From contig CACEGG010000002.1 in the NCBI GenBank assembly GCA_902559035.1, positions 1 to 51,845 of the forward strand: a stretch of DNA of 51,845 nt. The letters are read 5' to 3'. Shown piece by piece: positions 1 to 51,845 of this stretch. Position 1 is the stretch's first letter. Every line of letters starts with the position of its first letter. Source of the DNA: an uncultured Bacteroidota bacterium. Lineage in GTDB: Bacteria > Bacteroidota > Bacteroidia > Flavobacteriales > Flavobacteriaceae. The position numbers and the translations under genes are program-made. The notes under the pieces are model-generated. The model worked only from the letters and a program-made list of their open reading frames with translations. It searched no databases and was not told the DNA's origin.

Positions 1-272
1 TTTATTTAAAAACATAGAAATATTTAAAGATGTACTTTGTGTAAATCCTCTCAATTTCTAAACATACTCTAATATAACTCAACTCTATATCTAAACTCTT
101 AACCAAAAGAAGAAAGGATAGAACTGAATTTTGTGTAATAATGTGTATTACTAATAATAAATATGTGATAAAATGTCAAAAGTGATTTTTGTAGAATTTA
201 ATGTTATAATCACTTAAAATTGTTTGTGGTATGAGTATATGGTTTTGTGTAGATAGTGTTTAAAATATTGAT
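1..272. other. AT-rich window edge without a recognised gene
   Basis: This stretch is very AT-rich and I see no convincing reading frame in it. It holds one inverted repeat, with arms aagtgatt (180-187) and aatcactt (208-215) separated by 20 bases. It lies downstream of the minus-strand gene that ends at 273, so the hairpin could act as a weak transcription end. No T-tract makes it a clear terminator. Confidence 0.4.
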
Positions 273-620
273 TTAGAAACATTGATACACATTTATGTTG
301 TCAATTTTAGTTTCATAATCTCTATTTATTCTCTGTTCTCTTACTTTACCTTTCTTATAAATTGAGTAGATGTAGTTATTTTTTAAAATGGAATCAGTTC
401 TAATTGATCTAAAACCTTTCTCATATAATATGTAACTAATTCTCCTATAACCATAACCCTCAACTTCTTTCAATCTCTTAACCTCATCATATAATTTTTG
501 TTGATAATCTGTATAGTGTGAAGTTTTGGTAAGTTTTGATGTTTTTATAGAAATAGTAAAGTCTAATATTAAAGAATTATATTTATTATTATTGTGAGAA
601 TTTAATTTAGAAACCTCCAT
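273..620 (-). CDS. Hypothetical protein, 115 aa, basic C-terminal half
   Basis: I do not recognise this protein. The frame is open from a TTG at 653, which overlaps the upstream stop, but the first ATG is at 620 and I use that. The C-terminal half (KLYDEVKRLKEVEGYGYRRI onward) is rich in Lys, Arg and Tyr. Its pattern of a helix, a glycine turn, an ILYEKGF segment and a closing basic helix resembles the DNA-binding tail of serine recombinases. That is only a resemblance, because no catalytic domain is present. It follows the SRPBCC gene on the same strand. It could be a small DNA-binding protein, a degenerate recombinase fragment or a spurious frame. Confidence 0.45.
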   Translation of the reverse strand: MEVSKLNSHNNNKYNSLILDFTISIKTSKLTKTSHYTDYQQKLYDEVKRLKEVEGYGYRRISYILYEKGFRSIRTDSILKNNYIYSIYKKGKVREQRINRDYETKIDNINVYQCF

Positions 621-649
621 TTTGGAACACTCAGTTACGGTAGAATAAG

Positions 650-1153
650 TCAAGATTTAGAAAACCATGGATGCTTACCAAAGTGGTTTTTAGGAACTGG
701 TTCTTTATTAATCAAATACCAATTAATTCCTCCGGTTACTGAACGTAAATAATTTTCCAAATTAGGTTTAATGTAAGCTATAAATGGAAGCCAGGAAAAA
801 AATTTTGGCCAATTACTTAACAAATATGGAAAAACTGTAATGGTCAAAAAAACTGAATTATTAGTTGAACTTATTTTCCATGTCACCTTTGATTTTGGGC
901 CCCTCTTTCTCCCAATTAAAAGGGAATACCCTACTTGATTGTCCCAATTTGTAAATTCTCTAAAGTATGTTAATCCATTTAGGTATATAAGCACATCTTT
1001 TGAACCTTCCCCATTCCACTCAATTATTTCATTTTTTTTACAATACGGATGAACGTAATTTAAATTTCCTGGTTTAGAAATTATTTTCCATAACTCATCA
1101 ACTGATGCATCTATTTTTTTAGTGTATGACACTGACCTAAAATAGTTTATCAT
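650..1153 (-). CDS. SRPBCC family protein (polyketide cyclase/START-like fold)
   Basis: The 167-residue protein opens with YTKKIDASVDELWKIISKPGNLNYVHPYC, quoted here by its parts: a strand, the DELW helix and the PGNLNYVHP loop typical of SRPBCC/Polyketide_cyc2 proteins. A later TVFPYLLSNWPKFFSWLPF segment precedes the long C-terminal helix that closes the hydrophobic ligand pocket in this fold. The family binds hydrophobic ligands and the substrate here is unknown. Its ATG overlaps the stop of the upstream CocE-like gene by four bases (ATGA, 1150-1153), so the two are probably translationally coupled. No signal peptide is visible, so it should be cytoplasmic. Confidence 0.7.
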   Translation of the reverse strand: MINYFRSVSYTKKIDASVDELWKIISKPGNLNYVHPYCKKNEIIEWNGEGSKDVLIYLNGLTYFREFTNWDNQVGYSLLIGRKRGPKSKVTWKISSTNNSVFLTITVFPYLLSNWPKFFSWLPFIAYIKPNLENYLRSVTGGINWYLINKEPVPKNHFGKHPWFSKS

Positions 1154-2964
1154 TTAAAGGCTCTCTTTAAAGATTTATTTCCTCCAACGACAGGTAATTC
1201 CAAAGAACTAGCATTGATATCTACGGTTAACGTTGTGCCTGGTTTTGGATGTAATGTAAATTCAGAATCACTTGAAAAAATCATCAAGCCTATTTGTTGT
1301 CCTTTTTTTATAACTTGATCATCAGGTTCTAAATTAAAACTCATCTGATAAAATTTACCAGGGATTAAATCTTTGCTCTCTCTTAAAGATTTATAATTTT
1401 GAATATCTGCCCAACCTCGTGTGATTATATTGTCCGTAATTTTTGCATTCTTTTCTGAATTCCAAGGAAGTGAAACTAACCAAACAGAAAGATTTACTGC
1501 CTTTTTGCTGCTAGCTACTTTAATATTTAGGTTTGAAACCCCTGAAATATGAATATCTTCTTTTAGTATTGGGCTCAGAAAAAGTAATCTATTTTCAGAG
1601 AATTTTGCTTTAGCAAGAGTAGCTCCATCATAGTTAAAATCATCTATTAACGTTTCTAGTTTCTTTATTTTATTTTTTTTGAGAAGCAATACTCCTAACT
1701 CTGGTGCTCCAGGATGAAGGTGTAAAGAGACCAAAGAAGCGTCTGGGTTTGGATATGCTTCGTATGGTGTTGGATTTTGTTGAGAATCATTTTCTCTAAC
1801 TATCCAGGCTTTTGAGTCTTTTTCTACACCATTTTCTATTCCAAATAAGTAACGAGTAAACCATCTATTCATCATTGTAATTGGCGGAGGGCCTCCATGA
1901 CCATCTTGATGATAGTATATTTGAGTTGGTATTCCCATTTCTATTGCTTTTTTTGCAATTCGATAACTATGTTCTGGCATTACATTCCAATCATTAAATC
2001 CATGAGCCATCAATAATGCTGCTTTCATAGGTTTCATTTGGTTTAAATAATCTCTACCCTCCCAAAAATTATTATAATCTCCTGTTATTCTATCCATTCC
2101 GTTTATCATTTCAGTATCTCGAATCACTCTATTATTTCTGGGTCTATTTTCTTCTTTCCCACTATGAATGAAATCATATAAAACATCAATATCTTCACCC
2201 AAATATCCTCCAGGGGATCTAACTAATCCATTAGCTCTGTAATAATGATAATATGAGGTGTTTGGTGCAATTGGAATAATAGCCTCCAGCCCTTCTACTC
2301 CAGTTGTTGCTGCTGCTAAAGGAATAGTTCCATTGTAGGAAGTCCCAGTCATTCCAACTTTCCCGGTAGACCAGAAAGCTACTTCTTCGTTAGAACCTTC
2401 TCTTGTAGTATATCCTTTTGCTCTTCCATTTAACCAATCTATTACAGCCTTTGGAGCCAAAGATTCATTTTTACCGCCCACTGTTGGAGCTCCATCAGAC
2501 AAACCTGTTCCAGGTGATGATGAGTGAACGACTACATAGCCCCTTGGAACCCATGTTCTTATTTGCGAATTTGATATTATTGGACGTTTACCTCTTCTAA
2601 TTACCTCCACATGTTTTCTTGCTTTTGGCTGTTCGCCAAGCTCATGTTTTACATCCCAAAATAAGCCAGTTGCAAGTCCCGCAGTTCCAGCATAATATGG
2701 GCTAGACTCATATACTACTGGAAGTTTTAATCCATCTTCTGTTTGAAGAGGACGAGTAACACCAACGTGCATTCGATCCTTTTTACCATCACCATCAGAA
2801 TCAAAAGAAGTTTCAACCCAAAGATCATGACGTATCCATTTAGCTTCATCTTTAAAAGATTCAACTATTTGGGCTTCTCCATTTTTAAAAAATGGAACAG
2901 CTTTGTCCTGAGCGTTAACTGTAATTAATAGAATTAAAGGCAGGAAGTAGGTTAATTTTTTCAT
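1150..2964 (-). CDS. Secreted CocE/NonD (X-Pro dipeptidyl-peptidase S15-like) hydrolase
   Basis: The 604-aa protein starts with a signal peptide (MKKLTYFLPLILLITVNAQ). The serine-hydrolase nucleophile motif GTSYNG places the catalytic serine near residue 209, and HGFNDWNV and DGHGGPP look like the Asp and His regions. A C-terminal jelly-roll domain (from about residue 420) ends with the family-typical stretches SLPWN, GWADIQ and PGKFYQMSFNLEPDDQVIKKG. This architecture matches the CocE/NonD and PepX family, whose members cleave Xaa-Pro dipeptides or acyl esters. Export suggests peptide degradation in the periplasm or outside the cell. The exact substrate cannot be read from the sequence. Confidence 0.88.
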   Translation of the reverse strand: MKKLTYFLPLILLITVNAQDKAVPFFKNGEAQIVESFKDEAKWIRHDLWVETSFDSDGDGKKDRMHVGVTRPLQTEDGLKLPVVYESSPYYAGTAGLATGLFWDVKHELGEQPKARKHVEVIRRGKRPIISNSQIRTWVPRGYVVVHSSSPGTGLSDGAPTVGGKNESLAPKAVIDWLNGRAKGYTTREGSNEEVAFWSTGKVGMTGTSYNGTIPLAAATTGVEGLEAIIPIAPNTSYYHYYRANGLVRSPGGYLGEDIDVLYDFIHSGKEENRPRNNRVIRDTEMINGMDRITGDYNNFWEGRDYLNQMKPMKAALLMAHGFNDWNVMPEHSYRIAKKAIEMGIPTQIYYHQDGHGGPPPITMMNRWFTRYLFGIENGVEKDSKAWIVRENDSQQNPTPYEAYPNPDASLVSLHLHPGAPELGVLLLKKNKIKKLETLIDDFNYDGATLAKAKFSENRLLFLSPILKEDIHISGVSNLNIKVASSKKAVNLSVWLVSLPWNSEKNAKITDNIITRGWADIQNYKSLRESKDLIPGKFYQMSFNLEPDDQVIKKGQQIGLMIFSSDSEFTLHPKPGTTLTVDINASSLELPVVGGNKSLKRAFK

Positions 2965-3052
2965 AAATATTATTATTTAAATTATTCTTATTAAAAATAC
3001 AAAAGCAAATAGATTTGAAATATAAAACCAAGCATATAAACTATTTATTTAA

Positions 3053-3718
3053 CTAAAATAAAGATTCTCCGTTTTCATCACTTGTCAAAACATCTGACAT
3101 ATAATCTGTGAAAGGTCTAACCTTTTCTAGAGCATTTTCTAGTTTATTTATAAACTGTGGTTCACAAACTTCTTCATCCAAAAAACTAATTGAGAAAATA
3201 TATTGTTTTTTTCGGATCAAATCGATATCAGGATGATTTTTATCAAAATTTCTTGGAGCGGTTTTTAACTCACTACCCTCCAAGTTTCCCCAAACAGAAA
3301 AAAACTCTTTAGAACTTATAATATCTCTAAACTCTTTAGCGTCATACTCTAGTTCTTTTCTTATTCTTTTTAAATCATTAGGATTGGGGTCCCAAAACCC
3401 ACAAGCTAAAAAATTTTTTCCTGGGGATATGTGTAAATAGTATCCTCCTCTGTATAGAGGCTTAGTTCTATGCCAAGTAAGGCCAAAATGTGTCTTAAAA
3501 GGTGTTTTATCTTTAGAAAACCGAACGTCTCTATATATTCTAAAAAGTTTGAAACGATCTACATTATCAAATTCATTTAATCGATCTTTTAATTCTTCTC
3601 CAAAGGTTTTGATTTCTAATTCTAGCTCTTTGAATTTTGGTTTATTCTCTGCAAACCAATCACGATTATTATTTTTTTTTAATTTTTTAAAAAAACTTAC
3701 GGAACTTGATAACACCAT
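3053..3718 (-). CDS. DUF2461 (TIGR02453) family protein
   Basis: This 221-residue cytoplasmic protein matches the DUF2461 pattern throughout. It has an N-terminal LKKNNNRDWFAENKPKF motif, then FRIYRDVRFSKDKTPFKTH, then a GGYYLHISPGKNFLACGFWDP core. The family is common in Bacteroidota and its biochemical role is not established. It is often noted near hydrolases without a clear functional link. The gene follows the alpha/beta hydrolase at 3726-4649 on the same strand with a gap of only seven bases, so the two are probably cotranscribed. Nothing in it appears truncated. Confidence 0.88.
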   Translation of the reverse strand: MVLSSSVSFFKKLKKNNNRDWFAENKPKFKELELEIKTFGEELKDRLNEFDNVDRFKLFRIYRDVRFSKDKTPFKTHFGLTWHRTKPLYRGGYYLHISPGKNFLACGFWDPNPNDLKRIRKELEYDAKEFRDIISSKEFFSVWGNLEGSELKTAPRNFDKNHPDIDLIRKKQYIFSISFLDEEVCEPQFINKLENALEKVRPFTDYMSDVLTSDENGESLF

Positions 3719-3725
3719 ACACTAT

Positions 3726-4649
3726 TTAATTACTATCAATAAAATTATATAATAACTCTAAGCTTTCAAAAGGCCTCTCTTCCATTGGAATATGACCCGT
3801 TTTTTTCATAATATCAACTCTTGTAATAGGAATAAATTTTTCAAATAGAACAGCATTTTCAACAGGAATCCAAGCATCTTCATTTCCCCATAAAATTTGT
3901 GTAGGAGCAGTAATTAATAGCAATCGATCAGTATAATCTTTAGGTTTAAGTGCAGAACGATTAATAAAAGATTCTCTATTGTTTTCTCTCAAAATCATAT
4001 CGCGATAAGTGTCTATCTTGTTATCAGTGAGTTTACTTTTGTCATAATAAACTTCCTTCAGAGTGTTTTTAACAAAAAATCTAGGAGTAACGTATCTCAA
4101 AATGTCTTTAATAATTGGAGCTCTTGCTAATTTAAAAACAAGTGGACTATCATCATTTGTATTAGAAAATCCGCCTGGATTGAGAAGGCTTAATAATTTA
4201 ACCTTTTCTCTATGCTCAGAGGCATAATACCATGCTATTGCACCTCCCAAAGAATTTCCAGCCAAAATAAAATTTTCAACTCCAAGAGATTCGGTAAAAG
4301 AATTTAGAAAATTTGAGTAGTCAGGAATATAGTATTTATTTTTTGGATGAGGGCCAGTTAGCCCGTATGCTGGTAAATCCAAACGCACTACTCTATATTT
4401 TTTTTTGAGTTCATTTGTCCATTTATCCCATGTGTGTAAAGAAGCTCCTGTTCCATGAATAAGAAGAATAACTTCCCCTTCACCTTCATCTCTGTAGTGA
4501 ACGTTCATTCCGTCAATTTCAATAAATTTTGAGAATTGATTAGCATATGTCTTTTTTAACTCATTAAGTGGTATATCTGGTGAATAAAGAAATATCCCCA
4601 AAATAAATAACATAATAATTCCTACATATCGTTTTTTTATATGCTTCAT
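3726..4649 (-). CDS. Alpha/beta hydrolase, membrane-anchored or exported
   Basis: This 307-aa protein has an N-terminal hydrophobic segment (residues 8-22, GIIMLFILGIFLY), which is an anchor or uncleaved signal. The oxyanion-hole motif LLIHGTGAS (63-70) and the nucleophile elbow GNSLGG (131-136, Ser133) are clear. The acid is probably Asp in WGNEDAWIP and the base His in KTGHIPMEERP. These features define an alpha/beta hydrolase of the haloperoxidase/esterase type. The active site probably faces the periplasm. The substrate is not predictable. It heads a two-gene unit with the DUF2461 gene, and its promoter lies in the divergent 89-bp region shared with the fasciclin gene. Confidence 0.88.
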   Translation of the reverse strand: MKHIKKRYVGIIMLFILGIFLYSPDIPLNELKKTYANQFSKFIEIDGMNVHYRDEGEGEVILLIHGTGASLHTWDKWTNELKKKYRVVRLDLPAYGLTGPHPKNKYYIPDYSNFLNSFTESLGVENFILAGNSLGGAIAWYYASEHREKVKLLSLLNPGGFSNTNDDSPLVFKLARAPIIKDILRYVTPRFFVKNTLKEVYYDKSKLTDNKIDTYRDMILRENNRESFINRSALKPKDYTDRLLLITAPTQILWGNEDAWIPVENAVLFEKFIPITRVDIMKKTGHIPMEERPFESLELLYNFIDSN

Positions 4650-4738
4650 TTTAATATTTATATGTGTCTTTTAAATTAATAAAAAATTACTTGGCACATT
4701 GTTTGTATTTATTGAGTTGAATAAATAAAAAAAACTTA

Positions 4739-5710
4739 ATGATTAAAAATTTTAAACTTTTAACGGTATTATCTCTAGCGATATTCTTCCAATCGTGCTC
4801 TAAAAACGATAACGATGAATATGTGGTATACCCAAAAACAATTTATGAGCACGTGGCTACAAGTATGAACTATTCATATCTCGCCTATGCATTACAAAAA
4901 ACAGATTTAGCTGTAGTTTTAGATGGGGTTGAGGAATATACTTTATATGCTCCAAATAATATGGCTTTTGGTCGTTTTCTAATGGAAAATGGTTTTAGCA
5001 GCGTTGACGACGTACCAACTAAACTCCTAAGAAAAGTTTTATTAAATCACGTTATGGTTGATGGAATTGAATATCGAGATTTTAAGACTGGTTATTTTTC
5101 AACTGCAGCTCAATTTGTTAATGGGAGCCAGATGAGGAATTTATCAATTCACATTGAACAAGTCAATATGAGAGTTACCTTAAATGGAGAGTCAAGAATA
5201 ACTCAAGGTAATGTAAGGGCAACCAATGGTATAATTCATGTTGTAGACAAAGTCATCCCAATCCCATCAATAGTTACTTTTGCAAAAGCTGATACAGGAC
5301 TTACTAATTTACTTATCGCTTTAACAAGATCAGACTTAACAGCTGATTTTGCTTCAATATTGAGTACAAACCTAGGTACAGCTCCTGCTCCTTTCACTGT
5401 TTTTGCGCCCACTGATCAAGCATTTATTGATTTATTAGTTGAGCTTGGTGTTCAATCCCTTAGTGATATTGATGAGCCTACTTTAAAAGCAACTTTAACT
5501 TATCACGTTATTGGAGAAACAAACGCTAATTCAACTATGTTATCTGACAATTTAGAACTAAATACGTTAGGTGGCCCAATAACCGCAAATGTAACTGGCG
5601 GAGCTACGCTAACAGACGGTAATAATAGAGTTAGTAAAATCATTGCAGTCGACATTCAGGCTGATAATGGAGTAATTCATGTAATTGATAAAGTTATTTT
5701 ACCTAATTAA
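4739..5710 (+). CDS. Fasciclin (FAS1) domain lipoprotein, two tandem domains
   Basis: A lipoprotein signal ends at Cys20 (FFQSCS). Two FAS1 domains follow, at about residues 35-175 and 178-322. Each has the diagnostic features: YAPNNMAFGRF and FAPTDQAFIDLL in the H1 region, LLNHVMVDG and LTYHVIGET in the middle, and NGIIHVVDKVIPIP and NGVIHVIDKVILPN at the end. FAS1 domains mediate adhesion and are frequent in Bacteroidota cell-surface lipoproteins. The gene stands alone, is divergent from the hydrolase at 3726-4649, and is followed by a good terminator at 5737-5766. Confidence 0.93.
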   Translation: MIKNFKLLTVLSLAIFFQSCSKNDNDEYVVYPKTIYEHVATSMNYSYLAYALQKTDLAVVLDGVEEYTLYAPNNMAFGRFLMENGFSSVDDVPTKLLRKVLLNHVMVDGIEYRDFKTGYFSTAAQFVNGSQMRNLSIHIEQVNMRVTLNGESRITQGNVRATNGIIHVVDKVIPIPSIVTFAKADTGLTNLLIALTRSDLTADFASILSTNLGTAPAPFTVFAPTDQAFIDLLVELGVQSLSDIDEPTLKATLTYHVIGETNANSTMLSDNLELNTLGGPITANVTGGATLTDGNNRVSKIIAVDIQADNGVIHVIDKVILPN

Positions 5711-5736
5711 TAATTGTTTAATTATTAATTCCAAGG

Positions 5737-5766
5737 AGAGCCTCATGTTTACATGGGGCTCTTTTT
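5737..5766 (+). terminator. Rho-independent terminator after the fasciclin gene
   Basis: An 11-bp stem (agagcctcatg at 5737-5747 and catggggctct at 5752-5762, with one G-T pair) encloses the loop ttta. A T-rich run follows (ttttatttttatt). It begins 27 bp after the stop codon. Confidence 0.88.
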
Positions 5767-5770
5767 ATTT

Positions 5771-7225
5771 TTATTCATCAAATTCCTCCCAAAAATTTGT
5801 TGTAAACTCTTCAAGGTATTCAGGGAGTACTTGATTTTTTTCATCTAAATCATCAAATTCTTTAGAATTAATTGCCCTAGTTTTAAAAACCTGTAATTCA
5901 ATATTGTATTTAGATTTTATTGAAAGATTTAATTTAGCCGAAATCTGATTCTGCTTATTTCTACCTTTAACCACTTTGTTTTTTTCAATAATCTTGAATG
6001 GCCGATTTATTGAAGCTTTGTTTTCTTTAGTACTTTGAAAATAACTTAAATCGTATTTTTCATTATTAAGTTTAGAAAATCTCATTCTTCCTTTTTCTAA
6101 ATATTCTAAAAGTGAAATCCCAAGTAATTTAAATTTAGACAACGGTTTGACATTTTCATAGTCAAGACGTACAATAGCAAAATCTTCAGAATTGATATAC
6201 AATGTCGCTTTAAACTTATCTGATCTTAAAGGCAAACAGTTTATAACATACACTAAATCATTACCTAAATAGGATAATTCCGGATTTGAAAATTGATACC
6301 TTTTAGACTCTAGAATAAAATTTAAATCAGAATTTGAATTAGTAAAAGATTTAAAATATACATTTTGAATTCTTCCTTTCTGAAAATTTGAAAAATTTTC
6401 TTTTCTTTTAACTTCCTCGTTTTTCAATTTGTCTAACTGCTCTTGATCAGTGCTATCAATATCCCAAAGCCCATTGATAGTTAAATCAAAAGAAAAAGGA
6501 AGCCATCCTGATCTGATTTTAAAATATGAGGATGATTTTAAATTTTCCTTAAGAGAAGACTCTAGTTTTTTGCCAAGTGATTTTGATAAGTCGCTAGCAT
6601 TATCATCATTTGTTCTTCTTGACTTTATTAATTTAATTTTTGGAGTATCTAATTCATCGTTTACGTAATAATAGGACAAGCTTTCCAGTTCACTTCTACT
6701 TTCTTTGGGAAGGTTTTCTAATATGCTATCCATTACTTTAGCGTTCAAATCTTTAATAGAAGACTTAAATTTATTTAAAGTAAATTGTTCGCTAATTTGA
6801 TTGTAGTCTTGCCTGAAAAAAAGCTTGTTTTCATTTATTCCAGAATTATAATTGAGTTCTATGTTTTGCTTAACCTTTTCAATAATTTCAATAGAGGACA
6901 ATTCCTTATTTGTTACTACTACATTTTTTAATGTTATTGTTTCAGGCTTTAGACGGATTATAGTATCATTAAATGTGGTAATTGGAATTCGTTTTGTTTC
7001 ATATCCCATTGATGAAACAAACAAAGTGTCTTGAATTTTATATTGTTCAGGAACTAGCTCAAAATAACCCAATTCATTTGAGATGACCCCATTATTATTT
7101 GAAAAAAAAACAGTTGCAAAAGAAACAGGGTCTAAAGAGAGAGAATCAATTATTTTAATTTTTTTTGATTGAGCTGAGGCGCTTAAAACTCCTAAAAAAA
7201 AGATAATTATGTACCTGTATTTCAC
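5771..7225 (-). CDS. Exported protein with carboxypeptidase-regulatory-like domain
   Basis: The 484-residue protein has a signal peptide (MKYRYIIIFFLGVLSASAQ). A CarboxypepD_reg-like beta-sandwich covers about residues 22-95 (KIIDSLSLDPVSFATVFFSN, GVISNELGYFEL, DTLFVSSMGYETKRI). The rest resembles the non-barrel region of the DUF5686/CarboxypepD family: it contains a VVVTNKELSSIEIIEKVKQNI helix typical of these proteins and many Lys/Asn-rich strands. The known DUF5686 proteins continue into an outer-membrane barrel, which I do not see here. It is probably periplasmic or surface-exposed with unknown function. It is convergent with the fasciclin gene. Confidence 0.7.
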   Translation of the reverse strand: MKYRYIIIFFLGVLSASAQSKKIKIIDSLSLDPVSFATVFFSNNNGVISNELGYFELVPEQYKIQDTLFVSSMGYETKRIPITTFNDTIIRLKPETITLKNVVVTNKELSSIEIIEKVKQNIELNYNSGINENKLFFRQDYNQISEQFTLNKFKSSIKDLNAKVMDSILENLPKESRSELESLSYYYVNDELDTPKIKLIKSRRTNDDNASDLSKSLGKKLESSLKENLKSSSYFKIRSGWLPFSFDLTINGLWDIDSTDQEQLDKLKNEEVKRKENFSNFQKGRIQNVYFKSFTNSNSDLNFILESKRYQFSNPELSYLGNDLVYVINCLPLRSDKFKATLYINSEDFAIVRLDYENVKPLSKFKLLGISLLEYLEKGRMRFSKLNNEKYDLSYFQSTKENKASINRPFKIIEKNKVVKGRNKQNQISAKLNLSIKSKYNIELQVFKTRAINSKEFDDLDEKNQVLPEYLEEFTTNFWEEFDE

Positions 7226-7253
7226 CTTTTAAAATTAAAAAATTAAAGTTTAC

Positions 7254-7261
7254 TATCTTTA
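7254..7261 (+). promoter_or_regulatory. Putative -7 element TATCTTTA of the DUF1295 gene
   Basis: TATCTTTA fits the Bacteroidota -7 consensus TAnnTTTR and ends four bases before the ATG at 7266. Transcription would then begin at or near the A of the start codon, giving a leaderless mRNA. I see no clear TTTG -33 box, so the call is moderate. Confidence 0.5.
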
Positions 7262-7265
7262 GGAT

Positions 7266-8117
7266 ATGATAAAAAAATTAATTCATCTGATTATTTCCTT
7301 TTCAGCTTTTGGAATTTGTTTTTTATTAGCGTCATTAGCTGACTCTGAATTAAATTCAGAGACTTTTTCTTTAAAAGAGGTTATTGTTTATATATTTTCA
7401 ATACAATGGATTGTGTTTATTCCTGCTTATTTATTAAAATCTGAAAAATTTTATGACTTAACTGGAAGTTTTACTTATGTTTTTGCTGTAATATTAGTTC
7501 TATATAATTCAACTCAAAATATAGCTAACTTAATACTTGGTGGAGCGATTATTTTTTGGGCGGTAAGACTGGGTATTTTTCTTTTCTTCAGAATAAAAAA
7601 GGCTGGTGAAGACAAAAGGTTTAAAGAAATTAAGCTCTCTCCGACTAGATTTTTTATGGCGTGGTCTCTCCAAGGCATGTGGGTTTCAATTTGTAGTCTT
7701 TGTGCGTTAACTGCTCTTTCAAGCCAAACTGGAGTAGTAGAAAATGTCTTTCTTTTTATAGGGTTAATTATTTTTCTTTTTGGCTACACTCTTGAAATTA
7801 TCGCTGACAAACAAAAGACTAAATTTAGGTCAGTTGAAGAAAACAAAGATAAGTTTATAACCACTGGTTTATGGTCCAAATCAAGACATCCAAATTACCT
7901 AGGAGAAATTCTATTGTGGTTTGGAATTGCAGTAATGTCGATTTCATCCCTATCAGGCTATCAGTATCTGACTTTAATTTCACCTGTTTTTAGTTATGTT
8001 TTAATTTATTACGTAAGTGGCGTAAGGCTTCTTGAAGAGAGTGCGAAAAAAAAATGGGGGCACTTGGACTCTTATAAAGAATACGTTAAAAATACTCCTG
8101 TTTTATTTTTTAAATAA
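7266..8117 (+). CDS. DUF1295 domain membrane protein (steroid 5-alpha-reductase-like)
   Basis: The 283-aa protein has six to seven hydrophobic segments. The C-terminal motif LWSKSRHPNYLGEILLWFGIAV, then SAKKKWG and YKEYVKNTPVLFF, is the signature of DUF1295/ICMT-like membrane enzymes. The RHPNYLGE motif is part of the cofactor-binding region in this superfamily, whose members include NAD(P)H-dependent reductases and methyltransferases. The substrate is unknown. The CDGSH gene starts six bases after its stop codon, so the two form an operon. Confidence 0.88.
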   Translation: MIKKLIHLIISFSAFGICFLLASLADSELNSETFSLKEVIVYIFSIQWIVFIPAYLLKSEKFYDLTGSFTYVFAVILVLYNSTQNIANLILGGAIIFWAVRLGIFLFFRIKKAGEDKRFKEIKLSPTRFFMAWSLQGMWVSICSLCALTALSSQTGVVENVFLFIGLIIFLFGYTLEIIADKQKTKFRSVEENKDKFITTGLWSKSRHPNYLGEILLWFGIAVMSISSLSGYQYLTLISPVFSYVLIYYVSGVRLLEESAKKKWGHLDSYKEYVKNTPVLFFK

Positions 8118-8123
8118 AACTCA

Positions 8124-8300
8124 ATGAAAAAAGATAATCCAATTATTTTTAGAAAATCCAAAGGTCAGATTGTTGTTGAAGGAAGCGTTACCTTATTAAG
8201 TGAAGATGGAGAAAGAATAAAACACGGTAAAAGATTCACCCTATGTGGTTGTACCAAATCTGGTAATTTACCTTTTTGTGATGGTTCTCATAAAATTTAA
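8124..8300 (+). CDS. CDGSH iron-sulfur domain protein, 58 aa
   Basis: This short gene encodes 58 residues ending in CGCTKSGNLPFCDGSHKI. That fits the CDGSH signature exactly: C-x-C-x2-S-x3-P-x-C-D-G-S-H, in which three Cys and one His hold a [2Fe-2S] cluster. Single-motif bacterial CDGSH proteins of this size are known and act in redox or iron-sulfur transfer. The sequence is complete, with an upstream beta-strand region (FRKSKGQIVVEGSVTLLSEDG). It starts six bases after the DUF1295 gene, so the two may share a membrane redox task, though that link is an inference. Confidence 0.92.
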   Translation: MKKDNPIIFRKSKGQIVVEGSVTLLSEDGERIKHGKRFTLCGCTKSGNLPFCDGSHKI

Positions 8301-8419
8301 TCTACTATTTTTTGAACTACAAAGCTTCTATTGTTTTATTTGTCTAGATTGATCATTCTGATCTAAAAATTTCTAAAAGAAATTAGTATCTTGAGTAAAG
8401 AAATCAACAACAAATTATT

Positions 8420-9643
8420 ATGGATAAATCAATATCAAAAAATAAATTATTTATTGCTGCTTGTATTTCGCTTATAGTAACGGCGATGACATTTGCTATT
8501 AGAGCAGGTATTCTTGGGCAGCTAGGAGAAGACTTTGAGCTTAATAACACTCAACTAGGGTTTGTAAATGCAATGGCCTTTTGGGGGTTTCCTGTAGCTA
8601 CCATATTCGGTGGATTTTTATACAACTTGTTAGGAGCAAAAAAATTGATGATAATTGCTTTTTTCTCTCATGTTATAGGCCTAGTAATGACTATTTATGC
8701 TGGAGGATTTGCAACTCTTTTAATTTCCTCATTTTTTATAGGATTTGCTAACGGTTCTGTGGAAGCCGCTTGTAATCCGTTAATTGCTGACATGTATTCT
8801 GACAACCGAACTACTATGTTGAATAAATTTCATGTATGGTTTCCTGGTGGAATAGTTATAGGATCTCTTACTTCTAAGTTTATGACAGATTTTGGATTAG
8901 GATGGGAGTCTCAGATAGCAATTATGCTTTTACCAACTATAATTTATGGATACCTGTTTATTAAGGAAGAATTTCCAAAAACTCAGCACATTGAATCTGA
9001 TACTGTTCTTAATTTAAAATCTTTATTTACACCTTTATTTATTTTCATAGCAATTTGCATGACCTTAACAGCAACAGCAGAACTCGGCACACAACAATGG
9101 CTTACTCCTCTTCTTGAAAAATCAGGAGCAAGCCCAATGTTAATTTTGGCTCTTATTACAGGAATTATGGCAGTTGGACGATATTTTGCTGGACCAATTA
9201 TTCATAAGCTTAACCCAATTGGTGTTTTATTTTTATCAGCAATAGTGACAACAATAGCAATTTTTATGATGTCTCAGGTTGATGGTCAAATGCTTTATGT
9301 CGCTTCTGTTTTGTTTGCAGTTGGAGTTTGTTACTTCTGGCCTACAATGATAGGATTTGTCTCTGAATATTTGCCAAAGACTGGAGCACTTGGAATGTCT
9401 CTTGTTGGAGGTGCTGGTATGTTAGCCACTGGAATGTGGAATCCTGTAATTGGATCATGGCTTGATGAAGAAAAGCAAATTGCATTAAATTCTGGTATTG
9501 CTGAAGACGCTGCAGAAGTTATAGCTGGCCAAGCAGCATTAGGAAATATGGTTTATTTCCCCTTAGCTTTGGTTATTCTCTTTGGACTTTTGTTTGCTTT
9601 TAGAAATAAATTAGAAGAAAGTCGAATCTCTCAAGTAGTTTAA
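8420..9643 (+). CDS. Major facilitator superfamily transporter (sugar-type)
   Basis: The 407-residue protein has twelve hydrophobic segments in two halves. The N-terminal half contains the MFS features NAMAFWGFPVATIFGGFLYNLLGAKKLM (an A-motif-like G-x3-G-x2-K loop) and FANGSVEAACNPLIADMY. The next two genes are a Gfo/Idh/MocA dehydrogenase and a TIM-barrel isomerase, at gaps of 12 and 4 bases. The natural reading is import of a sugar, inositol or related polyol that those enzymes then convert. The substrate itself cannot be deduced. A TATCTTGA sequence near 8389 may be part of its promoter. Confidence 0.9.
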   Translation: MDKSISKNKLFIAACISLIVTAMTFAIRAGILGQLGEDFELNNTQLGFVNAMAFWGFPVATIFGGFLYNLLGAKKLMIIAFFSHVIGLVMTIYAGGFATLLISSFFIGFANGSVEAACNPLIADMYSDNRTTMLNKFHVWFPGGIVIGSLTSKFMTDFGLGWESQIAIMLLPTIIYGYLFIKEEFPKTQHIESDTVLNLKSLFTPLFIFIAICMTLTATAELGTQQWLTPLLEKSGASPMLILALITGIMAVGRYFAGPIIHKLNPIGVLFLSAIVTTIAIFMMSQVDGQMLYVASVLFAVGVCYFWPTMIGFVSEYLPKTGALGMSLVGGAGMLATGMWNPVIGSWLDEEKQIALNSGIAEDAAEVIAGQAALGNMVYFPLALVILFGLLFAFRNKLEESRISQVV

Positions 9644-9655
9644 TAAAGTTAAAAT

Positions 9656-10795
9656 ATGAATAAAAAAATTAGACTGGGAATTTTAGGTGGAGGTGGGGAC
9701 TCTTTAATTGGAGTCCTACATAGAGTAGCCTCAAGTATGTTTGATAGATATGAAATAATTGGAGGTGTATTTAACCCCAATTATGATGAAAATCTTTCGT
9801 TTGCTAAAAAATTAGGATTAAAAGAATCTAGAATTTACAAAGATTTTGAAACGATGGTTGACCAGGAATCTAAATTGAACTCTGATGAAAGAATTGAAGT
9901 TGTTTCAGTATTAACTCCAAATTTTCTTCATTATCCAATGGCAAAAAAATTACTTGAAAATAATTTTCATGTAATTTGTGAAAAACCTCTCACCACCACT
10001 TATAAAGAAGCTTTAGATTTAAAAAAAATTCAAAGTGAAAAAAAATTAGTTTTTGCTGTGACTTATACCTATACTGGTTATCCAATGGTTAGACAAATGA
10101 CCAAGATGATTGCTGATGGAGTAATTGGGAAGCTTCACAAAGTGGATGCTCAATATTTACAAGGCTGGTTAAACCCAGTAATTCATGAAAAAGAAAAAAG
10201 AAATTCCACCTGGAGATTAAATCCAGAAAAATCTGGAATCAGCTGTTGCGTTGGAGATATTGGTACTCATGCTTTTAATATGGTAGAACTGGTTACTGGA
10301 ATGAAAGTAAAAAGTGTATTGGCCGACTTAAATACTCTTTATGCGGATAATCCAATGGATGTTGATGCTAATATCTTAATTCAATTCTCTACTAATATGA
10401 AAGGAACGATTCGTTCTAGCCAAATAGCAACAGGTGAAGAAAATAATTTAAGAATTAGTGTATACGGAGAAAAAGGAGGGCTAAAATGGGAACAAGAAAA
10501 TCCAAATTATTTATACCACTTAAAAGATGATGCTCCTCTACAAGTGTTAAAATCTGGGCATGGATATAATAATGAAATATCATTAGATGGCACAAAACTT
10601 CCGCCTGGTCACCCAGAGGGGATTTTTGATTCGATGGGTAATATTTACAAAGGAGTTGCTAGAGCCATACGTCAAGAATCTTTCGCTTCTGAGGAATTTC
10701 CCTCAATTGAAGATGGAGTACGAGGAATGGATTTTATTGAGAAAACCGTAGAATCAAATTCAAAAGGAAATGTTTGGGTTGAACTAAATAAATAA
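9656..10795 (+). CDS. Gfo/Idh/MocA family NAD(P)-dependent oxidoreductase
   Basis: The 379-residue protein begins with a Rossmann fold (RLGILGGGGDSLIGVLHRVA), continues with SVLTPNFLHYPMAKKLLENNFHVICEKPL, whose EKP motif is the conserved dinucleotide/catalytic lysine site, and has the GDIGTHAFNMVELVTG motif carrying the catalytic His region. The C-terminal alpha/beta domain ends at PSIEDGVRGMDFIEK. Family members oxidise or reduce sugars and polyols. It sits between the MFS transporter and the TIM-barrel gene, so it is probably the first catabolic step after uptake. No signal peptide is present, so it is cytoplasmic. Confidence 0.93.
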   Translation: MNKKIRLGILGGGGDSLIGVLHRVASSMFDRYEIIGGVFNPNYDENLSFAKKLGLKESRIYKDFETMVDQESKLNSDERIEVVSVLTPNFLHYPMAKKLLENNFHVICEKPLTTTYKEALDLKKIQSEKKLVFAVTYTYTGYPMVRQMTKMIADGVIGKLHKVDAQYLQGWLNPVIHEKEKRNSTWRLNPEKSGISCCVGDIGTHAFNMVELVTGMKVKSVLADLNTLYADNPMDVDANILIQFSTNMKGTIRSSQIATGEENNLRISVYGEKGGLKWEQENPNYLYHLKDDAPLQVLKSGHGYNNEISLDGTKLPPGHPEGIFDSMGNIYKGVARAIRQESFASEEFPSIEDGVRGMDFIEKTVESNSKGNVWVELNK

Positions 10796-10799
10796 TTAA

Positions 10800-11852
10800 A
10801 TGAAAACAATTAAAGGACCTGGTATTTTTTTAGCTCAATTTGTTGGGGCAGAAAAACCTTTTAACAACTTGAAAAATATTTGTGAATGGGCAAGTAATTT
10901 AGGTTATAAGGCTGTTCAAATTCCAACCTGGGAAGAAGGATTAATTGATTTAGAGAAAGCCAGTGAAAGCAAAACATATTGCGATGAATTAAAGGGAGTA
11001 GTTAATGAAGCTGGGATGGAAATTTCAGAACTTTCTACTCATTTACAAGGGCAACTTGTTGCTTCTCACTATGCTTACGACAAAATGTTTGATGCCTTTG
11101 CGCCTAAAACACTTCATGGTAATGTAAAAGGCAGAACAGAATGGGCAATTAATCAATTAAAATATGCCTCCAACGCAAGTAAACATTTAGGGCTTACAGA
11201 AATGGCCACTTTTTCAGGATCACTCCTTTTTCATACAATGTATCCATGGCCACAAAGACCAAACGGTCTTGTTGAAACGGGGTTTAAAGAATTAGCGAAA
11301 AGATGGGAGCCGATACTAAATCACTTCGACAAAAACGGCGTTGATGTATGCTATGAAATTCATCCTGGAGAAGACCTACATGACGGTGTAACTTTTGAAA
11401 GATTTTTAAAAGCTACTAACAATCATTCTAGAGTGAAAATTTTATATGATCCTAGTCATTTTGTTTTACAACAAATGGACTACTTAAAATATATTGATTA
11501 CTATCATGAATACATAAAAATGTTTCATGTTAAGGACGCGGAATTTAATGCAAGCGGGAAGTCAGGAGTTTATGGTGGTTATCAAGACTGGATAGACAGG
11601 CCTGGAAGATTCAGATCCCTGGGCGATGGCCAGGTTGATTTTAAAAGTATTTTCTCTAAATTAAGTCAATACAATTTTGATGGCTGGGCTGTTTTAGAAT
11701 GGGAATGCTGTATAAAATCACCTGATCAAGGGGCAAGAGAAGGATCAAAATTTATTAACGACCATATAATCGAGGTTTCAAAAAAAGCTTTTGACGATTT
11801 TGCATCAGGAAATACTGATCAAAAACACATAAATGATATTTTAGGATTATAA
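10800..11852 (+). CDS. Sugar phosphate isomerase/epimerase (xylose isomerase-like TIM barrel)
   Basis: The 350-aa protein matches the AP_endonuc_2/xylose-isomerase-like TIM barrel. Likely metal ligands lie in VCYEIHPGEDLHDG (Glu and His), ILYDPSHF (Asp and His), FHVKDAEF (His and Asp) and AVLEWECC (Glu). It starts four bases after the Gfo/Idh/MocA gene, in the same operon. Pairs of these two enzyme classes with an MFS carrier are typical of inositol, keto-inositol or rare-sugar degradation. The direction of the reaction and the substrate remain inferred. Confidence 0.92.
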   Translation: MKTIKGPGIFLAQFVGAEKPFNNLKNICEWASNLGYKAVQIPTWEEGLIDLEKASESKTYCDELKGVVNEAGMEISELSTHLQGQLVASHYAYDKMFDAFAPKTLHGNVKGRTEWAINQLKYASNASKHLGLTEMATFSGSLLFHTMYPWPQRPNGLVETGFKELAKRWEPILNHFDKNGVDVCYEIHPGEDLHDGVTFERFLKATNNHSRVKILYDPSHFVLQQMDYLKYIDYYHEYIKMFHVKDAEFNASGKSGVYGGYQDWIDRPGRFRSLGDGQVDFKSIFSKLSQYNFDGWAVLEWECCIKSPDQGAREGSKFINDHIIEVSKKAFDDFASGNTDQKHINDILGL

Positions 11853-11857
11853 TTTTT

Positions 11858-12106
11858 ATGAAAAATTTATTTTTCTTATTAGCTTTTATGTTTCATTTTT
11901 CATGTGGAAGTTCAACATTCAACTGTGGAACAATCGACAGCAAGTATGAGAAAAATGGAAAATATTATTTTTCCTTAGTCCTTAGTAGTACTGGAAGCGG
12001 TGACCAAAATGACGCTGGAAGAATTTATGGTGATGTCTCCGTAGAAAAAACTGTTTACCTATTAAAATCTGTTGGTGACGAACATTGTATTGAAGAAGAA
12101 GAATAA
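11858..12106 (+). CDS. Small hypothetical lipoprotein, 82 aa
   Basis: The N-terminus MKNLFFLLAFMFHFSCGSS is a lipoprotein signal with the lipidated Cys at residue 16. The mature part is about 66 residues, with two more cysteines (NCGT and EHCIEE) that could form a disulfide, and it ends in an acidic EEEE tail. I do not recognise a family. It starts six bases after the TIM-barrel gene and 21 bases before the S9 peptidase gene, so it is probably cotranscribed with both. Confidence 0.7.
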   Translation: MKNLFFLLAFMFHFSCGSSTFNCGTIDSKYEKNGKYYFSLVLSSTGSGDQNDAGRIYGDVSVEKTVYLLKSVGDEHCIEEEE

Positions 12107-12127
12107 ATAATCATTAAAAAAATTAAA

Positions 12128-14587
12128 ATGAAAAAACTAATCTTTACTTTTTTTTTCTTAATAACTATTAGTGGTTTCTCTCAGGAGGAATTAATGTCTA
12201 ATTATGAACTGGCTGCAAAATTTTCTCCTACTAAACTTTCAAAGTTAGTTCATTCAACTTCAGTAAATCCACATTGGTTAAAAAAAGGAGATAAGTTTTG
12301 GTATCAGTACAAAACTACAAATGGATCTAAATACTATATGGTAGATCCCAACAAAAGAACTAAGAAAGAGCTTTTTAATAATGAGAAGATGGCAGCATGG
12401 TTAACAGAGATAACAAAAGATCCTTATGATGCTAAACACCTGCCAAAATTTAATTTTAAGTTCATAGAAAATGAAACTGCGATTGAATTTAGGGTAAACT
12501 CTAAATATGAAGAGGAAGAAGAAAAAGACAGTCTTGAAAAAGATAAGAAAAATAAGAAAGTTTTTCATTTCAAATATGTGTTAGGAAGCAATAACTTAAC
12601 TCTAATAAGTAACGACAGAAAACCAAAAGAAAACTGGAAAAAATGGGCAAATATTGCCCCAGATAGTACTGTAGTATTATTCTCCAGAAAGTTTAATTTA
12701 TATTGGATGGATAAAGCCAGTTTTTTAAAAGCTGTAAAGAACGAAAAAGACTCAACTATTGTTGAAAATCAATGGACAAAAGATGGGGTTGAGCACTATG
12801 GATATGGTGGTTATGGTAGAGGACTTGATAATGAGGAAATTGAGAAAAAGAAAAATGATAGATTTCCAATAAGAGGATATTGGTCGTCTGACTCTAAAAA
12901 ATTTGTTTATCAAAGAACAGATAGTAGAGAGATTAAAGATTTATGGGTTATAAATTCTGTCGCTAAAAAAAGACCAACATTAGAAACCTACAAATATCAC
13001 ATGCCTGGTGAAAAAGAATATTACAAAAGAGAGGTTTTAATTTTTGATATTCCTTCTAAAGAAATTAAAAAAGTTGAACTAGATAGTTCTAAGCAGCAGT
13101 ACATCTCAATTTTTAGTAAGCCTAGAAAACCTTCAGACTATGATAATGATTTTAAGCCTACGCTACTACTTTCCAAAAAAAATAAAATTTATTTTAATAC
13201 GATAAGCAGGGACAGAAAGAGGCTCGATATCTGCGTTGCTGATTTAAACTCAGGCAAAGTTGATGTTCTAATTGAAGACAGAACAAACACTTATTTTTAT
13301 GAAACTAAACCTGTTTATCTTATAAATAACGAATCTGAAATGATTCACTGGTCGGAAAGAGACGGGTGGGGACATTTTTATAGATATGATTCTAATGGGA
13401 ACCTAATTAATAGAATTACCACTGGAAGTTTTCATAGCTTTAATATTAAGCATGTTGACTTAAAATCTAATACTTTATATTTTTCTGCTCACGGTGTAAA
13501 CAAAAATATAGATCCTTATTACGAACACACATACAAAGTCTCTCTAAATGGTGGAAAGCCTAAAGTATTAAATAATGGAAATTATAATACTTCAACTCAA
13601 CCCTCAGATAATCATAAATATTTTGTGAATAATTTTTCTAGAGTTAATACTATTCCTAAATCTGAACTTAGGAACTCTGATGGCTCATTAGTTATGAGTT
13701 TAGAGGAAGCTGATTTAAGTGAACTATTTAATAGCGGATATCAGTTTCCTGAAACTTTCAAGGCAAAAGCTGAGGATGGAATAACTGACTTGTATGGGGT
13801 TATGTACAAACCTTTCAATTTTGATGACAAGAAGAAGTATCCTCTTCTTGAATACGTTTACCCTGGACCCCAAACTGAATCCGTAAATAAATCTTTCTCC
13901 GTTAGAATGGATAGGCTTGATAGAATGGCACAACTTGGTTTTGTGGTAATAACATTGGGTAACAGAGGTGGGCATCCTCACAGATCAAAATGGTACCATA
14001 ATTATGGTTATGGCAATCTAAGAGATTACGGGTTGGCTGATAAAAAATATGTAGCAGAACAGTTGGCAGACAAAAACTCTTTTATAGATATCAATAAGGT
14101 CGGTATATACGGTCATTCAGGTGGTGGATTTATGTCAACAGCTGCTATTTTAGTTTATCCTGATTTTTTTAAAGCAGCATATTCTCAAGCTGGAAATCAC
14201 GATAATTCGATGTACAATAGCTGGTGGAGTGAAACACATCACGGAGTAAAAGAAGAAATTGCAGATGATGGAAGCTTAAATTATCTTTATGAAATTGAAA
14301 AAAATCAATCGTTAGCTAAAAATCTGAAAGGAAAACTTTTTTTAGTAACAGGTGATATGGATAACAATGTACATCCTGGAGCTACAATTAGAGTTGCCAA
14401 TGCGCTTATTAAAGCAAACAAAAGGTTTGATTTAATGATTTTGCCAACACAAAGACATGGGTTTGGCAATATGTCTGAATACAATTTTTGGTTAAGAGCA
14501 GATCACTTTTCTAAACATTTACTAGGACTTGAAAATAACGAGGTCGATATTAAAATGATCAATAAAGATATCCCTAAAAACAAATAA
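12128..14587 (+). CDS. Secreted S9 family prolyl oligopeptidase (DPP IV-like)
   Basis: This 819-residue protein has a signal peptide (KKLIFTFFFLITISGFSQ). A DPPIV_N beta-propeller runs over about residues 90-530 (GYWSSDSKKFVYQRTDSREI and YLINNESEMIHWSERDGWGHFY are typical blades). The C-terminal peptidase S9 catalytic domain carries GHSGGG with nucleophile Ser664, the acid in GDMDNNVHP (Asp745, or Asp743) and the base His777 in TQRHGF. It should remove dipeptides or split oligopeptides in the periplasm. The length matches the family. It is the largest of the exported peptidases in the window. Confidence 0.95.
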   Translation: MKKLIFTFFFLITISGFSQEELMSNYELAAKFSPTKLSKLVHSTSVNPHWLKKGDKFWYQYKTTNGSKYYMVDPNKRTKKELFNNEKMAAWLTEITKDPYDAKHLPKFNFKFIENETAIEFRVNSKYEEEEEKDSLEKDKKNKKVFHFKYVLGSNNLTLISNDRKPKENWKKWANIAPDSTVVLFSRKFNLYWMDKASFLKAVKNEKDSTIVENQWTKDGVEHYGYGGYGRGLDNEEIEKKKNDRFPIRGYWSSDSKKFVYQRTDSREIKDLWVINSVAKKRPTLETYKYHMPGEKEYYKREVLIFDIPSKEIKKVELDSSKQQYISIFSKPRKPSDYDNDFKPTLLLSKKNKIYFNTISRDRKRLDICVADLNSGKVDVLIEDRTNTYFYETKPVYLINNESEMIHWSERDGWGHFYRYDSNGNLINRITTGSFHSFNIKHVDLKSNTLYFSAHGVNKNIDPYYEHTYKVSLNGGKPKVLNNGNYNTSTQPSDNHKYFVNNFSRVNTIPKSELRNSDGSLVMSLEEADLSELFNSGYQFPETFKAKAEDGITDLYGVMYKPFNFDDKKKYPLLEYVYPGPQTESVNKSFSVRMDRLDRMAQLGFVVITLGNRGGHPHRSKWYHNYGYGNLRDYGLADKKYVAEQLADKNSFIDINKVGIYGHSGGGFMSTAAILVYPDFFKAAYSQAGNHDNSMYNSWWSETHHGVKEEIADDGSLNYLYEIEKNQSLAKNLKGKLFLVTGDMDNNVHPGATIRVANALIKANKRFDLMILPTQRHGFGNMSEYNFWLRADHFSKHLLGLENNEVDIKMINKDIPKNK

Positions 14588-14591
14588 AATT

Positions 14592-14783
14592 ATGGAAACA
14601 TATGCATGTAAAAAATGTGGAATGTCAGTAAACGCAACCTGTGGTAAATGTGGAATTCCTTTAAAAAATGGACACATTACTCTTGAAGACGGAACCAAAG
14701 TACAAGTATCAAAATGCCCTTCTTGTGAAGGTAAAATAAAATCTCCTTTGTGTTGTGGAGAGGATATGAGCTGTGCTTTATAA
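14592..14783 (+). CDS. Zinc-ribbon-like cysteine-rich protein, 63 aa
   Basis: The 63 residues contain ten cysteines arranged as CKKCG, CGKCG, CPSCEG, CCG and a final C. This suggests two zinc ribbons, the first from residues 6-20 and the second from about residue 42 to the end. I do not recognise a named family, although short proteins of this kind occur in marine Flavobacteriia. It begins four bases after the S9 peptidase stop codon, and its last six bases overlap the end of the convergent MBL gene. The gene is real by composition, but its role is unknown. Confidence 0.75.
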   Translation: METYACKKCGMSVNATCGKCGIPLKNGHITLEDGTKVQVSKCPSCEGKIKSPLCCGEDMSCAL

Positions 14784-15737
14784 GAAAAACTCCATTCCAG
14801 TTTTTGCAATATTAAATCCGGCTGAAATTACTTTTTTATATTCACTTGATTCTGAATTTAAAACAGGGTTGGTATGATTAAGATGTATAAAATATACTTT
14901 ACTTTTTTCAGACTCATCAAGTTCTTCAAAAAGTTTTAGACTTTCAATAATAAACGGATGTGGTATTTCTGAAATATCTCTGTTATTTATCTCTTTTTCA
15001 TCAAAAAAAGTTCCATCTAAAAAAGCATAATCAACACTTTTTATCATCTCAACAATTGAAACTTCCCATTTTGCCCATTTATCAATATCAGGAATATATA
15101 GTGCTTTTTTATGAATACCCTCTATAACATATCCGACGGTTTCAGAATACTCGTCTCTGTGAGGAACTTGAATTGGAGTAAAGCTTAAATTATTGTGTAG
15201 AATTACTTTTTCTCTATTGTAAATTTTATTTAATTTAATATTGTTGAGTTCAACCAGCTGGTTCCAAGGTCCATTGTTTAATATGAAATTATAAAATTTA
15301 GGCATTAAGTACAGTGGAATATTCTTACTATTCAAAGATTCTCTTCCAAAATTTAAGAGTCCGGCATAATGTCCCATGTGCGCATGAGTTAAAAAAATAC
15401 CATTTAATTTTTTTGAAGGATCAGCATTTCCAATCAAATCTATTAACTGAAAGTTAATATTTGGTGTTGCATCAATGATGTAATTTGTATTATGTTTTAA
15501 ATTAGAAACTCCCAAGCTAGAAACTCCAATTCTTGATTTTTTAGATAAAAAGTAATTAGAACAGCATTCTTTACTGCATCCCATGTGAGGAATGCCTCCA
15601 TCTTGGATAGTACCCAAGACTTTTAGAAGAATTTCACCTGATTTGTTTTCTTTTTCTTGTGAAAAATCATTACATCCTAATGAATATACACTCAATAAGA
15701 TGATGAAAAAATACTTGATTTTAATGTTTAAAGTCAT
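14778..15737 (-). CDS. MBL-fold metallo-hydrolase lipoprotein (PqqB-like)
   Basis: The 319-aa protein has a lipoprotein signal with Cys22 (SVYSLGCND). The core resembles PqqB-type metallo-beta-lactamase folds: LGTIQDGGIPHMGC, then the zinc motif THAHMGH with His118, His120 and His123, then VPHRDEYSETVGYVIE, LFIPDIDKW-like IPDIDKW, and FLDGTFF. PqqB is cytoplasmic and no other PQQ gene is nearby, so this is better treated as a PqqB-like periplasmic hydrolase than as a PQQ biosynthesis protein. It is followed on the same strand, upstream, by the thioesterase gene with a six-base gap. Confidence 0.88.
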   Translation of the reverse strand: MTLNIKIKYFFIILLSVYSLGCNDFSQEKENKSGEILLKVLGTIQDGGIPHMGCSKECCSNYFLSKKSRIGVSSLGVSNLKHNTNYIIDATPNINFQLIDLIGNADPSKKLNGIFLTHAHMGHYAGLLNFGRESLNSKNIPLYLMPKFYNFILNNGPWNQLVELNNIKLNKIYNREKVILHNNLSFTPIQVPHRDEYSETVGYVIEGIHKKALYIPDIDKWAKWEVSIVEMIKSVDYAFLDGTFFDEKEINNRDISEIPHPFIIESLKLFEELDESEKSKVYFIHLNHTNPVLNSESSEYKKVISAGFNIAKTGMEFFL

Positions 15738-15743
15738 TTGTCG

Positions 15744-16253
15744 TTACTCAAATAAAGCCTTCAGTTCAGTAGCTTCTTTTGCAGCTAATTTTCCAGCTAA
15801 AACTAAACTAAGCTGTCTTCTTCTTAAAGCGGCGTTATATCTACTTTTTTCAAGATCAGTTTCTGGAACAATCTGAGGAACTTCAACGGTTTTTCCTTGC
15901 TTATTAAGGGCAACAAAAGTATATATGGCCTCATTTACTTTTGTCATTTTTGGATTAGTTTTAGTCTGTTTCCAAACATCAATAAACACTTCCATTGATG
16001 ATTTAAATGCTCTTGAAACTTTTGCTTCTATAGTCAAAATACTGCCTACAGGAACTGGCTCTCCAAAAGCAACATTATTAACAGATGCTGTTACAACAAC
16101 TTGCTCTGAATGTTTAATTGCAGCAATACTTGCCACCCTATCCATTCTCGCCAACAACTCTCCTCCAAACAAACTGTTTAGACTGTTAGTATCGCCAGGA
16201 AGCACCAGATCGGTTTGAACTGTTTTAGAATTTTCAGGTGTTTTTGGTTGCAT
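15744..16253 (-). CDS. Acyl-CoA thioesterase, hotdog fold (YciA/BACH-like)
   Basis: The 169-residue protein contains the hotdog signature FGGELLARMDRVASIAAIKHS, then VTASVNNVAFGEPVPVGSILTIEAKVS and NEAIYTFVALNKQGK. In this family a conserved Asp or Asn in the first helix region drives hydrolysis of acyl-CoA. It acts in the cytoplasm and probably regulates acyl-CoA pools. It starts two bases after the HU/SPOR gene and precedes the MBL gene on the same strand, so the three are likely one transcript. Confidence 0.92.
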   Translation of the reverse strand: MQPKTPENSKTVQTDLVLPGDTNSLNSLFGGELLARMDRVASIAAIKHSEQVVVTASVNNVAFGEPVPVGSILTIEAKVSRAFKSSMEVFIDVWKQTKTNPKMTKVNEAIYTFVALNKQGKTVEVPQIVPETDLEKSRYNAALRRRQLSLVLAGKLAAKEATELKALFE

Positions 16254-16255
16254 TA

Positions 16256-17155
16256 TTATTTTTGAGTATTGATGTCAAAGATCCAAGCGTTTTTATTTTC
16301 TTTTGCTTGTATCTCTCTCAAACTTGTAACTGCATCGTTTCTGTCAGAAAATCCATCAAAAGCTACAGGAGTTAGCCCTTTTTCGTTCAATGGTAAAATT
16401 CTTGAATCATACCCTTTCTGCTTTAAAGCAGAGACAAGGTTTTCTGCATTACTTATAATCCTAAAGGCTCCTGCCACAATAAAGAATTTAGGGGGCTGCC
16501 TATTAACCTTAACTGTTAAAGATGGTAGAGAGCCTAAATCAAAAATAGCTTTTTCAACAGTGGATTTAGATTGATCTCTCAAGCTTTGTTCGTATGCTAA
16601 TTTTTGCTCAATTATATTATTATTAACATTGTAATAAATTGAACCTGCTCCAAAGATCAAACATGCCCAAACAGCAGCTTGCCTAAAAAATTTAGAGGTG
16701 CTTTTAAGTTTGATTGTTGGATTAATTGGCTTGTCTTGTAGGTTTAATTGTTTCACGTTTAATGATGACAATCCAAACGAATCTTTCAAATAGTTTTTAG
16801 AATGGTCTGGTTCAAATACAAATTTTTCTTCACTATTTAGACTTAGCTTTCCAATATCTCTTATAATAAAAGGTTCTTTTCTAAGTATTTCACGAATATT
16901 TACAACTTCTTGATGAATTTTTTTTAAAGCTAATTCATATTGAATTTCTAATGATCCACTTATGTGTTTAGCTAGAAGCCCATCATTTTTTGAAATTTGA
17001 GAGTTAAATGAAATCTGTTTTGAGGGCGGATAAAATTTTTCGTTAATTAAATCGTAATGTGCAGATTTGAAGGTCCCTATGAAACTACCTAACCCAGGCA
17101 CTGTTACACACTCATGATCTAATAATAGTTCGCTAAGATATTTTGATAGTTGCAT
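16256..17155 (-). CDS. HU-CCDC81 and SPOR domain protein
   Basis: The 299-aa protein has the bacterial HU-CCDC81 pair at the N-terminus (SKYLSELLLDHECVTVPGLG, about residues 1-60, and a second copy near 62-120). One transmembrane helix follows at residues 160-176. A SPOR domain at about 222-297 starts FFIVAGAFRIISNAENL. SPOR domains bind denuded septal peptidoglycan, and this architecture is characteristic of Bacteroidota. It probably has a role in cell division or envelope maintenance, with the HU part in the cytoplasm and the SPOR part in the periplasm. Confidence 0.93.
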   Translation of the reverse strand: MQLSKYLSELLLDHECVTVPGLGSFIGTFKSAHYDLINEKFYPPSKQISFNSQISKNDGLLAKHISGSLEIQYELALKKIHQEVVNIREILRKEPFIIRDIGKLSLNSEEKFVFEPDHSKNYLKDSFGLSSLNVKQLNLQDKPINPTIKLKSTSKFFRQAAVWACLIFGAGSIYYNVNNNIIEQKLAYEQSLRDQSKSTVEKAIFDLGSLPSLTVKVNRQPPKFFIVAGAFRIISNAENLVSALKQKGYDSRILPLNEKGLTPVAFDGFSDRNDAVTSLREIQAKENKNAWIFDINTQK

Positions 17156-17197
17156 CTAATCAAAAATACATTTTTTTGATTAAATTCTTAAATAAAA

Positions 17198-18175
17198 TTA
17201 ATTCTTATTGTAGCCTAACTTTTCCCTTACACGATTCAAAACTTCTTGAGCGACTAAATTGGCTTTTTCAGCACCAAGATTTAATACTTTTTCTAATTCA
17301 TTTTTATTTGACATGTAATACTCAAACCTCTGTCTTTGTTCAGAAAAATTTGTTAAAATAAAATTTAGTAATTCTTTTTTAGCGTGCCCATAGCCAAAGC
17401 CGCCTTTTAAGTAATTGCTTTTTAACTTGTCAATAGATTTTTGATCTGCAATTAATTTATATATTTTAAAAACATTACAGTTTTTATAATCCTTAGGGTC
17501 CTCAATTGGTGTACTATCAGTCTGTATGGACATCACTTGTTTTTTCAATTCCTTTTCAGGCAGAAAAATATCAATAGTATTTCCTTTTGATTTACTCATT
17601 TTTTCTCCATTTGTACCTTGAACCAACATAGTGTCTTCATCTACTTTCCCCTCAGGAAGTACAAAGGTTTGACCATAAACATTATTAAACCTTGATGCTA
17701 CGTCTCTGGTCATTTCTAAATGCTGTTGTTGATCCTTTCCAACAGGAACTTGTTCGGCGTCATATAAAAGAATATCTGCTGCCATTAACATAGGATAGGT
17801 AAAAATTCCAGCATTTACATCACTTAATCTATCAGATTTATCCTTAAAAGAATGTGCCAAGGTTAATCTTTGGTAAGGAAAATGACATGATAAAACCCAT
17901 GCTAGTTCGGTTGCCTGAGGAACATCGCTTTGTTTATAAAATATTGTTTTTTCAGTATCTAAACCAAACGCTAACCAAGCTGCAGCAGTGGCATAAGTAT
18001 TGTTTTTAAGAATTTCTTTTTCTTTAATTTGAGTTAAAGAATGCATATCTGCTATAAATAGAAAAGATTCATTTTCAGGTTTATTTGACATTTTTATAGC
18101 TGGGATGATTGCCCCTAAAATATTACCCAAGTGAGGTGTTCCAGTGCTTTGTATTCCTGTTAAAATTCTTGACAT
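17198..18175 (-). CDS. trpS: Tryptophan--tRNA ligase
   Basis: The 325-residue class I aminoacyl-tRNA synthetase charges tRNA-Trp. The HIGH-type motif is PHLGN (14-18) and the KMSKS motif is intact at residues 192-196. Other diagnostic segments are RILTGIQSTGTPHLGN, AHSFKDKSD, YPMLMAADILLYDA and PVGKDQQQHLEMTRD. The length fits bacterial TrpS. A TACTTTTG -7 element lies 18 bases upstream of the start. It is divergent from the acyltransferase gene at 18245. Confidence 0.97.
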   Translation of the reverse strand: MSRILTGIQSTGTPHLGNILGAIIPAIKMSNKPENESFLFIADMHSLTQIKEKEILKNNTYATAAAWLAFGLDTEKTIFYKQSDVPQATELAWVLSCHFPYQRLTLAHSFKDKSDRLSDVNAGIFTYPMLMAADILLYDAEQVPVGKDQQQHLEMTRDVASRFNNVYGQTFVLPEGKVDEDTMLVQGTNGEKMSKSKGNTIDIFLPEKELKKQVMSIQTDSTPIEDPKDYKNCNVFKIYKLIADQKSIDKLKSNYLKGGFGYGHAKKELLNFILTNFSEQRQRFEYYMSNKNELEKVLNLGAEKANLVAQEVLNRVREKLGYNKN

Positions 18176-18192
18176 TTAGTTTAGATTATCAA

Positions 18193-18200
18193 CAAAAGTA
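18193..18200 (-). promoter_or_regulatory. Putative -7 element TACTTTTG of trpS
   Basis: Read on the minus strand, the sequence is TACTTTTG, an exact TAnnTTTG match, ending 17 bases before the trpS ATG. The opposite-strand element for the acyltransferase gene lies at 18232-18239, so this 69-bp gap carries two divergent promoters. Confidence 0.6.
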
Positions 18201-18231
18201 ATAGTTTTAAAAATTATATCGCTCATTTAAT

Positions 18232-18239
18232 TACATTTA
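18232..18239 (+). promoter_or_regulatory. Putative -7 element TACATTTA of the acyltransferase gene
   Basis: TACATTTA matches TAnnTTTR and ends five bases before the ATG at 18245. This implies a leaderless or nearly leaderless mRNA. No TTTG -33 box is obvious upstream. Confidence 0.5.
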
Positions 18240-18244
18240 CAGTC

Positions 18245-18997
18245 ATGATTAGGGTCGTAAAAATGTGTTTATGTGGATTGTATAATGTTTGGTTCTACGC
18301 TTTAGCTGCAACTGGGATCATAATTTGTCTCCCCCTTTTTTTTATATTTAGCTTAAAGGAAGAATGGTATCCTGCCTTCTACTGGGTTGCTCGAAACATT
18401 TGGGCAAAACTTATTTTGATGGGAATGGGTTTAATCCCAAAAATAGAATTTTCTGAACCACTTATCAAGGGAAAAAACTATATGCTAACAGCCAATCATA
18501 AAAGTATGATTGATGTAATGCTTATGCTTCAAATCAGTAAAAACCCTATAGTTTTTGTTGGGAAAAAAGAATTGGTAAGACTTCCTGTTTTTGGATATTT
18601 TTATAAAAGAGTTTGTATAATGGTAGATAGAGAAAATCCTCAAAGTAGAGCTGCGGTTTATGGTCATGCTGAACGAAGACTAAAACAAGGATTAAGCTTA
18701 TGTATTTTTGCTGAGGGACTTGTGACTTCACCAGACATAAAATTAGCCCCATTTAAAAATGGCGTTTTTAGATTTTCTATACACTATCAAATCCCTATTG
18801 TTCCAATGTCATTTTACGATTGTGAAAGAAGATATCCATACCATTTTTCCTACAATTACTTTGTTGGAGGGCCTGGAATTTTGAGAGCTAAGGTGCACAA
18901 CCACATAGAGACTAAAGGTCTTAATAATGAAAATATGGAAAGCCTAAAACAAAAAGTTTACGATTTTATGTTGAGGGATCTAGAACCTATGCTTTAA
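18245..18997 (+). CDS. 1-acyl-sn-glycerol-3-phosphate acyltransferase (PlsC-type)
   Basis: The 250-aa protein has two N-terminal hydrophobic segments (about 12-37). The HX4D acyltransferase motif NHKSMID follows (His85, Asp90). A substrate-binding block [20 protein letters not shown] and the EG-type motif [11 protein letters not shown] come next, with PIVPMSFYD near the end. This matches PlsC-family lysophosphatidate acyltransferases, which make phosphatidic acid at the inner membrane. The last 11 bases overlap the convergent recA gene. Confidence 0.93.
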
Positions 18998-19985
18998 TTG
19001 CTTCTACAATTTTAGCTTCAATTTCATCAGATAATTCAGGGTTGTCCTTTAAAATTGACTTAACCGAATCTCTTCCTTGTCCCAGTTTTGTTTCTCCATA
19101 ACTAAACCAAGACCCGCTTTTATCGATTATTTCGTGAGCAACCCCCAAGTCAATAATTTCTCCCATTTTAGAAATTCCTTTTCCATACATTATATCAAAT
19201 TCACTTACTTTAAAAGGTGGTGCTACTTTATTTTTAACCACTTTAACCCTTGTTTTGTTCCCAAGGACATTTCCGTTAGTATCCTTAATTTGAGTTGATC
19301 TTCTAATGTCTAATCTAACTGAAGCATAAAACTTAAGTGCGTTTCCTCCAGTTGTTGTTTCTGGATTTCCAAACATAACTCCAATTTTTTCACGCAATTG
19401 ATTTATAAACATTACTGTACAATTAGTCTTGCTGATATTAGAAGTTAATTTTCTTAGAGCTTGAGACATCAATCTCGCGTGTAATCCCATTTTAGAATCA
19501 CCCATCTCACCTTCAATTTCACTTCTTGGGGTTAATGCTGCTACTGAATCAATAACTATTATATCAATAGCCCCAGATCTTATTAAATTATCGGCGATTT
19601 CTAGAGCTTGTTCTCCATTGTCGGGTTGTGAGATTATTAGCTCATCAATATTAACTCCTAAGTTTTCCGCATAAAATCTGTCAAATGCATGTTCTGCATC
19701 AATAAACGCTGCAATTCCACCAGCCTTTTGGCACTCTGCTATTGCATGCAATGTTAAAGTAGTTTTACCTGAAGATTCTGGCCCATAGATTTCTATGACC
19801 CTTCCTTTTGGATAACCCCCGACACCAAGTGCGCCATCTAAGGTTAACGAACCGCTTGAAATAGCCTCAACTTTTTCTACTTCAGAATCTCCCATTTTCA
19901 TTACAGTTCCTTTACCGTAAGTTTTGTCTAATTTATCTAGAGTTAACTGTAATGCTTTTATTTTAGAATCTTTCTCTTTGCTCAT
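18987..19985 (-). CDS. recA: Recombinase RecA
   Basis: The 332-residue protein is a complete RecA. It has Walker A GPESSGKT (68-75), Walker [12 protein letters not shown] (from residue 141), the L2 loop region [28 protein letters not shown], and the characteristic N-terminus [19 protein letters not shown]. It drives homologous strand exchange and supports the SOS response. No SOS box can be seen in the upstream region. It is divergent from trhO and converges on the acyltransferase gene, with an 11-bp 3' overlap. Confidence 0.99.
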
Positions 19986-20011
19986 AAAAATGTGGAATTA
20001 ATTAACTTATC

Positions 20012-20018
20012 TAAAGTA
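20012..20018 (-). promoter_or_regulatory. Putative -7 element TACTTTA of recA
   Basis: On the minus strand, TACTTTAG lies 26 bases upstream of the recA ATG. It is a near match to TAnnTTTR, one base short. A similar near match, TACTTTCG at 20081-20088 on the plus strand, precedes the divergent trhO gene. Confidence 0.4.
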
Positions 20019-20106
20019 CAATATATTTAAATTATGTCATAGAATAATTAGAAGCATTTTTATCCTAATTTTTAAAATATTACTTTCGCCTTTTGTATTA
20101 AATATA

Positions 20107-21147
20107 ATGCAGCTTTATAATAAACTTAGCGCCAAAGAAAGGGCCGAATTAATTGAGAAGGCAGGTGATAAAAGAATTACATTATCATTCTACAAATACC
20201 ATTTAATTTCAAACACCTCTTTGTTTAGAGATTATCTTTTCCAAATGTGGGAATGCTTAGGTGTTTTGGGAAGAATTTATATCGCGTCAGAAGGTATCAA
20301 TGCTCAACTGTCTATGCCTTCACAAAATTTTGAGAAGTTTAAAGCTAATTTAGATGATATAGACTTTCTAAAAGGAATAAGGCTTAATATTGCCATTGAA
20401 CAAGACAATTTTTCATTTTTAAAACTAAAAGTCAAGATTAGAAGAAATATAGTAGCTGACGGTTTGGAGGAAAACAGTTTTGACCTTTCTAATACGGGCA
20501 AACATGTTGATGCAAAAGAATTTAATACTCTTGCGGAAAATCCAAACACTTTACTTATTGATATGAGAAATCACTATGAAAGTGAAATTGGTCATTTTGA
20601 AGGTGCTATTCTCCCTGATGTCGATAGCTTCAGAGAATCCTTACCAATAATTGAAAAAAAATTTGAAAAAGAAAAAAAAAGAAAAAATATTTTAATGTAT
20701 TGTACCGGTGGAATTCGATGTGAAAAAGCTAGTGCATTTCTTAAGCATAAAGGATACGATAATGTATATCAACTAGAGGGAGGTATAATTGAATATACAA
20801 GACAAGTAGATGAGGAAAAAATACAGAACAAGTTTATAGGCAAAAATTTTGTTTTTGATCATCGAAGAAGTGAAAAAATTTCAAATCAAATAATCGCAAG
20901 CTGTCACCAATGTGGAGAAAAATGTGATAAACACGTGAATTGCGAAAACGAAGCGTGTCATTTACTTTTTATCCAATGTCAAAATTGTGCGATAAAATTT
21001 GAAAACTGCTGCTCTGATGAATGTGCAAAAATAAACTCCCTTCCTTATGAAGAGCAAAAAAAACTAAGAAAGGGTAAAAAAAATAGTAATAAGATTTTTA
21101 AAAAAGGACGATCTGATGTTTTGAAATTTAAAAAAACATCATCCTGA
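20107..21147 (+). CDS. trhO: tRNA uridine(34) hydroxylase, rhodanese-related
   Basis: The 346-aa protein matches the TrhO/YceA family. It has an N-terminal acylphosphatase-like domain (YKYHLISNTSLFRDYLFQMWE, EGINAQLSMP), then a rhodanese domain with the active-site loop CTGGIRCEKASAF (Cys199). A cysteine-rich C-terminal segment (CHQCGEKCDKHVNCENEAC, CQNCAIKF) probably binds zinc. TrhO performs oxygen-dependent hydroxylation of U34 in tRNAs, toward 5-methoxyuridine-type modification. A long Lys-rich C-terminal tail follows the zinc region. It is upstream of ricT, 56 bases apart. Confidence 0.95.
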   Translation: MQLYNKLSAKERAELIEKAGDKRITLSFYKYHLISNTSLFRDYLFQMWECLGVLGRIYIASEGINAQLSMPSQNFEKFKANLDDIDFLKGIRLNIAIEQDNFSFLKLKVKIRRNIVADGLEENSFDLSNTGKHVDAKEFNTLAENPNTLLIDMRNHYESEIGHFEGAILPDVDSFRESLPIIEKKFEKEKKRKNILMYCTGGIRCEKASAFLKHKGYDNVYQLEGGIIEYTRQVDEEKIQNKFIGKNFVFDHRRSEKISNQIIASCHQCGEKCDKHVNCENEACHLLFIQCQNCAIKFENCCSDECAKINSLPYEEQKKLRKGKKNSNKIFKKGRSDVLKFKKTSS

Positions 21148-21203
21148 TTATGTGAATAGAATTCATAATTAATTAACTTTAAATTCAAACAAGAAAAAAT
21201 TTT

Positions 21204-22322
21204 ATGAGCTGCAATAGCTGTTCTTCTTCAAATGGTGCACCAGCAGGCTGTAAAAATAACGGCACTTGCGGAACCGATGGATGCAATAAACTTACTGTTT
21301 TTGATTGGCTTGAAAATATGGAGCCAATTGGAGAAGAGGTGACCTCAGATATTTTTGAGGTTAGATTTAAAAATGGGAGAAAACAATACTATAAAAACAC
21401 AAAAGAATTAGGTATAACCATTGGTGATTTAGTGGCTGTAGAAGCAGAAAGAGGTTATGATATTGGCTATATTACTCTTAAAGGAGGGCTTATCCCAATA
21501 CAGCTAAAAAGAAAGAAAATAAATCCAAATACAACTGAATTTTTAAGCATTCTAAGAAGTGTGTCTGAAAAAGACATTGAAAAATGGGAAAACTCTAGAA
21601 ACAAAGAAGAAAATATAAAAAAGAAATCTAGGGAACTAGCTATTTCATTAAATCTAAAAATGAAAATTTCAGACGTAGAGTATCAAGGAGATGGTTCAAA
21701 GGCTACATTTTATTATACTGCTGCGGGTAGGGTTGATTTTCGACAGTTAATACGAGATATGGCTCGAGAATTTAATACAAGAATTGAAATGAAACAAATT
21801 GGGCTAAGAGAGGAAGCCTCCAGATTAGGGGGAATAGGTTCATGCGGAAGAGAATTGTGCTGTTCTACTTGGTTGACAGATTTTAGATCTGTAACTACTT
21901 CTGCTGCAAGATATCAGCAACTATCATTAAACCCTCAAAAATTAGCAGGACAATGTGGAAAACTAAAGTGTTGTCTTAACTATGAGTTAGATTTTTACCA
22001 AGAAGCGTTAAAAGATTTTCCTAAATCAAATACAAAACTTTTAACAGAGAAAGGATTAGCATACTGTCAAAAAATAGATATTTTTAAAAAAACCCTTTGG
22101 TTTGTTTATAAAAATGACAGTATAAACTGGCACAAGATCAGCGAAGAAAATGTCAAAAAGATTTTAAAAATAAATCAATCTGGAAAAAAAATTGATAACC
22201 TTGAAGACTATACCATTTCTGAAACTCTCTCAGATATTAATTTTGAAAATGTTGTTGGGCAAGATAGCTTAACTAGGTTTGACAAAAAAAAGAAGAAAAG
22301 AAAATTTTCTAAAAGAATATAA
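21204..22322 (+). CDS. ricT: PSP1 domain protein, RicT (YaaT) homologue
   Basis: The 372-residue protein carries a PSP1 domain (RFKNGRKQYYKNT onward, VEAERGYDIGYI) with the strongly conserved motifs GIGSCGRELCCSTWL and QCGKLKCCLNYELD. In Bacillus RicT, cysteines of this protein help hold iron-sulfur clusters in the RicAFT complex. An extra Cys-rich leader at residues 2-27 and a Lys-rich tail are lineage-specific. The gene ends in a run of lysine codons five bases before the gldH start. PSP1, gldH and a class A PBP in this order is a familiar flavobacterial arrangement. Confidence 0.92.
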   Translation: MSCNSCSSSNGAPAGCKNNGTCGTDGCNKLTVFDWLENMEPIGEEVTSDIFEVRFKNGRKQYYKNTKELGITIGDLVAVEAERGYDIGYITLKGGLIPIQLKRKKINPNTTEFLSILRSVSEKDIEKWENSRNKEENIKKKSRELAISLNLKMKISDVEYQGDGSKATFYYTAAGRVDFRQLIRDMAREFNTRIEMKQIGLREEASRLGGIGSCGRELCCSTWLTDFRSVTTSAARYQQLSLNPQKLAGQCGKLKCCLNYELDFYQEALKDFPKSNTKLLTEKGLAYCQKIDIFKKTLWFVYKNDSINWHKISEENVKKILKINQSGKKIDNLEDYTISETLSDINFENVVGQDSLTRFDKKKKKRKFSKRI

Positions 22323-22326
22323 CTAT

Positions 22327-22791
22327 ATGTTGAACAGAATAATTGTCTTCATGCTTCTTTTAAATTTCAGCTCCTGTAGCAATTCTGAATTTTTAAAATT
22401 TTATGATTTTGATAATGGATGGGGTAAAAATGAAGTTTTAACTTTTAATTTTCCTAAGAAAATAGAGTCTAAACCAAAAGATGTTTTTTTTGTTTTGAGA
22501 CACAATAATGATTATCCCTATTCAAATATTTTTTTGATAACTGAGCTCCAAAATCCAACTAATCAAGTTATAATAGACACTTTTGAGTTTAGATTAGCAC
22601 AAACAAATGGGGAGTGGCTTGGAGATAAAAAAGTAAGTATGGTTGAGCACAAACTTTTATTTAAGGAAGGTCTCAAGCTAGGTGAAAATGATTTTTCATT
22701 AAAAGTTAGAACTTCAATGAGGTCAAATAATAAATCAGACGAAATTGAAAAACTAGATGGGGTTATTAATTTTGGAATACTAATTGATTAA
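22327..22791 (+). CDS. gldH: Gliding motility lipoprotein GldH
   Basis: The start is placed at the ATG at 22327, because it gives a normal lipoprotein signal (MLNRIIVFMLLLNFSSCSN, Cys17). A longer frame from 22279 would overlap ricT and put charged residues before the signal. The 154-residue protein matches GldH along its length, including FDNGWGKNEVLTFNFP, HNNDYPYSNIFLI and FGILID. GldH is needed for gliding and chitin use in Flavobacterium and is associated with the type IX secretion and gliding system. The class A PBP follows after four bases, so they are cotranscribed. Confidence 0.93.
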   Translation: MLNRIIVFMLLLNFSSCSNSEFLKFYDFDNGWGKNEVLTFNFPKKIESKPKDVFFVLRHNNDYPYSNIFLITELQNPTNQVIIDTFEFRLAQTNGEWLGDKKVSMVEHKLLFKEGLKLGENDFSLKVRTSMRSNNKSDEIEKLDGVINFGILID

Positions 22792-22795
22792 TTAA

Positions 22796-25114
22796 ATGAG
22801 TAAGAAAAAAAGCTCTATGCCAAAAAAATATAAACTTTATTTATATGGGTTCTGGATTATATTTTTCTCTGGAATAATTGGTTTAACAGGAATGTTTTAT
22901 GCAGCATCTCAAGGTTATTTAGGTGAAATGCCTGATTTCAGACAGCTTGAAAATCCAAATACCAATTTAGCAACTCAAATTATATCATCAGATAATAAAG
23001 TTTTAGGTAAATTTCATTTTGGAGAAAATAGGATTCCTGTTCAATTTGATGACTTACCTAAAAATTTAGTAGACGCTTTGATTTCAACAGAAGACGAAAG
23101 ATTTTATAGTCATTCTGGAATTGATTTTAAAGCAACTTTAAGGGCAATTGTATTTCTAGGGAAAAGAGGTGGGGCAAGTACTATCTCTCAACAACTTGCC
23201 AGGCAACTTTTTGTTGGAGTTAGATCAAAAAATATTTTTGAAGCTCTTTCTCAAAAATTTAAAGAATATGTTATTGCTGTTAGGCTAGAAAGACAGTATA
23301 CAAAACATGAAATCATATCAATGTATTTAAACATTTATGATTTTGGATATAATGGAGACGGAATAAAATCGGCATCAAGCATTTATTTTGATAAAGAGTT
23401 AAATAGCTTAAATATTGAAGAGTCGGCAACGCTAGTTGGGATGCTTAAAAACTCCTCTTATTACAACCCTTTAAGGCGTCCAAAACTTGTTAAAGAACGA
23501 AGAAATGTTGTTTTTAATCAAATGAAAAAAAATGGTCATCTAAGTCAATCATTAGTTGATTCGTTAAAAAAAATCCCCCTTACGGTCAATTATAGTCCTC
23601 AATCCCATAGAGAAGGTTTGGCTACTTATTTTAGAGCATACCTTCAAAATTTTATGAAAGAGTGGACTACTCAAAACCTAAAATCTGATGGAAGTAAATA
23701 CAATATTTATCTTGATGGATTAAAAGTTTATACTACTATAAACTTTGAAATGCAACAATACGCAGAAGCAGCTGTAAAACTTCATATGGCAAATCTACAG
23801 GAAGAGTTTTTTAGACAGAATACACCTGAATTAAATCCAACTGCTCCCTTTTTAGATCTTGAGCCTGAAGATTCTATAAGAATTTTTAAAAATGCGATGA
23901 AACGTTCTGAAAGATGGAGAAAAATGAAAGTAAGCGGAAAATCCGAAGATGAAATGTTTCAAGTATTTGAAAAAGAGGTCCCAATGACAATTTTTTCATG
24001 GAAAGGGGAAATTGATACTGTTATGAAGCCGATAGATTCTATCCGTTACTACAAGCATTTTATGCAAGCAGGAATGATGTCAATGGAACCGCAAACAGGC
24101 CATGTAAAAGCCTGGGTTGGGGGAATTAATTATAAGCATTTTCAATACGATCACGTAAAACAAGGCAAAAGACAAATAGGTTCAACTTTTAAGCCATTTT
24201 TATATGCTACTGCAATTGATCAATTAAAGCTATCTCCATGCGACTCTCTACCTGATGCTATTTATTGTATTGAACCAAATAAGTTTGGGAATCCCGAGCC
24301 ATGGTGTCCAACTAATTCTAGCGATAAGTACGGAGGTTTTAGAACATTAAAAAATGCATTGGCTAATTCAAAAAATACAATTAGTGCTCAATTAATGGAT
24401 AAAGTTGGGCCTAAGCCTGTGGCTGACCTTGCTAGAAATTTAGGAATAGAATCTTACGTTCCTGATGTTCCTGCAATCGCCCTTGGCACTCCAGATTTAA
24501 GTGTTTTTGAAATGGTAGGAGCTTATGGTGCTTTTGCAAATCAAGGCATTTATGTGAAACCTACTATGATTACAAGAATTGAAGATAAAAATGGTAGTCT
24601 CTTATATCAGTCTGTTCCTGAAACTAAAGATGTTATCAGTGCTGAATCTGCATATGTAACTGTGAATCTTCTTGAGGGTGTAACCAAATTTGGGTCAGGA
24701 GCCAGATTAAGACATAACATCCCTGAAGAAGATAGAAACCCAGTATACAGAGATGTAGTTACCGGCTATCCCTACAGTTTTGATAATGCAATTGCTGGCA
24801 AAACTGGAACTACTCAAAATCAAAGTGATGGTTGGTTTATGGGAATGGTACCAAATTTAGTAACAGGCGTGTGGGTGGGCGCTGAAGACAGGGCAACTCA
24901 TTTTGAAACTATTGCTTATGGACAAGGAGCAACCATGGCGCTTCCAATATGGGGAATGTTTATGAAAAAATGTTATGAAAATGAAGAATTAGGAATCTCC
25001 AAAGAAGATTTTATAGCTCCTGAAGACCTTTCTATCCCAATAGACTGCGAAGCTTTAATCCCTGCTGAAGAAAATTCTTCTGAAGCTAAAGACCTTGAGG
25101 GGTTAGGATTATAA
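22796..25114 (+). CDS. Class A penicillin-binding protein 1A (glycosyltransferase/transpeptidase)
   Basis: The 772-aa protein has a cytoplasmic tail, one transmembrane helix (about 14-36) and a GT51 glycosyltransferase domain, marked by the ED-ERFYSHSGID motif (99-110) and GASTISQQLARQ (126-137). The transpeptidase domain has the SxxK motif STFK (Ser463, Lys466), an SKN motif (NSKNT) and KTGT (669-672). It polymerises and crosslinks peptidoglycan in the periplasm. It follows gldH by four bases. No truncation is visible. Confidence 0.97.
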   Translation: MSKKKSSMPKKYKLYLYGFWIIFFSGIIGLTGMFYAASQGYLGEMPDFRQLENPNTNLATQIISSDNKVLGKFHFGENRIPVQFDDLPKNLVDALISTEDERFYSHSGIDFKATLRAIVFLGKRGGASTISQQLARQLFVGVRSKNIFEALSQKFKEYVIAVRLERQYTKHEIISMYLNIYDFGYNGDGIKSASSIYFDKELNSLNIEESATLVGMLKNSSYYNPLRRPKLVKERRNVVFNQMKKNGHLSQSLVDSLKKIPLTVNYSPQSHREGLATYFRAYLQNFMKEWTTQNLKSDGSKYNIYLDGLKVYTTINFEMQQYAEAAVKLHMANLQEEFFRQNTPELNPTAPFLDLEPEDSIRIFKNAMKRSERWRKMKVSGKSEDEMFQVFEKEVPMTIFSWKGEIDTVMKPIDSIRYYKHFMQAGMMSMEPQTGHVKAWVGGINYKHFQYDHVKQGKRQIGSTFKPFLYATAIDQLKLSPCDSLPDAIYCIEPNKFGNPEPWCPTNSSDKYGGFRTLKNALANSKNTISAQLMDKVGPKPVADLARNLGIESYVPDVPAIALGTPDLSVFEMVGAYGAFANQGIYVKPTMITRIEDKNGSLLYQSVPETKDVISAESAYVTVNLLEGVTKFGSGARLRHNIPEEDRNPVYRDVVTGYPYSFDNAIAGKTGTTQNQSDGWFMGMVPNLVTGVWVGAEDRATHFETIAYGQGATMALPIWGMFMKKCYENEELGISKEDFIAPEDLSIPIDCEALIPAEENSSEAKDLEGLGL

Positions 25115-25134
25115 ATTATTTGTAACTTGAATAT

Positions 25135-26217
25135 GTGAATTCAAGGTTACTTTCATTAGATTTTTTTAGAGGACTAACAATCGCTGCTATGATAGTAGTG
25201 AATGATCCCGGAAGCTGGTCTTATGTTTACCCTCCGCTAAGACATGCAGAATGGCACGGTGTTACCCCTACTGATCTAGTATTTCCTTTTTTCTTATTTA
25301 TTGTTGGGGTTTCAATTGTTTTAGCTCTGTCAAAAAGAAAGCAAACAGATTCTTCTATTTATTTCAAAATCATTAAAAGAAGTATAATCATTTTTGCAAT
25401 TGGTTTATTCTTGGCGCTATTCCCAAATTTTGATTTTGAAAACCTTAGGGTTGCTGGAGTCCTTCAAAGGATTGCACTTGTTTATCTTTTTGGTTCAATA
25501 ATCTATCTCAACTCCACATTTATAATTCAAATTTGGCTTGGGATTATTCTCCTAATACTTTATTGGGTCTTTATGACTTATATTCCTTTTGGAGATTCAG
25601 TTGCCGGCACACTTGAACCTGGAAATAACTTTGCTGCTTGGGTTGATCAGTTTATAACACCTGGAAGAATGTATCAAAAGACTTGGGATCCTGAAGGTTT
25701 TTTTAGCACAATTCCAGCCATAGCATCAGGAATATCAGGAATGTTCTGTGGTCATATGCTTTTAAATCAATCTAAAGATTTGAAAGATAAAATCATTTTA
25801 ATTTTTGTTGCCGGATTTAGCGCAATGTGTTTAGGAATGCTTTGGGATTATAGTTTTCCAATGAACAAACACATTTGGACTAGCTCATATGTTCTTTTCT
25901 CGTCAGGACTTGCAATGCTTTTTCTTGCGACATGCATTTGGGTAATAGATTTAAAAAAGAAAACTAAGGCATTTCATTTTGGAATAGTTTTTGGATCTAA
26001 TGCAATCTTTGCTTATGTATTACATTCAATGCTTTGGAGACTTTTTCAGATTCCTATTTTTAATGAAAAAGGTATTCAACAAAACTGGATGGAACTTGGG
26101 ATTTCTTCGGGAATTGATCCACAAATGATTTCTTTGCTATGGGCACTATTTTATACCTATTTTATATACTTAATTGTAAAAGAGATGTACAAGAGAAAGA
26201 TTTTTATAAAAATTTAA
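25135..26217 (+). CDS. HGSNAT/DUF5009-like multi-pass membrane acyltransferase
   Basis: The frame starts with GTG at 25135, because the nearby ATG at 25133 reads directly into a stop. The 360-residue protein opens with LLSLDFFRGLTIAAMIVVND and HAEWHGVTPTDLVFPFFLFIVGVSI. Both segments are typical of the heparan-alpha-glucosaminide N-acetyltransferase/YeiB-like family. It has about ten hydrophobic segments. Bacterial members are inner-membrane acyltransferases for sugars or peptidoglycan. It is 20 bases after the PBP gene. Its end overlaps the convergent stalk-like gene by four bases. Confidence 0.9.
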   Translation: MNSRLLSLDFFRGLTIAAMIVVNDPGSWSYVYPPLRHAEWHGVTPTDLVFPFFLFIVGVSIVLALSKRKQTDSSIYFKIIKRSIIIFAIGLFLALFPNFDFENLRVAGVLQRIALVYLFGSIIYLNSTFIIQIWLGIILLILYWVFMTYIPFGDSVAGTLEPGNNFAAWVDQFITPGRMYQKTWDPEGFFSTIPAIASGISGMFCGHMLLNQSKDLKDKIILIFVAGFSAMCLGMLWDYSFPMNKHIWTSSYVLFSSGLAMLFLATCIWVIDLKKKTKAFHFGIVFGSNAIFAYVLHSMLWRLFQIPIFNEKGIQQNWMELGISSGIDPQMISLLWALFYTYFIYLIVKEMYKRKIFIKI

Positions 26218-27299
26218 GGAATATTTATAACTAGGTAATTAAATGTCCCCCCTCCTTGTAAGGTTGCGGCGGTAACTCTGAATGACCCTGAAGACAAATT
26301 ATCAACAAAATAAGGACCTCCATCTGTATCAGATGTAAATGTCAAAAATATTTTTGATGAAGACGTTACATTGCTATCACTAATAGTTACAGTAGCTCCA
26401 TTCCCAGAGGATATAGTTCCTGTCCCTGTAAAAATACCTAGTGAATTTAGAGCTGAATTTGCCGTATCTGCATTTGTAGCTCCAGTACCTCCATTTGCTA
26501 TTGGCAATACCCCGGTAACCTTTGCAGCTAAATCAATAGTTGCATTGGCAATCTTAGCATTTGTTACATTGGCATCAGTAATCTTAACCGTAGTTATGGC
26601 ATCATTTGCAATAGTAACTGCACCAGTATTGGCAAGCGTAACATCACCTGTAACTGATATTTGGGCTGACTTATTATCTGAATCTCCTACATAAATTTTA
26701 CCATCATCAAGCTCAGGTTTATTACTAAGATTTGTATAGTTTCCATCAAATAAGGTTGGAGTGTTGATTAAATCATCATAATTTCCAGAAATTGCAACAG
26801 TAGATAGCCCTGTGATATCGTTAGGTGCATCAATTTTATTTGCAGAAATTTTATTTCCGCTGAAAGTAATATAGCTTTGCCCTATTACGGAAAGGTTTAC
26901 GCTTGAATTTCCGGCGTATAAAGCATATGGTACGCTTAATAGTTGGGATGTTTGATTCATTGTGTAATTTATACCTCCATCTGGGTCAACTTCAACTTTC
27001 AAATAATATTCGCCACTTCCCCAGTCTATATCGTTAAAAACATCACTTGTGACGCCCTCTCCAATTATCAAAGTTACCAGGCCGTTACTGTTAGATTCGA
27101 CCGTGTGTTCTTCGGAATAAACCGACATCCCGTTACTGGAATTAAAAAGAATGCTTATTCTTAGTCCTATTTCTTGATTCTTAAGAAGGTAACCTGAAGA
27201 ATTTTTAATAATCGATTGATAGGTAAACTTTTCTGGAGCTTGTGTAAAGCCTAAAGCTCCAATTAAAAAAAATAAAAAAAAGAAACTCTTTAACCTCAT
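26214..27299 (-). CDS. Exported stalk-like protein with phage-tail/S74-like repeats
   Basis: The 361-residue protein has a signal peptide (MRLKSFFFLFFLIGALGFTQ). The N-terminal domain (about 22-140, FTYQSIIKNSSGYLLKNQEI, SQLLSVPYALYAGN) is the type that precedes S74/tail-fibre regions in many Bacteroidota surface proteins. From about 140 to 290 it has short repeats such as ITGLSTVAISG, AGAVTIANDAIT-like stretches and the VLPIANGGTGATNADTA motif typical of tail fibres. The end is a compact beta domain. It starts by an ATGA overlap with the T9SS cargo gene upstream. Probable surface structural protein; function inferred. Confidence 0.7.
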   Translation of the reverse strand: MRLKSFFFLFFLIGALGFTQAPEKFTYQSIIKNSSGYLLKNQEIGLRISILFNSSNGMSVYSEEHTVESNSNGLVTLIIGEGVTSDVFNDIDWGSGEYYLKVEVDPDGGINYTMNQTSQLLSVPYALYAGNSSVNLSVIGQSYITFSGNKISANKIDAPNDITGLSTVAISGNYDDLINTPTLFDGNYTNLSNKPELDDGKIYVGDSDNKSAQISVTGDVTLANTGAVTIANDAITTVKITDANVTNAKIANATIDLAAKVTGVLPIANGGTGATNADTANSALNSLGIFTGTGTISSGNGATVTISDSNVTSSSKIFLTFTSDTDGGPYFVDNLSSGSFRVTAATLQGGGTFNYLVINIP

Positions 27300-27781
27300 T
27301 TTTTATTAATTAAAAGTTTAAAAGTACTTAATGCTCCGCAATGGTATCCTAAAGACATAATATAAACACCACTACTGAGATTGGAGAGATTTAATTTTGT
27401 CTGATCATTTTGAATATTACCAGCATAAACATTTTTACCTAAGGCGTCGTAAATATTTAAATTAATTTCTTTTTCGTCCCAATTAATTAAGTTTATGGTG
27501 AATTGTCCATCTGATGGATTTGGAGTAGCTAAAATTTCCACTTTTTCATTTTCACCACATGGTTGTAAAAAAACCTGTTGTACTCCGTGGCTTAAAAGAA
27601 TAGATTCTCCAAACATTGAGGCTGAAGAAGAAAGTTTCTGAGATGTTAAAATTTGTCCTATACTAAAGCTAAATGAGCCTTGATTAGAAACTACACTTGA
27701 TCCGGAACTCAAAACAGATTGCTGGGAAAAGCCATAATGAGAAATAAAAATCAATACAATTGTTACAGTTTGCTTAAGCAC
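27296..27781 (-). CDS. T9SS type A sorting domain-containing protein
   Basis: The 161-aa protein has a signal peptide (MLKQTVTIVLIFISHYGFSQ), a short mature region (21-80), and a C-terminal type A sorting domain at about residues 83-161. The sorting domain is marked by ATPNPSDGQFTINL, NIYDALGKNV, LSSGVYIM and a basic KLLINKK end. Such domains direct proteins through the type IX secretion system, which links it to GldH at 22327. The mature part is only about 60 residues before the sorting domain, so the cargo is tiny. It is coupled to the stalk-like gene. Confidence 0.88.
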   Translation of the reverse strand: MLKQTVTIVLIFISHYGFSQQSVLSSGSSVVSNQGSFSFSIGQILTSQKLSSSASMFGESILLSHGVQQVFLQPCGENEKVEILATPNPSDGQFTINLINWDEKEINLNIYDALGKNVYAGNIQNDQTKLNLSNLSSGVYIMSLGYHCGALSTFKLLINKK

Positions 27782-27803
27782 ATATTAAAATTAGTACTTT
27801 TTT

Positions 27804-28265
27804 TTAAATACTATAAGGAAGTGAAGAATGGTGTAAATTAATTTTTAAACATTGTTTAGGGTCTAAAAAATATCCAAAAGTGTATTCGACTTTAACTACA
27901 TTTCCGTTAAGCTCAGTAAAAAAATAATTCCCCATAGCAATAGCGGTATTTTCGTTTAAAACAACTGAAGCATTCTCAAACCGAACATTTATCCAAGGTT
28001 GAAGCGCGAAGCCACTATCCTCTGAAAAATTCTCATCACCTCCAATAAAATATGATTTAGCTCCTTCAAAAGAAAGCCTAAATTGACTCTCTTTTGCTTT
28101 GGTAGGCTTAAATAAAACTATACCATTATCGTATCCATAAAGTCTTTTAATCATTTGGCTGGCTTCATTTTCACAAGCCTCAAAGTTTCCCTTAAGACTC
28201 CCTAATTTAACCAAATTGGCCCCCCAATCTTTTTGTATGTTTTCAACTTCTTTTAACGAAATCAT
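27804..28265 (-). CDS. Hypothetical protein, NTF2/SnoaL-like fold
   Basis: The 153-residue protein has no signal peptide. Its opening helix, SLKEVENIQKDWGANLVKLG, is followed by YDNGIVLFKPTKAKESQFRLS, YFIGGDENFSEDSGFALQPW, and a four-strand end (VVLNENTAIAMGNYFFTELNGN, VKVEYTFGYFLDP). The overall plan resembles NTF2-like/SnoaL proteins, and the closest relatives are sometimes labelled phosphoribosyl-AMP cyclohydrolase, which I do not accept. No catalytic residues are obvious. It ends 22 bases before the T9SS cargo gene. A moderate-confidence real gene with unknown role. Confidence 0.65.
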   Translation of the reverse strand: MISLKEVENIQKDWGANLVKLGSLKGNFEACENEASQMIKRLYGYDNGIVLFKPTKAKESQFRLSFEGAKSYFIGGDENFSEDSGFALQPWINVRFENASVVLNENTAIAMGNYFFTELNGNVVKVEYTFGYFLDPKQCLKINLHHSSLPYSI

Positions 28266-28299
28266 TTTTTAATTTTTATTATCTACACAAATTTAATTA

Positions 28300-28328
28300 T
28301 TTGCTTTTTAATTAATGTTATAGATTTA
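28300..28328 (+). promoter_or_regulatory. Putative promoter, TTTG (-33) and TAGATTTA (-7)
   Basis: TTTG at 28300-28303 and TAGATTTA at 28321-28328 are separated by 17 bp, a good fit to the Bacteroidota consensus TTTG-N17-23-TAnnTTTR. The ATG of the hydrolase gene is at 28346, giving a leader of about 10 bases. Confidence 0.6.
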
Positions 28329-28345
28329 CAAATTAAATTATCCCA

Positions 28346-29005
28346 ATGAATAAAAACTTTCTAGATGTCACAAAAAGAGCCAAGTATTATCAAATTGGAG
28401 AAGCAAATTCTTCAATTAAAAAAGTCTGGATGGTTTTCCATGGTTATGCGATGTTAAGTGAATTTTTTATTAAAAAATTTAATGTATTAAATGATGGTGA
28501 AACATTAATAGTGGCTCCTGAAGCTTTAAATAGATTTTACATTACTGAAAATTTTAGCCGTGTTGGGGCTAGCTGGATGACAAAAGAAGACCGTGAAAAT
28601 GATATTTTAGAAAATAACAGATATATCGAATCGCTTTACCAAAAAATAGTAGAACAAATTGGTCATTTAAATTTTGAACTCAATGTTCTTGGGTTTTCTC
28701 AAGGAAGTCCAACGGGGTGCCGTTGGGTTTTTTCATCCCAAATAAATGTCAAAAACCTATTAATTTGGGCAGGAGATATTCCTAAAGATACTCTAATCGA
28801 AAAAAATAAGTCTAAATGGTCGGACTTAAATACTTATTTAGTTATGGGTAAAAAAGATCAGTTAATAACAAAAGAGCTTAGTGATAAATTTGAGAAAATA
28901 ATATCAGATTATGGATTAGATTATAGTCTTATTAGTTACGACGGTGATCATAGAATTTTCCCAGATGTTTTAAAAAGCATATCCAATAATTTTAAGAATG
29001 ACTAA
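28346..29005 (+). CDS. Alpha/beta hydrolase (phospholipase/carboxylesterase family)
   Basis: The 219-residue protein has the motifs VWMVFHGYAM (oxyanion region), LIVAPEALNRFY, ASWMTKEDRENDI, and the nucleophile elbow GFSQGS (Ser118). The acid is in YLVMGKKDQLI and the base is His in DGDHRIFPD. This matches the phospholipase/carboxylesterase branch of alpha/beta hydrolases. No signal peptide is visible, so it is cytoplasmic. It shares 8 bases with the following DinB gene, so the two are translationally coupled. Confidence 0.9.
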   Translation: MNKNFLDVTKRAKYYQIGEANSSIKKVWMVFHGYAMLSEFFIKKFNVLNDGETLIVAPEALNRFYITENFSRVGASWMTKEDRENDILENNRYIESLYQKIVEQIGHLNFELNVLGFSQGSPTGCRWVFSSQINVKNLLIWAGDIPKDTLIEKNKSKWSDLNTYLVMGKKDQLITKELSDKFEKIISDYGLDYSLISYDGDHRIFPDVLKSISNNFKND

Positions 29006-29522
29006 TCAAGAAAAATTAAAAAATTTAGACAACGTAACTTTTAAGCTTTTAGATAAACTTGAAGAATTTCCAAAAGATAAATTATCTTTTTGTGATGAGA
29101 AGTGGTCAGTTTTACAAATTATGTATCACATATGGCTTGCTGAAATTTCTTCTGAAAAATATATCCGAACTAAAATACAATACCCTGAAACTATTATAAA
29201 AACACCTGTTTCATCATATATAAAAGCTTTTTTGACTAAGTATTTTCTTTTGTTAGGGTATAGTATTAATGCGCCGAAAGTAACAGCAGAGTTTCCAAAA
29301 GAAATAATTTTAAAAGAGCTTAAAAAAAACTGGATAAATTCAAGATCTTCTTTTTCAAAACTAATTGTAGAGCTTGATCAAAAGAATCTTTCAGAAAAAG
29401 CCATTTTTAGACATCCGCTAATGGGTAGAATCAATCTGTCTTTAACGTTGTATTTTTTTGAAATACACATTAATCATCACTTAAAGCAAATCAATAAAAG
29501 GTTGAGCGCTAATCTTATTTAG
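28998..29522 (+). CDS. DinB family protein
   Basis: The 174-aa protein matches the DinB/DUF1569 four-helix bundle. KWSVLQIMYHIWLAEISSEKYIRTK near the start and FEIHINHHLKQINK at the end supply the three histidines expected for metal binding. DinB proteins in Bacteroidota are usually of unknown or stress-related function; a few act as thiol-dependent transferases or hydrolases. The start overlaps the preceding hydrolase gene by eight bases. Its end overlaps the convergent M28 gene by eight bases. Confidence 0.88.
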   Translation: MTNQEKLKNLDNVTFKLLDKLEEFPKDKLSFCDEKWSVLQIMYHIWLAEISSEKYIRTKIQYPETIIKTPVSSYIKAFLTKYFLLLGYSINAPKVTAEFPKEIILKELKKNWINSRSSFSKLIVELDQKNLSEKAIFRHPLMGRINLSLTLYFFEIHINHHLKQINKRLSANLI

Positions 29523-31080
29523 AACCTGTTCCGTCTCTGTTTGGTTTTCTTATTGATGGCCATCCTCTTGATCTCATCATTTTTCCAGTCCTAGGATTTT
29601 TAACTCTTTCAGGCATTACTCTTTTTTCTCTTGAGGCTCTATCCTCATCTTCACTAGCCTTATATGCAAGAATAGCAGTTAAAATAACATTGTTTCTCAA
29701 ATCATCGAATACAATCTTATCATGGGTATCTAGATTAGTATGCCAGGTATAGTTCCAATAAGCCCAATCCAAAGCGCTTAAGTTAAATGCTGGAACTCCA
29801 GCAGCAACAAACGAAGCATGATCTGTTCCTCCGCCACCTGGATTTCCAGGGAAATCAGTTTTAATGTGCTTTTTAACATCCTGAGGAACTTCAGAAAGCC
29901 AATCAGAAAGATAATCGTAGGAGTTTAAAAACCCTTGTCCATTAATGCTAACCACTCTTCCCGTTCCATTATCTTGGTTAAAAACCGCTTGAGTATTTTC
30001 AACAATTTTTGGGAAATCCTCTACAAAAGCTCTTGAACCGTTAAGCCCTTGTTCCTCACTTCCCCAATGACCAACCATAATAGTTCTTTTTGGATTTGGA
30101 TAAATCTTCTTCAAAATTCTCATTGCCTCCATCATCACAAGAGAGCCTGTCCCATTATCAGTTGTACCTTGTCCTCCATCCCATGAATCAAAATGTGCCG
30201 AAAGAATAACATATTCCTCTGGCTTTTCAACCCCTTTTATTTGTGCAATGGTATTGAATGTTGGCACATCACCTAAATCCTTTGAAGTTGATATGATTTT
30301 AACCTTTGGAGTTGTTCCTTTTTCGACCATTCTATATAACATTGTGTAATCTTCAAGATTCAGATCTACATTAGGAATTTTTTCAGTTCTTGCGCTAAAA
30401 ATTTTATTTGCTCCAAACGCTTTTGACCAATAACTTGAAATTAAACCAACTGCTCCAGCATCTTCAAAAGCTTGATTTATATCTCTATATCCGTATCCGG
30501 TTTTTCTAAAATTTGCAAACCATTTTTCAGCCATTTTATCGCGGTCCTCTTTCATTTTTTCAAAAGATTCAGGTGTAGCGTATTCTTCCCACTGATAATC
30601 AGGCCTTCCTGTTATTTGATTTTGACTAACCAATACAAATTTACCCTTGATAGTCTTTAACCATTTATCAAATTCAGCTTTATCTTGAATTTCTGGTACT
30701 TTCACAACTTCAGCGGTCACACCTCTTTTGGATGTTGATGGACTCCAAGCTAGTTGTCTCCCTGCTAGAGTTCTAACCCTTGGCTCTAACATGTCAATAT
30801 GTGTAATTCCTCTTTCCCATCCTCTCCAAACTCCCCATTGGTGAAGTCGAGCAGGCATTCCCCATTTTTCATATTTTTTTACAGCCCAGTCATGAGCGTT
30901 TTTCATTTGTGGTGTCCCGACTAATCTAGGGCCTATCAAATCAAAAAGTTCATGGGCTAACTGTTCAAGTTGAGAGTTATCAGTTGCTTCTTCAATAATC
31001 TGATCAACAGTTTCAGATTGATAATAAGAATATGTATTAACTGATATAAAAAATAAAAAGAGTGTTAAAAATTTTTTCAT
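29515..31080 (-). CDS. Exported M28 family metallopeptidase, PA-domain type
   Basis: The 521-residue protein has a signal peptide (KKFLTLFLFFISVNTYSYY). A protease-associated insert spans about residues 130-265. The M28 zinc ligands are visible: SAHFDSWDGGQGTTDNGTG (His, Asp), HWGSEEQGLNGS (Glu, Glu), FNQDNGTG (Asp) and WHTNLDTHDKI (His). It should be an aminopeptidase in the periplasm. The basic tail is RVKNPRTGKMMRSRGWPSIR. A second M28 protein lies at 43967. It converges on the DinB gene. Confidence 0.95.
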   Translation of the reverse strand: MKKFLTLFLFFISVNTYSYYQSETVDQIIEEATDNSQLEQLAHELFDLIGPRLVGTPQMKNAHDWAVKKYEKWGMPARLHQWGVWRGWERGITHIDMLEPRVRTLAGRQLAWSPSTSKRGVTAEVVKVPEIQDKAEFDKWLKTIKGKFVLVSQNQITGRPDYQWEEYATPESFEKMKEDRDKMAEKWFANFRKTGYGYRDINQAFEDAGAVGLISSYWSKAFGANKIFSARTEKIPNVDLNLEDYTMLYRMVEKGTTPKVKIISTSKDLGDVPTFNTIAQIKGVEKPEEYVILSAHFDSWDGGQGTTDNGTGSLVMMEAMRILKKIYPNPKRTIMVGHWGSEEQGLNGSRAFVEDFPKIVENTQAVFNQDNGTGRVVSINGQGFLNSYDYLSDWLSEVPQDVKKHIKTDFPGNPGGGGTDHASFVAAGVPAFNLSALDWAYWNYTWHTNLDTHDKIVFDDLRNNVILTAILAYKASEDEDRASREKRVMPERVKNPRTGKMMRSRGWPSIRKPNRDGTGSK

Positions 31081-31098
31081 AATGGAGCTTTTATATTA

Positions 31099-31106
31099 TA
31101 AATTTA
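31099..31106 (+). promoter_or_regulatory. Putative -7 element TAAATTTA
   Basis: TAAATTTA fits TAnnTTTR and ends 12 bases before the TTG start codon at 31119. It supports transcription of the hydrolase gene from within the divergent gap. Confidence 0.45.
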
Positions 31107-31118
31107 CAAAAAATAGAT

Positions 31119-31976
31119 TTGGAAATACTGAAAAACATAGTTCTTGAAAAAGAAGGCTTTAAACCTATTTTAATGGATTTTTTTTATAAAAAATCTATAC
31201 AGAATATGCCCATAGTAATTTTTTGCCATGGTTATAAGGGTTTTAAAGATTGGGGGGCATGGGATTTAGTAGGTAAAAAATTTGCTAATAATAATTTTTT
31301 CTTCATAAAATTTAACTTTTCTCACAATGGCGGAACCGTAGAAACCCCAATTGATTTTCCTGATCTTGAGGCTTTTGGAAATAATAATTTTAGTCACGAA
31401 CTGAATGATTTAGAAAGAGTTCTGGATTTTATTTCATGTGAAAAATCAGTTTTTAAAAATATTGACTTAAATAATATTTTTTTAATTGGACACAGTAGAG
31501 GTGGAGGAACTTGCGCTATTAAAGCTGCTGAAAATAAAAACATAAAAGGACTAATTTCTTGGGCTGGAGTAAGTGACTTTGAAAGTCGTTTTAATATCGG
31601 TTCTAAAGAATTTAAAAAATGGAAATCAAGTGGGGTTAAATTTGTTGAAAATGGCAGAACAAAACAGAAAATGCCACATTATTTTCAGTTTTATTTAGAT
31701 TTTAAAAATAATGCCAAAAGGTTTGATGTAAAATCTGCAGTTAATATGCTGAAAATTCCTTACCTGATTATTCACGGAGACAAAGACAAAGCTGTAAAAA
31801 TTAATGAAGGATACGATCTTCATTCATGGAATAAAAACAATAAGCTAATTATAATAAAAAACGGAGAACACACTTTTGGGTCAAAACATCCGTGGGAGGA
31901 AAACATTTTACCTAAAGATCTACAAAGCGTGGTAAGCCAATCAATTGATTATATAAATTCTTATTTAAACTTTTAA
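31119..31976 (+). CDS. Alpha/beta hydrolase (dienelactone/prolyl-oligopeptidase type)
   Basis: The 285-aa protein has the motifs VIFCHGYKGFKDWG and a nucleophile elbow GHSRGG (Ser126), with the acid in IIHGDKDKAV and the base His in NGEHTFG. The frame is read from TTG at 31119, because no in-frame ATG lies upstream and the fold would otherwise lose its first strand; a later ATG at 31173 would remove that strand. No signal peptide is seen, so it is cytoplasmic. Its end overlaps the convergent TIM-barrel gene by 12 bases. The substrate is unknown. Confidence 0.85.
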   Translation: MEILKNIVLEKEGFKPILMDFFYKKSIQNMPIVIFCHGYKGFKDWGAWDLVGKKFANNNFFFIKFNFSHNGGTVETPIDFPDLEAFGNNNFSHELNDLERVLDFISCEKSVFKNIDLNNIFLIGHSRGGGTCAIKAAENKNIKGLISWAGVSDFESRFNIGSKEFKKWKSSGVKFVENGRTKQKMPHYFQFYLDFKNNAKRFDVKSAVNMLKIPYLIIHGDKDKAVKINEGYDLHSWNKNNKLIIIKNGEHTFGSKHPWEENILPKDLQSVVSQSIDYINSYLNF

Positions 31977-32825
31977 GGCAGACATGTAATTATAATTGTC
32001 TTTTGCTGATTCTAATTGTGAAGTCCCTGTATAGGCTTCCTGCTCAACTATAAAAAATTTAAGTCCTTTTTCTTTACCATAAGCTAAAATAGAAGGGAAA
32101 TCTATAGAACCTCTTCCAAGAGTGCATGACTCGTATTTATTGTTAGGCAATTCTTTATAGTCTTTGACATGACTGTGGGTAAATCTACCTGGATATTTAT
32201 CAAACCACAATTTTGGGTCTTCACCAGAAGCTACAACCCAATAAATATCCATTTCAAAATCTACCAAATTTTTATCTGTGCCACTCATTAAAATATCTTG
32301 CAAATAGACACCCTCTATTTTCTTAAAAGAGTAATCATGATTATGATAAGCGAATTTGATTCCAGATTCTTTTGCAATTTGTCCGCACTTATTAAAAGTT
32401 TCTGCAATTTGCTGGAATCCGGCTATGGATCGTTCACCATCTGCCCATGGACATATTAAATAATCTATCCCTACTTCAGCTGCTTGATTGCACTTAGTTT
32501 TAAAGCTTTCTAAATTATTAGTGTCTCCACAATGGCTTGCTATCATTTTTAGACCTAAAGTATCTAAGTATTTTTTGAATTCTATATTACTCATCCCCCA
32601 AAAAAGTCCGAGATCACCCTCATAACCTTCAATATATTTATAGCCGAATGAGGCTACTTTAGTCAAAGTTTCTTTAGGGTTTTTTATCATCTCATCCCTT
32701 AAGGAATATAATTGAATTCCTACCTTATTTTTTGAGGGCAGATTATTACATGAGCTTAAAGACATAGGGGCTAAGATTGAAGTGGTTAATAAGGAGCTTT
32801 TTAAAACAAATTCTCTTCTTTTCAT
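31965..32825 (-). CDS. Exported sugar phosphate isomerase/epimerase (TIM barrel)
   Basis: The 286-residue protein begins MKRREFVLKSSLLTTS with a twin-arginine-like RR at residues 3-4 and a lipobox at SSC26. It therefore appears to be exported as a lipoprotein. The TIM-barrel body has metal-ligand motifs FAYHNHDYSF (His, Glu-type), DFEMDIYW (Glu, Asp), RFTHSHVKDYK (His) and FFIVEQEAY (Glu). These are hallmarks of the AP_endonuc_2 family of sugar isomerases and epimerases. Such exported members act on oligosaccharide- or sugar-derived acids outside the cytoplasm, by inference. Confidence 0.88.
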   Translation of the reverse strand: MKRREFVLKSSLLTTSILAPMSLSSCNNLPSKNKVGIQLYSLRDEMIKNPKETLTKVASFGYKYIEGYEGDLGLFWGMSNIEFKKYLDTLGLKMIASHCGDTNNLESFKTKCNQAAEVGIDYLICPWADGERSIAGFQQIAETFNKCGQIAKESGIKFAYHNHDYSFKKIEGVYLQDILMSGTDKNLVDFEMDIYWVVASGEDPKLWFDKYPGRFTHSHVKDYKELPNNKYESCTLGRGSIDFPSILAYGKEKGLKFFIVEQEAYTGTSQLESAKDNYNYMSALKV

Positions 32826-32905
32826 TGATTTTTATTTGTTAGATTACAAGAATATTAAATTAGGATAAATTATTGAATCTTTAAAATTGGATTAGTATGT
32901 TTTAG

Positions 32906-32913
32906 TACCTTTA
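32906..32913 (+). promoter_or_regulatory. Putative -7 element TACCTTTA
   Basis: TACCTTTA matches TAnnTTTR and lies 18 bases before the ATG at 32932. The leader is A-rich (gaaaaaaaagaaaa), which is common before flavobacterial genes that lack a Shine-Dalgarno sequence. Confidence 0.5.
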
Positions 32914-32931
32914 GAAAAAAAAGAAAATATT

Positions 32932-33501
32932 ATGAAAAAGTTCTCACTATTATTTACGCTATTATTACTTGTATCATGCAACAATACTGCAGTTCAAAAA
33001 GTTGCAGATTCAATCACCCCTGATGCTGAAATTGTTGAAGTTGAGATTAACAATCCTGCCGGCTATTTGTCAACAACTGAAGGTAAATTTAATGCCTTTG
33101 ATGGTGCTCTGGAAAATTTAGAGATCTGGGATGCTTATATTGATGCACACAACAATAGAGATTTAGATGTTATTCGTGAAATGAATGCAGACTCAACTAA
33201 ACAATTCGGAGCTTTTAAGGTTTACGATGCCAAAGGCGGTGTAGTTGATGGCCCTGATAATCATATTAAAAGATTAAGCGGATGGTTTGAAGCTGAGGAT
33301 CCGAAATGGAACACTTTCTTTTCTTATACTATGAAAGTTGAGGGTCAGGTTGGAGAGTGGGTGATTTCTGGACACTCTTTAACAACAAGTGTTGATGGTA
33401 AAGAGAAAACTACATACGATTTAGCGGATGCATATATAGAAGATGGAAAAATTGGAGCCTTTTGGATTTATTCAAGAGATGCTGTGCCACCTTCTGAATA
33501 A
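32932..33501 (+). CDS. NTF2-like/SnoaL-type lipoprotein
   Basis: The 189-residue protein starts MKKFSLLFTLLLLVSCNN, a lipoprotein signal with Cys16. From about residue 60 the body has the NTF2-like plan: helix (NLEIWDAYIDAHNNRDLDVIREM), a central sheet (FFSYTMKVEGQVGEWVISGHSLTT) and the closing segment DLADAYIEDGKIGAFWIYSRD. The function is unknown; the fold often makes binding pockets or small-molecule enzymes. A terminator at 33523-33552 follows directly. Confidence 0.85.
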   Translation: MKKFSLLFTLLLLVSCNNTAVQKVADSITPDAEIVEVEINNPAGYLSTTEGKFNAFDGALENLEIWDAYIDAHNNRDLDVIREMNADSTKQFGAFKVYDAKGGVVDGPDNHIKRLSGWFEAEDPKWNTFFSYTMKVEGQVGEWVISGHSLTTSVDGKEKTTYDLADAYIEDGKIGAFWIYSRDAVPPSE

Positions 33502-33522
33502 GTCTTTTCGTTTTATTGAATA

Positions 33523-33552
33523 AAAAAACCCTGGCAAAAACCAGGGTTTTTT
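33523..33552. terminator. Bidirectional rho-independent terminator
   Basis: A 12-bp perfect stem (aaaaaaccctgg at 33523-33534 and its complement at 33541-33552) surrounds the loop caaaaa. The T-run on each strand makes it able to stop both the plus-strand lipoprotein gene and the convergent membrane-protein gene. Confidence 0.92.
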
Positions 33553-33571
33553 GTTAATTCTATTTGGTTAT

Positions 33572-34345
33572 TTAACTTGATTTGAAAGGAAGATAAGGGC
33601 TTTTTATCCAGTTAAATAAAGAGCTTAAAATGCCGTAAAAGAAGTGGTAGAAAGCAAGGGCAACATACAGTTGAGCCAAAATAATTACAACTTGTACAAA
33701 CTCCCATCCCAGAACCACAACACTATCAAGATTATAGCCTGAAACTTCTCCACCAGTAACAGTCCAGTTGAAAAAATCTGCTATAAATCCTCCCACAAAC
33801 TCTAATCCCAACATACCCATGAATGCTGCCATGGCATCAACAGGCAAGGCGTATGAATATGAAAAACTATCATAAAGCTCAGCACTGATAGACATCCCGT
33901 CAGATCCTAAAACCCATCCAACTGTGGAACAAATTGCGCCGAATAATGCTGCCAATGCAGTAATATGTCCAAGAGCTTTTATATTGGCTACTATAAAATC
34001 TTTAAAGAAGAAATCTACCATCGAGTTTTTAGAAGCTGCCAAAGAATCTCCTGCGGATCTAACTACTTGAGCTATAGGAAATGCTGCATAAATTAGGATT
34101 ACAGTACAAAGTGCTGCTGCTAATTTTCCAACACCCTCAGCGCTATTTAAAGCATCTCCTCCTGCTTTAATAACGGATAAGAGCATTCCTACAAGAACTA
34201 CTAGTGCCCCAACTCTAAATATCTTGCCAGTCCAGTCACTTACTGAGCCTTCTGAGTTATCCATCATTTCATTGAAGCAATTCTTTGGAAGTTTTTGATT
34301 AACCGTTTGAGGGAAATCAAGAATAAAATTGATAATTTTTTCCAT
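33572..34345 (-). CDS. Hypothetical multi-pass membrane protein
   Basis: I do not recognise a family. The start is placed at the ATG at 34345, which gives 257 residues. The open frame continues to a TTG at 34378, but that puts the coding region through a TACTTTGA sequence at 34369-34375 that resembles a -7 element. The protein has five to six hydrophobic stretches, including VGALVVLVGMLLSVI, LAAALCTVILIYAAFPIA, ITALAALFGAICSTVGWVLG and VVIILAQLYVALAFYHFF. It also has Ala/Ser-rich segments. It lies between the bidirectional terminator and the tRNA island and may be a stress-linked membrane protein, with no direct evidence. Confidence 0.75.
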   Translation of the reverse strand: MEKIINFILDFPQTVNQKLPKNCFNEMMDNSEGSVSDWTGKIFRVGALVVLVGMLLSVIKAGGDALNSAEGVGKLAAALCTVILIYAAFPIAQVVRSAGDSLAASKNSMVDFFFKDFIVANIKALGHITALAALFGAICSTVGWVLGSDGMSISAELYDSFSYSYALPVDAMAAFMGMLGLEFVGGFIADFFNWTVTGGEVSGYNLDSVVVLGWEFVQVVIILAQLYVALAFYHFFYGILSSLFNWIKSPYLPFKSS

Positions 34346-34552
34346 AATATATTGTTTTAGTATAAAATCAAAGTACAATAAATTTTATAATTAATTGAAA
34401 ATCTGATTATTAACTTATTATTTTGTTATGAACTTTTTAAGTCTTTTCTTCTCTTTTCTTGAAAGACTTATGGATACAAAAAAGTTTAAGAAGGCTGATG
34501 AAAAAATATTTATTATTAGTAGATTTGTCGATCATTATAATAATAATGAAAA
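34346..34552. other. Intergenic, membrane-protein promoter to tRNA
   Basis: It contains the presumed promoter of the divergent membrane-protein gene and the upstream region of the tRNA. A 44-codon frame from ATG 34428 runs into the tRNA and stops at TAG 34560-34562. I do not consider it a gene. No clear TAnnTTTG element for the tRNA is visible in the AT-rich stretch just before it. Confidence 0.4.
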
Positions 34553-34626
34553 GGTCCTATAGCTCAGTTGGTTAGAGTAGCTGACTCATAATCAGTTGGT
34601 CCCTGGTTCGAGCCCAGGTGGGACCA
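34553..34626 (+). tRNA. tRNA with anticodon CAU (Met or lysidine-type Ile)
   Basis: The 74-nt gene folds as a standard cloverleaf. The acceptor strands are GGTCCTA (34553-34559) and TGGGACC (34619-34625), with discriminator A at 34626. The anticodon arm has the 7-nt loop ctCATaa, with anticodon CAT at 34587-34589. The T-arm is CTGGTTCGAGCCCAG-like, with the conserved GGTTCGA. The CCA end is not encoded. The CAU anticodon fits elongator Met or Ile2 (with lysidine), and I cannot choose between them from the sequence alone. Its 3' end is the left border of the direct repeat of the island. Confidence 0.95.
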
Positions 34627-34663
34627 CCCTTAAAACCCCTCTTCTTGAGGGGTTTTTTGTTTT
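34614..34663 (+). repeat. attL-type direct repeat (tRNA 3' end plus terminator)
   Basis: This 50-bp sequence is identical to 37196-37245. It starts with ccaggtgggacc inside the tRNA T-arm and acceptor stem and ends with the poly-T of the terminator. Divergence begins at once on both sides. Confidence 0.93.
34632..34658 (+). terminator. Rho-independent terminator of the tRNA
   Basis: The stem aaaacccctc (34632-34641) pairs with gaggggtttt around the loop ttctt, and a T-run follows. It begins six bases after the tRNA and is duplicated at 37214-37240. Confidence 0.92.
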
Positions 34664-34683
34664 TTATCCTAAAAACACTCTTG

Positions 34684-34762
34684 GGGTTCCATTTAGGGTT
34701 CCATTTCAAGTAGTTTTAAATGTTAAAAAGTGAGTTAGCTAACTCACTTTTTTGTGGAACCC
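34684..34762. repeat. Left cluster of GGGTTCCA/TGGAACCC 8-mers
   Basis: Two direct copies of GGGTTCCA (34684-34691, 34696-34703) and one inverted copy TGGAACCC (34755-34762) surround palindrome A. A degraded fourth copy (ggggcttca, from 34764) follows. The same 8-mer occurs four times at the right end of the island. Confidence 0.8.
34725..34752. terminator. 28-bp perfect palindrome A, likely terminator of the R-M operon
   Basis: The 14-bp arms meet at the centre and include the core GTGAGTTAGCTAACTCAC. The outer A5/T5 runs make a U-tract on either strand. On the minus strand it lies 39 bases after the endonuclease stop codon. The core is a diverged copy of palindrome B at 37080-37097. Confidence 0.7.
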
Positions 34763-34790
34763 CGGGGCTTCATTTTATTTGTAAAGTTTG

Positions 34791-35357
34791 TTATGATAAA
34801 TTTAAATTTCCGGTTTTAACTGGTTTAATATTGTTTTTTAAAATCAACTCTTTAAAAATACTGAACCTTGGTCTTCTTTTTTGTAACTGTTGATCTTTAA
34901 AAGTTTGATCAGAATTAACTTTATGACTATATATCAGCTGATTTTTAATTAAATAAATATCAAATAAGCCATCCCACTTACCTTCCCGATAAAAATCAAC
35001 AAAATATAATTTATCCCAAATTGATTTTGGTCCAAAAGAGGTTAAATCTGGAAGAACACTACATGCTTTTACTTGAATTCTTTCTTTAAAAATTGGATCA
35101 TATGCATCAAAAGAAGTATTGGCTCCCGAAATACTTTCAGTAATTCTAAAACAATTCATTTCAAGACAAAAAGCACTTTCTGAAAGACCTTCTGGAAGGT
35201 TAACTCCCCTCGCCTTCATTGAGTTTAAGTTTTTACACAACTCTCTCCACGCAAGGTAAATTGAGAATAATTTTAACCTGTCAGAATTATCAAACTTTAT
35301 AACTTGAATATCAAAGTCTCCCTCAGGAAGATATATTTTTTCTTTTTCAACCTTCAT
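34791..35357 (-). CDS. Type II restriction endonuclease, Bsp6I-like
   Basis: The 188-residue protein matches, from memory, the Bsp6I endonuclease family along most of its length: ARGVNLPEGLSESAFC, SGANTSFDAYDPI, KERIQVKACS, LTSFGPKSIWDKLYFVDFY, FDIYLI, and a TFKDQQLQKRRPRFSIFKE tail. A PD-(D/E)xK-type centre is plausible with Asp84 and QVK (Gln95, Lys97). Bsp6I cuts GCNGC, and the same site is a prediction here. It is the last gene of the operon, 60 bases after the methyltransferase. A 10-bp inverted repeat lies just before its ATG. Confidence 0.82.
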   Translation of the reverse strand: MKVEKEKIYLPEGDFDIQVIKFDNSDRLKLFSIYLAWRELCKNLNSMKARGVNLPEGLSESAFCLEMNCFRITESISGANTSFDAYDPIFKERIQVKACSVLPDLTSFGPKSIWDKLYFVDFYREGKWDGLFDIYLIKNQLIYSHKVNSDQTFKDQQLQKRRPRFSIFKELILKNNIKPVKTGNLNLS

Positions 35358-35358
35358 T

Positions 35359-35397
35359 GAATCTATTTATTTAACAATTTAGTCAGAAAATAGATTC
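35359..35397 (-). promoter_or_regulatory. Inverted repeat before the endonuclease start codon
   Basis: The arms gaatctattt (35359-35368) and aaatagattc (35388-35397) are perfect complements with a 19-base spacer. In the minus-strand mRNA the hairpin ends one base before the ATG at 35357. It could limit ribosome entry for the endonuclease or act as an operator. Its 60-bp intergenic location separates methyltransferase from endonuclease. Confidence 0.6.
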
Positions 35398-35417
35398 TAG
35401 ACAAAAAGCCGAGCTAT

Positions 35418-36407
35418 TTAGAATAACTGGTCTTTAATCGGACAAGCTCCACCATTTAAAACTGTCATGATATTTTTGGAAATTTGATGTAAAACTGGAA
35501 CACTAACAGAATTCCCTGCTTGTTTATAAAGCTGACCGTTTGATATTTTAGGAAATTTATAATTTTTTGGAAAACCCTGGAAAAGAAAACACTCTTTAGG
35601 AGTTAATTTTCTAATACCATGAATTGTTTTTATCAAAGGCACATTATGTCCTCCTGTTCCCATATTAGCGGTTAGAGTTGGACAAACTTTTGATTTATTT
35701 TCTCTTACATATTGTCTTCTCCATTGATAAACCGTATCTGTTTTGGTAATAGATTTATTGAGTTCTTCAAACATATATTTGTCTTCTCTGTAATAATACT
35801 TCTCGTCTACTTTTTCTTTATGTATAATAGTTGATATGTTTTTACTCAAAATTTCTTTTTCTGGGAAACTAAATCGTTCATCACAATCTGGAAATTCATC
35901 ATAATCAAAAGCAACAATAAAAATTCTTTCTCTGTTATGAGGGATATTACCATAATCTTTGGTGTTTAAAACCTTTGCTTGAAAAGAGTAATTACGAGAA
36001 AGTATTTCTTTCTTAATAATTTTAAAAGTATTTCCCCTGTCATGATTTACTAAGTTTTTTACATTCTCAAATAGAACAACTTTTGGTCGCATTTCATCGA
36101 CAAAATCTAACATCCTAAAAAAATGATTACCTCTAGGGTCTTTAAATCCCTTTCTGTATCCCGCAACTGAGAATGCTTGACATGGAAACCCACCAGCTAT
36201 TATATCAACCTTTTTTAGTTTATCCAAATCTAAAGACATTACATCTCCCTCATGAAGTTTATGTTTAAAGTTTTCTCGATAGGTTTTACAGGCGTTTTTG
36301 TCAAACTCATTCGCCCACAAAATTTCAAATCCACTTTTTATAAAGCCTAAACAGATTCCTCCCACGCCAGCATACAAACTACCAACAGTATATTTATTTT
36401 TCATCAC
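35418..36407 (-). CDS. dcm: DNA (cytosine-5)-methyltransferase of the R-M system
   Basis: The 329-aa protein has all the C5-methyltransferase motifs: motif I YAGVGG (12-17), motif IV GFPCQAFS with catalytic Cys76, motif VI ENV (114-116), motif VIII GNIPHNRERIFIV, a target-recognition region (about 190-265), and the closing motifs KECFLFQGFP and YKQAGNSVSVPV. It should methylate the site cut by the adjacent endonuclease, GCNGC if the Bsp6I relation holds. Its first 14 bases overlap the upstream 169-aa gene. The methyltransferase-before-endonuclease order favours host protection during entry. Confidence 0.95.
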   Translation of the reverse strand: MMKNKYTVGSLYAGVGGICLGFIKSGFEILWANEFDKNACKTYRENFKHKLHEGDVMSLDLDKLKKVDIIAGGFPCQAFSVAGYRKGFKDPRGNHFFRMLDFVDEMRPKVVLFENVKNLVNHDRGNTFKIIKKEILSRNYSFQAKVLNTKDYGNIPHNRERIFIVAFDYDEFPDCDERFSFPEKEILSKNISTIIHKEKVDEKYYYREDKYMFEELNKSITKTDTVYQWRRQYVRENKSKVCPTLTANMGTGGHNVPLIKTIHGIRKLTPKECFLFQGFPKNYKFPKISNGQLYKQAGNSVSVPVLHQISKNIMTVLNGGACPIKDQLF

Positions 36408-36903
36408 TGAAGTTATTTAACATTTCAATTGATTTAAATATTTTTCTATTTAAATTATCTATTTGGTAGGATTTAGGGTTCTTTAAAAGATTCCCAGATG
36501 AATATCCTATTATTTTATAGTCCAAAACAGAACGACAAACCACATAGATGAAGGGTAATTTTAAGTCCTTCTCAAGTGCGGGAAAAGAACCAAAGTCAGA
36601 ACAAATAATTCTAAACTTTTGATTTTTATATTCAACCTCAGGTTTGAAATTATCTAAATCTATTTTTAATAGTGAAATAGGTTTAATTTTTAAATAACTA
36701 CAAACTGATAAGTATGATAATATCATTTTTGTTTTATTAAGTCTAAAAGACTCTCCCTCAAACTTATCTCTAAGCTTTCCTAAATCAGAAAGTCCTAAAT
36801 GAGAAACAATTAATTCATCTATTTCTTTGGTTTGGTATTTAGAAAACTTTTCAGTGTGAAATGTTCTCAATTTACTTCCAATTTTAAGTAAAAACTCTTT
36901 CAT
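36394..36903 (-). CDS. Unknown 169-aa protein of the R-M operon
   Basis: I do not recognise a family. The 169-residue protein has a basic helical N-terminus (KEFLLKIGSKLRTFHTEKFSKYQTKEID). A helix pair near 44-70 (GKLRDKFEGESFRLNKTKMILSYLSVCSY, in parts) is followed by a sheet-rich half containing KFRIICSDFGSF, LPFIYVVCRSVLDYKIIGYSSG. It has no PD-(D/E)xK, helicase or classical C-protein HTH that I can identify. It is the first gene of the operon and overlaps the methyltransferase start by 14 bases. It could be a regulator, accessory subunit or antirestriction-linked protein. Confidence 0.75.
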   Translation of the reverse strand: MKEFLLKIGSKLRTFHTEKFSKYQTKEIDELIVSHLGLSDLGKLRDKFEGESFRLNKTKMILSYLSVCSYLKIKPISLLKIDLDNFKPEVEYKNQKFRIICSDFGSFPALEKDLKLPFIYVVCRSVLDYKIIGYSSGNLLKNPKSYQIDNLNRKIFKSIEMLNNFSDEK

Positions 36904-36935
36904 GATTCTTTAAAAACCTAAATTAAAATATTAAT

Positions 36936-36949
36936 CACAAATATCTGTG
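36936..36949 (-). promoter_or_regulatory. Imperfect palindrome, candidate operator of the R-M operon
   Basis: CACAAATATCTGTG is symmetric at 12 of 14 positions. Its position, 33-46 bases upstream of the first gene, is right for a repressor or controller site. No binding protein is identified. Confidence 0.35.
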
Positions 36950-37004
36950 TTTATTAAAAATTTCTGTTTAAAAAATCTTCTTTTAAATATAATGTCTTAA
37001 AACC

Positions 37005-37026
37005 AAGTGTAACTTCTTTTACACTT
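37005..37026. repeat. 8-bp hairpin upstream of the R-M operon
   Basis: The arms aagtgtaa and ttacactt are perfect complements with the loop cttctt. It is one of four inverted structures stacked in this 290-bp region. Confidence 0.5.
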
Positions 37027-37079
37027 TCTAAAAAAAAGGTTCAAAATATGTAAAATGTAAATCATGATATTTTAAAAAT

Positions 37080-37097
37080 GTGATTCAGCTGAATCAC
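37080..37097. repeat. Palindrome B, GTGATTCAGCTGAATCAC
   Basis: This 18-bp perfect palindrome has A-rich and T-rich flanks (aaaaat and ttttt). It is a diverged copy of palindrome A, and the arms differ at two base pairs that are both compensated. Both copies are followed after the T-run by GTGGAACCCC. Confidence 0.8.
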
Positions 37098-37104
37098 TTT
37101 TTGG

Positions 37105-37144
37105 TGGAACCCCAGGGTTCCATAATGGAACCCTACGGGTTCCA
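37105..37144. repeat. Right cluster of four alternating GGGTTCCA/TGGAACCC 8-mers
   Basis: TGGAACCC at 37105-37112, GGGTTCCA at 37115-37122, TGGAACCC at 37126-37133 and GGGTTCCA at 37137-37144. They can fold as two small hairpins or as one long near-palindrome of about 42 bp spanning 37104-37145. No gene covers the region. Confidence 0.85.
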
Positions 37145-37195
37145 CTAAGTTTTGTAACTGTCTGATAATCAGTATCTAATAGGTGTGGTTATAGT

Positions 37196-37245
37196 CCAGG
37201 TGGGACCACCCTTAAAACCCCTCTTCTTGAGGGGTTTTTTGTTTT
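37196..37245 (+). repeat. attR-type direct repeat (tRNA 3' end plus terminator)
   Basis: This 50-bp sequence is identical to 34614-34663. The bases before it (ggttatagt) keep a weak likeness to the T-arm of the tRNA (ggttcgagc). After it the ordinary chromosome resumes with the chitinase gene region. It marks the right boundary of the island. Confidence 0.93.
37214..37240 (+). terminator. Duplicated copy of the tRNA terminator
   Basis: The same stem and T-run as at 34632-34658. Here it stands between the island and the 3' end of the chitinase-like gene and may block readthrough between them. Confidence 0.88.
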
Positions 37246-37289
37246 CTTACACTAAAAATATCACTTGGGTAATAAGCAGGGTAATAAAT

Positions 37290-38315
37290 TTAATTTCCAC
37301 AAAGATTGGTTGTTTCAACACCAAGATCTGTATAAGTTTTATGTATGGTTTCTAGTAAAGAATATTCTGAGAATGAATCTGCTCCAAGTCGCCAAATCAT
37401 GATTCCACTCAAATTTTGAGATGCCAATTTAACTTTATTTGCAATTGTTGGTCTACCATTGTAGTACTTATTTCCGACGTTATCTTTATCTGAGTTAGAA
37501 ACATCGGAGTCAACCATTGAGCCATATATGAATGATTTAACAGTTGTTGAATTTTGGAAATCATAACCATAAAAAGGAACCCCTAAAGTGAGCTTAGAGG
37601 GATTAATTCCTGCTTTGTTTTTCCAAAAATTGATACTTTGTTTTGCGTGGTTGTAAGAGCTGTGTTGACCAGGAGATGGATTCCAAGGACCAGTATAATC
37701 ATAAACCATTAAGTTTATAAAATCCAACGCATTTAATGCTTCGTCAGTGATAAGTGAATATCTATTTTCTCCTGGATAAGCTGCTGTTATACCTTTTGAT
37801 TGTGCTTTAAGTGCATCTCTAAGTTCAATCACAAAATCACTGTAACCAGTTGTAACATACTGCCACTCTAGATCAACATCTACTCCATCAAAACCATTAT
37901 CTAGCACATATGAAACTATTTTTTCAATTAAAATTGGTCTATCCTGAGGACTTGCTAGAAAATTTTTCCATGTGTTTGCCACTTCATTTGATAACCAACC
38001 TCCGGCTATTGATATATAAATCTTGATATTTGGGTTTTGTGATCTAGCAGTATCCATTACATTTTTAAGTAAATCTCCAGAGTTTCCCGGAAGAACCATT
38101 GTTCCATCGGTTTGTGGATTAGCAAACGCAATATTTAAGTGTGTGACCTTACAATATTGAATTTTATCATTTAAAGAAAACGAGCCGGTAGAATAATATC
38201 CTACGACTCGGGCCTGATTAGAGAATAAGTCACCATTTTCAATAACATCAACATCGTCAACATTACTACATGAAATTATAAGAAAGGAGAATATAAGGTA
38301 TAATTGTTTTTTCAT
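37290..38315 (-). CDS. GH18 chitinase-like lipoprotein
   Basis: The 341-residue protein has a lipoprotein signal (FSFLIISCS, Cys16). The TIM-barrel GH18 motifs are SIAGGW (strand 3) and DGVDVDLE (143-150), where Glu150 is the catalytic acid with the assisting Asp two residues before. Later motifs are FINLMVYDYTGPW and LGVPFYGYDF, with ISGIMIWRLGAD at the end. It should cleave beta-1,4-GlcNAc linkages at the cell surface. Together with GldH it is consistent with chitin use, though no chitin-binding domain is seen. The next gene, an EEP nuclease-like protein, is 20 bases upstream. Confidence 0.95.
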   Translation of the reverse strand: MKKQLYLIFSFLIISCSNVDDVDVIENGDLFSNQARVVGYYSTGSFSLNDKIQYCKVTHLNIAFANPQTDGTMVLPGNSGDLLKNVMDTARSQNPNIKIYISIAGGWLSNEVANTWKNFLASPQDRPILIEKIVSYVLDNGFDGVDVDLEWQYVTTGYSDFVIELRDALKAQSKGITAAYPGENRYSLITDEALNALDFINLMVYDYTGPWNPSPGQHSSYNHAKQSINFWKNKAGINPSKLTLGVPFYGYDFQNSTTVKSFIYGSMVDSDVSNSDKDNVGNKYYNGRPTIANKVKLASQNLSGIMIWRLGADSFSEYSLLETIHKTYTDLGVETTNLCGN

Positions 38316-38335
38316 ATACTGTAAATTTATACCTA

Positions 38336-39235
38336 TTAATCTAATTTAAATTCGGCCATTACTGGATAATGGTCTGAAAACATACCTGTTTCTTCACCAT
38401 TATACACTTTAGAGTTTACGCATTTTTTTGCTAATTCACGACTCACCATTATAAAATCAATCCTTCGCTGGCTCTTTTTAAAATCTTGAAAAGAATTGTA
38501 GTTCCTCAAATGTACCTTTGCTGGATAAGTAAACCGGTCTTGTGTTTTAACGAAACGCTGCGTTACATCAATTAAAGGATAAGCTATAAACGACGACATT
38601 ACACTATAATCAAATTCTTCATCAAGCAAGTTGTTATAATCTTTGCTTTTCAAATCACTCGTTCTCACGTTTTTTAATAAATCTGGGTTGTCCAAGCCTG
38701 GACTCCCGTCAAAAGGTGAATGGGAGTTGAAATCTCCCAGCACCATAAAAGACTTATTGTTTATTGAATCAATTTTTGAAAGAACTATTTCGCTCTCTTT
38801 CATTCTAAAATCACGGTCCCTAGGACTAAAGTGCACAACAAAAAAATCAATACCAAAAGTTTCGCAATGCAACATACCATGCCAAAGCCCCTCAATTAAT
38901 TTTTCTTTTAAAACAATTGGATAAACAGATGTCAAACCTACCGAATGGCAGTTGTCTTTAAGAATAACTGCATAGTTGTGCCCCCATTTTTTTGCATCCT
39001 CAAGCAAAGTTTCTTCATTATAACCACAAAGCTCTTGTAGCGCAACCACATCTGGTTTTTGGTAAGCAAACCAGTCAATCACATTGTTTTTACGCTCCAC
39101 GTCTTTTCTAAAATCAAAGCCGTTCCAAATATTATAAGATATTACTTTTAAAGGCTTTTTTTCATCTTGGGCGTTCAAGCCTAGAGCCATAAAGCAAAGA
39201 GTGAGTGTCAAAAAACTTACTGAATTGATTTTCAT
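38336..39235 (-). CDS. Exported endonuclease/exonuclease/phosphatase family protein
   Basis: The 299-aa protein has a signal peptide (SFLTLTLCFMALGLNA). The EEP-family motifs are KVISYNIWNGFD (Asn), DVVALQELCGY (catalytic Glu), VVHFSPRD, VLGDFNSHSP (Asp, Asn) and FSDHYPVMAEF (Asp, His). The family includes nucleases, inositol-phosphate phosphatases and sphingomyelinases. Export suggests action on extracellular DNA, phospholipids or polyphosphates. It is in tandem with the chitinase-like gene. Confidence 0.92.
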   Translation of the reverse strand: MKINSVSFLTLTLCFMALGLNAQDEKKPLKVISYNIWNGFDFRKDVERKNNVIDWFAYQKPDVVALQELCGYNEETLLEDAKKWGHNYAVILKDNCHSVGLTSVYPIVLKEKLIEGLWHGMLHCETFGIDFFVVHFSPRDRDFRMKESEIVLSKIDSINNKSFMVLGDFNSHSPFDGSPGLDNPDLLKNVRTSDLKSKDYNNLLDEEFDYSVMSSFIAYPLIDVTQRFVKTQDRFTYPAKVHLRNYNSFQDFKKSQRRIDFIMVSRELAKKCVNSKVYNGEETGMFSDHYPVMAEFKLD

Positions 39236-39274
39236 TTTAAATAAAAAAAATGAAAAGATTATTAAGTTTTAAAT

Positions 39275-39760
39275 TTATTCTTGATCAGGCATTACTGACA
39301 TAATTAAGCCAGTAGCGTCTCCAAAATCTCCACCATTAATAATTTTCCCATTTTCATCAAATGTTAAATAATGGTACCATAAACCCCTGAAGGTTTTGCC
39401 AGAATCAGACTTAGTTCCAGACCAATGTCCATAAGTTCTAACGCTACCATTTAACAAACCTGTATCAGGATCAACACCTGGAAGATAGTTTTGGGCTTCA
39501 TATGTTATACCTTCCATTGCATCATGCCAGCCTTTGTAATATTCTGTGGTCTCATCTTTATTCATTAGTGGACCACCATAAAAAGCACTTTGATATTCGA
39601 TTTCGTCTGCAAAATATGACATTGTAGCTTCAAGATCTTCGTTGCCAAAAGTGTCAAACCACTCTTTAGTAATTTCAAGATTCCTCTCATAATCTGAGTG
39701 TTGAACATTAGAGCACGAGAGAAATAACCCTAACGACATTAATAAAAGTAATTTTTTCAT
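39275..39760 (-). CDS. NTF2-like/SnoaL-type lipoprotein
   Basis: The start is set at the ATG at 39760, which gives the signal MKKLLLLMSLGLFLSCSN with Cys16. A longer frame from 39865 would add 35 residues with no signal. The mature part has an NTF2-like helix (LEITKEWFDTFGNEDLEATMSYFADEIEYQ), a sheet (GSVRTYGHWSGTKSDSGKTF) and a terminal strand (YLTFDENGKIINGGDFGDATG). It is the same fold as the lipoprotein at 32932. The substrate is unknown. It is divergent from the DoxX-like gene. Confidence 0.85.
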   Translation of the reverse strand: MKKLLLLMSLGLFLSCSNVQHSDYERNLEITKEWFDTFGNEDLEATMSYFADEIEYQSAFYGGPLMNKDETTEYYKGWHDAMEGITYEAQNYLPGVDPDTGLLNGSVRTYGHWSGTKSDSGKTFRGLWYHYLTFDENGKIINGGDFGDATGLIMSVMPDQE

Positions 39761-39896
39761 AACATTATAATTGTTTCTATTAATATACAAAAACCTTTTC
39801 TTAAAGTGAAAATCAAGAAATTCCTTTGTAATTAATCTATTCTTAGTAGAAATCAAATAAATCACCTTTTAGGCTAAAAAGCCTATATTGCAAATA

Positions 39897-40364
39897 ATGG
39901 AATCCTCTCTGGTTAAGTTTTTACCCATTTATAAAACTATCACAATATATATTCTAAGTGTAATGTATATTCTAATTGGCATAAAACATTTTACAAGCCT
40001 AGAATATTTTATAAATATCATGCCGCCATTTATACCTTTTAAAGAATTTGCTGTTTATTTTACAGGACTAATTGAAATCTTTGGTGGGCTCATGCTTTTA
40101 TCAAAATCTACAAGAAAGATTGGGGCTCTTCTTATAATCGTTTTACTATTGATTGTTTTCCCTGCAAACATATACTTGTATATTTCTGAGGTTCCAAGAG
40201 AACTGTTGGGCATAACAAAAAACCAGGCCCTAATTAGAATGCCATTTCAAATTCCCTTAATAATTTTAGCCTATTGGCATTCTCAAAAAAATGTTTCAAC
40301 TTGGTTAGATATCCTTTCGTCCATCATATTTATTCCGACTGTTTTATATTTTATTTCCCTGTAA
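39897..40364 (+). CDS. DoxX-like four-helix membrane protein
   Basis: The start is placed at the ATG at 39897 rather than the upstream TTG, because TATATTG at 39884-39890 resembles a -7 element immediately before it. The 155-residue protein has four hydrophobic segments. KHFTSLEYFINIMPPFIPFKEF and the middle segments resemble the DoxX/DoxD-like domain. Such proteins are found in membranes linked to quinone or thiosulfate oxidation, but many are uncharacterised. Its promoter is divergent from the NTF2-like gene. A hairpin (aggct aaaa agcct) lies at 39871-39884. Confidence 0.75.
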   Translation: MESSLVKFLPIYKTITIYILSVMYILIGIKHFTSLEYFINIMPPFIPFKEFAVYFTGLIEIFGGLMLLSKSTRKIGALLIIVLLLIVFPANIYLYISEVPRELLGITKNQALIRMPFQIPLIILAYWHSQKNVSTWLDILSSIIFIPTVLYFISL

Positions 40365-40437
40365 AAATTCTGTAAAATTTGTTAATTAATTAAGAATAAT
40401 TTTTTACTTTTATTTAGATTAATTCTAAATAAATGCA

Positions 40438-41340
40438 ATGTCAAGATTTTTATTAATTCTTTCCATATTTATATACACTACAACTCTAAATAGTCAGTCC
40501 AAAATTCAAAAAGACAGAGATGCTATTAACAAAATGTGTGGATGTTTTGAAATACAATTTAATTTTAAAGAAACTTTTCAGCGAATTGACGATGAAGAAT
40601 ATGTGCCTTCAAAAGAGTATAGATCTTTTGCTTTGGAGCTGGCAATACCTATTGTCAATGAAAATAAAAAAATTTCAATTCAACATTTACTGATTGTTGG
40701 TCCGCCTAACAATCAATCCATAATAAAGCACTGGAGGCAGGATTGGGTTTATCAAAATCAAGATCTCTATACTTATGACACTGCAAACACCTGGAATTAC
40801 ACTCAAATGTCAAAAAAAGCAGTGAAAGGTCAGTGGACACAAAAAGTATTTCAAGTTGATGATAGTCCAAGATATGAGGGGTCCTCAACTTGGGTTCACG
40901 TTGATGGAAAAAGCTATTGGGAAAACACTAACTATGCGCCCCTTCCAAGAAGAGAATATTCAAAAAGAAATGACTACAACATTATGTTAAGAACTAATAG
41001 GCATGAAATAACCGATTCTGGCTGGGTTCACGATCAAGACAATAAAAAAATTCTAAAAAAAGAAGGTGAAGAAATTGTACTTGCTGAAGAAAAAGGACTT
41101 TCGCCTTATAAAAGAGTATCTTCAAAAAAATGTGCAGAAGCATTAGAATGGTGGACAAATAATGAAGAAAAATGGAGCTCTGTTAGGAATGAATGGGGAG
41201 CTGTTTATAACAAAAAACAGTCTCTTACCTTAAACTCTTCTGTTAACGGTAAAAAGCTATATGAATACCTGTTATTCTCAAACGTGTACGATGAAAAAGA
41301 AAAGCATAAAGAATTAATTGAGAGTTTTATATTAAAGTAG
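40438..41340 (+). CDS. DUF6607 family exported protein
   Basis: The 300-aa protein has a short signal (MSRFLLILSIFIYTTTLNSQ). The body matches the DUF6607 family: INKMCGCFEIQFNFKETF, HWRQDWVYQNQDLY, KGQWTQKVFQVDDSPRYEGSSTW, APLPRREYSKRNDYNIM and the HEIT-DSGWVHDQDN block. Conserved Trp and Tyr residues suggest a beta-rich binding protein. No enzymatic role is known. It is followed by DUF4920, and both are common in flavobacterial genomes. Confidence 0.88.
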   Translation: MSRFLLILSIFIYTTTLNSQSKIQKDRDAINKMCGCFEIQFNFKETFQRIDDEEYVPSKEYRSFALELAIPIVNENKKISIQHLLIVGPPNNQSIIKHWRQDWVYQNQDLYTYDTANTWNYTQMSKKAVKGQWTQKVFQVDDSPRYEGSSTWVHVDGKSYWENTNYAPLPRREYSKRNDYNIMLRTNRHEITDSGWVHDQDNKKILKKEGEEIVLAEEKGLSPYKRVSSKKCAEALEWWTNNEEKWSSVRNEWGAVYNKKQSLTLNSSVNGKKLYEYLLFSNVYDEKEKHKELIESFILK

Positions 41341-41361
41341 TCTCCAAAAGACCTTTTTGAT

Positions 41362-41369
41362 TATATTTG
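41362..41369 (+). promoter_or_regulatory. Putative -7 element TATATTTG of the DUF4920 gene
   Basis: TATATTTG is an exact consensus match and ends four bases before the ATG at 41374, which implies a leaderless mRNA. A TTTTTG sequence lies just upstream, too close for a proper -33 box. Confidence 0.5.
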
Positions 41370-41373
41370 GGAA

Positions 41374-41820
41374 ATGAAAAAAAGTTTCCTACTACTATTA
41401 CTTTTAGCTCCTTTATTATGCATCTCTCAGGGAATTTCTAAAGAAAATAGCTTAAACTATTATGGTGAAAAAGTTTCTTCAAAAAGCCTTGCTGATCTGA
41501 GCCAGATTGATGAAGGTTCATTGATAAAGATTCAGGGTACAGTTCTTTCCTCTTGTCCAAAAAAAGGTTGTTGGATGCAAGTTAAAGTTGAAACTGACAC
41601 TATTCAGGTAATGTTTAAAGATTATGGCTTTTTTGTGCCTAAACAAGGTCTTGAAAATAAGACTGCAATAATCGAAGGTTTTGCTAAACAAGATACTATT
41701 AGTATAGAAAAATTAAGACATTTTGCTGAAGATGCCGGAAAATCTAAAACAGAAATCAATAAAATAATAGCCCCTGAATTTAAAATCTCTTTTATTGCAA
41801 ATGGGGTAATAATTAAATAA
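41374..41820 (+). CDS. DUF4920 domain protein, exported
   Basis: The 148-residue protein has a signal (MKKSFLLLLLLAPLLCISQG). The body matches DUF4920: ENSLNYYGEKVSSKSLADL, IKIQGTVLSSCPKKGCWMQVKV with the CPKKGCW pair of cysteines, FFVPKQGLENKTAIIEGFA, and a helix followed by FISFIANGVIIK-like strands. The fold is OB-like and resembles periplasmic metal or cofactor-binding domains. It starts 33 bases after DUF6607. Its function is not established. Confidence 0.9.
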   Translation: MKKSFLLLLLLAPLLCISQGISKENSLNYYGEKVSSKSLADLSQIDEGSLIKIQGTVLSSCPKKGCWMQVKVETDTIQVMFKDYGFFVPKQGLENKTAIIEGFAKQDTISIEKLRHFAEDAGKSKTEINKIIAPEFKISFIANGVIIK

Positions 41821-41833
41821 CTCTTTCTTTTTT

Positions 41834-43750
41834 ATGAAAAAATTTATCTCATTGATTATACTGTTTTTGTTGTTTTCTTGTTCAGAAGATCCTATTCTTT
41901 ATACTCTTACAACATCTTCGAACCCGTTAGAAGGAGGAACATTATCCCCTGAAACCTCTCAATTTGAAGAAGGAGAAACCGTTATGTTAAATGCTACTCC
42001 CTCAAAAGAATATAATTTTTTTGCATGGTCTGGCGTTTCTGGAACGAATACCTCAACAAGCATTGTAATGGATTCTGACAAATCAGTTACAGCTATTTTT
42101 ATAAAAAAAAGATACGCTCTAAATATTTCTATTGAAGGGGAAGGGGATGTTGAAGAAAAAATTATTAAAGCTGGGGTTTCAACAGACTACAATAGTGGGA
42201 CTATAGTTGAATTGACTGCTAATCCTGAAAGCGAATGGGTTTTTGTTGAATGGAAAGGTGATCTGACAGATTCCCAAAACCCAATCCAAATTACTATTGA
42301 TGGCCCAAAGGAAATTACTGCAGTATTTGAAAAAAAACAATATCCTTTAACAATTGAAATTGAAGGAAATGGATCTGTTGATGAAAAAATTATCAAGGCA
42401 GGGGCTTCAACTGATTATAATAGTGGAACAATTTTAGAATTAACTGCAGTGCCTGAAAATGGATGGGCCTTTTTAAAATGGTCTGGAGATGCTAATATTT
42501 CTGAAAACCCAATAGAAATTACAATTGACAATGCCAAAACCATTAAAGCGGAGTTTTATAACCCTTCAGATTTTACTGGTTTACCTATTATTCATGTAAA
42601 CACATCTGGAATTTCTGTTGATTCAAAAGAGGACTATATTGAGGGTAATGTTTCAATTACTGGCATGGGTGATCTTCCTGGTATTCTTTCAGCTGAAATG
42701 AAAATTAAGGGGCGAGGTAATTCAACTTGGTGGCAAGGAGGAATCGGCCGTCCTGTAAACACTAAAAAGCCTTACCAAATAAAGTTTGGGGATAAAACCG
42801 AGGTGTTAAATATGCCTAAAGACAAAAAATGGGTTCTTCTTGCTGAAATTTCAGACATCTCATTGATTAGAAATAAGATAATTCGTGAAATAGCAAACAT
42901 GGGAAGATTTGATTACGTTCCTCAAGCAAAATACACTGAACTTTTTATTAATAATGAACATAAAGGAACTTATTTAATTGGTCAAAAGGTAGAAGAATCC
43001 AAAAACAGAGTAAATATTGGTGATAACGGATATTTAATCGAAATTGATACAGATGCACATGGCAGAATTGAAGAAGATGATGTTATCTTTAGATCAAACG
43101 TCTGGTCCAATCACTACAGCGAGGGCGTTTTTAATATAAAAGAACCTAGTTTAGATTATGATTCTGATGAATTTAATTTAATAAAAGATCATATTAACGA
43201 TTTTGAATCGGCCTTATTTGGTGAAAACTTTAAAGATCCTGATTTTGGCTATAGGTCATTTATTGATTTATCCAGTTTTGTGGACTGGTTCCTTGTTAAT
43301 GAAATCTCTAAAAATCAAGATGCTAAATCTTTCTCTAGCATTTATTTTAATTACATCCCGGGAGAAAAAATTAAAATGGGGCCTATTTGGGATTTTGATC
43401 TTGCATTTGGAAATGTTAATTATTCAAATGCCGAAAATCCTGGAGGGTTTTGGATAAAAGACAACCTTTGGTATAACAGAATGTTTGAAGATCCTTATTT
43501 TAATAATTTGGTTAAAGAACGATTAGAATATTTTAATGATAATTTAAATAATATTTTATCTAAAATAGATGACTATGAGACTTACCTCGAAAAATCGCAA
43601 AAGAAAAATTTTGAACTTTACCCAGATCTTTTAGACCCCACTAAAGAGGTTTGGCCTGTGCCTGCCAGATTTGACAATCACCATGATTATGTGAAATACT
43701 TAAAAAACTGGATTCAAGAAAGAATGGCCTGGCTTATAACTTGGATATAA
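41834..43750 (+). CDS. CotH-type kinase lipoprotein with three bacterial repeats
   Basis: The 638-residue protein has a lipoprotein signal (LFLLFSCSEDP, Cys16). Three Ig-like bacterial repeats (Flg_new_2 type) lie at about residues 22-90, 93-166 and 169-242. Each ends in a W-x-W-x-G and AIF/AVF/AEF pattern. A CotH kinase-like domain covers about 250-638, with KGRGNSTWW, KKPYQIKFGDKTEVL, LAEISDISLIRNKI, GPIWDFDLAFGN and a helical end. CotH acts as a protein kinase on spore-coat proteins; in flavobacteria the substrates are unknown. The gene is followed by a 52-aa gene. Confidence 0.9.
   Translation: MKKFISLIILFLLFSCSEDPILYTLTTSSNPLEGGTLSPETSQFEEGETVMLNATPSKEYNFFAWSGVSGTNTSTSIVMDSDKSVTAIFIKKRYALNISIEGEGDVEEKIIKAGVSTDYNSGTIVELTANPESEWVFVEWKGDLTDSQNPIQITIDGPKEITAVFEKKQYPLTIEIEGNGSVDEKIIKAGASTDYNSGTILELTAVPENGWAFLKWSGDANISENPIEITIDNAKTIKAEFYNPSDFTGLPIIHVNTSGISVDSKEDYIEGNVSITGMGDLPGILSAEMKIKGRGNSTWWQGGIGRPVNTKKPYQIKFGDKTEVLNMPKDKKWVLLAEISDISLIRNKIIREIANMGRFDYVPQAKYTELFINNEHKGTYLIGQKVEESKNRVNIGDNGYLIEIDTDAHGRIEEDDVIFRSNVWSNHYSEGVFNIKEPSLDYDSDEFNLIKDHINDFESALFGENFKDPDFGYRSFIDLSSFVDWFLVNEISKNQDAKSFSSIYFNYIPGEKIKMGPIWDFDLAFGNVNYSNAENPGGFWIKDNLWYNRMFEDPYFNNLVKERLEYFNDNLNNILSKIDDYETYLEKSQKKNFELYPDLLDPTKEVWPVPARFDNHHDYVKYLKNWIQERMAWLITWI
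42110..42559 (+). repeat. Two adjacent homologous domain repeats in the CotH gene
   Basis: Residues 93-166 and 169-242 share the segment EKIIKAGxSTDYNSGTIxEL, reflected in similar DNA (gtttcaacagactacaatag against gcttcaactgattataatag). This is a tandem domain duplication. The first repeat at 22-90 is more distant. Confidence 0.8.
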
Positions 43751-43811
43751 CTCGATTTGCCTTTTTGACATAATTTTAATTTTTGGTATCTTTTTTGTCA
43801 AGTTTAATTTA

Positions 43812-43970
43812 ATGACTAGTACTGAAGAACATTTTAAAACTGCCTTGCAAAAACTTCAAAATGGTTTACCTATAAATGAGCTTTATCAACAATTGTACAG
43901 GTTAGAAAAAGAAGAAAATTATGACGCATGTGCTGGTATTTTAAAGGCAATTAAAGAATTTTCTAAATGA
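43812..43970 (+). CDS. Hypothetical small protein, 52 aa
   Basis: The 52-residue frame begins MTSTEEHFKTALQKLQNGL and ends EENYDACAGILKAIKEFSK. The helical, charged character (about two alpha-helices) and a good start make it credible. No family is recognised. Its stop overlaps the start of the M28 peptidase gene in an ATGA (43967-43970), the classic arrangement for translational coupling. The sequence before it has a T-rich TATCTTTT element. Confidence 0.7.
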   Translation: MTSTEEHFKTALQKLQNGLPINELYQQLYRLEKEENYDACAGILKAIKEFSK

Positions 43971-44911
43971 AAAATTTTTTTTATTTGTTTTTATTAATCT
44001 TGGGTTTTACAGAGCCTTTATCTTCTCAAAGTATTAATGAGTCTCTAGTAAAAAAACATATTTACACTCTTGCTAATGACTCAATGCAAGGAAGAAAAGC
44101 AGGAACAGAGGGAATTGAAAAAGCAGCAAAATACATAGAAGGTCAATTCAAAAAAATAGGATTAAAATATTTTAATAACAATAGTTTTAGACAAACTTTC
44201 AATTATAAAAACAAAAGATCCAGCAATCAAGAGGAGTTAAAGCTCTTTAATGTTATTGGATTTCTTGAGGGTAATGAAAAAAAAAATGAAATTGTTGTAA
44301 TCTCTGCTCATTATGATCATTTAGGGATGAAATCTACAGGGTCTGGTGATTTGATTTTTAACGGCGCAAACGATAATGCAACTGGAGTTGCAGCAGTATT
44401 AACTCTTGCCGAATATTTTAAATCAAAAAATAATAATTCAAGAAGTATTCTTTTTATAGCATTTACTGCTGAGGAAATGGGGCTAGTAGGATCTAACTAT
44501 TTTGGCAAAACAATTTCTGCTGAATCAATTGTAGCAGGTATAAATATAGAAATGATTGGGAAAGAATCCCCTTTTGGACCAAATACAGCTTGGCTTACTG
44601 GATTCCAAAGATCAAATTTTGGAAAAATAATTCAAAAAAACTTATCCTCCTCAGAGTTCAAAATTTATCCTGATCCGTTCATAAGTTATAGGTTGTTTTT
44701 CAGATCTGACAATGCGTCTTTCGCCAGGCTTGGAATTCCTGCCCATACTTTTTCTACAAGCCCAATGGATAAAGATTTAGATTACCACAAAGTTAGTGAT
44801 GAAGCAAGCACCCTAAACATTAAAACCATAACTCAAACAATAAAAGCTATAGCCATCGGAACTAAATCAATTATAGCTGGAGAAGATACTCCAACTAGAG
44901 TTAAGATTTAA
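43967..44911 (+). CDS. Exported M28 family metallopeptidase
   Basis: The 314-aa protein has a signal peptide (KNFFYLFLLILGFTEPLSS). The M28 zinc ligands are SAHYDHLGM (His, Asp), NGANDNATG (Asp), TAEEMGLVGS (Glu, Glu), IEMIG (Asp/Glu position) and FSTSPMDKDLDYHKVSDE (His). It is shorter than the 29515 enzyme because it lacks a protease-associated insert. It should act as an exported aminopeptidase. The start is coupled to the 52-aa gene. Its promoter is likely shared. Confidence 0.94.
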   Translation: MKNFFYLFLLILGFTEPLSSQSINESLVKKHIYTLANDSMQGRKAGTEGIEKAAKYIEGQFKKIGLKYFNNNSFRQTFNYKNKRSSNQEELKLFNVIGFLEGNEKKNEIVVISAHYDHLGMKSTGSGDLIFNGANDNATGVAAVLTLAEYFKSKNNNSRSILFIAFTAEEMGLVGSNYFGKTISAESIVAGINIEMIGKESPFGPNTAWLTGFQRSNFGKIIQKNLSSSEFKIYPDPFISYRLFFRSDNASFARLGIPAHTFSTSPMDKDLDYHKVSDEASTLNIKTITQTIKAIAIGTKSIIAGEDTPTRVKI

Positions 44912-44970
44912 ATTTTACAGAATCTTTCTTTTTTGATTCTTGGCTACAAAACTTTATCTTGTATTGCAAA

Positions 44971-44978
44971 TACTTTAT
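44971..44978 (+). promoter_or_regulatory. Near-consensus -7 element TACTTTAT
   Basis: TACTTTAT is one base short of TAnnTTTR and ends four bases before the ATG at 44982. It favours this start over the upstream TTG at 44940. Confidence 0.4.
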
Positions 44979-44981
44979 ACA

Positions 44982-46430
44982 ATGAGCTCACACAAATCAA
45001 GAAGATCTTTTATCAAAAAAACAGCAGTTGGAGCAGGAATATTTATCGTTCCTCGAAACGTTCTTGGAGGACCTGGATATATTTCGCCAAGTGATCAGCT
45101 AAACTTAGCAGCTATTGGGTCCGGAGGTAAAGGAATAAGCGATATAGCAAATGCATCAGTAAATGGAAGAGAAAGAGTTTCTGCTCTATGTGATGTAGAT
45201 TTTTCAGGAAGCGCGTCAAGGTCTGTAAAAAGGTTCCCTAATGCAAAGTTATACTCTGATTTTAGAAAAATGTTGGATAAAGAAAAAGATATAGATGCTG
45301 TAACTATTTCAACACCTGATCATGTACATGCCCCTGCGGCAGTGTATGCGATGGAGAGAGATAAGCACGTTTATGTTCAAAAACCTATCACTCACAACAT
45401 TAGAGAGGCAAGAATGCTAACTAATTTAGCCAGAAAACATAAAGTTGTTACTCAAATGGGTAATCAAGGGGGGTCTAACCCTTTGCTTAAAATGGTTCAA
45501 AACTGGATTGATTCTGGGAAAGTTGGTAAAATTTCAGAGGTTAAAGTTTGGACTAATAGACCGGTTTGGCCTCAAGGTGTAAAAATGCCTAGCCCAAATG
45601 CTAATTTAAAACCTAAGTCTCTAGATTGGAATTTATGGTTAGGGCCTGCAAGCCAAAAAGAATATACCCCAAACCTCCATCCTTTTAATTGGAGGGGATG
45701 GTGGGAATATGGCACAGGAGCTCTAGGTGATGTGGGCTGTCATTTAATTGATATTCCGTTCCGAACTTTAGGACTAAAATATCCCAAAAGTGCTGAGTGT
45801 AGCGTGGGAAGTGTTTTTACGAAAATGTGGAGTCCTGATTATTTTCCTGAGGGATGTCCCCCATCATCGCTGATAACTTTAAATTTTGACTCTACCGAAA
45901 AAAGTAAAAGTCCTATTGAACTAACCTGGACAGATGGAGGAATTCGTCCTCCTCATCCAGATATTATTCCTGCGAACAGTGATATTGGAGGAGAAGACAG
46001 TTTAAATGGCGTCTTAATGATTGGTGATAAAGGTATTATTTCTACAAATATTAATGATAGTTCTCCTTTGATGCCTAAGTTGTATTTATATGATGGAGAC
46101 ACTGAGTTTGGCCCAGAAACAGAACAAATGCCGGAACCTGAATATGGTCATCAAAGAAAATGGGTTGATGCTTGTAAGGCTGGATTTAATAGCAAACAAC
46201 ACAAAGAGTTGACCTCATCTTTTGACTATGCTGGCCCAATGACTGAAACTGTTTTGATGGGTAATTTAGCTATAAGAAGTTATATGCTTAGAAAAGAAAA
46301 TTCTAAGGGAGGATTTGATTTTTACGCAAGAAAAAAACTGCTATGGGACGGTGAAAACATGAAAATAACTAACATTTCTGCAGCAAATCAATTTGTAACA
46401 AGAAACTATAGAAAAGGGTGGGAAATATAA
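44982..46430 (+). CDS. Tat-exported Gfo/Idh/MocA family oxidoreductase
   Basis: The start is at the ATG at 44982, which gives a Tat signal (SRRSFIKKTAVGAGIFI), and not at the TTG at 44940, which adds 14 residues before it. The mature protein has the Rossmann motif IGSGGKG, YVQKPITHNIREARML (KP catalytic site) and WGTGALGDVGCHLIDIPF with the catalytic His region. Exported members of this family bind NAD(P) and act on sugars or sugar acids in the periplasm; glucose-fructose oxidoreductase is the known example. It is 482 residues long and follows the M28 gene by 70 bases. Confidence 0.92.
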   Translation: MSSHKSRRSFIKKTAVGAGIFIVPRNVLGGPGYISPSDQLNLAAIGSGGKGISDIANASVNGRERVSALCDVDFSGSASRSVKRFPNAKLYSDFRKMLDKEKDIDAVTISTPDHVHAPAAVYAMERDKHVYVQKPITHNIREARMLTNLARKHKVVTQMGNQGGSNPLLKMVQNWIDSGKVGKISEVKVWTNRPVWPQGVKMPSPNANLKPKSLDWNLWLGPASQKEYTPNLHPFNWRGWWEYGTGALGDVGCHLIDIPFRTLGLKYPKSAECSVGSVFTKMWSPDYFPEGCPPSSLITLNFDSTEKSKSPIELTWTDGGIRPPHPDIIPANSDIGGEDSLNGVLMIGDKGIISTNINDSSPLMPKLYLYDGDTEFGPETEQMPEPEYGHQRKWVDACKAGFNSKQHKELTSSFDYAGPMTETVLMGNLAIRSYMLRKENSKGGFDFYARKKLLWDGENMKITNISAANQFVTRNYRKGWEI

Positions 46431-46443
46431 TTCCGGCTGGCAC

Positions 46444-46451
46444 TATTTTTG
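46444..46451 (+). promoter_or_regulatory. Putative -7 element TATTTTTG
   Basis: TATTTTTG fits the consensus and ends 13 bases before the ATG of the DUF6150 gene at 46465. There is no convincing -33 box. Confidence 0.4.
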
Positions 46452-46464
46452 AAATTCCTTTTTA

Positions 46465-46800
46465 ATGAAAAATTTTGTTTTTTTTCTTTTAATAACTTTT
46501 AATTTTAACATTGTTTACGCCCAGAAAATATATTCTACCTCTCAATCTTACAAGGCAGATTTAAAGGTTTATGTAGTTGAAAATGAATACCAAGCTGATT
46601 TAAAAGTTTTTAAAGTTTCTCGTCCATATGAAGCTAATGGCAACAGTGGCCTTTGGTACTTTTCCAATCAGCCATACAGTTCAGATAAAAAAATTTTTTT
46701 TTGTGACCATGACTATCAGGCAGACTTAAAAATCTATTTTGTTAAATATAAATATCAAGCTAAATGGAGGAGCTCAGAAAAAAAATACCTTTTATATTAA
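46465..46800 (+). CDS. DUF6150 family exported repeat protein
   Basis: The 111-residue protein has a signal (VFFLLITFNFNIVYAQ). The mature part is built from short repeats of the pattern Y-x-A-D-L-K-V-Y/F-x-V: SYKADLKVYVV, EYQADLKVFKV, YEANGNSGLWYF, DYQADLKIYFV and YKYQAKWR. These match DUF6150. The repeats suggest a small beta-sheet with repeated aromatic faces. Its role is unknown. A terminator is not obvious before menG. Confidence 0.88.
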   Translation: MKNFVFFLLITFNFNIVYAQKIYSTSQSYKADLKVYVVENEYQADLKVFKVSRPYEANGNSGLWYFSNQPYSSDKKIFFCDHDYQADLKIYFVKYKYQAKWRSSEKKYLLY

Positions 46801-46823
46801 TAGCCTTTAACAATCGTTTTATA

Positions 46824-46831
46824 TAAATTTA
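46824..46831 (+). promoter_or_regulatory. Putative -7 element TAAATTTA of the menaquinone operon
   Basis: TAAATTTA lies 16 bases before the menG ATG at 46848 and fits TAnnTTTR. It probably drives menG and the downstream genes. Confidence 0.55.
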
Positions 46832-46847
46832 CGCTCCTTTTTTCGCT

Positions 46848-47567
46848 ATGAAACCCTATAAAAATCAAAATACTTCAAAGAAAAAACAAATTGAAAAAAT
46901 GTTCGACTCGATTTCATTTGAGTATGACAAATTAAACCGTTTGATTTCTGCAGGGAATGATGTGAAGTGGAGAAAAAAAATTCATAAAATTGCCAAAAAG
47001 CTAAACCCCAAAAACATATTGGATGTAGCAACAGGAACTGCTGATATTGCAATTGAACTTTCAAAAATCAAAGATTCTAAAATAATTGGACTTGACATTT
47101 CCGAAAAGATGTTAAATGTTGGGAGAACAAAAATTTTAAATAAAAATTTGAGTGAAAAAATATCTTTAATTTCTGGGGATGCGGAAAAGCTAAAATTCAA
47201 TGATAACCACTTTGATTTAGTAACTATTGGTTTTGGTGTTAGAAATTTTCAAAACCTTGAAAAAGGCCTTAAAGAAAGTTATAGAGTTTTAACAAATGAA
47301 GGAACTCTAATAATTCTTGAGACATCTGTCCCTGAAAATAAATTCATAAAGTTTTTTTATTTAATGTTTAGCAGGACTATCATACCATTAATAGGGTCAA
47401 TATTTTCCAAAGACAATAAAGCCTACAGTTATCTTCAAAAGTCTGCAGAAGAATTTCCTAGCGGAAAAAACTTCGCAGGTGTTTTACAGAATTGTGGTTT
47501 CAATAATGTCCAAATTCTTCCACAAATGATGGGCGCTTCCTCAATTTATATTGCAAAAAAACACTAA
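46848..47567 (+). CDS. menG: Demethylmenaquinone methyltransferase
   Basis: The 239-aa protein is a UbiE/MenG-type SAM methyltransferase. Motif I LDVATGTADIA, LGLDISEKMLNVG-like LDISEKMLNVGR, GDAEKL, DLVTIGFGVRNFQ and the family signature LIILETSVPENKFIKFFY are present. The last segment is PQMMGASSIYIAKK. It performs the final C-methylation of demethylmenaquinone in the cytoplasm at the membrane. Its stop overlaps the menF start by one base. With menF, menD, menB and menA it forms the menaquinone operon. Confidence 0.95.
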   Translation: MKPYKNQNTSKKKQIEKMFDSISFEYDKLNRLISAGNDVKWRKKIHKIAKKLNPKNILDVATGTADIAIELSKIKDSKIIGLDISEKMLNVGRTKILNKNLSEKISLISGDAEKLKFNDNHFDLVTIGFGVRNFQNLEKGLKESYRVLTNEGTLIILETSVPENKFIKFFYLMFSRTIIPLIGSIFSKDNKAYSYLQKSAEEFPSGKNFAGVLQNCGFNNVQILPQMMGASSIYIAKKH

Positions 47568-48613
47568 TGAATAGTGAAGTTTCAAATAAAAAATTTTTTG
47601 ATACAGTAAGAGTTTATATTGAAAACAAAACCCCATTTGTTGTTTATAGAATGCCTAAGTCAAAAGTCTTATGTTTTAAAGCCGGGGACACCTCTTTCGG
47701 GACGCTTAAAGATAAAACAAGAAATAGCTTCTTTTTTATGCCTTTTAATAAATCCTTTGGATATACAATCTCTGAAGATTTAAGTTTCCAAACTTTATAT
47801 AGTGCTGATGATTTAAAAAGAAATAGCCCTGTTGTTTCCTCTGAAAATATACTTTCCCAAACTGAAAAAACAAAATACCTTGAGGCTGTTAAATTGCTTG
47901 TTGAAAAGATTAAGAGTACTAGGCTTAAAAAAATAGTTTTTTCAAAAAAAATATCTATAAATTTTTCTTCCTCAAAACACATAGAGCTTTACAAAAATAT
48001 TTTAGGTCTTTATGCTAATGCTTTTTGTTATCTTTTTTACCATCCGAGTGAGGGCTTTTGGACTGGCGCCAGTCCAGAGCTATTGTTTAAAAAAGAAAAA
48101 CAAGAGCTGACAACCATGGCTTTAGCAGGAACAAAATTTAACTCACAAGAAGGGTGGACAAAAAAAGAAATAGAAGAACAACAAATTGTAAAAAACGAAA
48201 TTTACAACAACTTAGTGCCGTTATGCTCGGAGCTTTCTGCAGCTGAAACAATAACTAGTCAAGCAGGAAATCTTCAGCACCTTGAAACCCTTTTTAAAGG
48301 AAAATCTAATGCTTCAATCCTTGAGATAATTGATGCGCTTTTCCCCACTTCAGCAATTGCTGGTTTTCCTAAAAAAATAGCTCTACCCATAATTTCAGAA
48401 TATGAAAAACACGACAGGTCTTTTTACTCTGGCTTTCTCGGTTCAATTGAAAACAACCTTGCTTATTCATTTGTTAATTTAAGGTGTTTAAACCTAAAAT
48501 CTAACCAAGCTCATATTTATGTTGGCTCTGGTTTAACTAAGGATAGTGTTCCTTTAAGCGAATGGAATGAAATTTTAAAAAAATCTGAGACAATGTTGAG
48601 TGCTCTTTATTAA
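47567..48613 (+). CDS. menF: Isochorismate synthase
   Basis: The 348-residue protein has the chorismate-binding fold: FYHPSEGFWTGASPELLFK, TMALAGTKFNSQEGWTKKEIEEQ, HLETLFKGK, DALFPTSAIAGFPK, then YSGFLGSIENN and FVNLRCL. The Gly-Ser/Thr motif SGL at the end fits isochorismate or anthranilate synthase components. The neighbours menG, menD and menB identify it as MenF. It converts chorismate to isochorismate, the first step of menaquinone synthesis. It is at the shorter end of the family range. Confidence 0.94.
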   Translation: MNSEVSNKKFFDTVRVYIENKTPFVVYRMPKSKVLCFKAGDTSFGTLKDKTRNSFFFMPFNKSFGYTISEDLSFQTLYSADDLKRNSPVVSSENILSQTEKTKYLEAVKLLVEKIKSTRLKKIVFSKKISINFSSSKHIELYKNILGLYANAFCYLFYHPSEGFWTGASPELLFKKEKQELTTMALAGTKFNSQEGWTKKEIEEQQIVKNEIYNNLVPLCSELSAAETITSQAGNLQHLETLFKGKSNASILEIIDALFPTSAIAGFPKKIALPIISEYEKHDRSFYSGFLGSIENNLAYSFVNLRCLNLKSNQAHIYVGSGLTKDSVPLSEWNEILKKSETMLSALY

Positions 48614-48626
48614 ATTTACAGTTTAA

Positions 48627-50390
48627 ATGAAGTATCCTTCAATACAGTCTGCTCAAACTATTATCCTTCATTGTGAAAGATTCGGTTTTAACAATGTTGT
48701 AATTTCACCAGGCTCTAGAAATGCTCCGCTTGCTATTGGTTTTGCTTCAAACCCCGCCTTCAATTGTTATAGCATTATTGATGAACGATCTGCTGGGTTT
48801 TTTGCCTTAGGAATTTCTCAACAATCTAAAACTCCTACTGTTTTAGTCTGTACATCCGGAAGTGCTTTGCTAAATTATTATCCTGCAATATCAGAGGCGT
48901 TTTTTAGTGAAATTCCGCTAATAATAATTTCTGCTGATAGACCCGAGTACAAAATTAATATTGGAGATGGTCAAACAATTTTTCAACAAAAGGTTTTTGA
49001 AAAAAATATTTTAGACTCCGTTACCCTAAAACAGGATGTTAATCACAATAGCTCCGAGATTTTAAAAAGTAATCTTCAAAAAATTCTTTCCTCACCCTCT
49101 GAGAAGAATATTTTAAAACAACAAAAAACTTTACAGTCCTATAATGAAAAGACTATTGTTTCTGTTTTTAACAAGGCTAAATTATACTCAAAACCTGTTC
49201 ATGTTAATGTACCTTTTGAAGAACCGCTTTACCACTTTAACGAAACCCCAACTGTTTCATTAAATCTAGGTCCTAAAACAAGCCCTGTTAAGCTACAAAA
49301 GCTTGATTTTAATGATTATTTGAAAAAAAAATATTCTAAAATTCTGGTCTTGGTTGGGTGTTCAAGCCCAGGGATATTATCAAAAGATATAATAAATAAA
49401 ATTTCTTTGTGTGATAATATCATAGTATTAAAAGAAACTACCTCTAACCTATCTCATAAATCTTTTTTTGGAAAAATTGATCAGCTTATTGCCCCAATAG
49501 AACTGCAAAAAAACAGAAATGAGCTTTTTGAAGAATTAAAACCTGAACTTCTAATTACGATTGGCGGAATGATTGTATCAAAAAAAATTAAAACAATGCT
49601 TAGAGAGCACAGGCCTGAATCCCATATTCATGTAGGAATGAATAACCCCAACGACACTTTTTACTGTGATGTAATTCACTGCAAAAATTTGCCAGACACT
49701 TTTTTTGGTGAGGCAATAGAAAGACTAAATACTATATCTCCTTATAAAAAAATATGGAAAGAAATTTCTTCCCACAGAACTGCCTTTCATAAAAAATTTA
49801 TTAGTAAAATTCCATTTTGTGACTTAAAAGTTTTTTCAATTTTAGAATCAAGAATTTCATCTAAATATTCCATTCAAGTCTCTAATAGTTCTGCAATAAG
49901 ATACATGCAGCTATTTGACCAAACGCCAAGTTCAACGGTGTTTTGCAACAGAGGAACAAGCGGAATAGATGGAAGCACTTCAACAGCGGTAGGAGCTTCT
50001 GTATCTTTGAAATCACCAATTCTTTTAATCACTGGAGATTTAAGTTTCTTTTATGATTCTAATGGTTTATGGAATGATTATATAAAGAGTACTTTTCGAA
50101 TTATTCTAATAAATAACTCTGGTGGCGGTATTTTTAAAATTTTACCTGGATATAGGGATGATCTATTTCATGAAAAGTTCATTGAAACGCGCCACGGTTT
50201 TTCAGCAAAACATTTAGCTAAAATGCATGGATTTAAGTATAGTAAAGTTTCTGGAAGTATTGGTCTAAAATTTGCACTAAGTAGTTTTTTTAAGACTTCT
50301 TCTAAACCCAAGCTTTTAGAAATCAATACTAATTCAAGTTTAAGCTCGAAGATCCTTAAAAATTATTTTATTAATTTAAAAAAATCTTAA
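48627..50390 (+). CDS. menD: SEPHCHC synthase MenD
   Basis: The 587-aa thiamine diphosphate enzyme has the MenD start NVVISPGSRNAPLAIGF, DERSAGFFALG (with the catalytic Glu), CTSGSALLNYYPAISEA, IISADRP, and a C-terminal ThDP-binding segment GDLSFFYDSNGLW followed by INNSGGGIFKILPG. It joins isochorismate and 2-oxoglutarate to give SEPHCHC. The length fits the family. It begins 13 bases after menF. The 46-base gap before menB holds a second promoter-like element. Confidence 0.96.
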   Translation: MKYPSIQSAQTIILHCERFGFNNVVISPGSRNAPLAIGFASNPAFNCYSIIDERSAGFFALGISQQSKTPTVLVCTSGSALLNYYPAISEAFFSEIPLIIISADRPEYKINIGDGQTIFQQKVFEKNILDSVTLKQDVNHNSSEILKSNLQKILSSPSEKNILKQQKTLQSYNEKTIVSVFNKAKLYSKPVHVNVPFEEPLYHFNETPTVSLNLGPKTSPVKLQKLDFNDYLKKKYSKILVLVGCSSPGILSKDIINKISLCDNIIVLKETTSNLSHKSFFGKIDQLIAPIELQKNRNELFEELKPELLITIGGMIVSKKIKTMLREHRPESHIHVGMNNPNDTFYCDVIHCKNLPDTFFGEAIERLNTISPYKKIWKEISSHRTAFHKKFISKIPFCDLKVFSILESRISSKYSIQVSNSSAIRYMQLFDQTPSSTVFCNRGTSGIDGSTSTAVGASVSLKSPILLITGDLSFFYDSNGLWNDYIKSTFRIILINNSGGGIFKILPGYRDDLFHEKFIETRHGFSAKHLAKMHGFKYSKVSGSIGLKFALSSFFKTSSKPKLLEINTNSSLSSKILKNYFINLKKS

Positions 50391-50412
50391 GATTAGTGGG
50401 TTTAGAAACCCT

Positions 50413-50420
50413 TATCTTTG
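50413..50420 (+). promoter_or_regulatory. Putative internal -7 element TATCTTTG before menB
   Basis: TATCTTTG is an exact consensus match and lies 16 bases before the menB ATG. A GGGTTTAGAAACCC inverted repeat stands just upstream, at 50397-50410. Both suggest that menB and menA can be transcribed separately from menD. Confidence 0.55.
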
Positions 50421-50436
50421 AACAAAATATTAGATT

Positions 50437-51255
50437 ATGAAAGTAGTTTGGGAAAATATTAAAACCTATTCCGACATTAAATTTGAACTCTACCGCAGGG
50501 TGGCTAAAATTACCATTAATAGACCTAGCGTTTATAACGCGTTTAGACCAGAAACAAACATGCAAATGCTTGAAGCTATTGATATTTGTAGGGAGCGTAA
50601 TGATATAGACATTGTTGTTTTTACTGGTGAAGGCGATAAAGCGTTTTGTAGCGGAGGAGACCAAAACGTAAAAGGGTCTGGAGGATATATCGGAAAAGAT
50701 GGAGTTCCAAGGTTAAATGTTTTAGACTTACATAAAAAAATTCGTGAAATTCCTAAACCTGTAATTGCAATGGTTAATGGCTACGCAATTGGTGGAGGAC
50801 ATGTGTTACACGTGGTGTGTGACTTAACAATAGCTAGTGATAATGCCATTTTTGGTCAGACAGGACCTAAAGTGGGTAGTTTTGATGGAGGGTTCGGCTC
50901 TTCCTACTTGGCCAGACATGTTGGACAAAAAAAAGCTAGAGAGATCTGGTTTTTATGCGAACAATATTCGGCAAAAGAGGCTTTGGACATGGGTATGGTT
51001 AATAAAGTTGTCCCTTTAAAGGATTTAGAAAACACAGTGCTAGAATGGTGCTCAATTATGCAAAAAAGAAGTCCTCTTGCTTTAAGAATGATTAAAAGAA
51101 GTTTAAACGCTGAGCTTGACGGTCAGCATGGGCTTATGCAATTAGCCGGAGACGCTACTCTTCTTTATTATTTAACCGAAGAGGCTCAAGAGGGCAAAAC
51201 TGCCTTTTTAGAAAAAAGAAATCCTGATTTCAAAAAATATCCTAAGTTCCCCTAA
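50437..51255 (+). CDS. menB: 1,4-dihydroxy-2-naphthoyl-CoA synthase
   Basis: The 272-residue crotonase-fold enzyme has [25 protein letters not shown], quoted by parts, the oxyanion loop [33 protein letters not shown], and the MenB-specific tail [21 protein letters not shown] followed by [13 protein letters not shown]. The C-terminus [15 protein letters not shown] is diagnostic for MenB. It closes the second ring of the naphthoquinone in the cytoplasm. The menA frame starts 10 bases after the menB stop. Confidence 0.97.
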
Positions 51256-51265
51256 CATATAACTG

Positions 51266-51845
51266 TTGTCAAAAAAAAGTCTTTCATTTGTCAATTCTTG
51301 GTTGTCTGCCGCAAGGCTTAGAACACTTCCATTGTCTGTTTCTGGAATCATGATTGGTTCTTCTTATGCTTTTTTTGTCAACAAATTTAATTCGTTACTT
51401 TTTATAGTTGCACTTTTAACTACAGTCGTTTATCAAGTATTATCAAATTTTGCAAATGACTATGGAGATGGAATTAAAGGAGCTGATGACAACAGAACAG
51501 GGCCAAAAAGGGCTGTTCAGTCGGGTTTAATTTCTAGACCATCAATGAAAAAGGCTATAACAACATTGTCTTTAGTTTCAATTATTTTGACGCTATGTTT
51601 AGTCACTTTAGCTTTTGGAGCTTTTTCAAAATATTTTTTTCTCTTTATTGCTTTGGGTAGTCTAGCAATTTTCGCGGCTATAAAATATACCGTTGGAAAG
51701 TTTGCTTATGGGTATTTTGGGTTAGGAGATTTGTTTGTTTTTGTTTTTTTTGGAATTGTTAGTGTTTTAGGTTCAAATTTTTTGTTTAGCACCAATCTCA
51801 ACTGGCTACTGTTGAACCCTGCAATAACTCTAGGGCTATTGAGTG
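51266..51845 (+). CDS. menA: 1,4-dihydroxy-2-naphthoate prenyltransferase, partial
   Basis: The frame opens at TTG 51266 (an in-frame stop at 51260 rules out an earlier start) and runs to the window edge without a stop, so the C-terminus is missing. The 193 visible residues contain NSWLSAARLRTLPLSVSGIM, NDYGDGIKGADDNRTGPKRAV (the NDxxD prenyl-diphosphate motif and the basic KR patch) and four to five hydrophobic helices. This is the MenA signature. It attaches the polyprenyl tail to DHNA in the inner membrane. It continues the menaquinone operon. Confidence 0.94.
   Translation, partial: MSKKSLSFVNSWLSAARLRTLPLSVSGIMIGSSYAFFVNKFNSLLFIVALLTTVVYQVLSNFANDYGDGIKGADDNRTGPKRAVQSGLISRPSMKKAITTLSLVSIILTLCLVTLAFGAFSKYFFLFIALGSLAIFAAIKYTVGKFAYGYFGLGDLFVFVFFGIVSVLGSNFLFSTNLNWLLLNPAITLGLLS

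Follow-up and report, generated by a model that had tools for sequence, protein, structure and literature searches.

Integrase-less cassettes at a flavobacterial tRNA-Met gene, one carrying a restriction-modification operon and probably integrated in trans

How could a small restriction-modification (R-M) operon come to lie in the 3' end of a tRNA gene with no integrase beside it? The question is raised by the window, the whole stretch of 51,845 nucleotides (contig CACEGG010000002.1, assembly GCA_902559035.1, from an uncultured member of the Flavobacteriaceae) analyzed here. The original prediction was a perfect 50-bp direct repeat 2,582 bp apart that encloses an R-M operon and non-coding repeats and lacks an integrase, and this description held in each respect. 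The exact 50-bp core belongs to a direct repeat of 60 nt at 95% overall, with a start-to-start distance of 2582 bp; the content of the interval was confirmed by the ORF list, Pfam and the repeat analysis, and the genome's three PF00589 matches all lie elsewhere. The non-coding repeats consist of two left copies of GGGTTCCA, four right copies arranged as two inverted pairs, one hairpin close to each end and a degenerate copy of the anticodon arm (Table 1). All three ORFs of at least 60 aa between the repeat copies are on the minus strand, and two of them, a RE_Bsp6I endonuclease and a C5 methyltransferase, make up a Bsp6I-type R-M system, the specificity of which we take to be GCNGC. No conjugation gene, integrase or phage-related Pfam match was found among the three ORFs, two of which fall into R-M families and one into no family.

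Table 1. Positions of the tRNA, repeat copies, end sites and genes at the window locus
Feature	Position	Strand	Remarks
tRNA-Met(CAT), integration target	34553..34628	+	ARAGORN; CAT also compatible with tRNA-Ile2
attL, left copy of exact 50-bp repeat	34614..34663	+	tRNA 3' end + terminator
Core CAGGTGGGACC in left repeat copy	begins 34615
Left arm-type site 1 (putative), GGGTTCCA	34684..34691	+
Left arm-type site 2 (putative), GGGTTCCA	34696..34703	+	12 bp past site 1
Left hairpin (palindrome with T run)	34725..34752		just beyond R-M operon end
Restriction endonuclease, Bsp6I family, 188 aa	34791..35357	-	PF09504 RE_Bsp6I E 4.3e-21; PADLOC REase_II
C5 cytosine methyltransferase, 329 aa	35418..36407	-	PF00145 E 2.6e-84; PDB M.HhaI E 3e-52
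169-aa protein, third operon gene	36394..36903	-	no significant family
Right hairpin	37075..37102
Right arm-type site (putative), TGGAACCC	37105..37112	-	outer inverted pair
Right arm-type site (putative), GGGTTCCA	37115..37122	+	outer inverted pair
Right arm-type site (putative), TGGAACCC	37126..37133	-	inner inverted pair
Right arm-type site (putative), GGGTTCCA	37137..37144	+	inner pair; 60 bp ahead of core
Degenerate anticodon-arm copy within right end	37154..37173	+	85%
Element-side sequence at attR, GGTTATAGTC
attR, right copy of 50-bp repeat	37196..37245	+	core begins 37197
Host GH18 gene, right flank	37290..38315	-

Judged from the assemblies, of which all our data consist, the block is an integrated element. 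When the window flanks were joined by script, they gave an unbroken 1263-bp alignment (87.6%) to the congener G015, and the empty single-repeat site that had been proposed as a check was found there; the GH18 gene ends ~45 bp past the repeat in the window and likewise past the single repeat in G015. The 3' end of the tRNA-Met at the window locus comes from the inserted element, while the displaced tRNA 3' fragment lies downstream in the same orientation, as in the islands sought by Islander, and attL and attR flank the element as they do in CIMEs.

Other islands with the same ends, which the prediction had also called for, do exist: the same core and end layout recurs in 14 further genomes, mostly with other cargo. 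The family comprises 20 integrase-less elements of 0.64–4.6 kb in 15 genomes, bounded by the same tRNA core and occurring alone or two or three in a row. Scanning with a local integrase profile revealed neither an integrase nor an integrase remnant in any of the 20. The cargo is varied, with one to four genes per element and C5 methyltransferases in 5/20. In 19 of the 20 elements the left end contains a 7-bp sequence repeated exactly at a spacing of 12 bp, an arrangement that appears by chance in 0.4–0.65% of shuffled integrase-island intervals. In 18/20, the letters of these putative arm-type sites reappear with at most one mismatch at the right end of the same element, where they lie ahead of the right core at almost constant distances and for the most part form inverted pairs; the ends of L179, L225a and L233a match only with one mismatch, and those of L168 and L171 are mismatched. 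As exact 8-mers, the left letters were present in the own right end in 15/20, whereas 20,000 permutations of the pairing gave a mean of 2.3 and a maximum of 8. The letters fall into nine types; that they vary among elements and agree within each one is what arm-type sites serving different integrases would be expected to show.

Similar end sites were also seen on tRNA-Met islands that do carry an integrase, namely those of G013 (551 aa) and G391 (533 aa, with an Arm-DNA-bind_5 domain) and the left end of that of G072 (533 aa). The right end of the G013 island is homologous to those of three integrase-less CCGAACC-type elements (z 13–21), and that of the G391 island to those of the G002 element (z 7.8) and the window (z 5.3); G391 and AG-313-A15 right ends showed no similarity (z 0.8). 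The left pair of G013 lies ~170 bp from the core, compared with the usual ~60–80, and among the six integrase islands tested, that of G318 at tRNA-Phe had no exact 7-mer repeat at 12 bp. Within G391, a right end of the island type runs straight into a GGGTTCCA left end.

We searched for a possible helper at several levels. In the window genome, which is 88.6% complete, two of the PF00589 matches are ~300 aa and Xer-like by size and score, and the third is a 535-aa ORF that adjoins tRNA-Phe on another contig and has different arms (GAGAACA). Among 397 family genomes we found no integrase with exactly GGGTTCCA arms, and none within ~1.5 kb of the eight GKGTWCCA-pair matches that follow this tRNA core. 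In 22 genus genomes the arm pattern matched only the three known islands; in the 397 family genomes it gave 20 matches in 19 genomes against 15 for the reversed-pattern control, so that we attributed matches away from a tRNA to chance, and those examined had no integrase next to them. In viral contigs (IMG/VR), the right-end signature was absent and the full right-end pattern did not occur, while paired GGGTTCCA was present in four stretches (L118, L119, L120 and L121), of which L118 and L119 were judged from their ORFs to be chance. ORFs of 771–827 aa that match the integrase N-terminus were rejected as helpers because in the window genome the ORF runs on into what, judged from its sequence, is a succinate-dehydrogenase-like flavoprotein, in which Pfam identifies an FAD domain.

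Two cases indicate recent transfer. In G021, a different species with only 73.6% identity to the window genome in the xer region, a remnant of 307 bp (the tRNA 3' part and the element left end) is 99.35% identical to the window. The other is a ~3.6-kb element found in both AG-349-I20 and AG-453-G16, with 95.2% identity over 3643 bp; these hosts belong to two genera, and their Xer proteins are 45% identical. The two copies of the element occupy different array positions beside different neighbours, which argues for movement of the cassette alone, and megablast over 14–16 kb found only elements and tRNA/att stretches in common.

The 2.58-kb block is probably a non-autonomous cassette that was integrated in trans by the integrases of larger tRNA-Met islands. 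The original prediction had left this choice open beside loss of the integrase, and the recurrence of the elements, the matched arm-like sites of most of them, the transfer and the lack of any integrase remnant fit the non-autonomous reading better, with action in trans as its conjectural part. The cassette appears to have a complete phage-type attachment site, in which a tRNA core lies between arm-type sites to its left and right; it carries cargo and no recombinase. A tyrosine integrase from another element in the cell, likely a larger tRNA-Met island resembling those of G391, G072 and G013, would bind the core together with the GGGTTCCA pairs and cut the cassette out in the form of a circle, which may travel between cells. 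It would then insert the cassette at the tRNA T-arm, where the cassette's own sequence would rebuild the tRNA 3' end. Every insertion would create a fresh site, allowing cassettes to stack as arrays. More tentatively, though we lean toward it, the cassettes of 0.64–4.6 kb at this one Flavobacteriaceae tRNA may copy the attachment sites of a tyrosine-integrase clade, with each of the nine arm-letter types reflecting a different helper and the tRNA being an integron-like dock served in trans by passing islands.

The block could instead be a CIME-like remnant, that is, an autonomous island that lost its integrase by deletion, retained both att sites and can move solely in cis, together with a neighbouring island. 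Two reports (PMC5704250, PMC3146451) describe CIMEs, and 15 Dehalococcoides ssrA islands that have no integration module, in this way; the junction in G391 would suit such an origin, and L168 and L171 resemble hybrids or remnants. We nevertheless regard it as rather unlikely, since the cassettes are compact, the integrase profile was negative throughout, the end letters are matched in 18/20 and the neighbours of the 3.6-kb cassette differ between the two genera that share it. Even less probable is a spread by DNA uptake and homologous recombination through the tRNA and terminator sequence that the sites have in common; the repeats shared there do span tens of bases, but this leaves the paired repeats, their agreement within elements and their spacing unexplained, and in the megablast comparison of 14–16 kb the two genera with the 95% cassette have only elements and tRNA/att stretches in common.

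That a recombinase is concealed in the cassette itself, for example as the 169-aa protein without a significant family match, seems very improbable. The protein is ~50% identical to counterparts in two other elements. It stays with R-M genes in elements of differing arm letters; tblastn against the G002 and G017 stretches found no relatives, and in the AG-313-A15 element, whose arm letters are those of the window element, the ORFs of at least 60 aa encode only a methyltransferase and an endonuclease. The model of the 169-aa protein, with a pLDDT of only 60, matched no recombinase and no PDB entry at E 0.001. An ancient tandem duplication of the tRNA end would account for the repeat and nothing more; we rejected it because of the empty site in G015, and as relatives carry different DNA between the repeats its probability is practically negligible.

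If integration in trans is correct, the tRNA may act as a loading dock of exchangeable cargo, and the family would be a bacterial parallel, for site-specific integration, to pairs of autonomous and non-autonomous transposons. It would also offer a natural test of arm choice by tyrosine integrases, because core and spacing are constant while the arm letters change.

No description of these flavobacterial cassettes was found among the top matches listed from one open-access library. As outlined in PMC11389934, CALINs and integron cassettes are likewise small cargo units in integrase-less arrays that can be mobilized in trans, and the ends of MITEs are likewise recognised by the enzyme of a related autonomous element, which recalls the homology of some right ends here to those of integrase islands. 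Integron cassettes use attC, whereas the shared site of the present elements is a tRNA T-arm core with phage-like arm sites and with an arm-letter type of its own for each cassette; unlike MITEs, the present elements contain cargo genes and are inserted at one tRNA and not by transposition. Tycheposons are tRNA- or tmRNA-targeted islands with their own tyrosine integrase. Islander islands and I55-type islands share the tRNA/tmRNA target, the displaced 3' fragment and, in some, R-M cargo (PMC4383910, PMC12595487), but they carry a tyrosine integrase and the window element does not. Because the Islander algorithm requires an integrase, it would miss such elements, and island finders with this demand would overlook a class that delivers R-M and other cargo to small-genome flavobacteria. 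CIMEs and the Dehalococcoides ssrA islands also resemble the present elements: they sit at a conserved gene between attL and attR, lack an integrase and stand in tandem with other islands (PMC5704250, PMC3146451). CIMEs are, however, regarded as decayed elements carried in cis, and the Dehalococcoides integrase belongs to the serine family. As for a decay origin from an ICE or IME, homology to the right ends of integrase-bearing islands was seen for some elements, but no integrase was detected in any of the 20. The present cassettes differ from CIMEs in their size of 0.64–4.6 kb, their mostly matched arm-like sites of several letter types, their varied cargo and the presence of one element in two genera with different neighbours.

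The original prediction had described a perfect 50-bp direct repeat enclosing a restriction-modification (R-M) operon without an integrase, and both parts held in the window genome (1.58 Mb, 40 contigs, 88.6% complete; the window covers positions 1-51,845 of its contig 2). A second exact copy of the repeat, which begins with the tRNA 3' end (hereafter the core), bounds the element. The ORFs listed between the copies (60 aa or longer) number three and all lie on the minus strand; they encode an endonuclease of the Bsp6I family, an M.HhaI-related C5 methyltransferase and a 169-aa protein with no significant family match. All three PF00589 matches in this genome lie outside the element; two look like XerC/XerD from their size and score, and the third is a 535-aa ORF adjoining a tRNA-Phe on a separate contig.

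Positions of the tRNA and the direct repeat in the window
Feature	Position	Remark
tRNA-Met(CAT)	34553-34628	sole tRNA reported by ARAGORN in the window
50-bp exact repeat, first copy	from 34614	inside a 60-nt repeat, 95% identity
50-bp exact repeat, second copy	37196-37245	inside a 60-nt repeat, 95% identity

Queried with the tRNA and its terminator, all 22 genomes of the same genus gave matches, partly via other tRNAs; in 11 of the 22 the match started at tRNA base 1 and covered at least 77 bases. The congener G015 has one tRNA core only, and the window flanks, joined by script, aligned with it uninterrupted across the junction over 1263 bp at 87.6% identity, with the end of a GH18 gene ~45 bp downstream in both. 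The G015 locus is the empty site of the window element, a finding that the original prediction had named as support for integration. Past the GH18 gene, G015 shows a 25-32-bp terminator-like match lacking the tRNA core. A contig of another comparison genome, G021, shares 307 bp at 99.35% identity, comprising the tRNA 3' part, the left end of the element and the end of the endonuclease gene, and a second core is absent from it. Identity between the two hosts in the xer region is 73.6%, so the window element moved between species recently.

Other islands with the same ends, likewise named there as support, occur at the same tRNA without an integrase, including those of the congeners G017 and G002 (2344 and 1877 bp, respectively), whose cargo is unrelated. 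The right-end signature, scanned against genome_contigs (one genome per species, 84,980 species), matched 13 stretches: 6 from Flavobacteriaceae, 1 from Candidatus Arcticimaribacter (likewise Flavobacteriaceae), 1 from Cryomorphaceae BACL29 and 5 from uncultured Bacteroidetes. Four of the 13 belong to genus genomes already examined, and in L133, L134, L141 and L144 the right end alone is visible. The exact tRNA 3' end was present in 31 of 299 genomes of a family sample; flanks were obtained for all 31, and core-bounded integrase-less elements were found in 8 (the window genome G000, G002, G085, G101, G157, G170, G207 and G300), while in some of the remainder, e.g. G087, G171 and G291, the contig stops at the site. 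Contigs also end within or beside the tRNA repeat at G002:C22, G002:C29, G006:C3, G019:C22, G020:C60 and G007:C14; because several assemblies break there, draft genomes will give too low a count of cassettes.

The analysed set comprised 20 intervals between adjacent cores from 15 genomes, with sizes of 641-4565 bp. It leaves out G013 (L051) and G268 (L236), which have an integrase within, two G239 (L210) intervals and one of G223 (L213), with a weak second core and arms judged non-matching, and L232, whose genome is already represented by L167. None of the 20 elements matched a local integrase profile made from 28 sequences, which is the integrase check for G101, G157, G170, G207 and G300, and the listed PF00589 matches of the Pfam-searched genomes lie outside their elements.

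The ends of these elements share an architecture of short repeats, or letters, which we read as putative arm-type sites of an integrase. An exact 7-mer is repeated at 12 bp, 25-175 bp past the left core, in 19/20 elements; of the spacings of 6-24 bp tested, none besides 12 bp occurred in more than one element. The left letters recur at the element's own right end with at most one mismatch in 18/20 and as exact 8-mers in 15/20 (exceptions: L179, L168, L171, L225a and L233a). In 20,000 permutations of the pairing the count averaged 2.3 and never exceeded 8. Related elements count as independent in this test, which therefore makes the independent cases look more numerous than they are, but the letters fall into nine types: GGGTTCCA, GTGTACCA, GGGTACCA, GAGTTCCA, GTGTTCCA, CCGAACC, GTCGAACC, AGGACAA and TAGAGTGA. 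At the right end the sites mostly lie ~60-63 and 70-72 bp from the core, and many elements have a second, more distant pair. L168 and L171, with CCGAACC at the left end and another type at the right, look like hybrids. By eye, L217, L226, L233 and L171 appear to carry, ~140-150 bp ahead of the right core, a degenerate copy of a tRNA T-arm and acceptor end in reverse complement (e.g. TGGTCCAAATGGGACTCGAACTAGGG in L233a), and the elements of G002, G017 and AG-313-A15 show a related inverted motif, AGTCCAAACCGGACT, at about this distance. The viral contig L120 (IMG/VR 3300014818_000298, 47% GC) has three GGGTTCCA near one end, two of them 12 bp apart.

Arrays were found in two single-cell genomes classified in separate genera, AG-453-G16 (three cassettes) and AG-349-I20 (two), whose Xer proteins are 45% identical when paired by score rank, which may mix up paralogues. 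They have in common a cassette for a 322-aa protein (85.3%) and an R-M cassette of 3.6 kb (95.2% identity across 3643 bp); the cassette order and the adjoining elements differ between the two genomes. The R-M operon of the latter cassette is homologous to that of the window (endonuclease 74%, methyltransferase 81%, third protein 50%) and yet is flanked by GTGTACCA arms, so cargo and arms are not coupled. C5 methyltransferases occur in 5/20 elements. Bsp6I-type R-M is present in the window, AG-349-I20 and AG-453-G16 (the last two assigned via similarity to the window's), and EcoO109I-type R-M in AG-313-A15; another AG-453-G16 element has a methyltransferase pair (one Pfam-tested, the other recognized by eye) with a NOV_C protein. 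The 322-aa protein matches the candidate defence family PDC-S18 (E 1e-89). Further cargo includes a trypsin-like protease, a SAM methyltransferase and, by sequence reading, a dehydrogenase-like protein and small membrane-like proteins.

Islands with an integrase use the same tRNA-Met. That of G013 (7558 bp, 551-aa integrase) has CCGAACCA arms, with the left pair ~170 bp from the core versus ~60-80 elsewhere; that of G391 (6012 bp, 533-aa integrase with an Arm-DNA-bind_5 domain) has GGGTACTA arms at similar distances; and in G072, known from its left end alone, a GGGTACTA pair precedes a 533-aa integrase. In five of six integrase islands at tRNA-Met, Phe or Val, the stretch from the tRNA to the integrase contains an exact 7-mer repeated at a 12-bp spacing; the exception is G318 at tRNA-Phe. 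Against shuffles, the G013 arm stretch aligned with three integrase-less CCGAACC elements at z 13 to 21, and that of G391 with the elements of G002 (z 7.8), the window (5.3) and G017 (3.5), with no similarity to AG-313-A15 (z 0.8). One site is thus occupied both by forms with an integrase and by forms without one whose right ends are homologous to theirs.

A second integrase type at tRNA-Met, found in G268 (348 aa, pair spaced 11 bp) and AG-349-I20 (349 aa, upstream of the tRNA), is not the proposed cassette helper. In AG-349-I20, L166:3008-8640 holds the 349-aa integrase and TTGCCA-type repeats, bounded by a 49-bp duplicate of the 5' half of the tRNA on one side and by the intact tRNA on the other, and is an island on the opposite side of the same tRNA-Met. 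Separately, the N-terminal part of the G013 integrase (within residues 4-123) has matches in ORFs of 771-827 aa in the window genome (L200 / L201, G000:C7 near 72073-72420) and similarly in G017, G075, G387, G003 (with an internal stop), G004, G011 and G087. Since the window-genome ORF, the sole one examined, runs on as a succinate-dehydrogenase-like flavoprotein with FAD-type domains only in Pfam, it appears to be a metabolic enzyme with an integrase arm-domain-like extension.

We conclude that the integrase-less elements are non-autonomous cassettes that depend for their integration on integrases supplied in trans. The original prediction had posed loss of the integrase and movement in trans as alternatives; we favour the second, in which integrases from elsewhere would act on the putative arm sites of the cassettes and some vehicle would move them between cells. 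The main gap in the trans reading is the helper: 397 family genomes yielded no integrase whose arms are exactly those of the window element. Hairpins near each end, together with the terminator downstream of the tRNA, may insulate the cargo from its neighbours.

No published account of these flavobacterial cassettes was found among the top matches in one open-access library. The Islander filter requires an integrase. Marine picocyanobacterial tRNA islands that combine an integrase with a serine recombinase have been described, as have tmRNA islands whose cargo includes R-M genes. The nearest known systems are CIMEs and Dehalococcoides islands without integration modules (PMC5704250, PMC3146451), and CALINs and MITEs (PMC11389934) are analogues of the cassettes.
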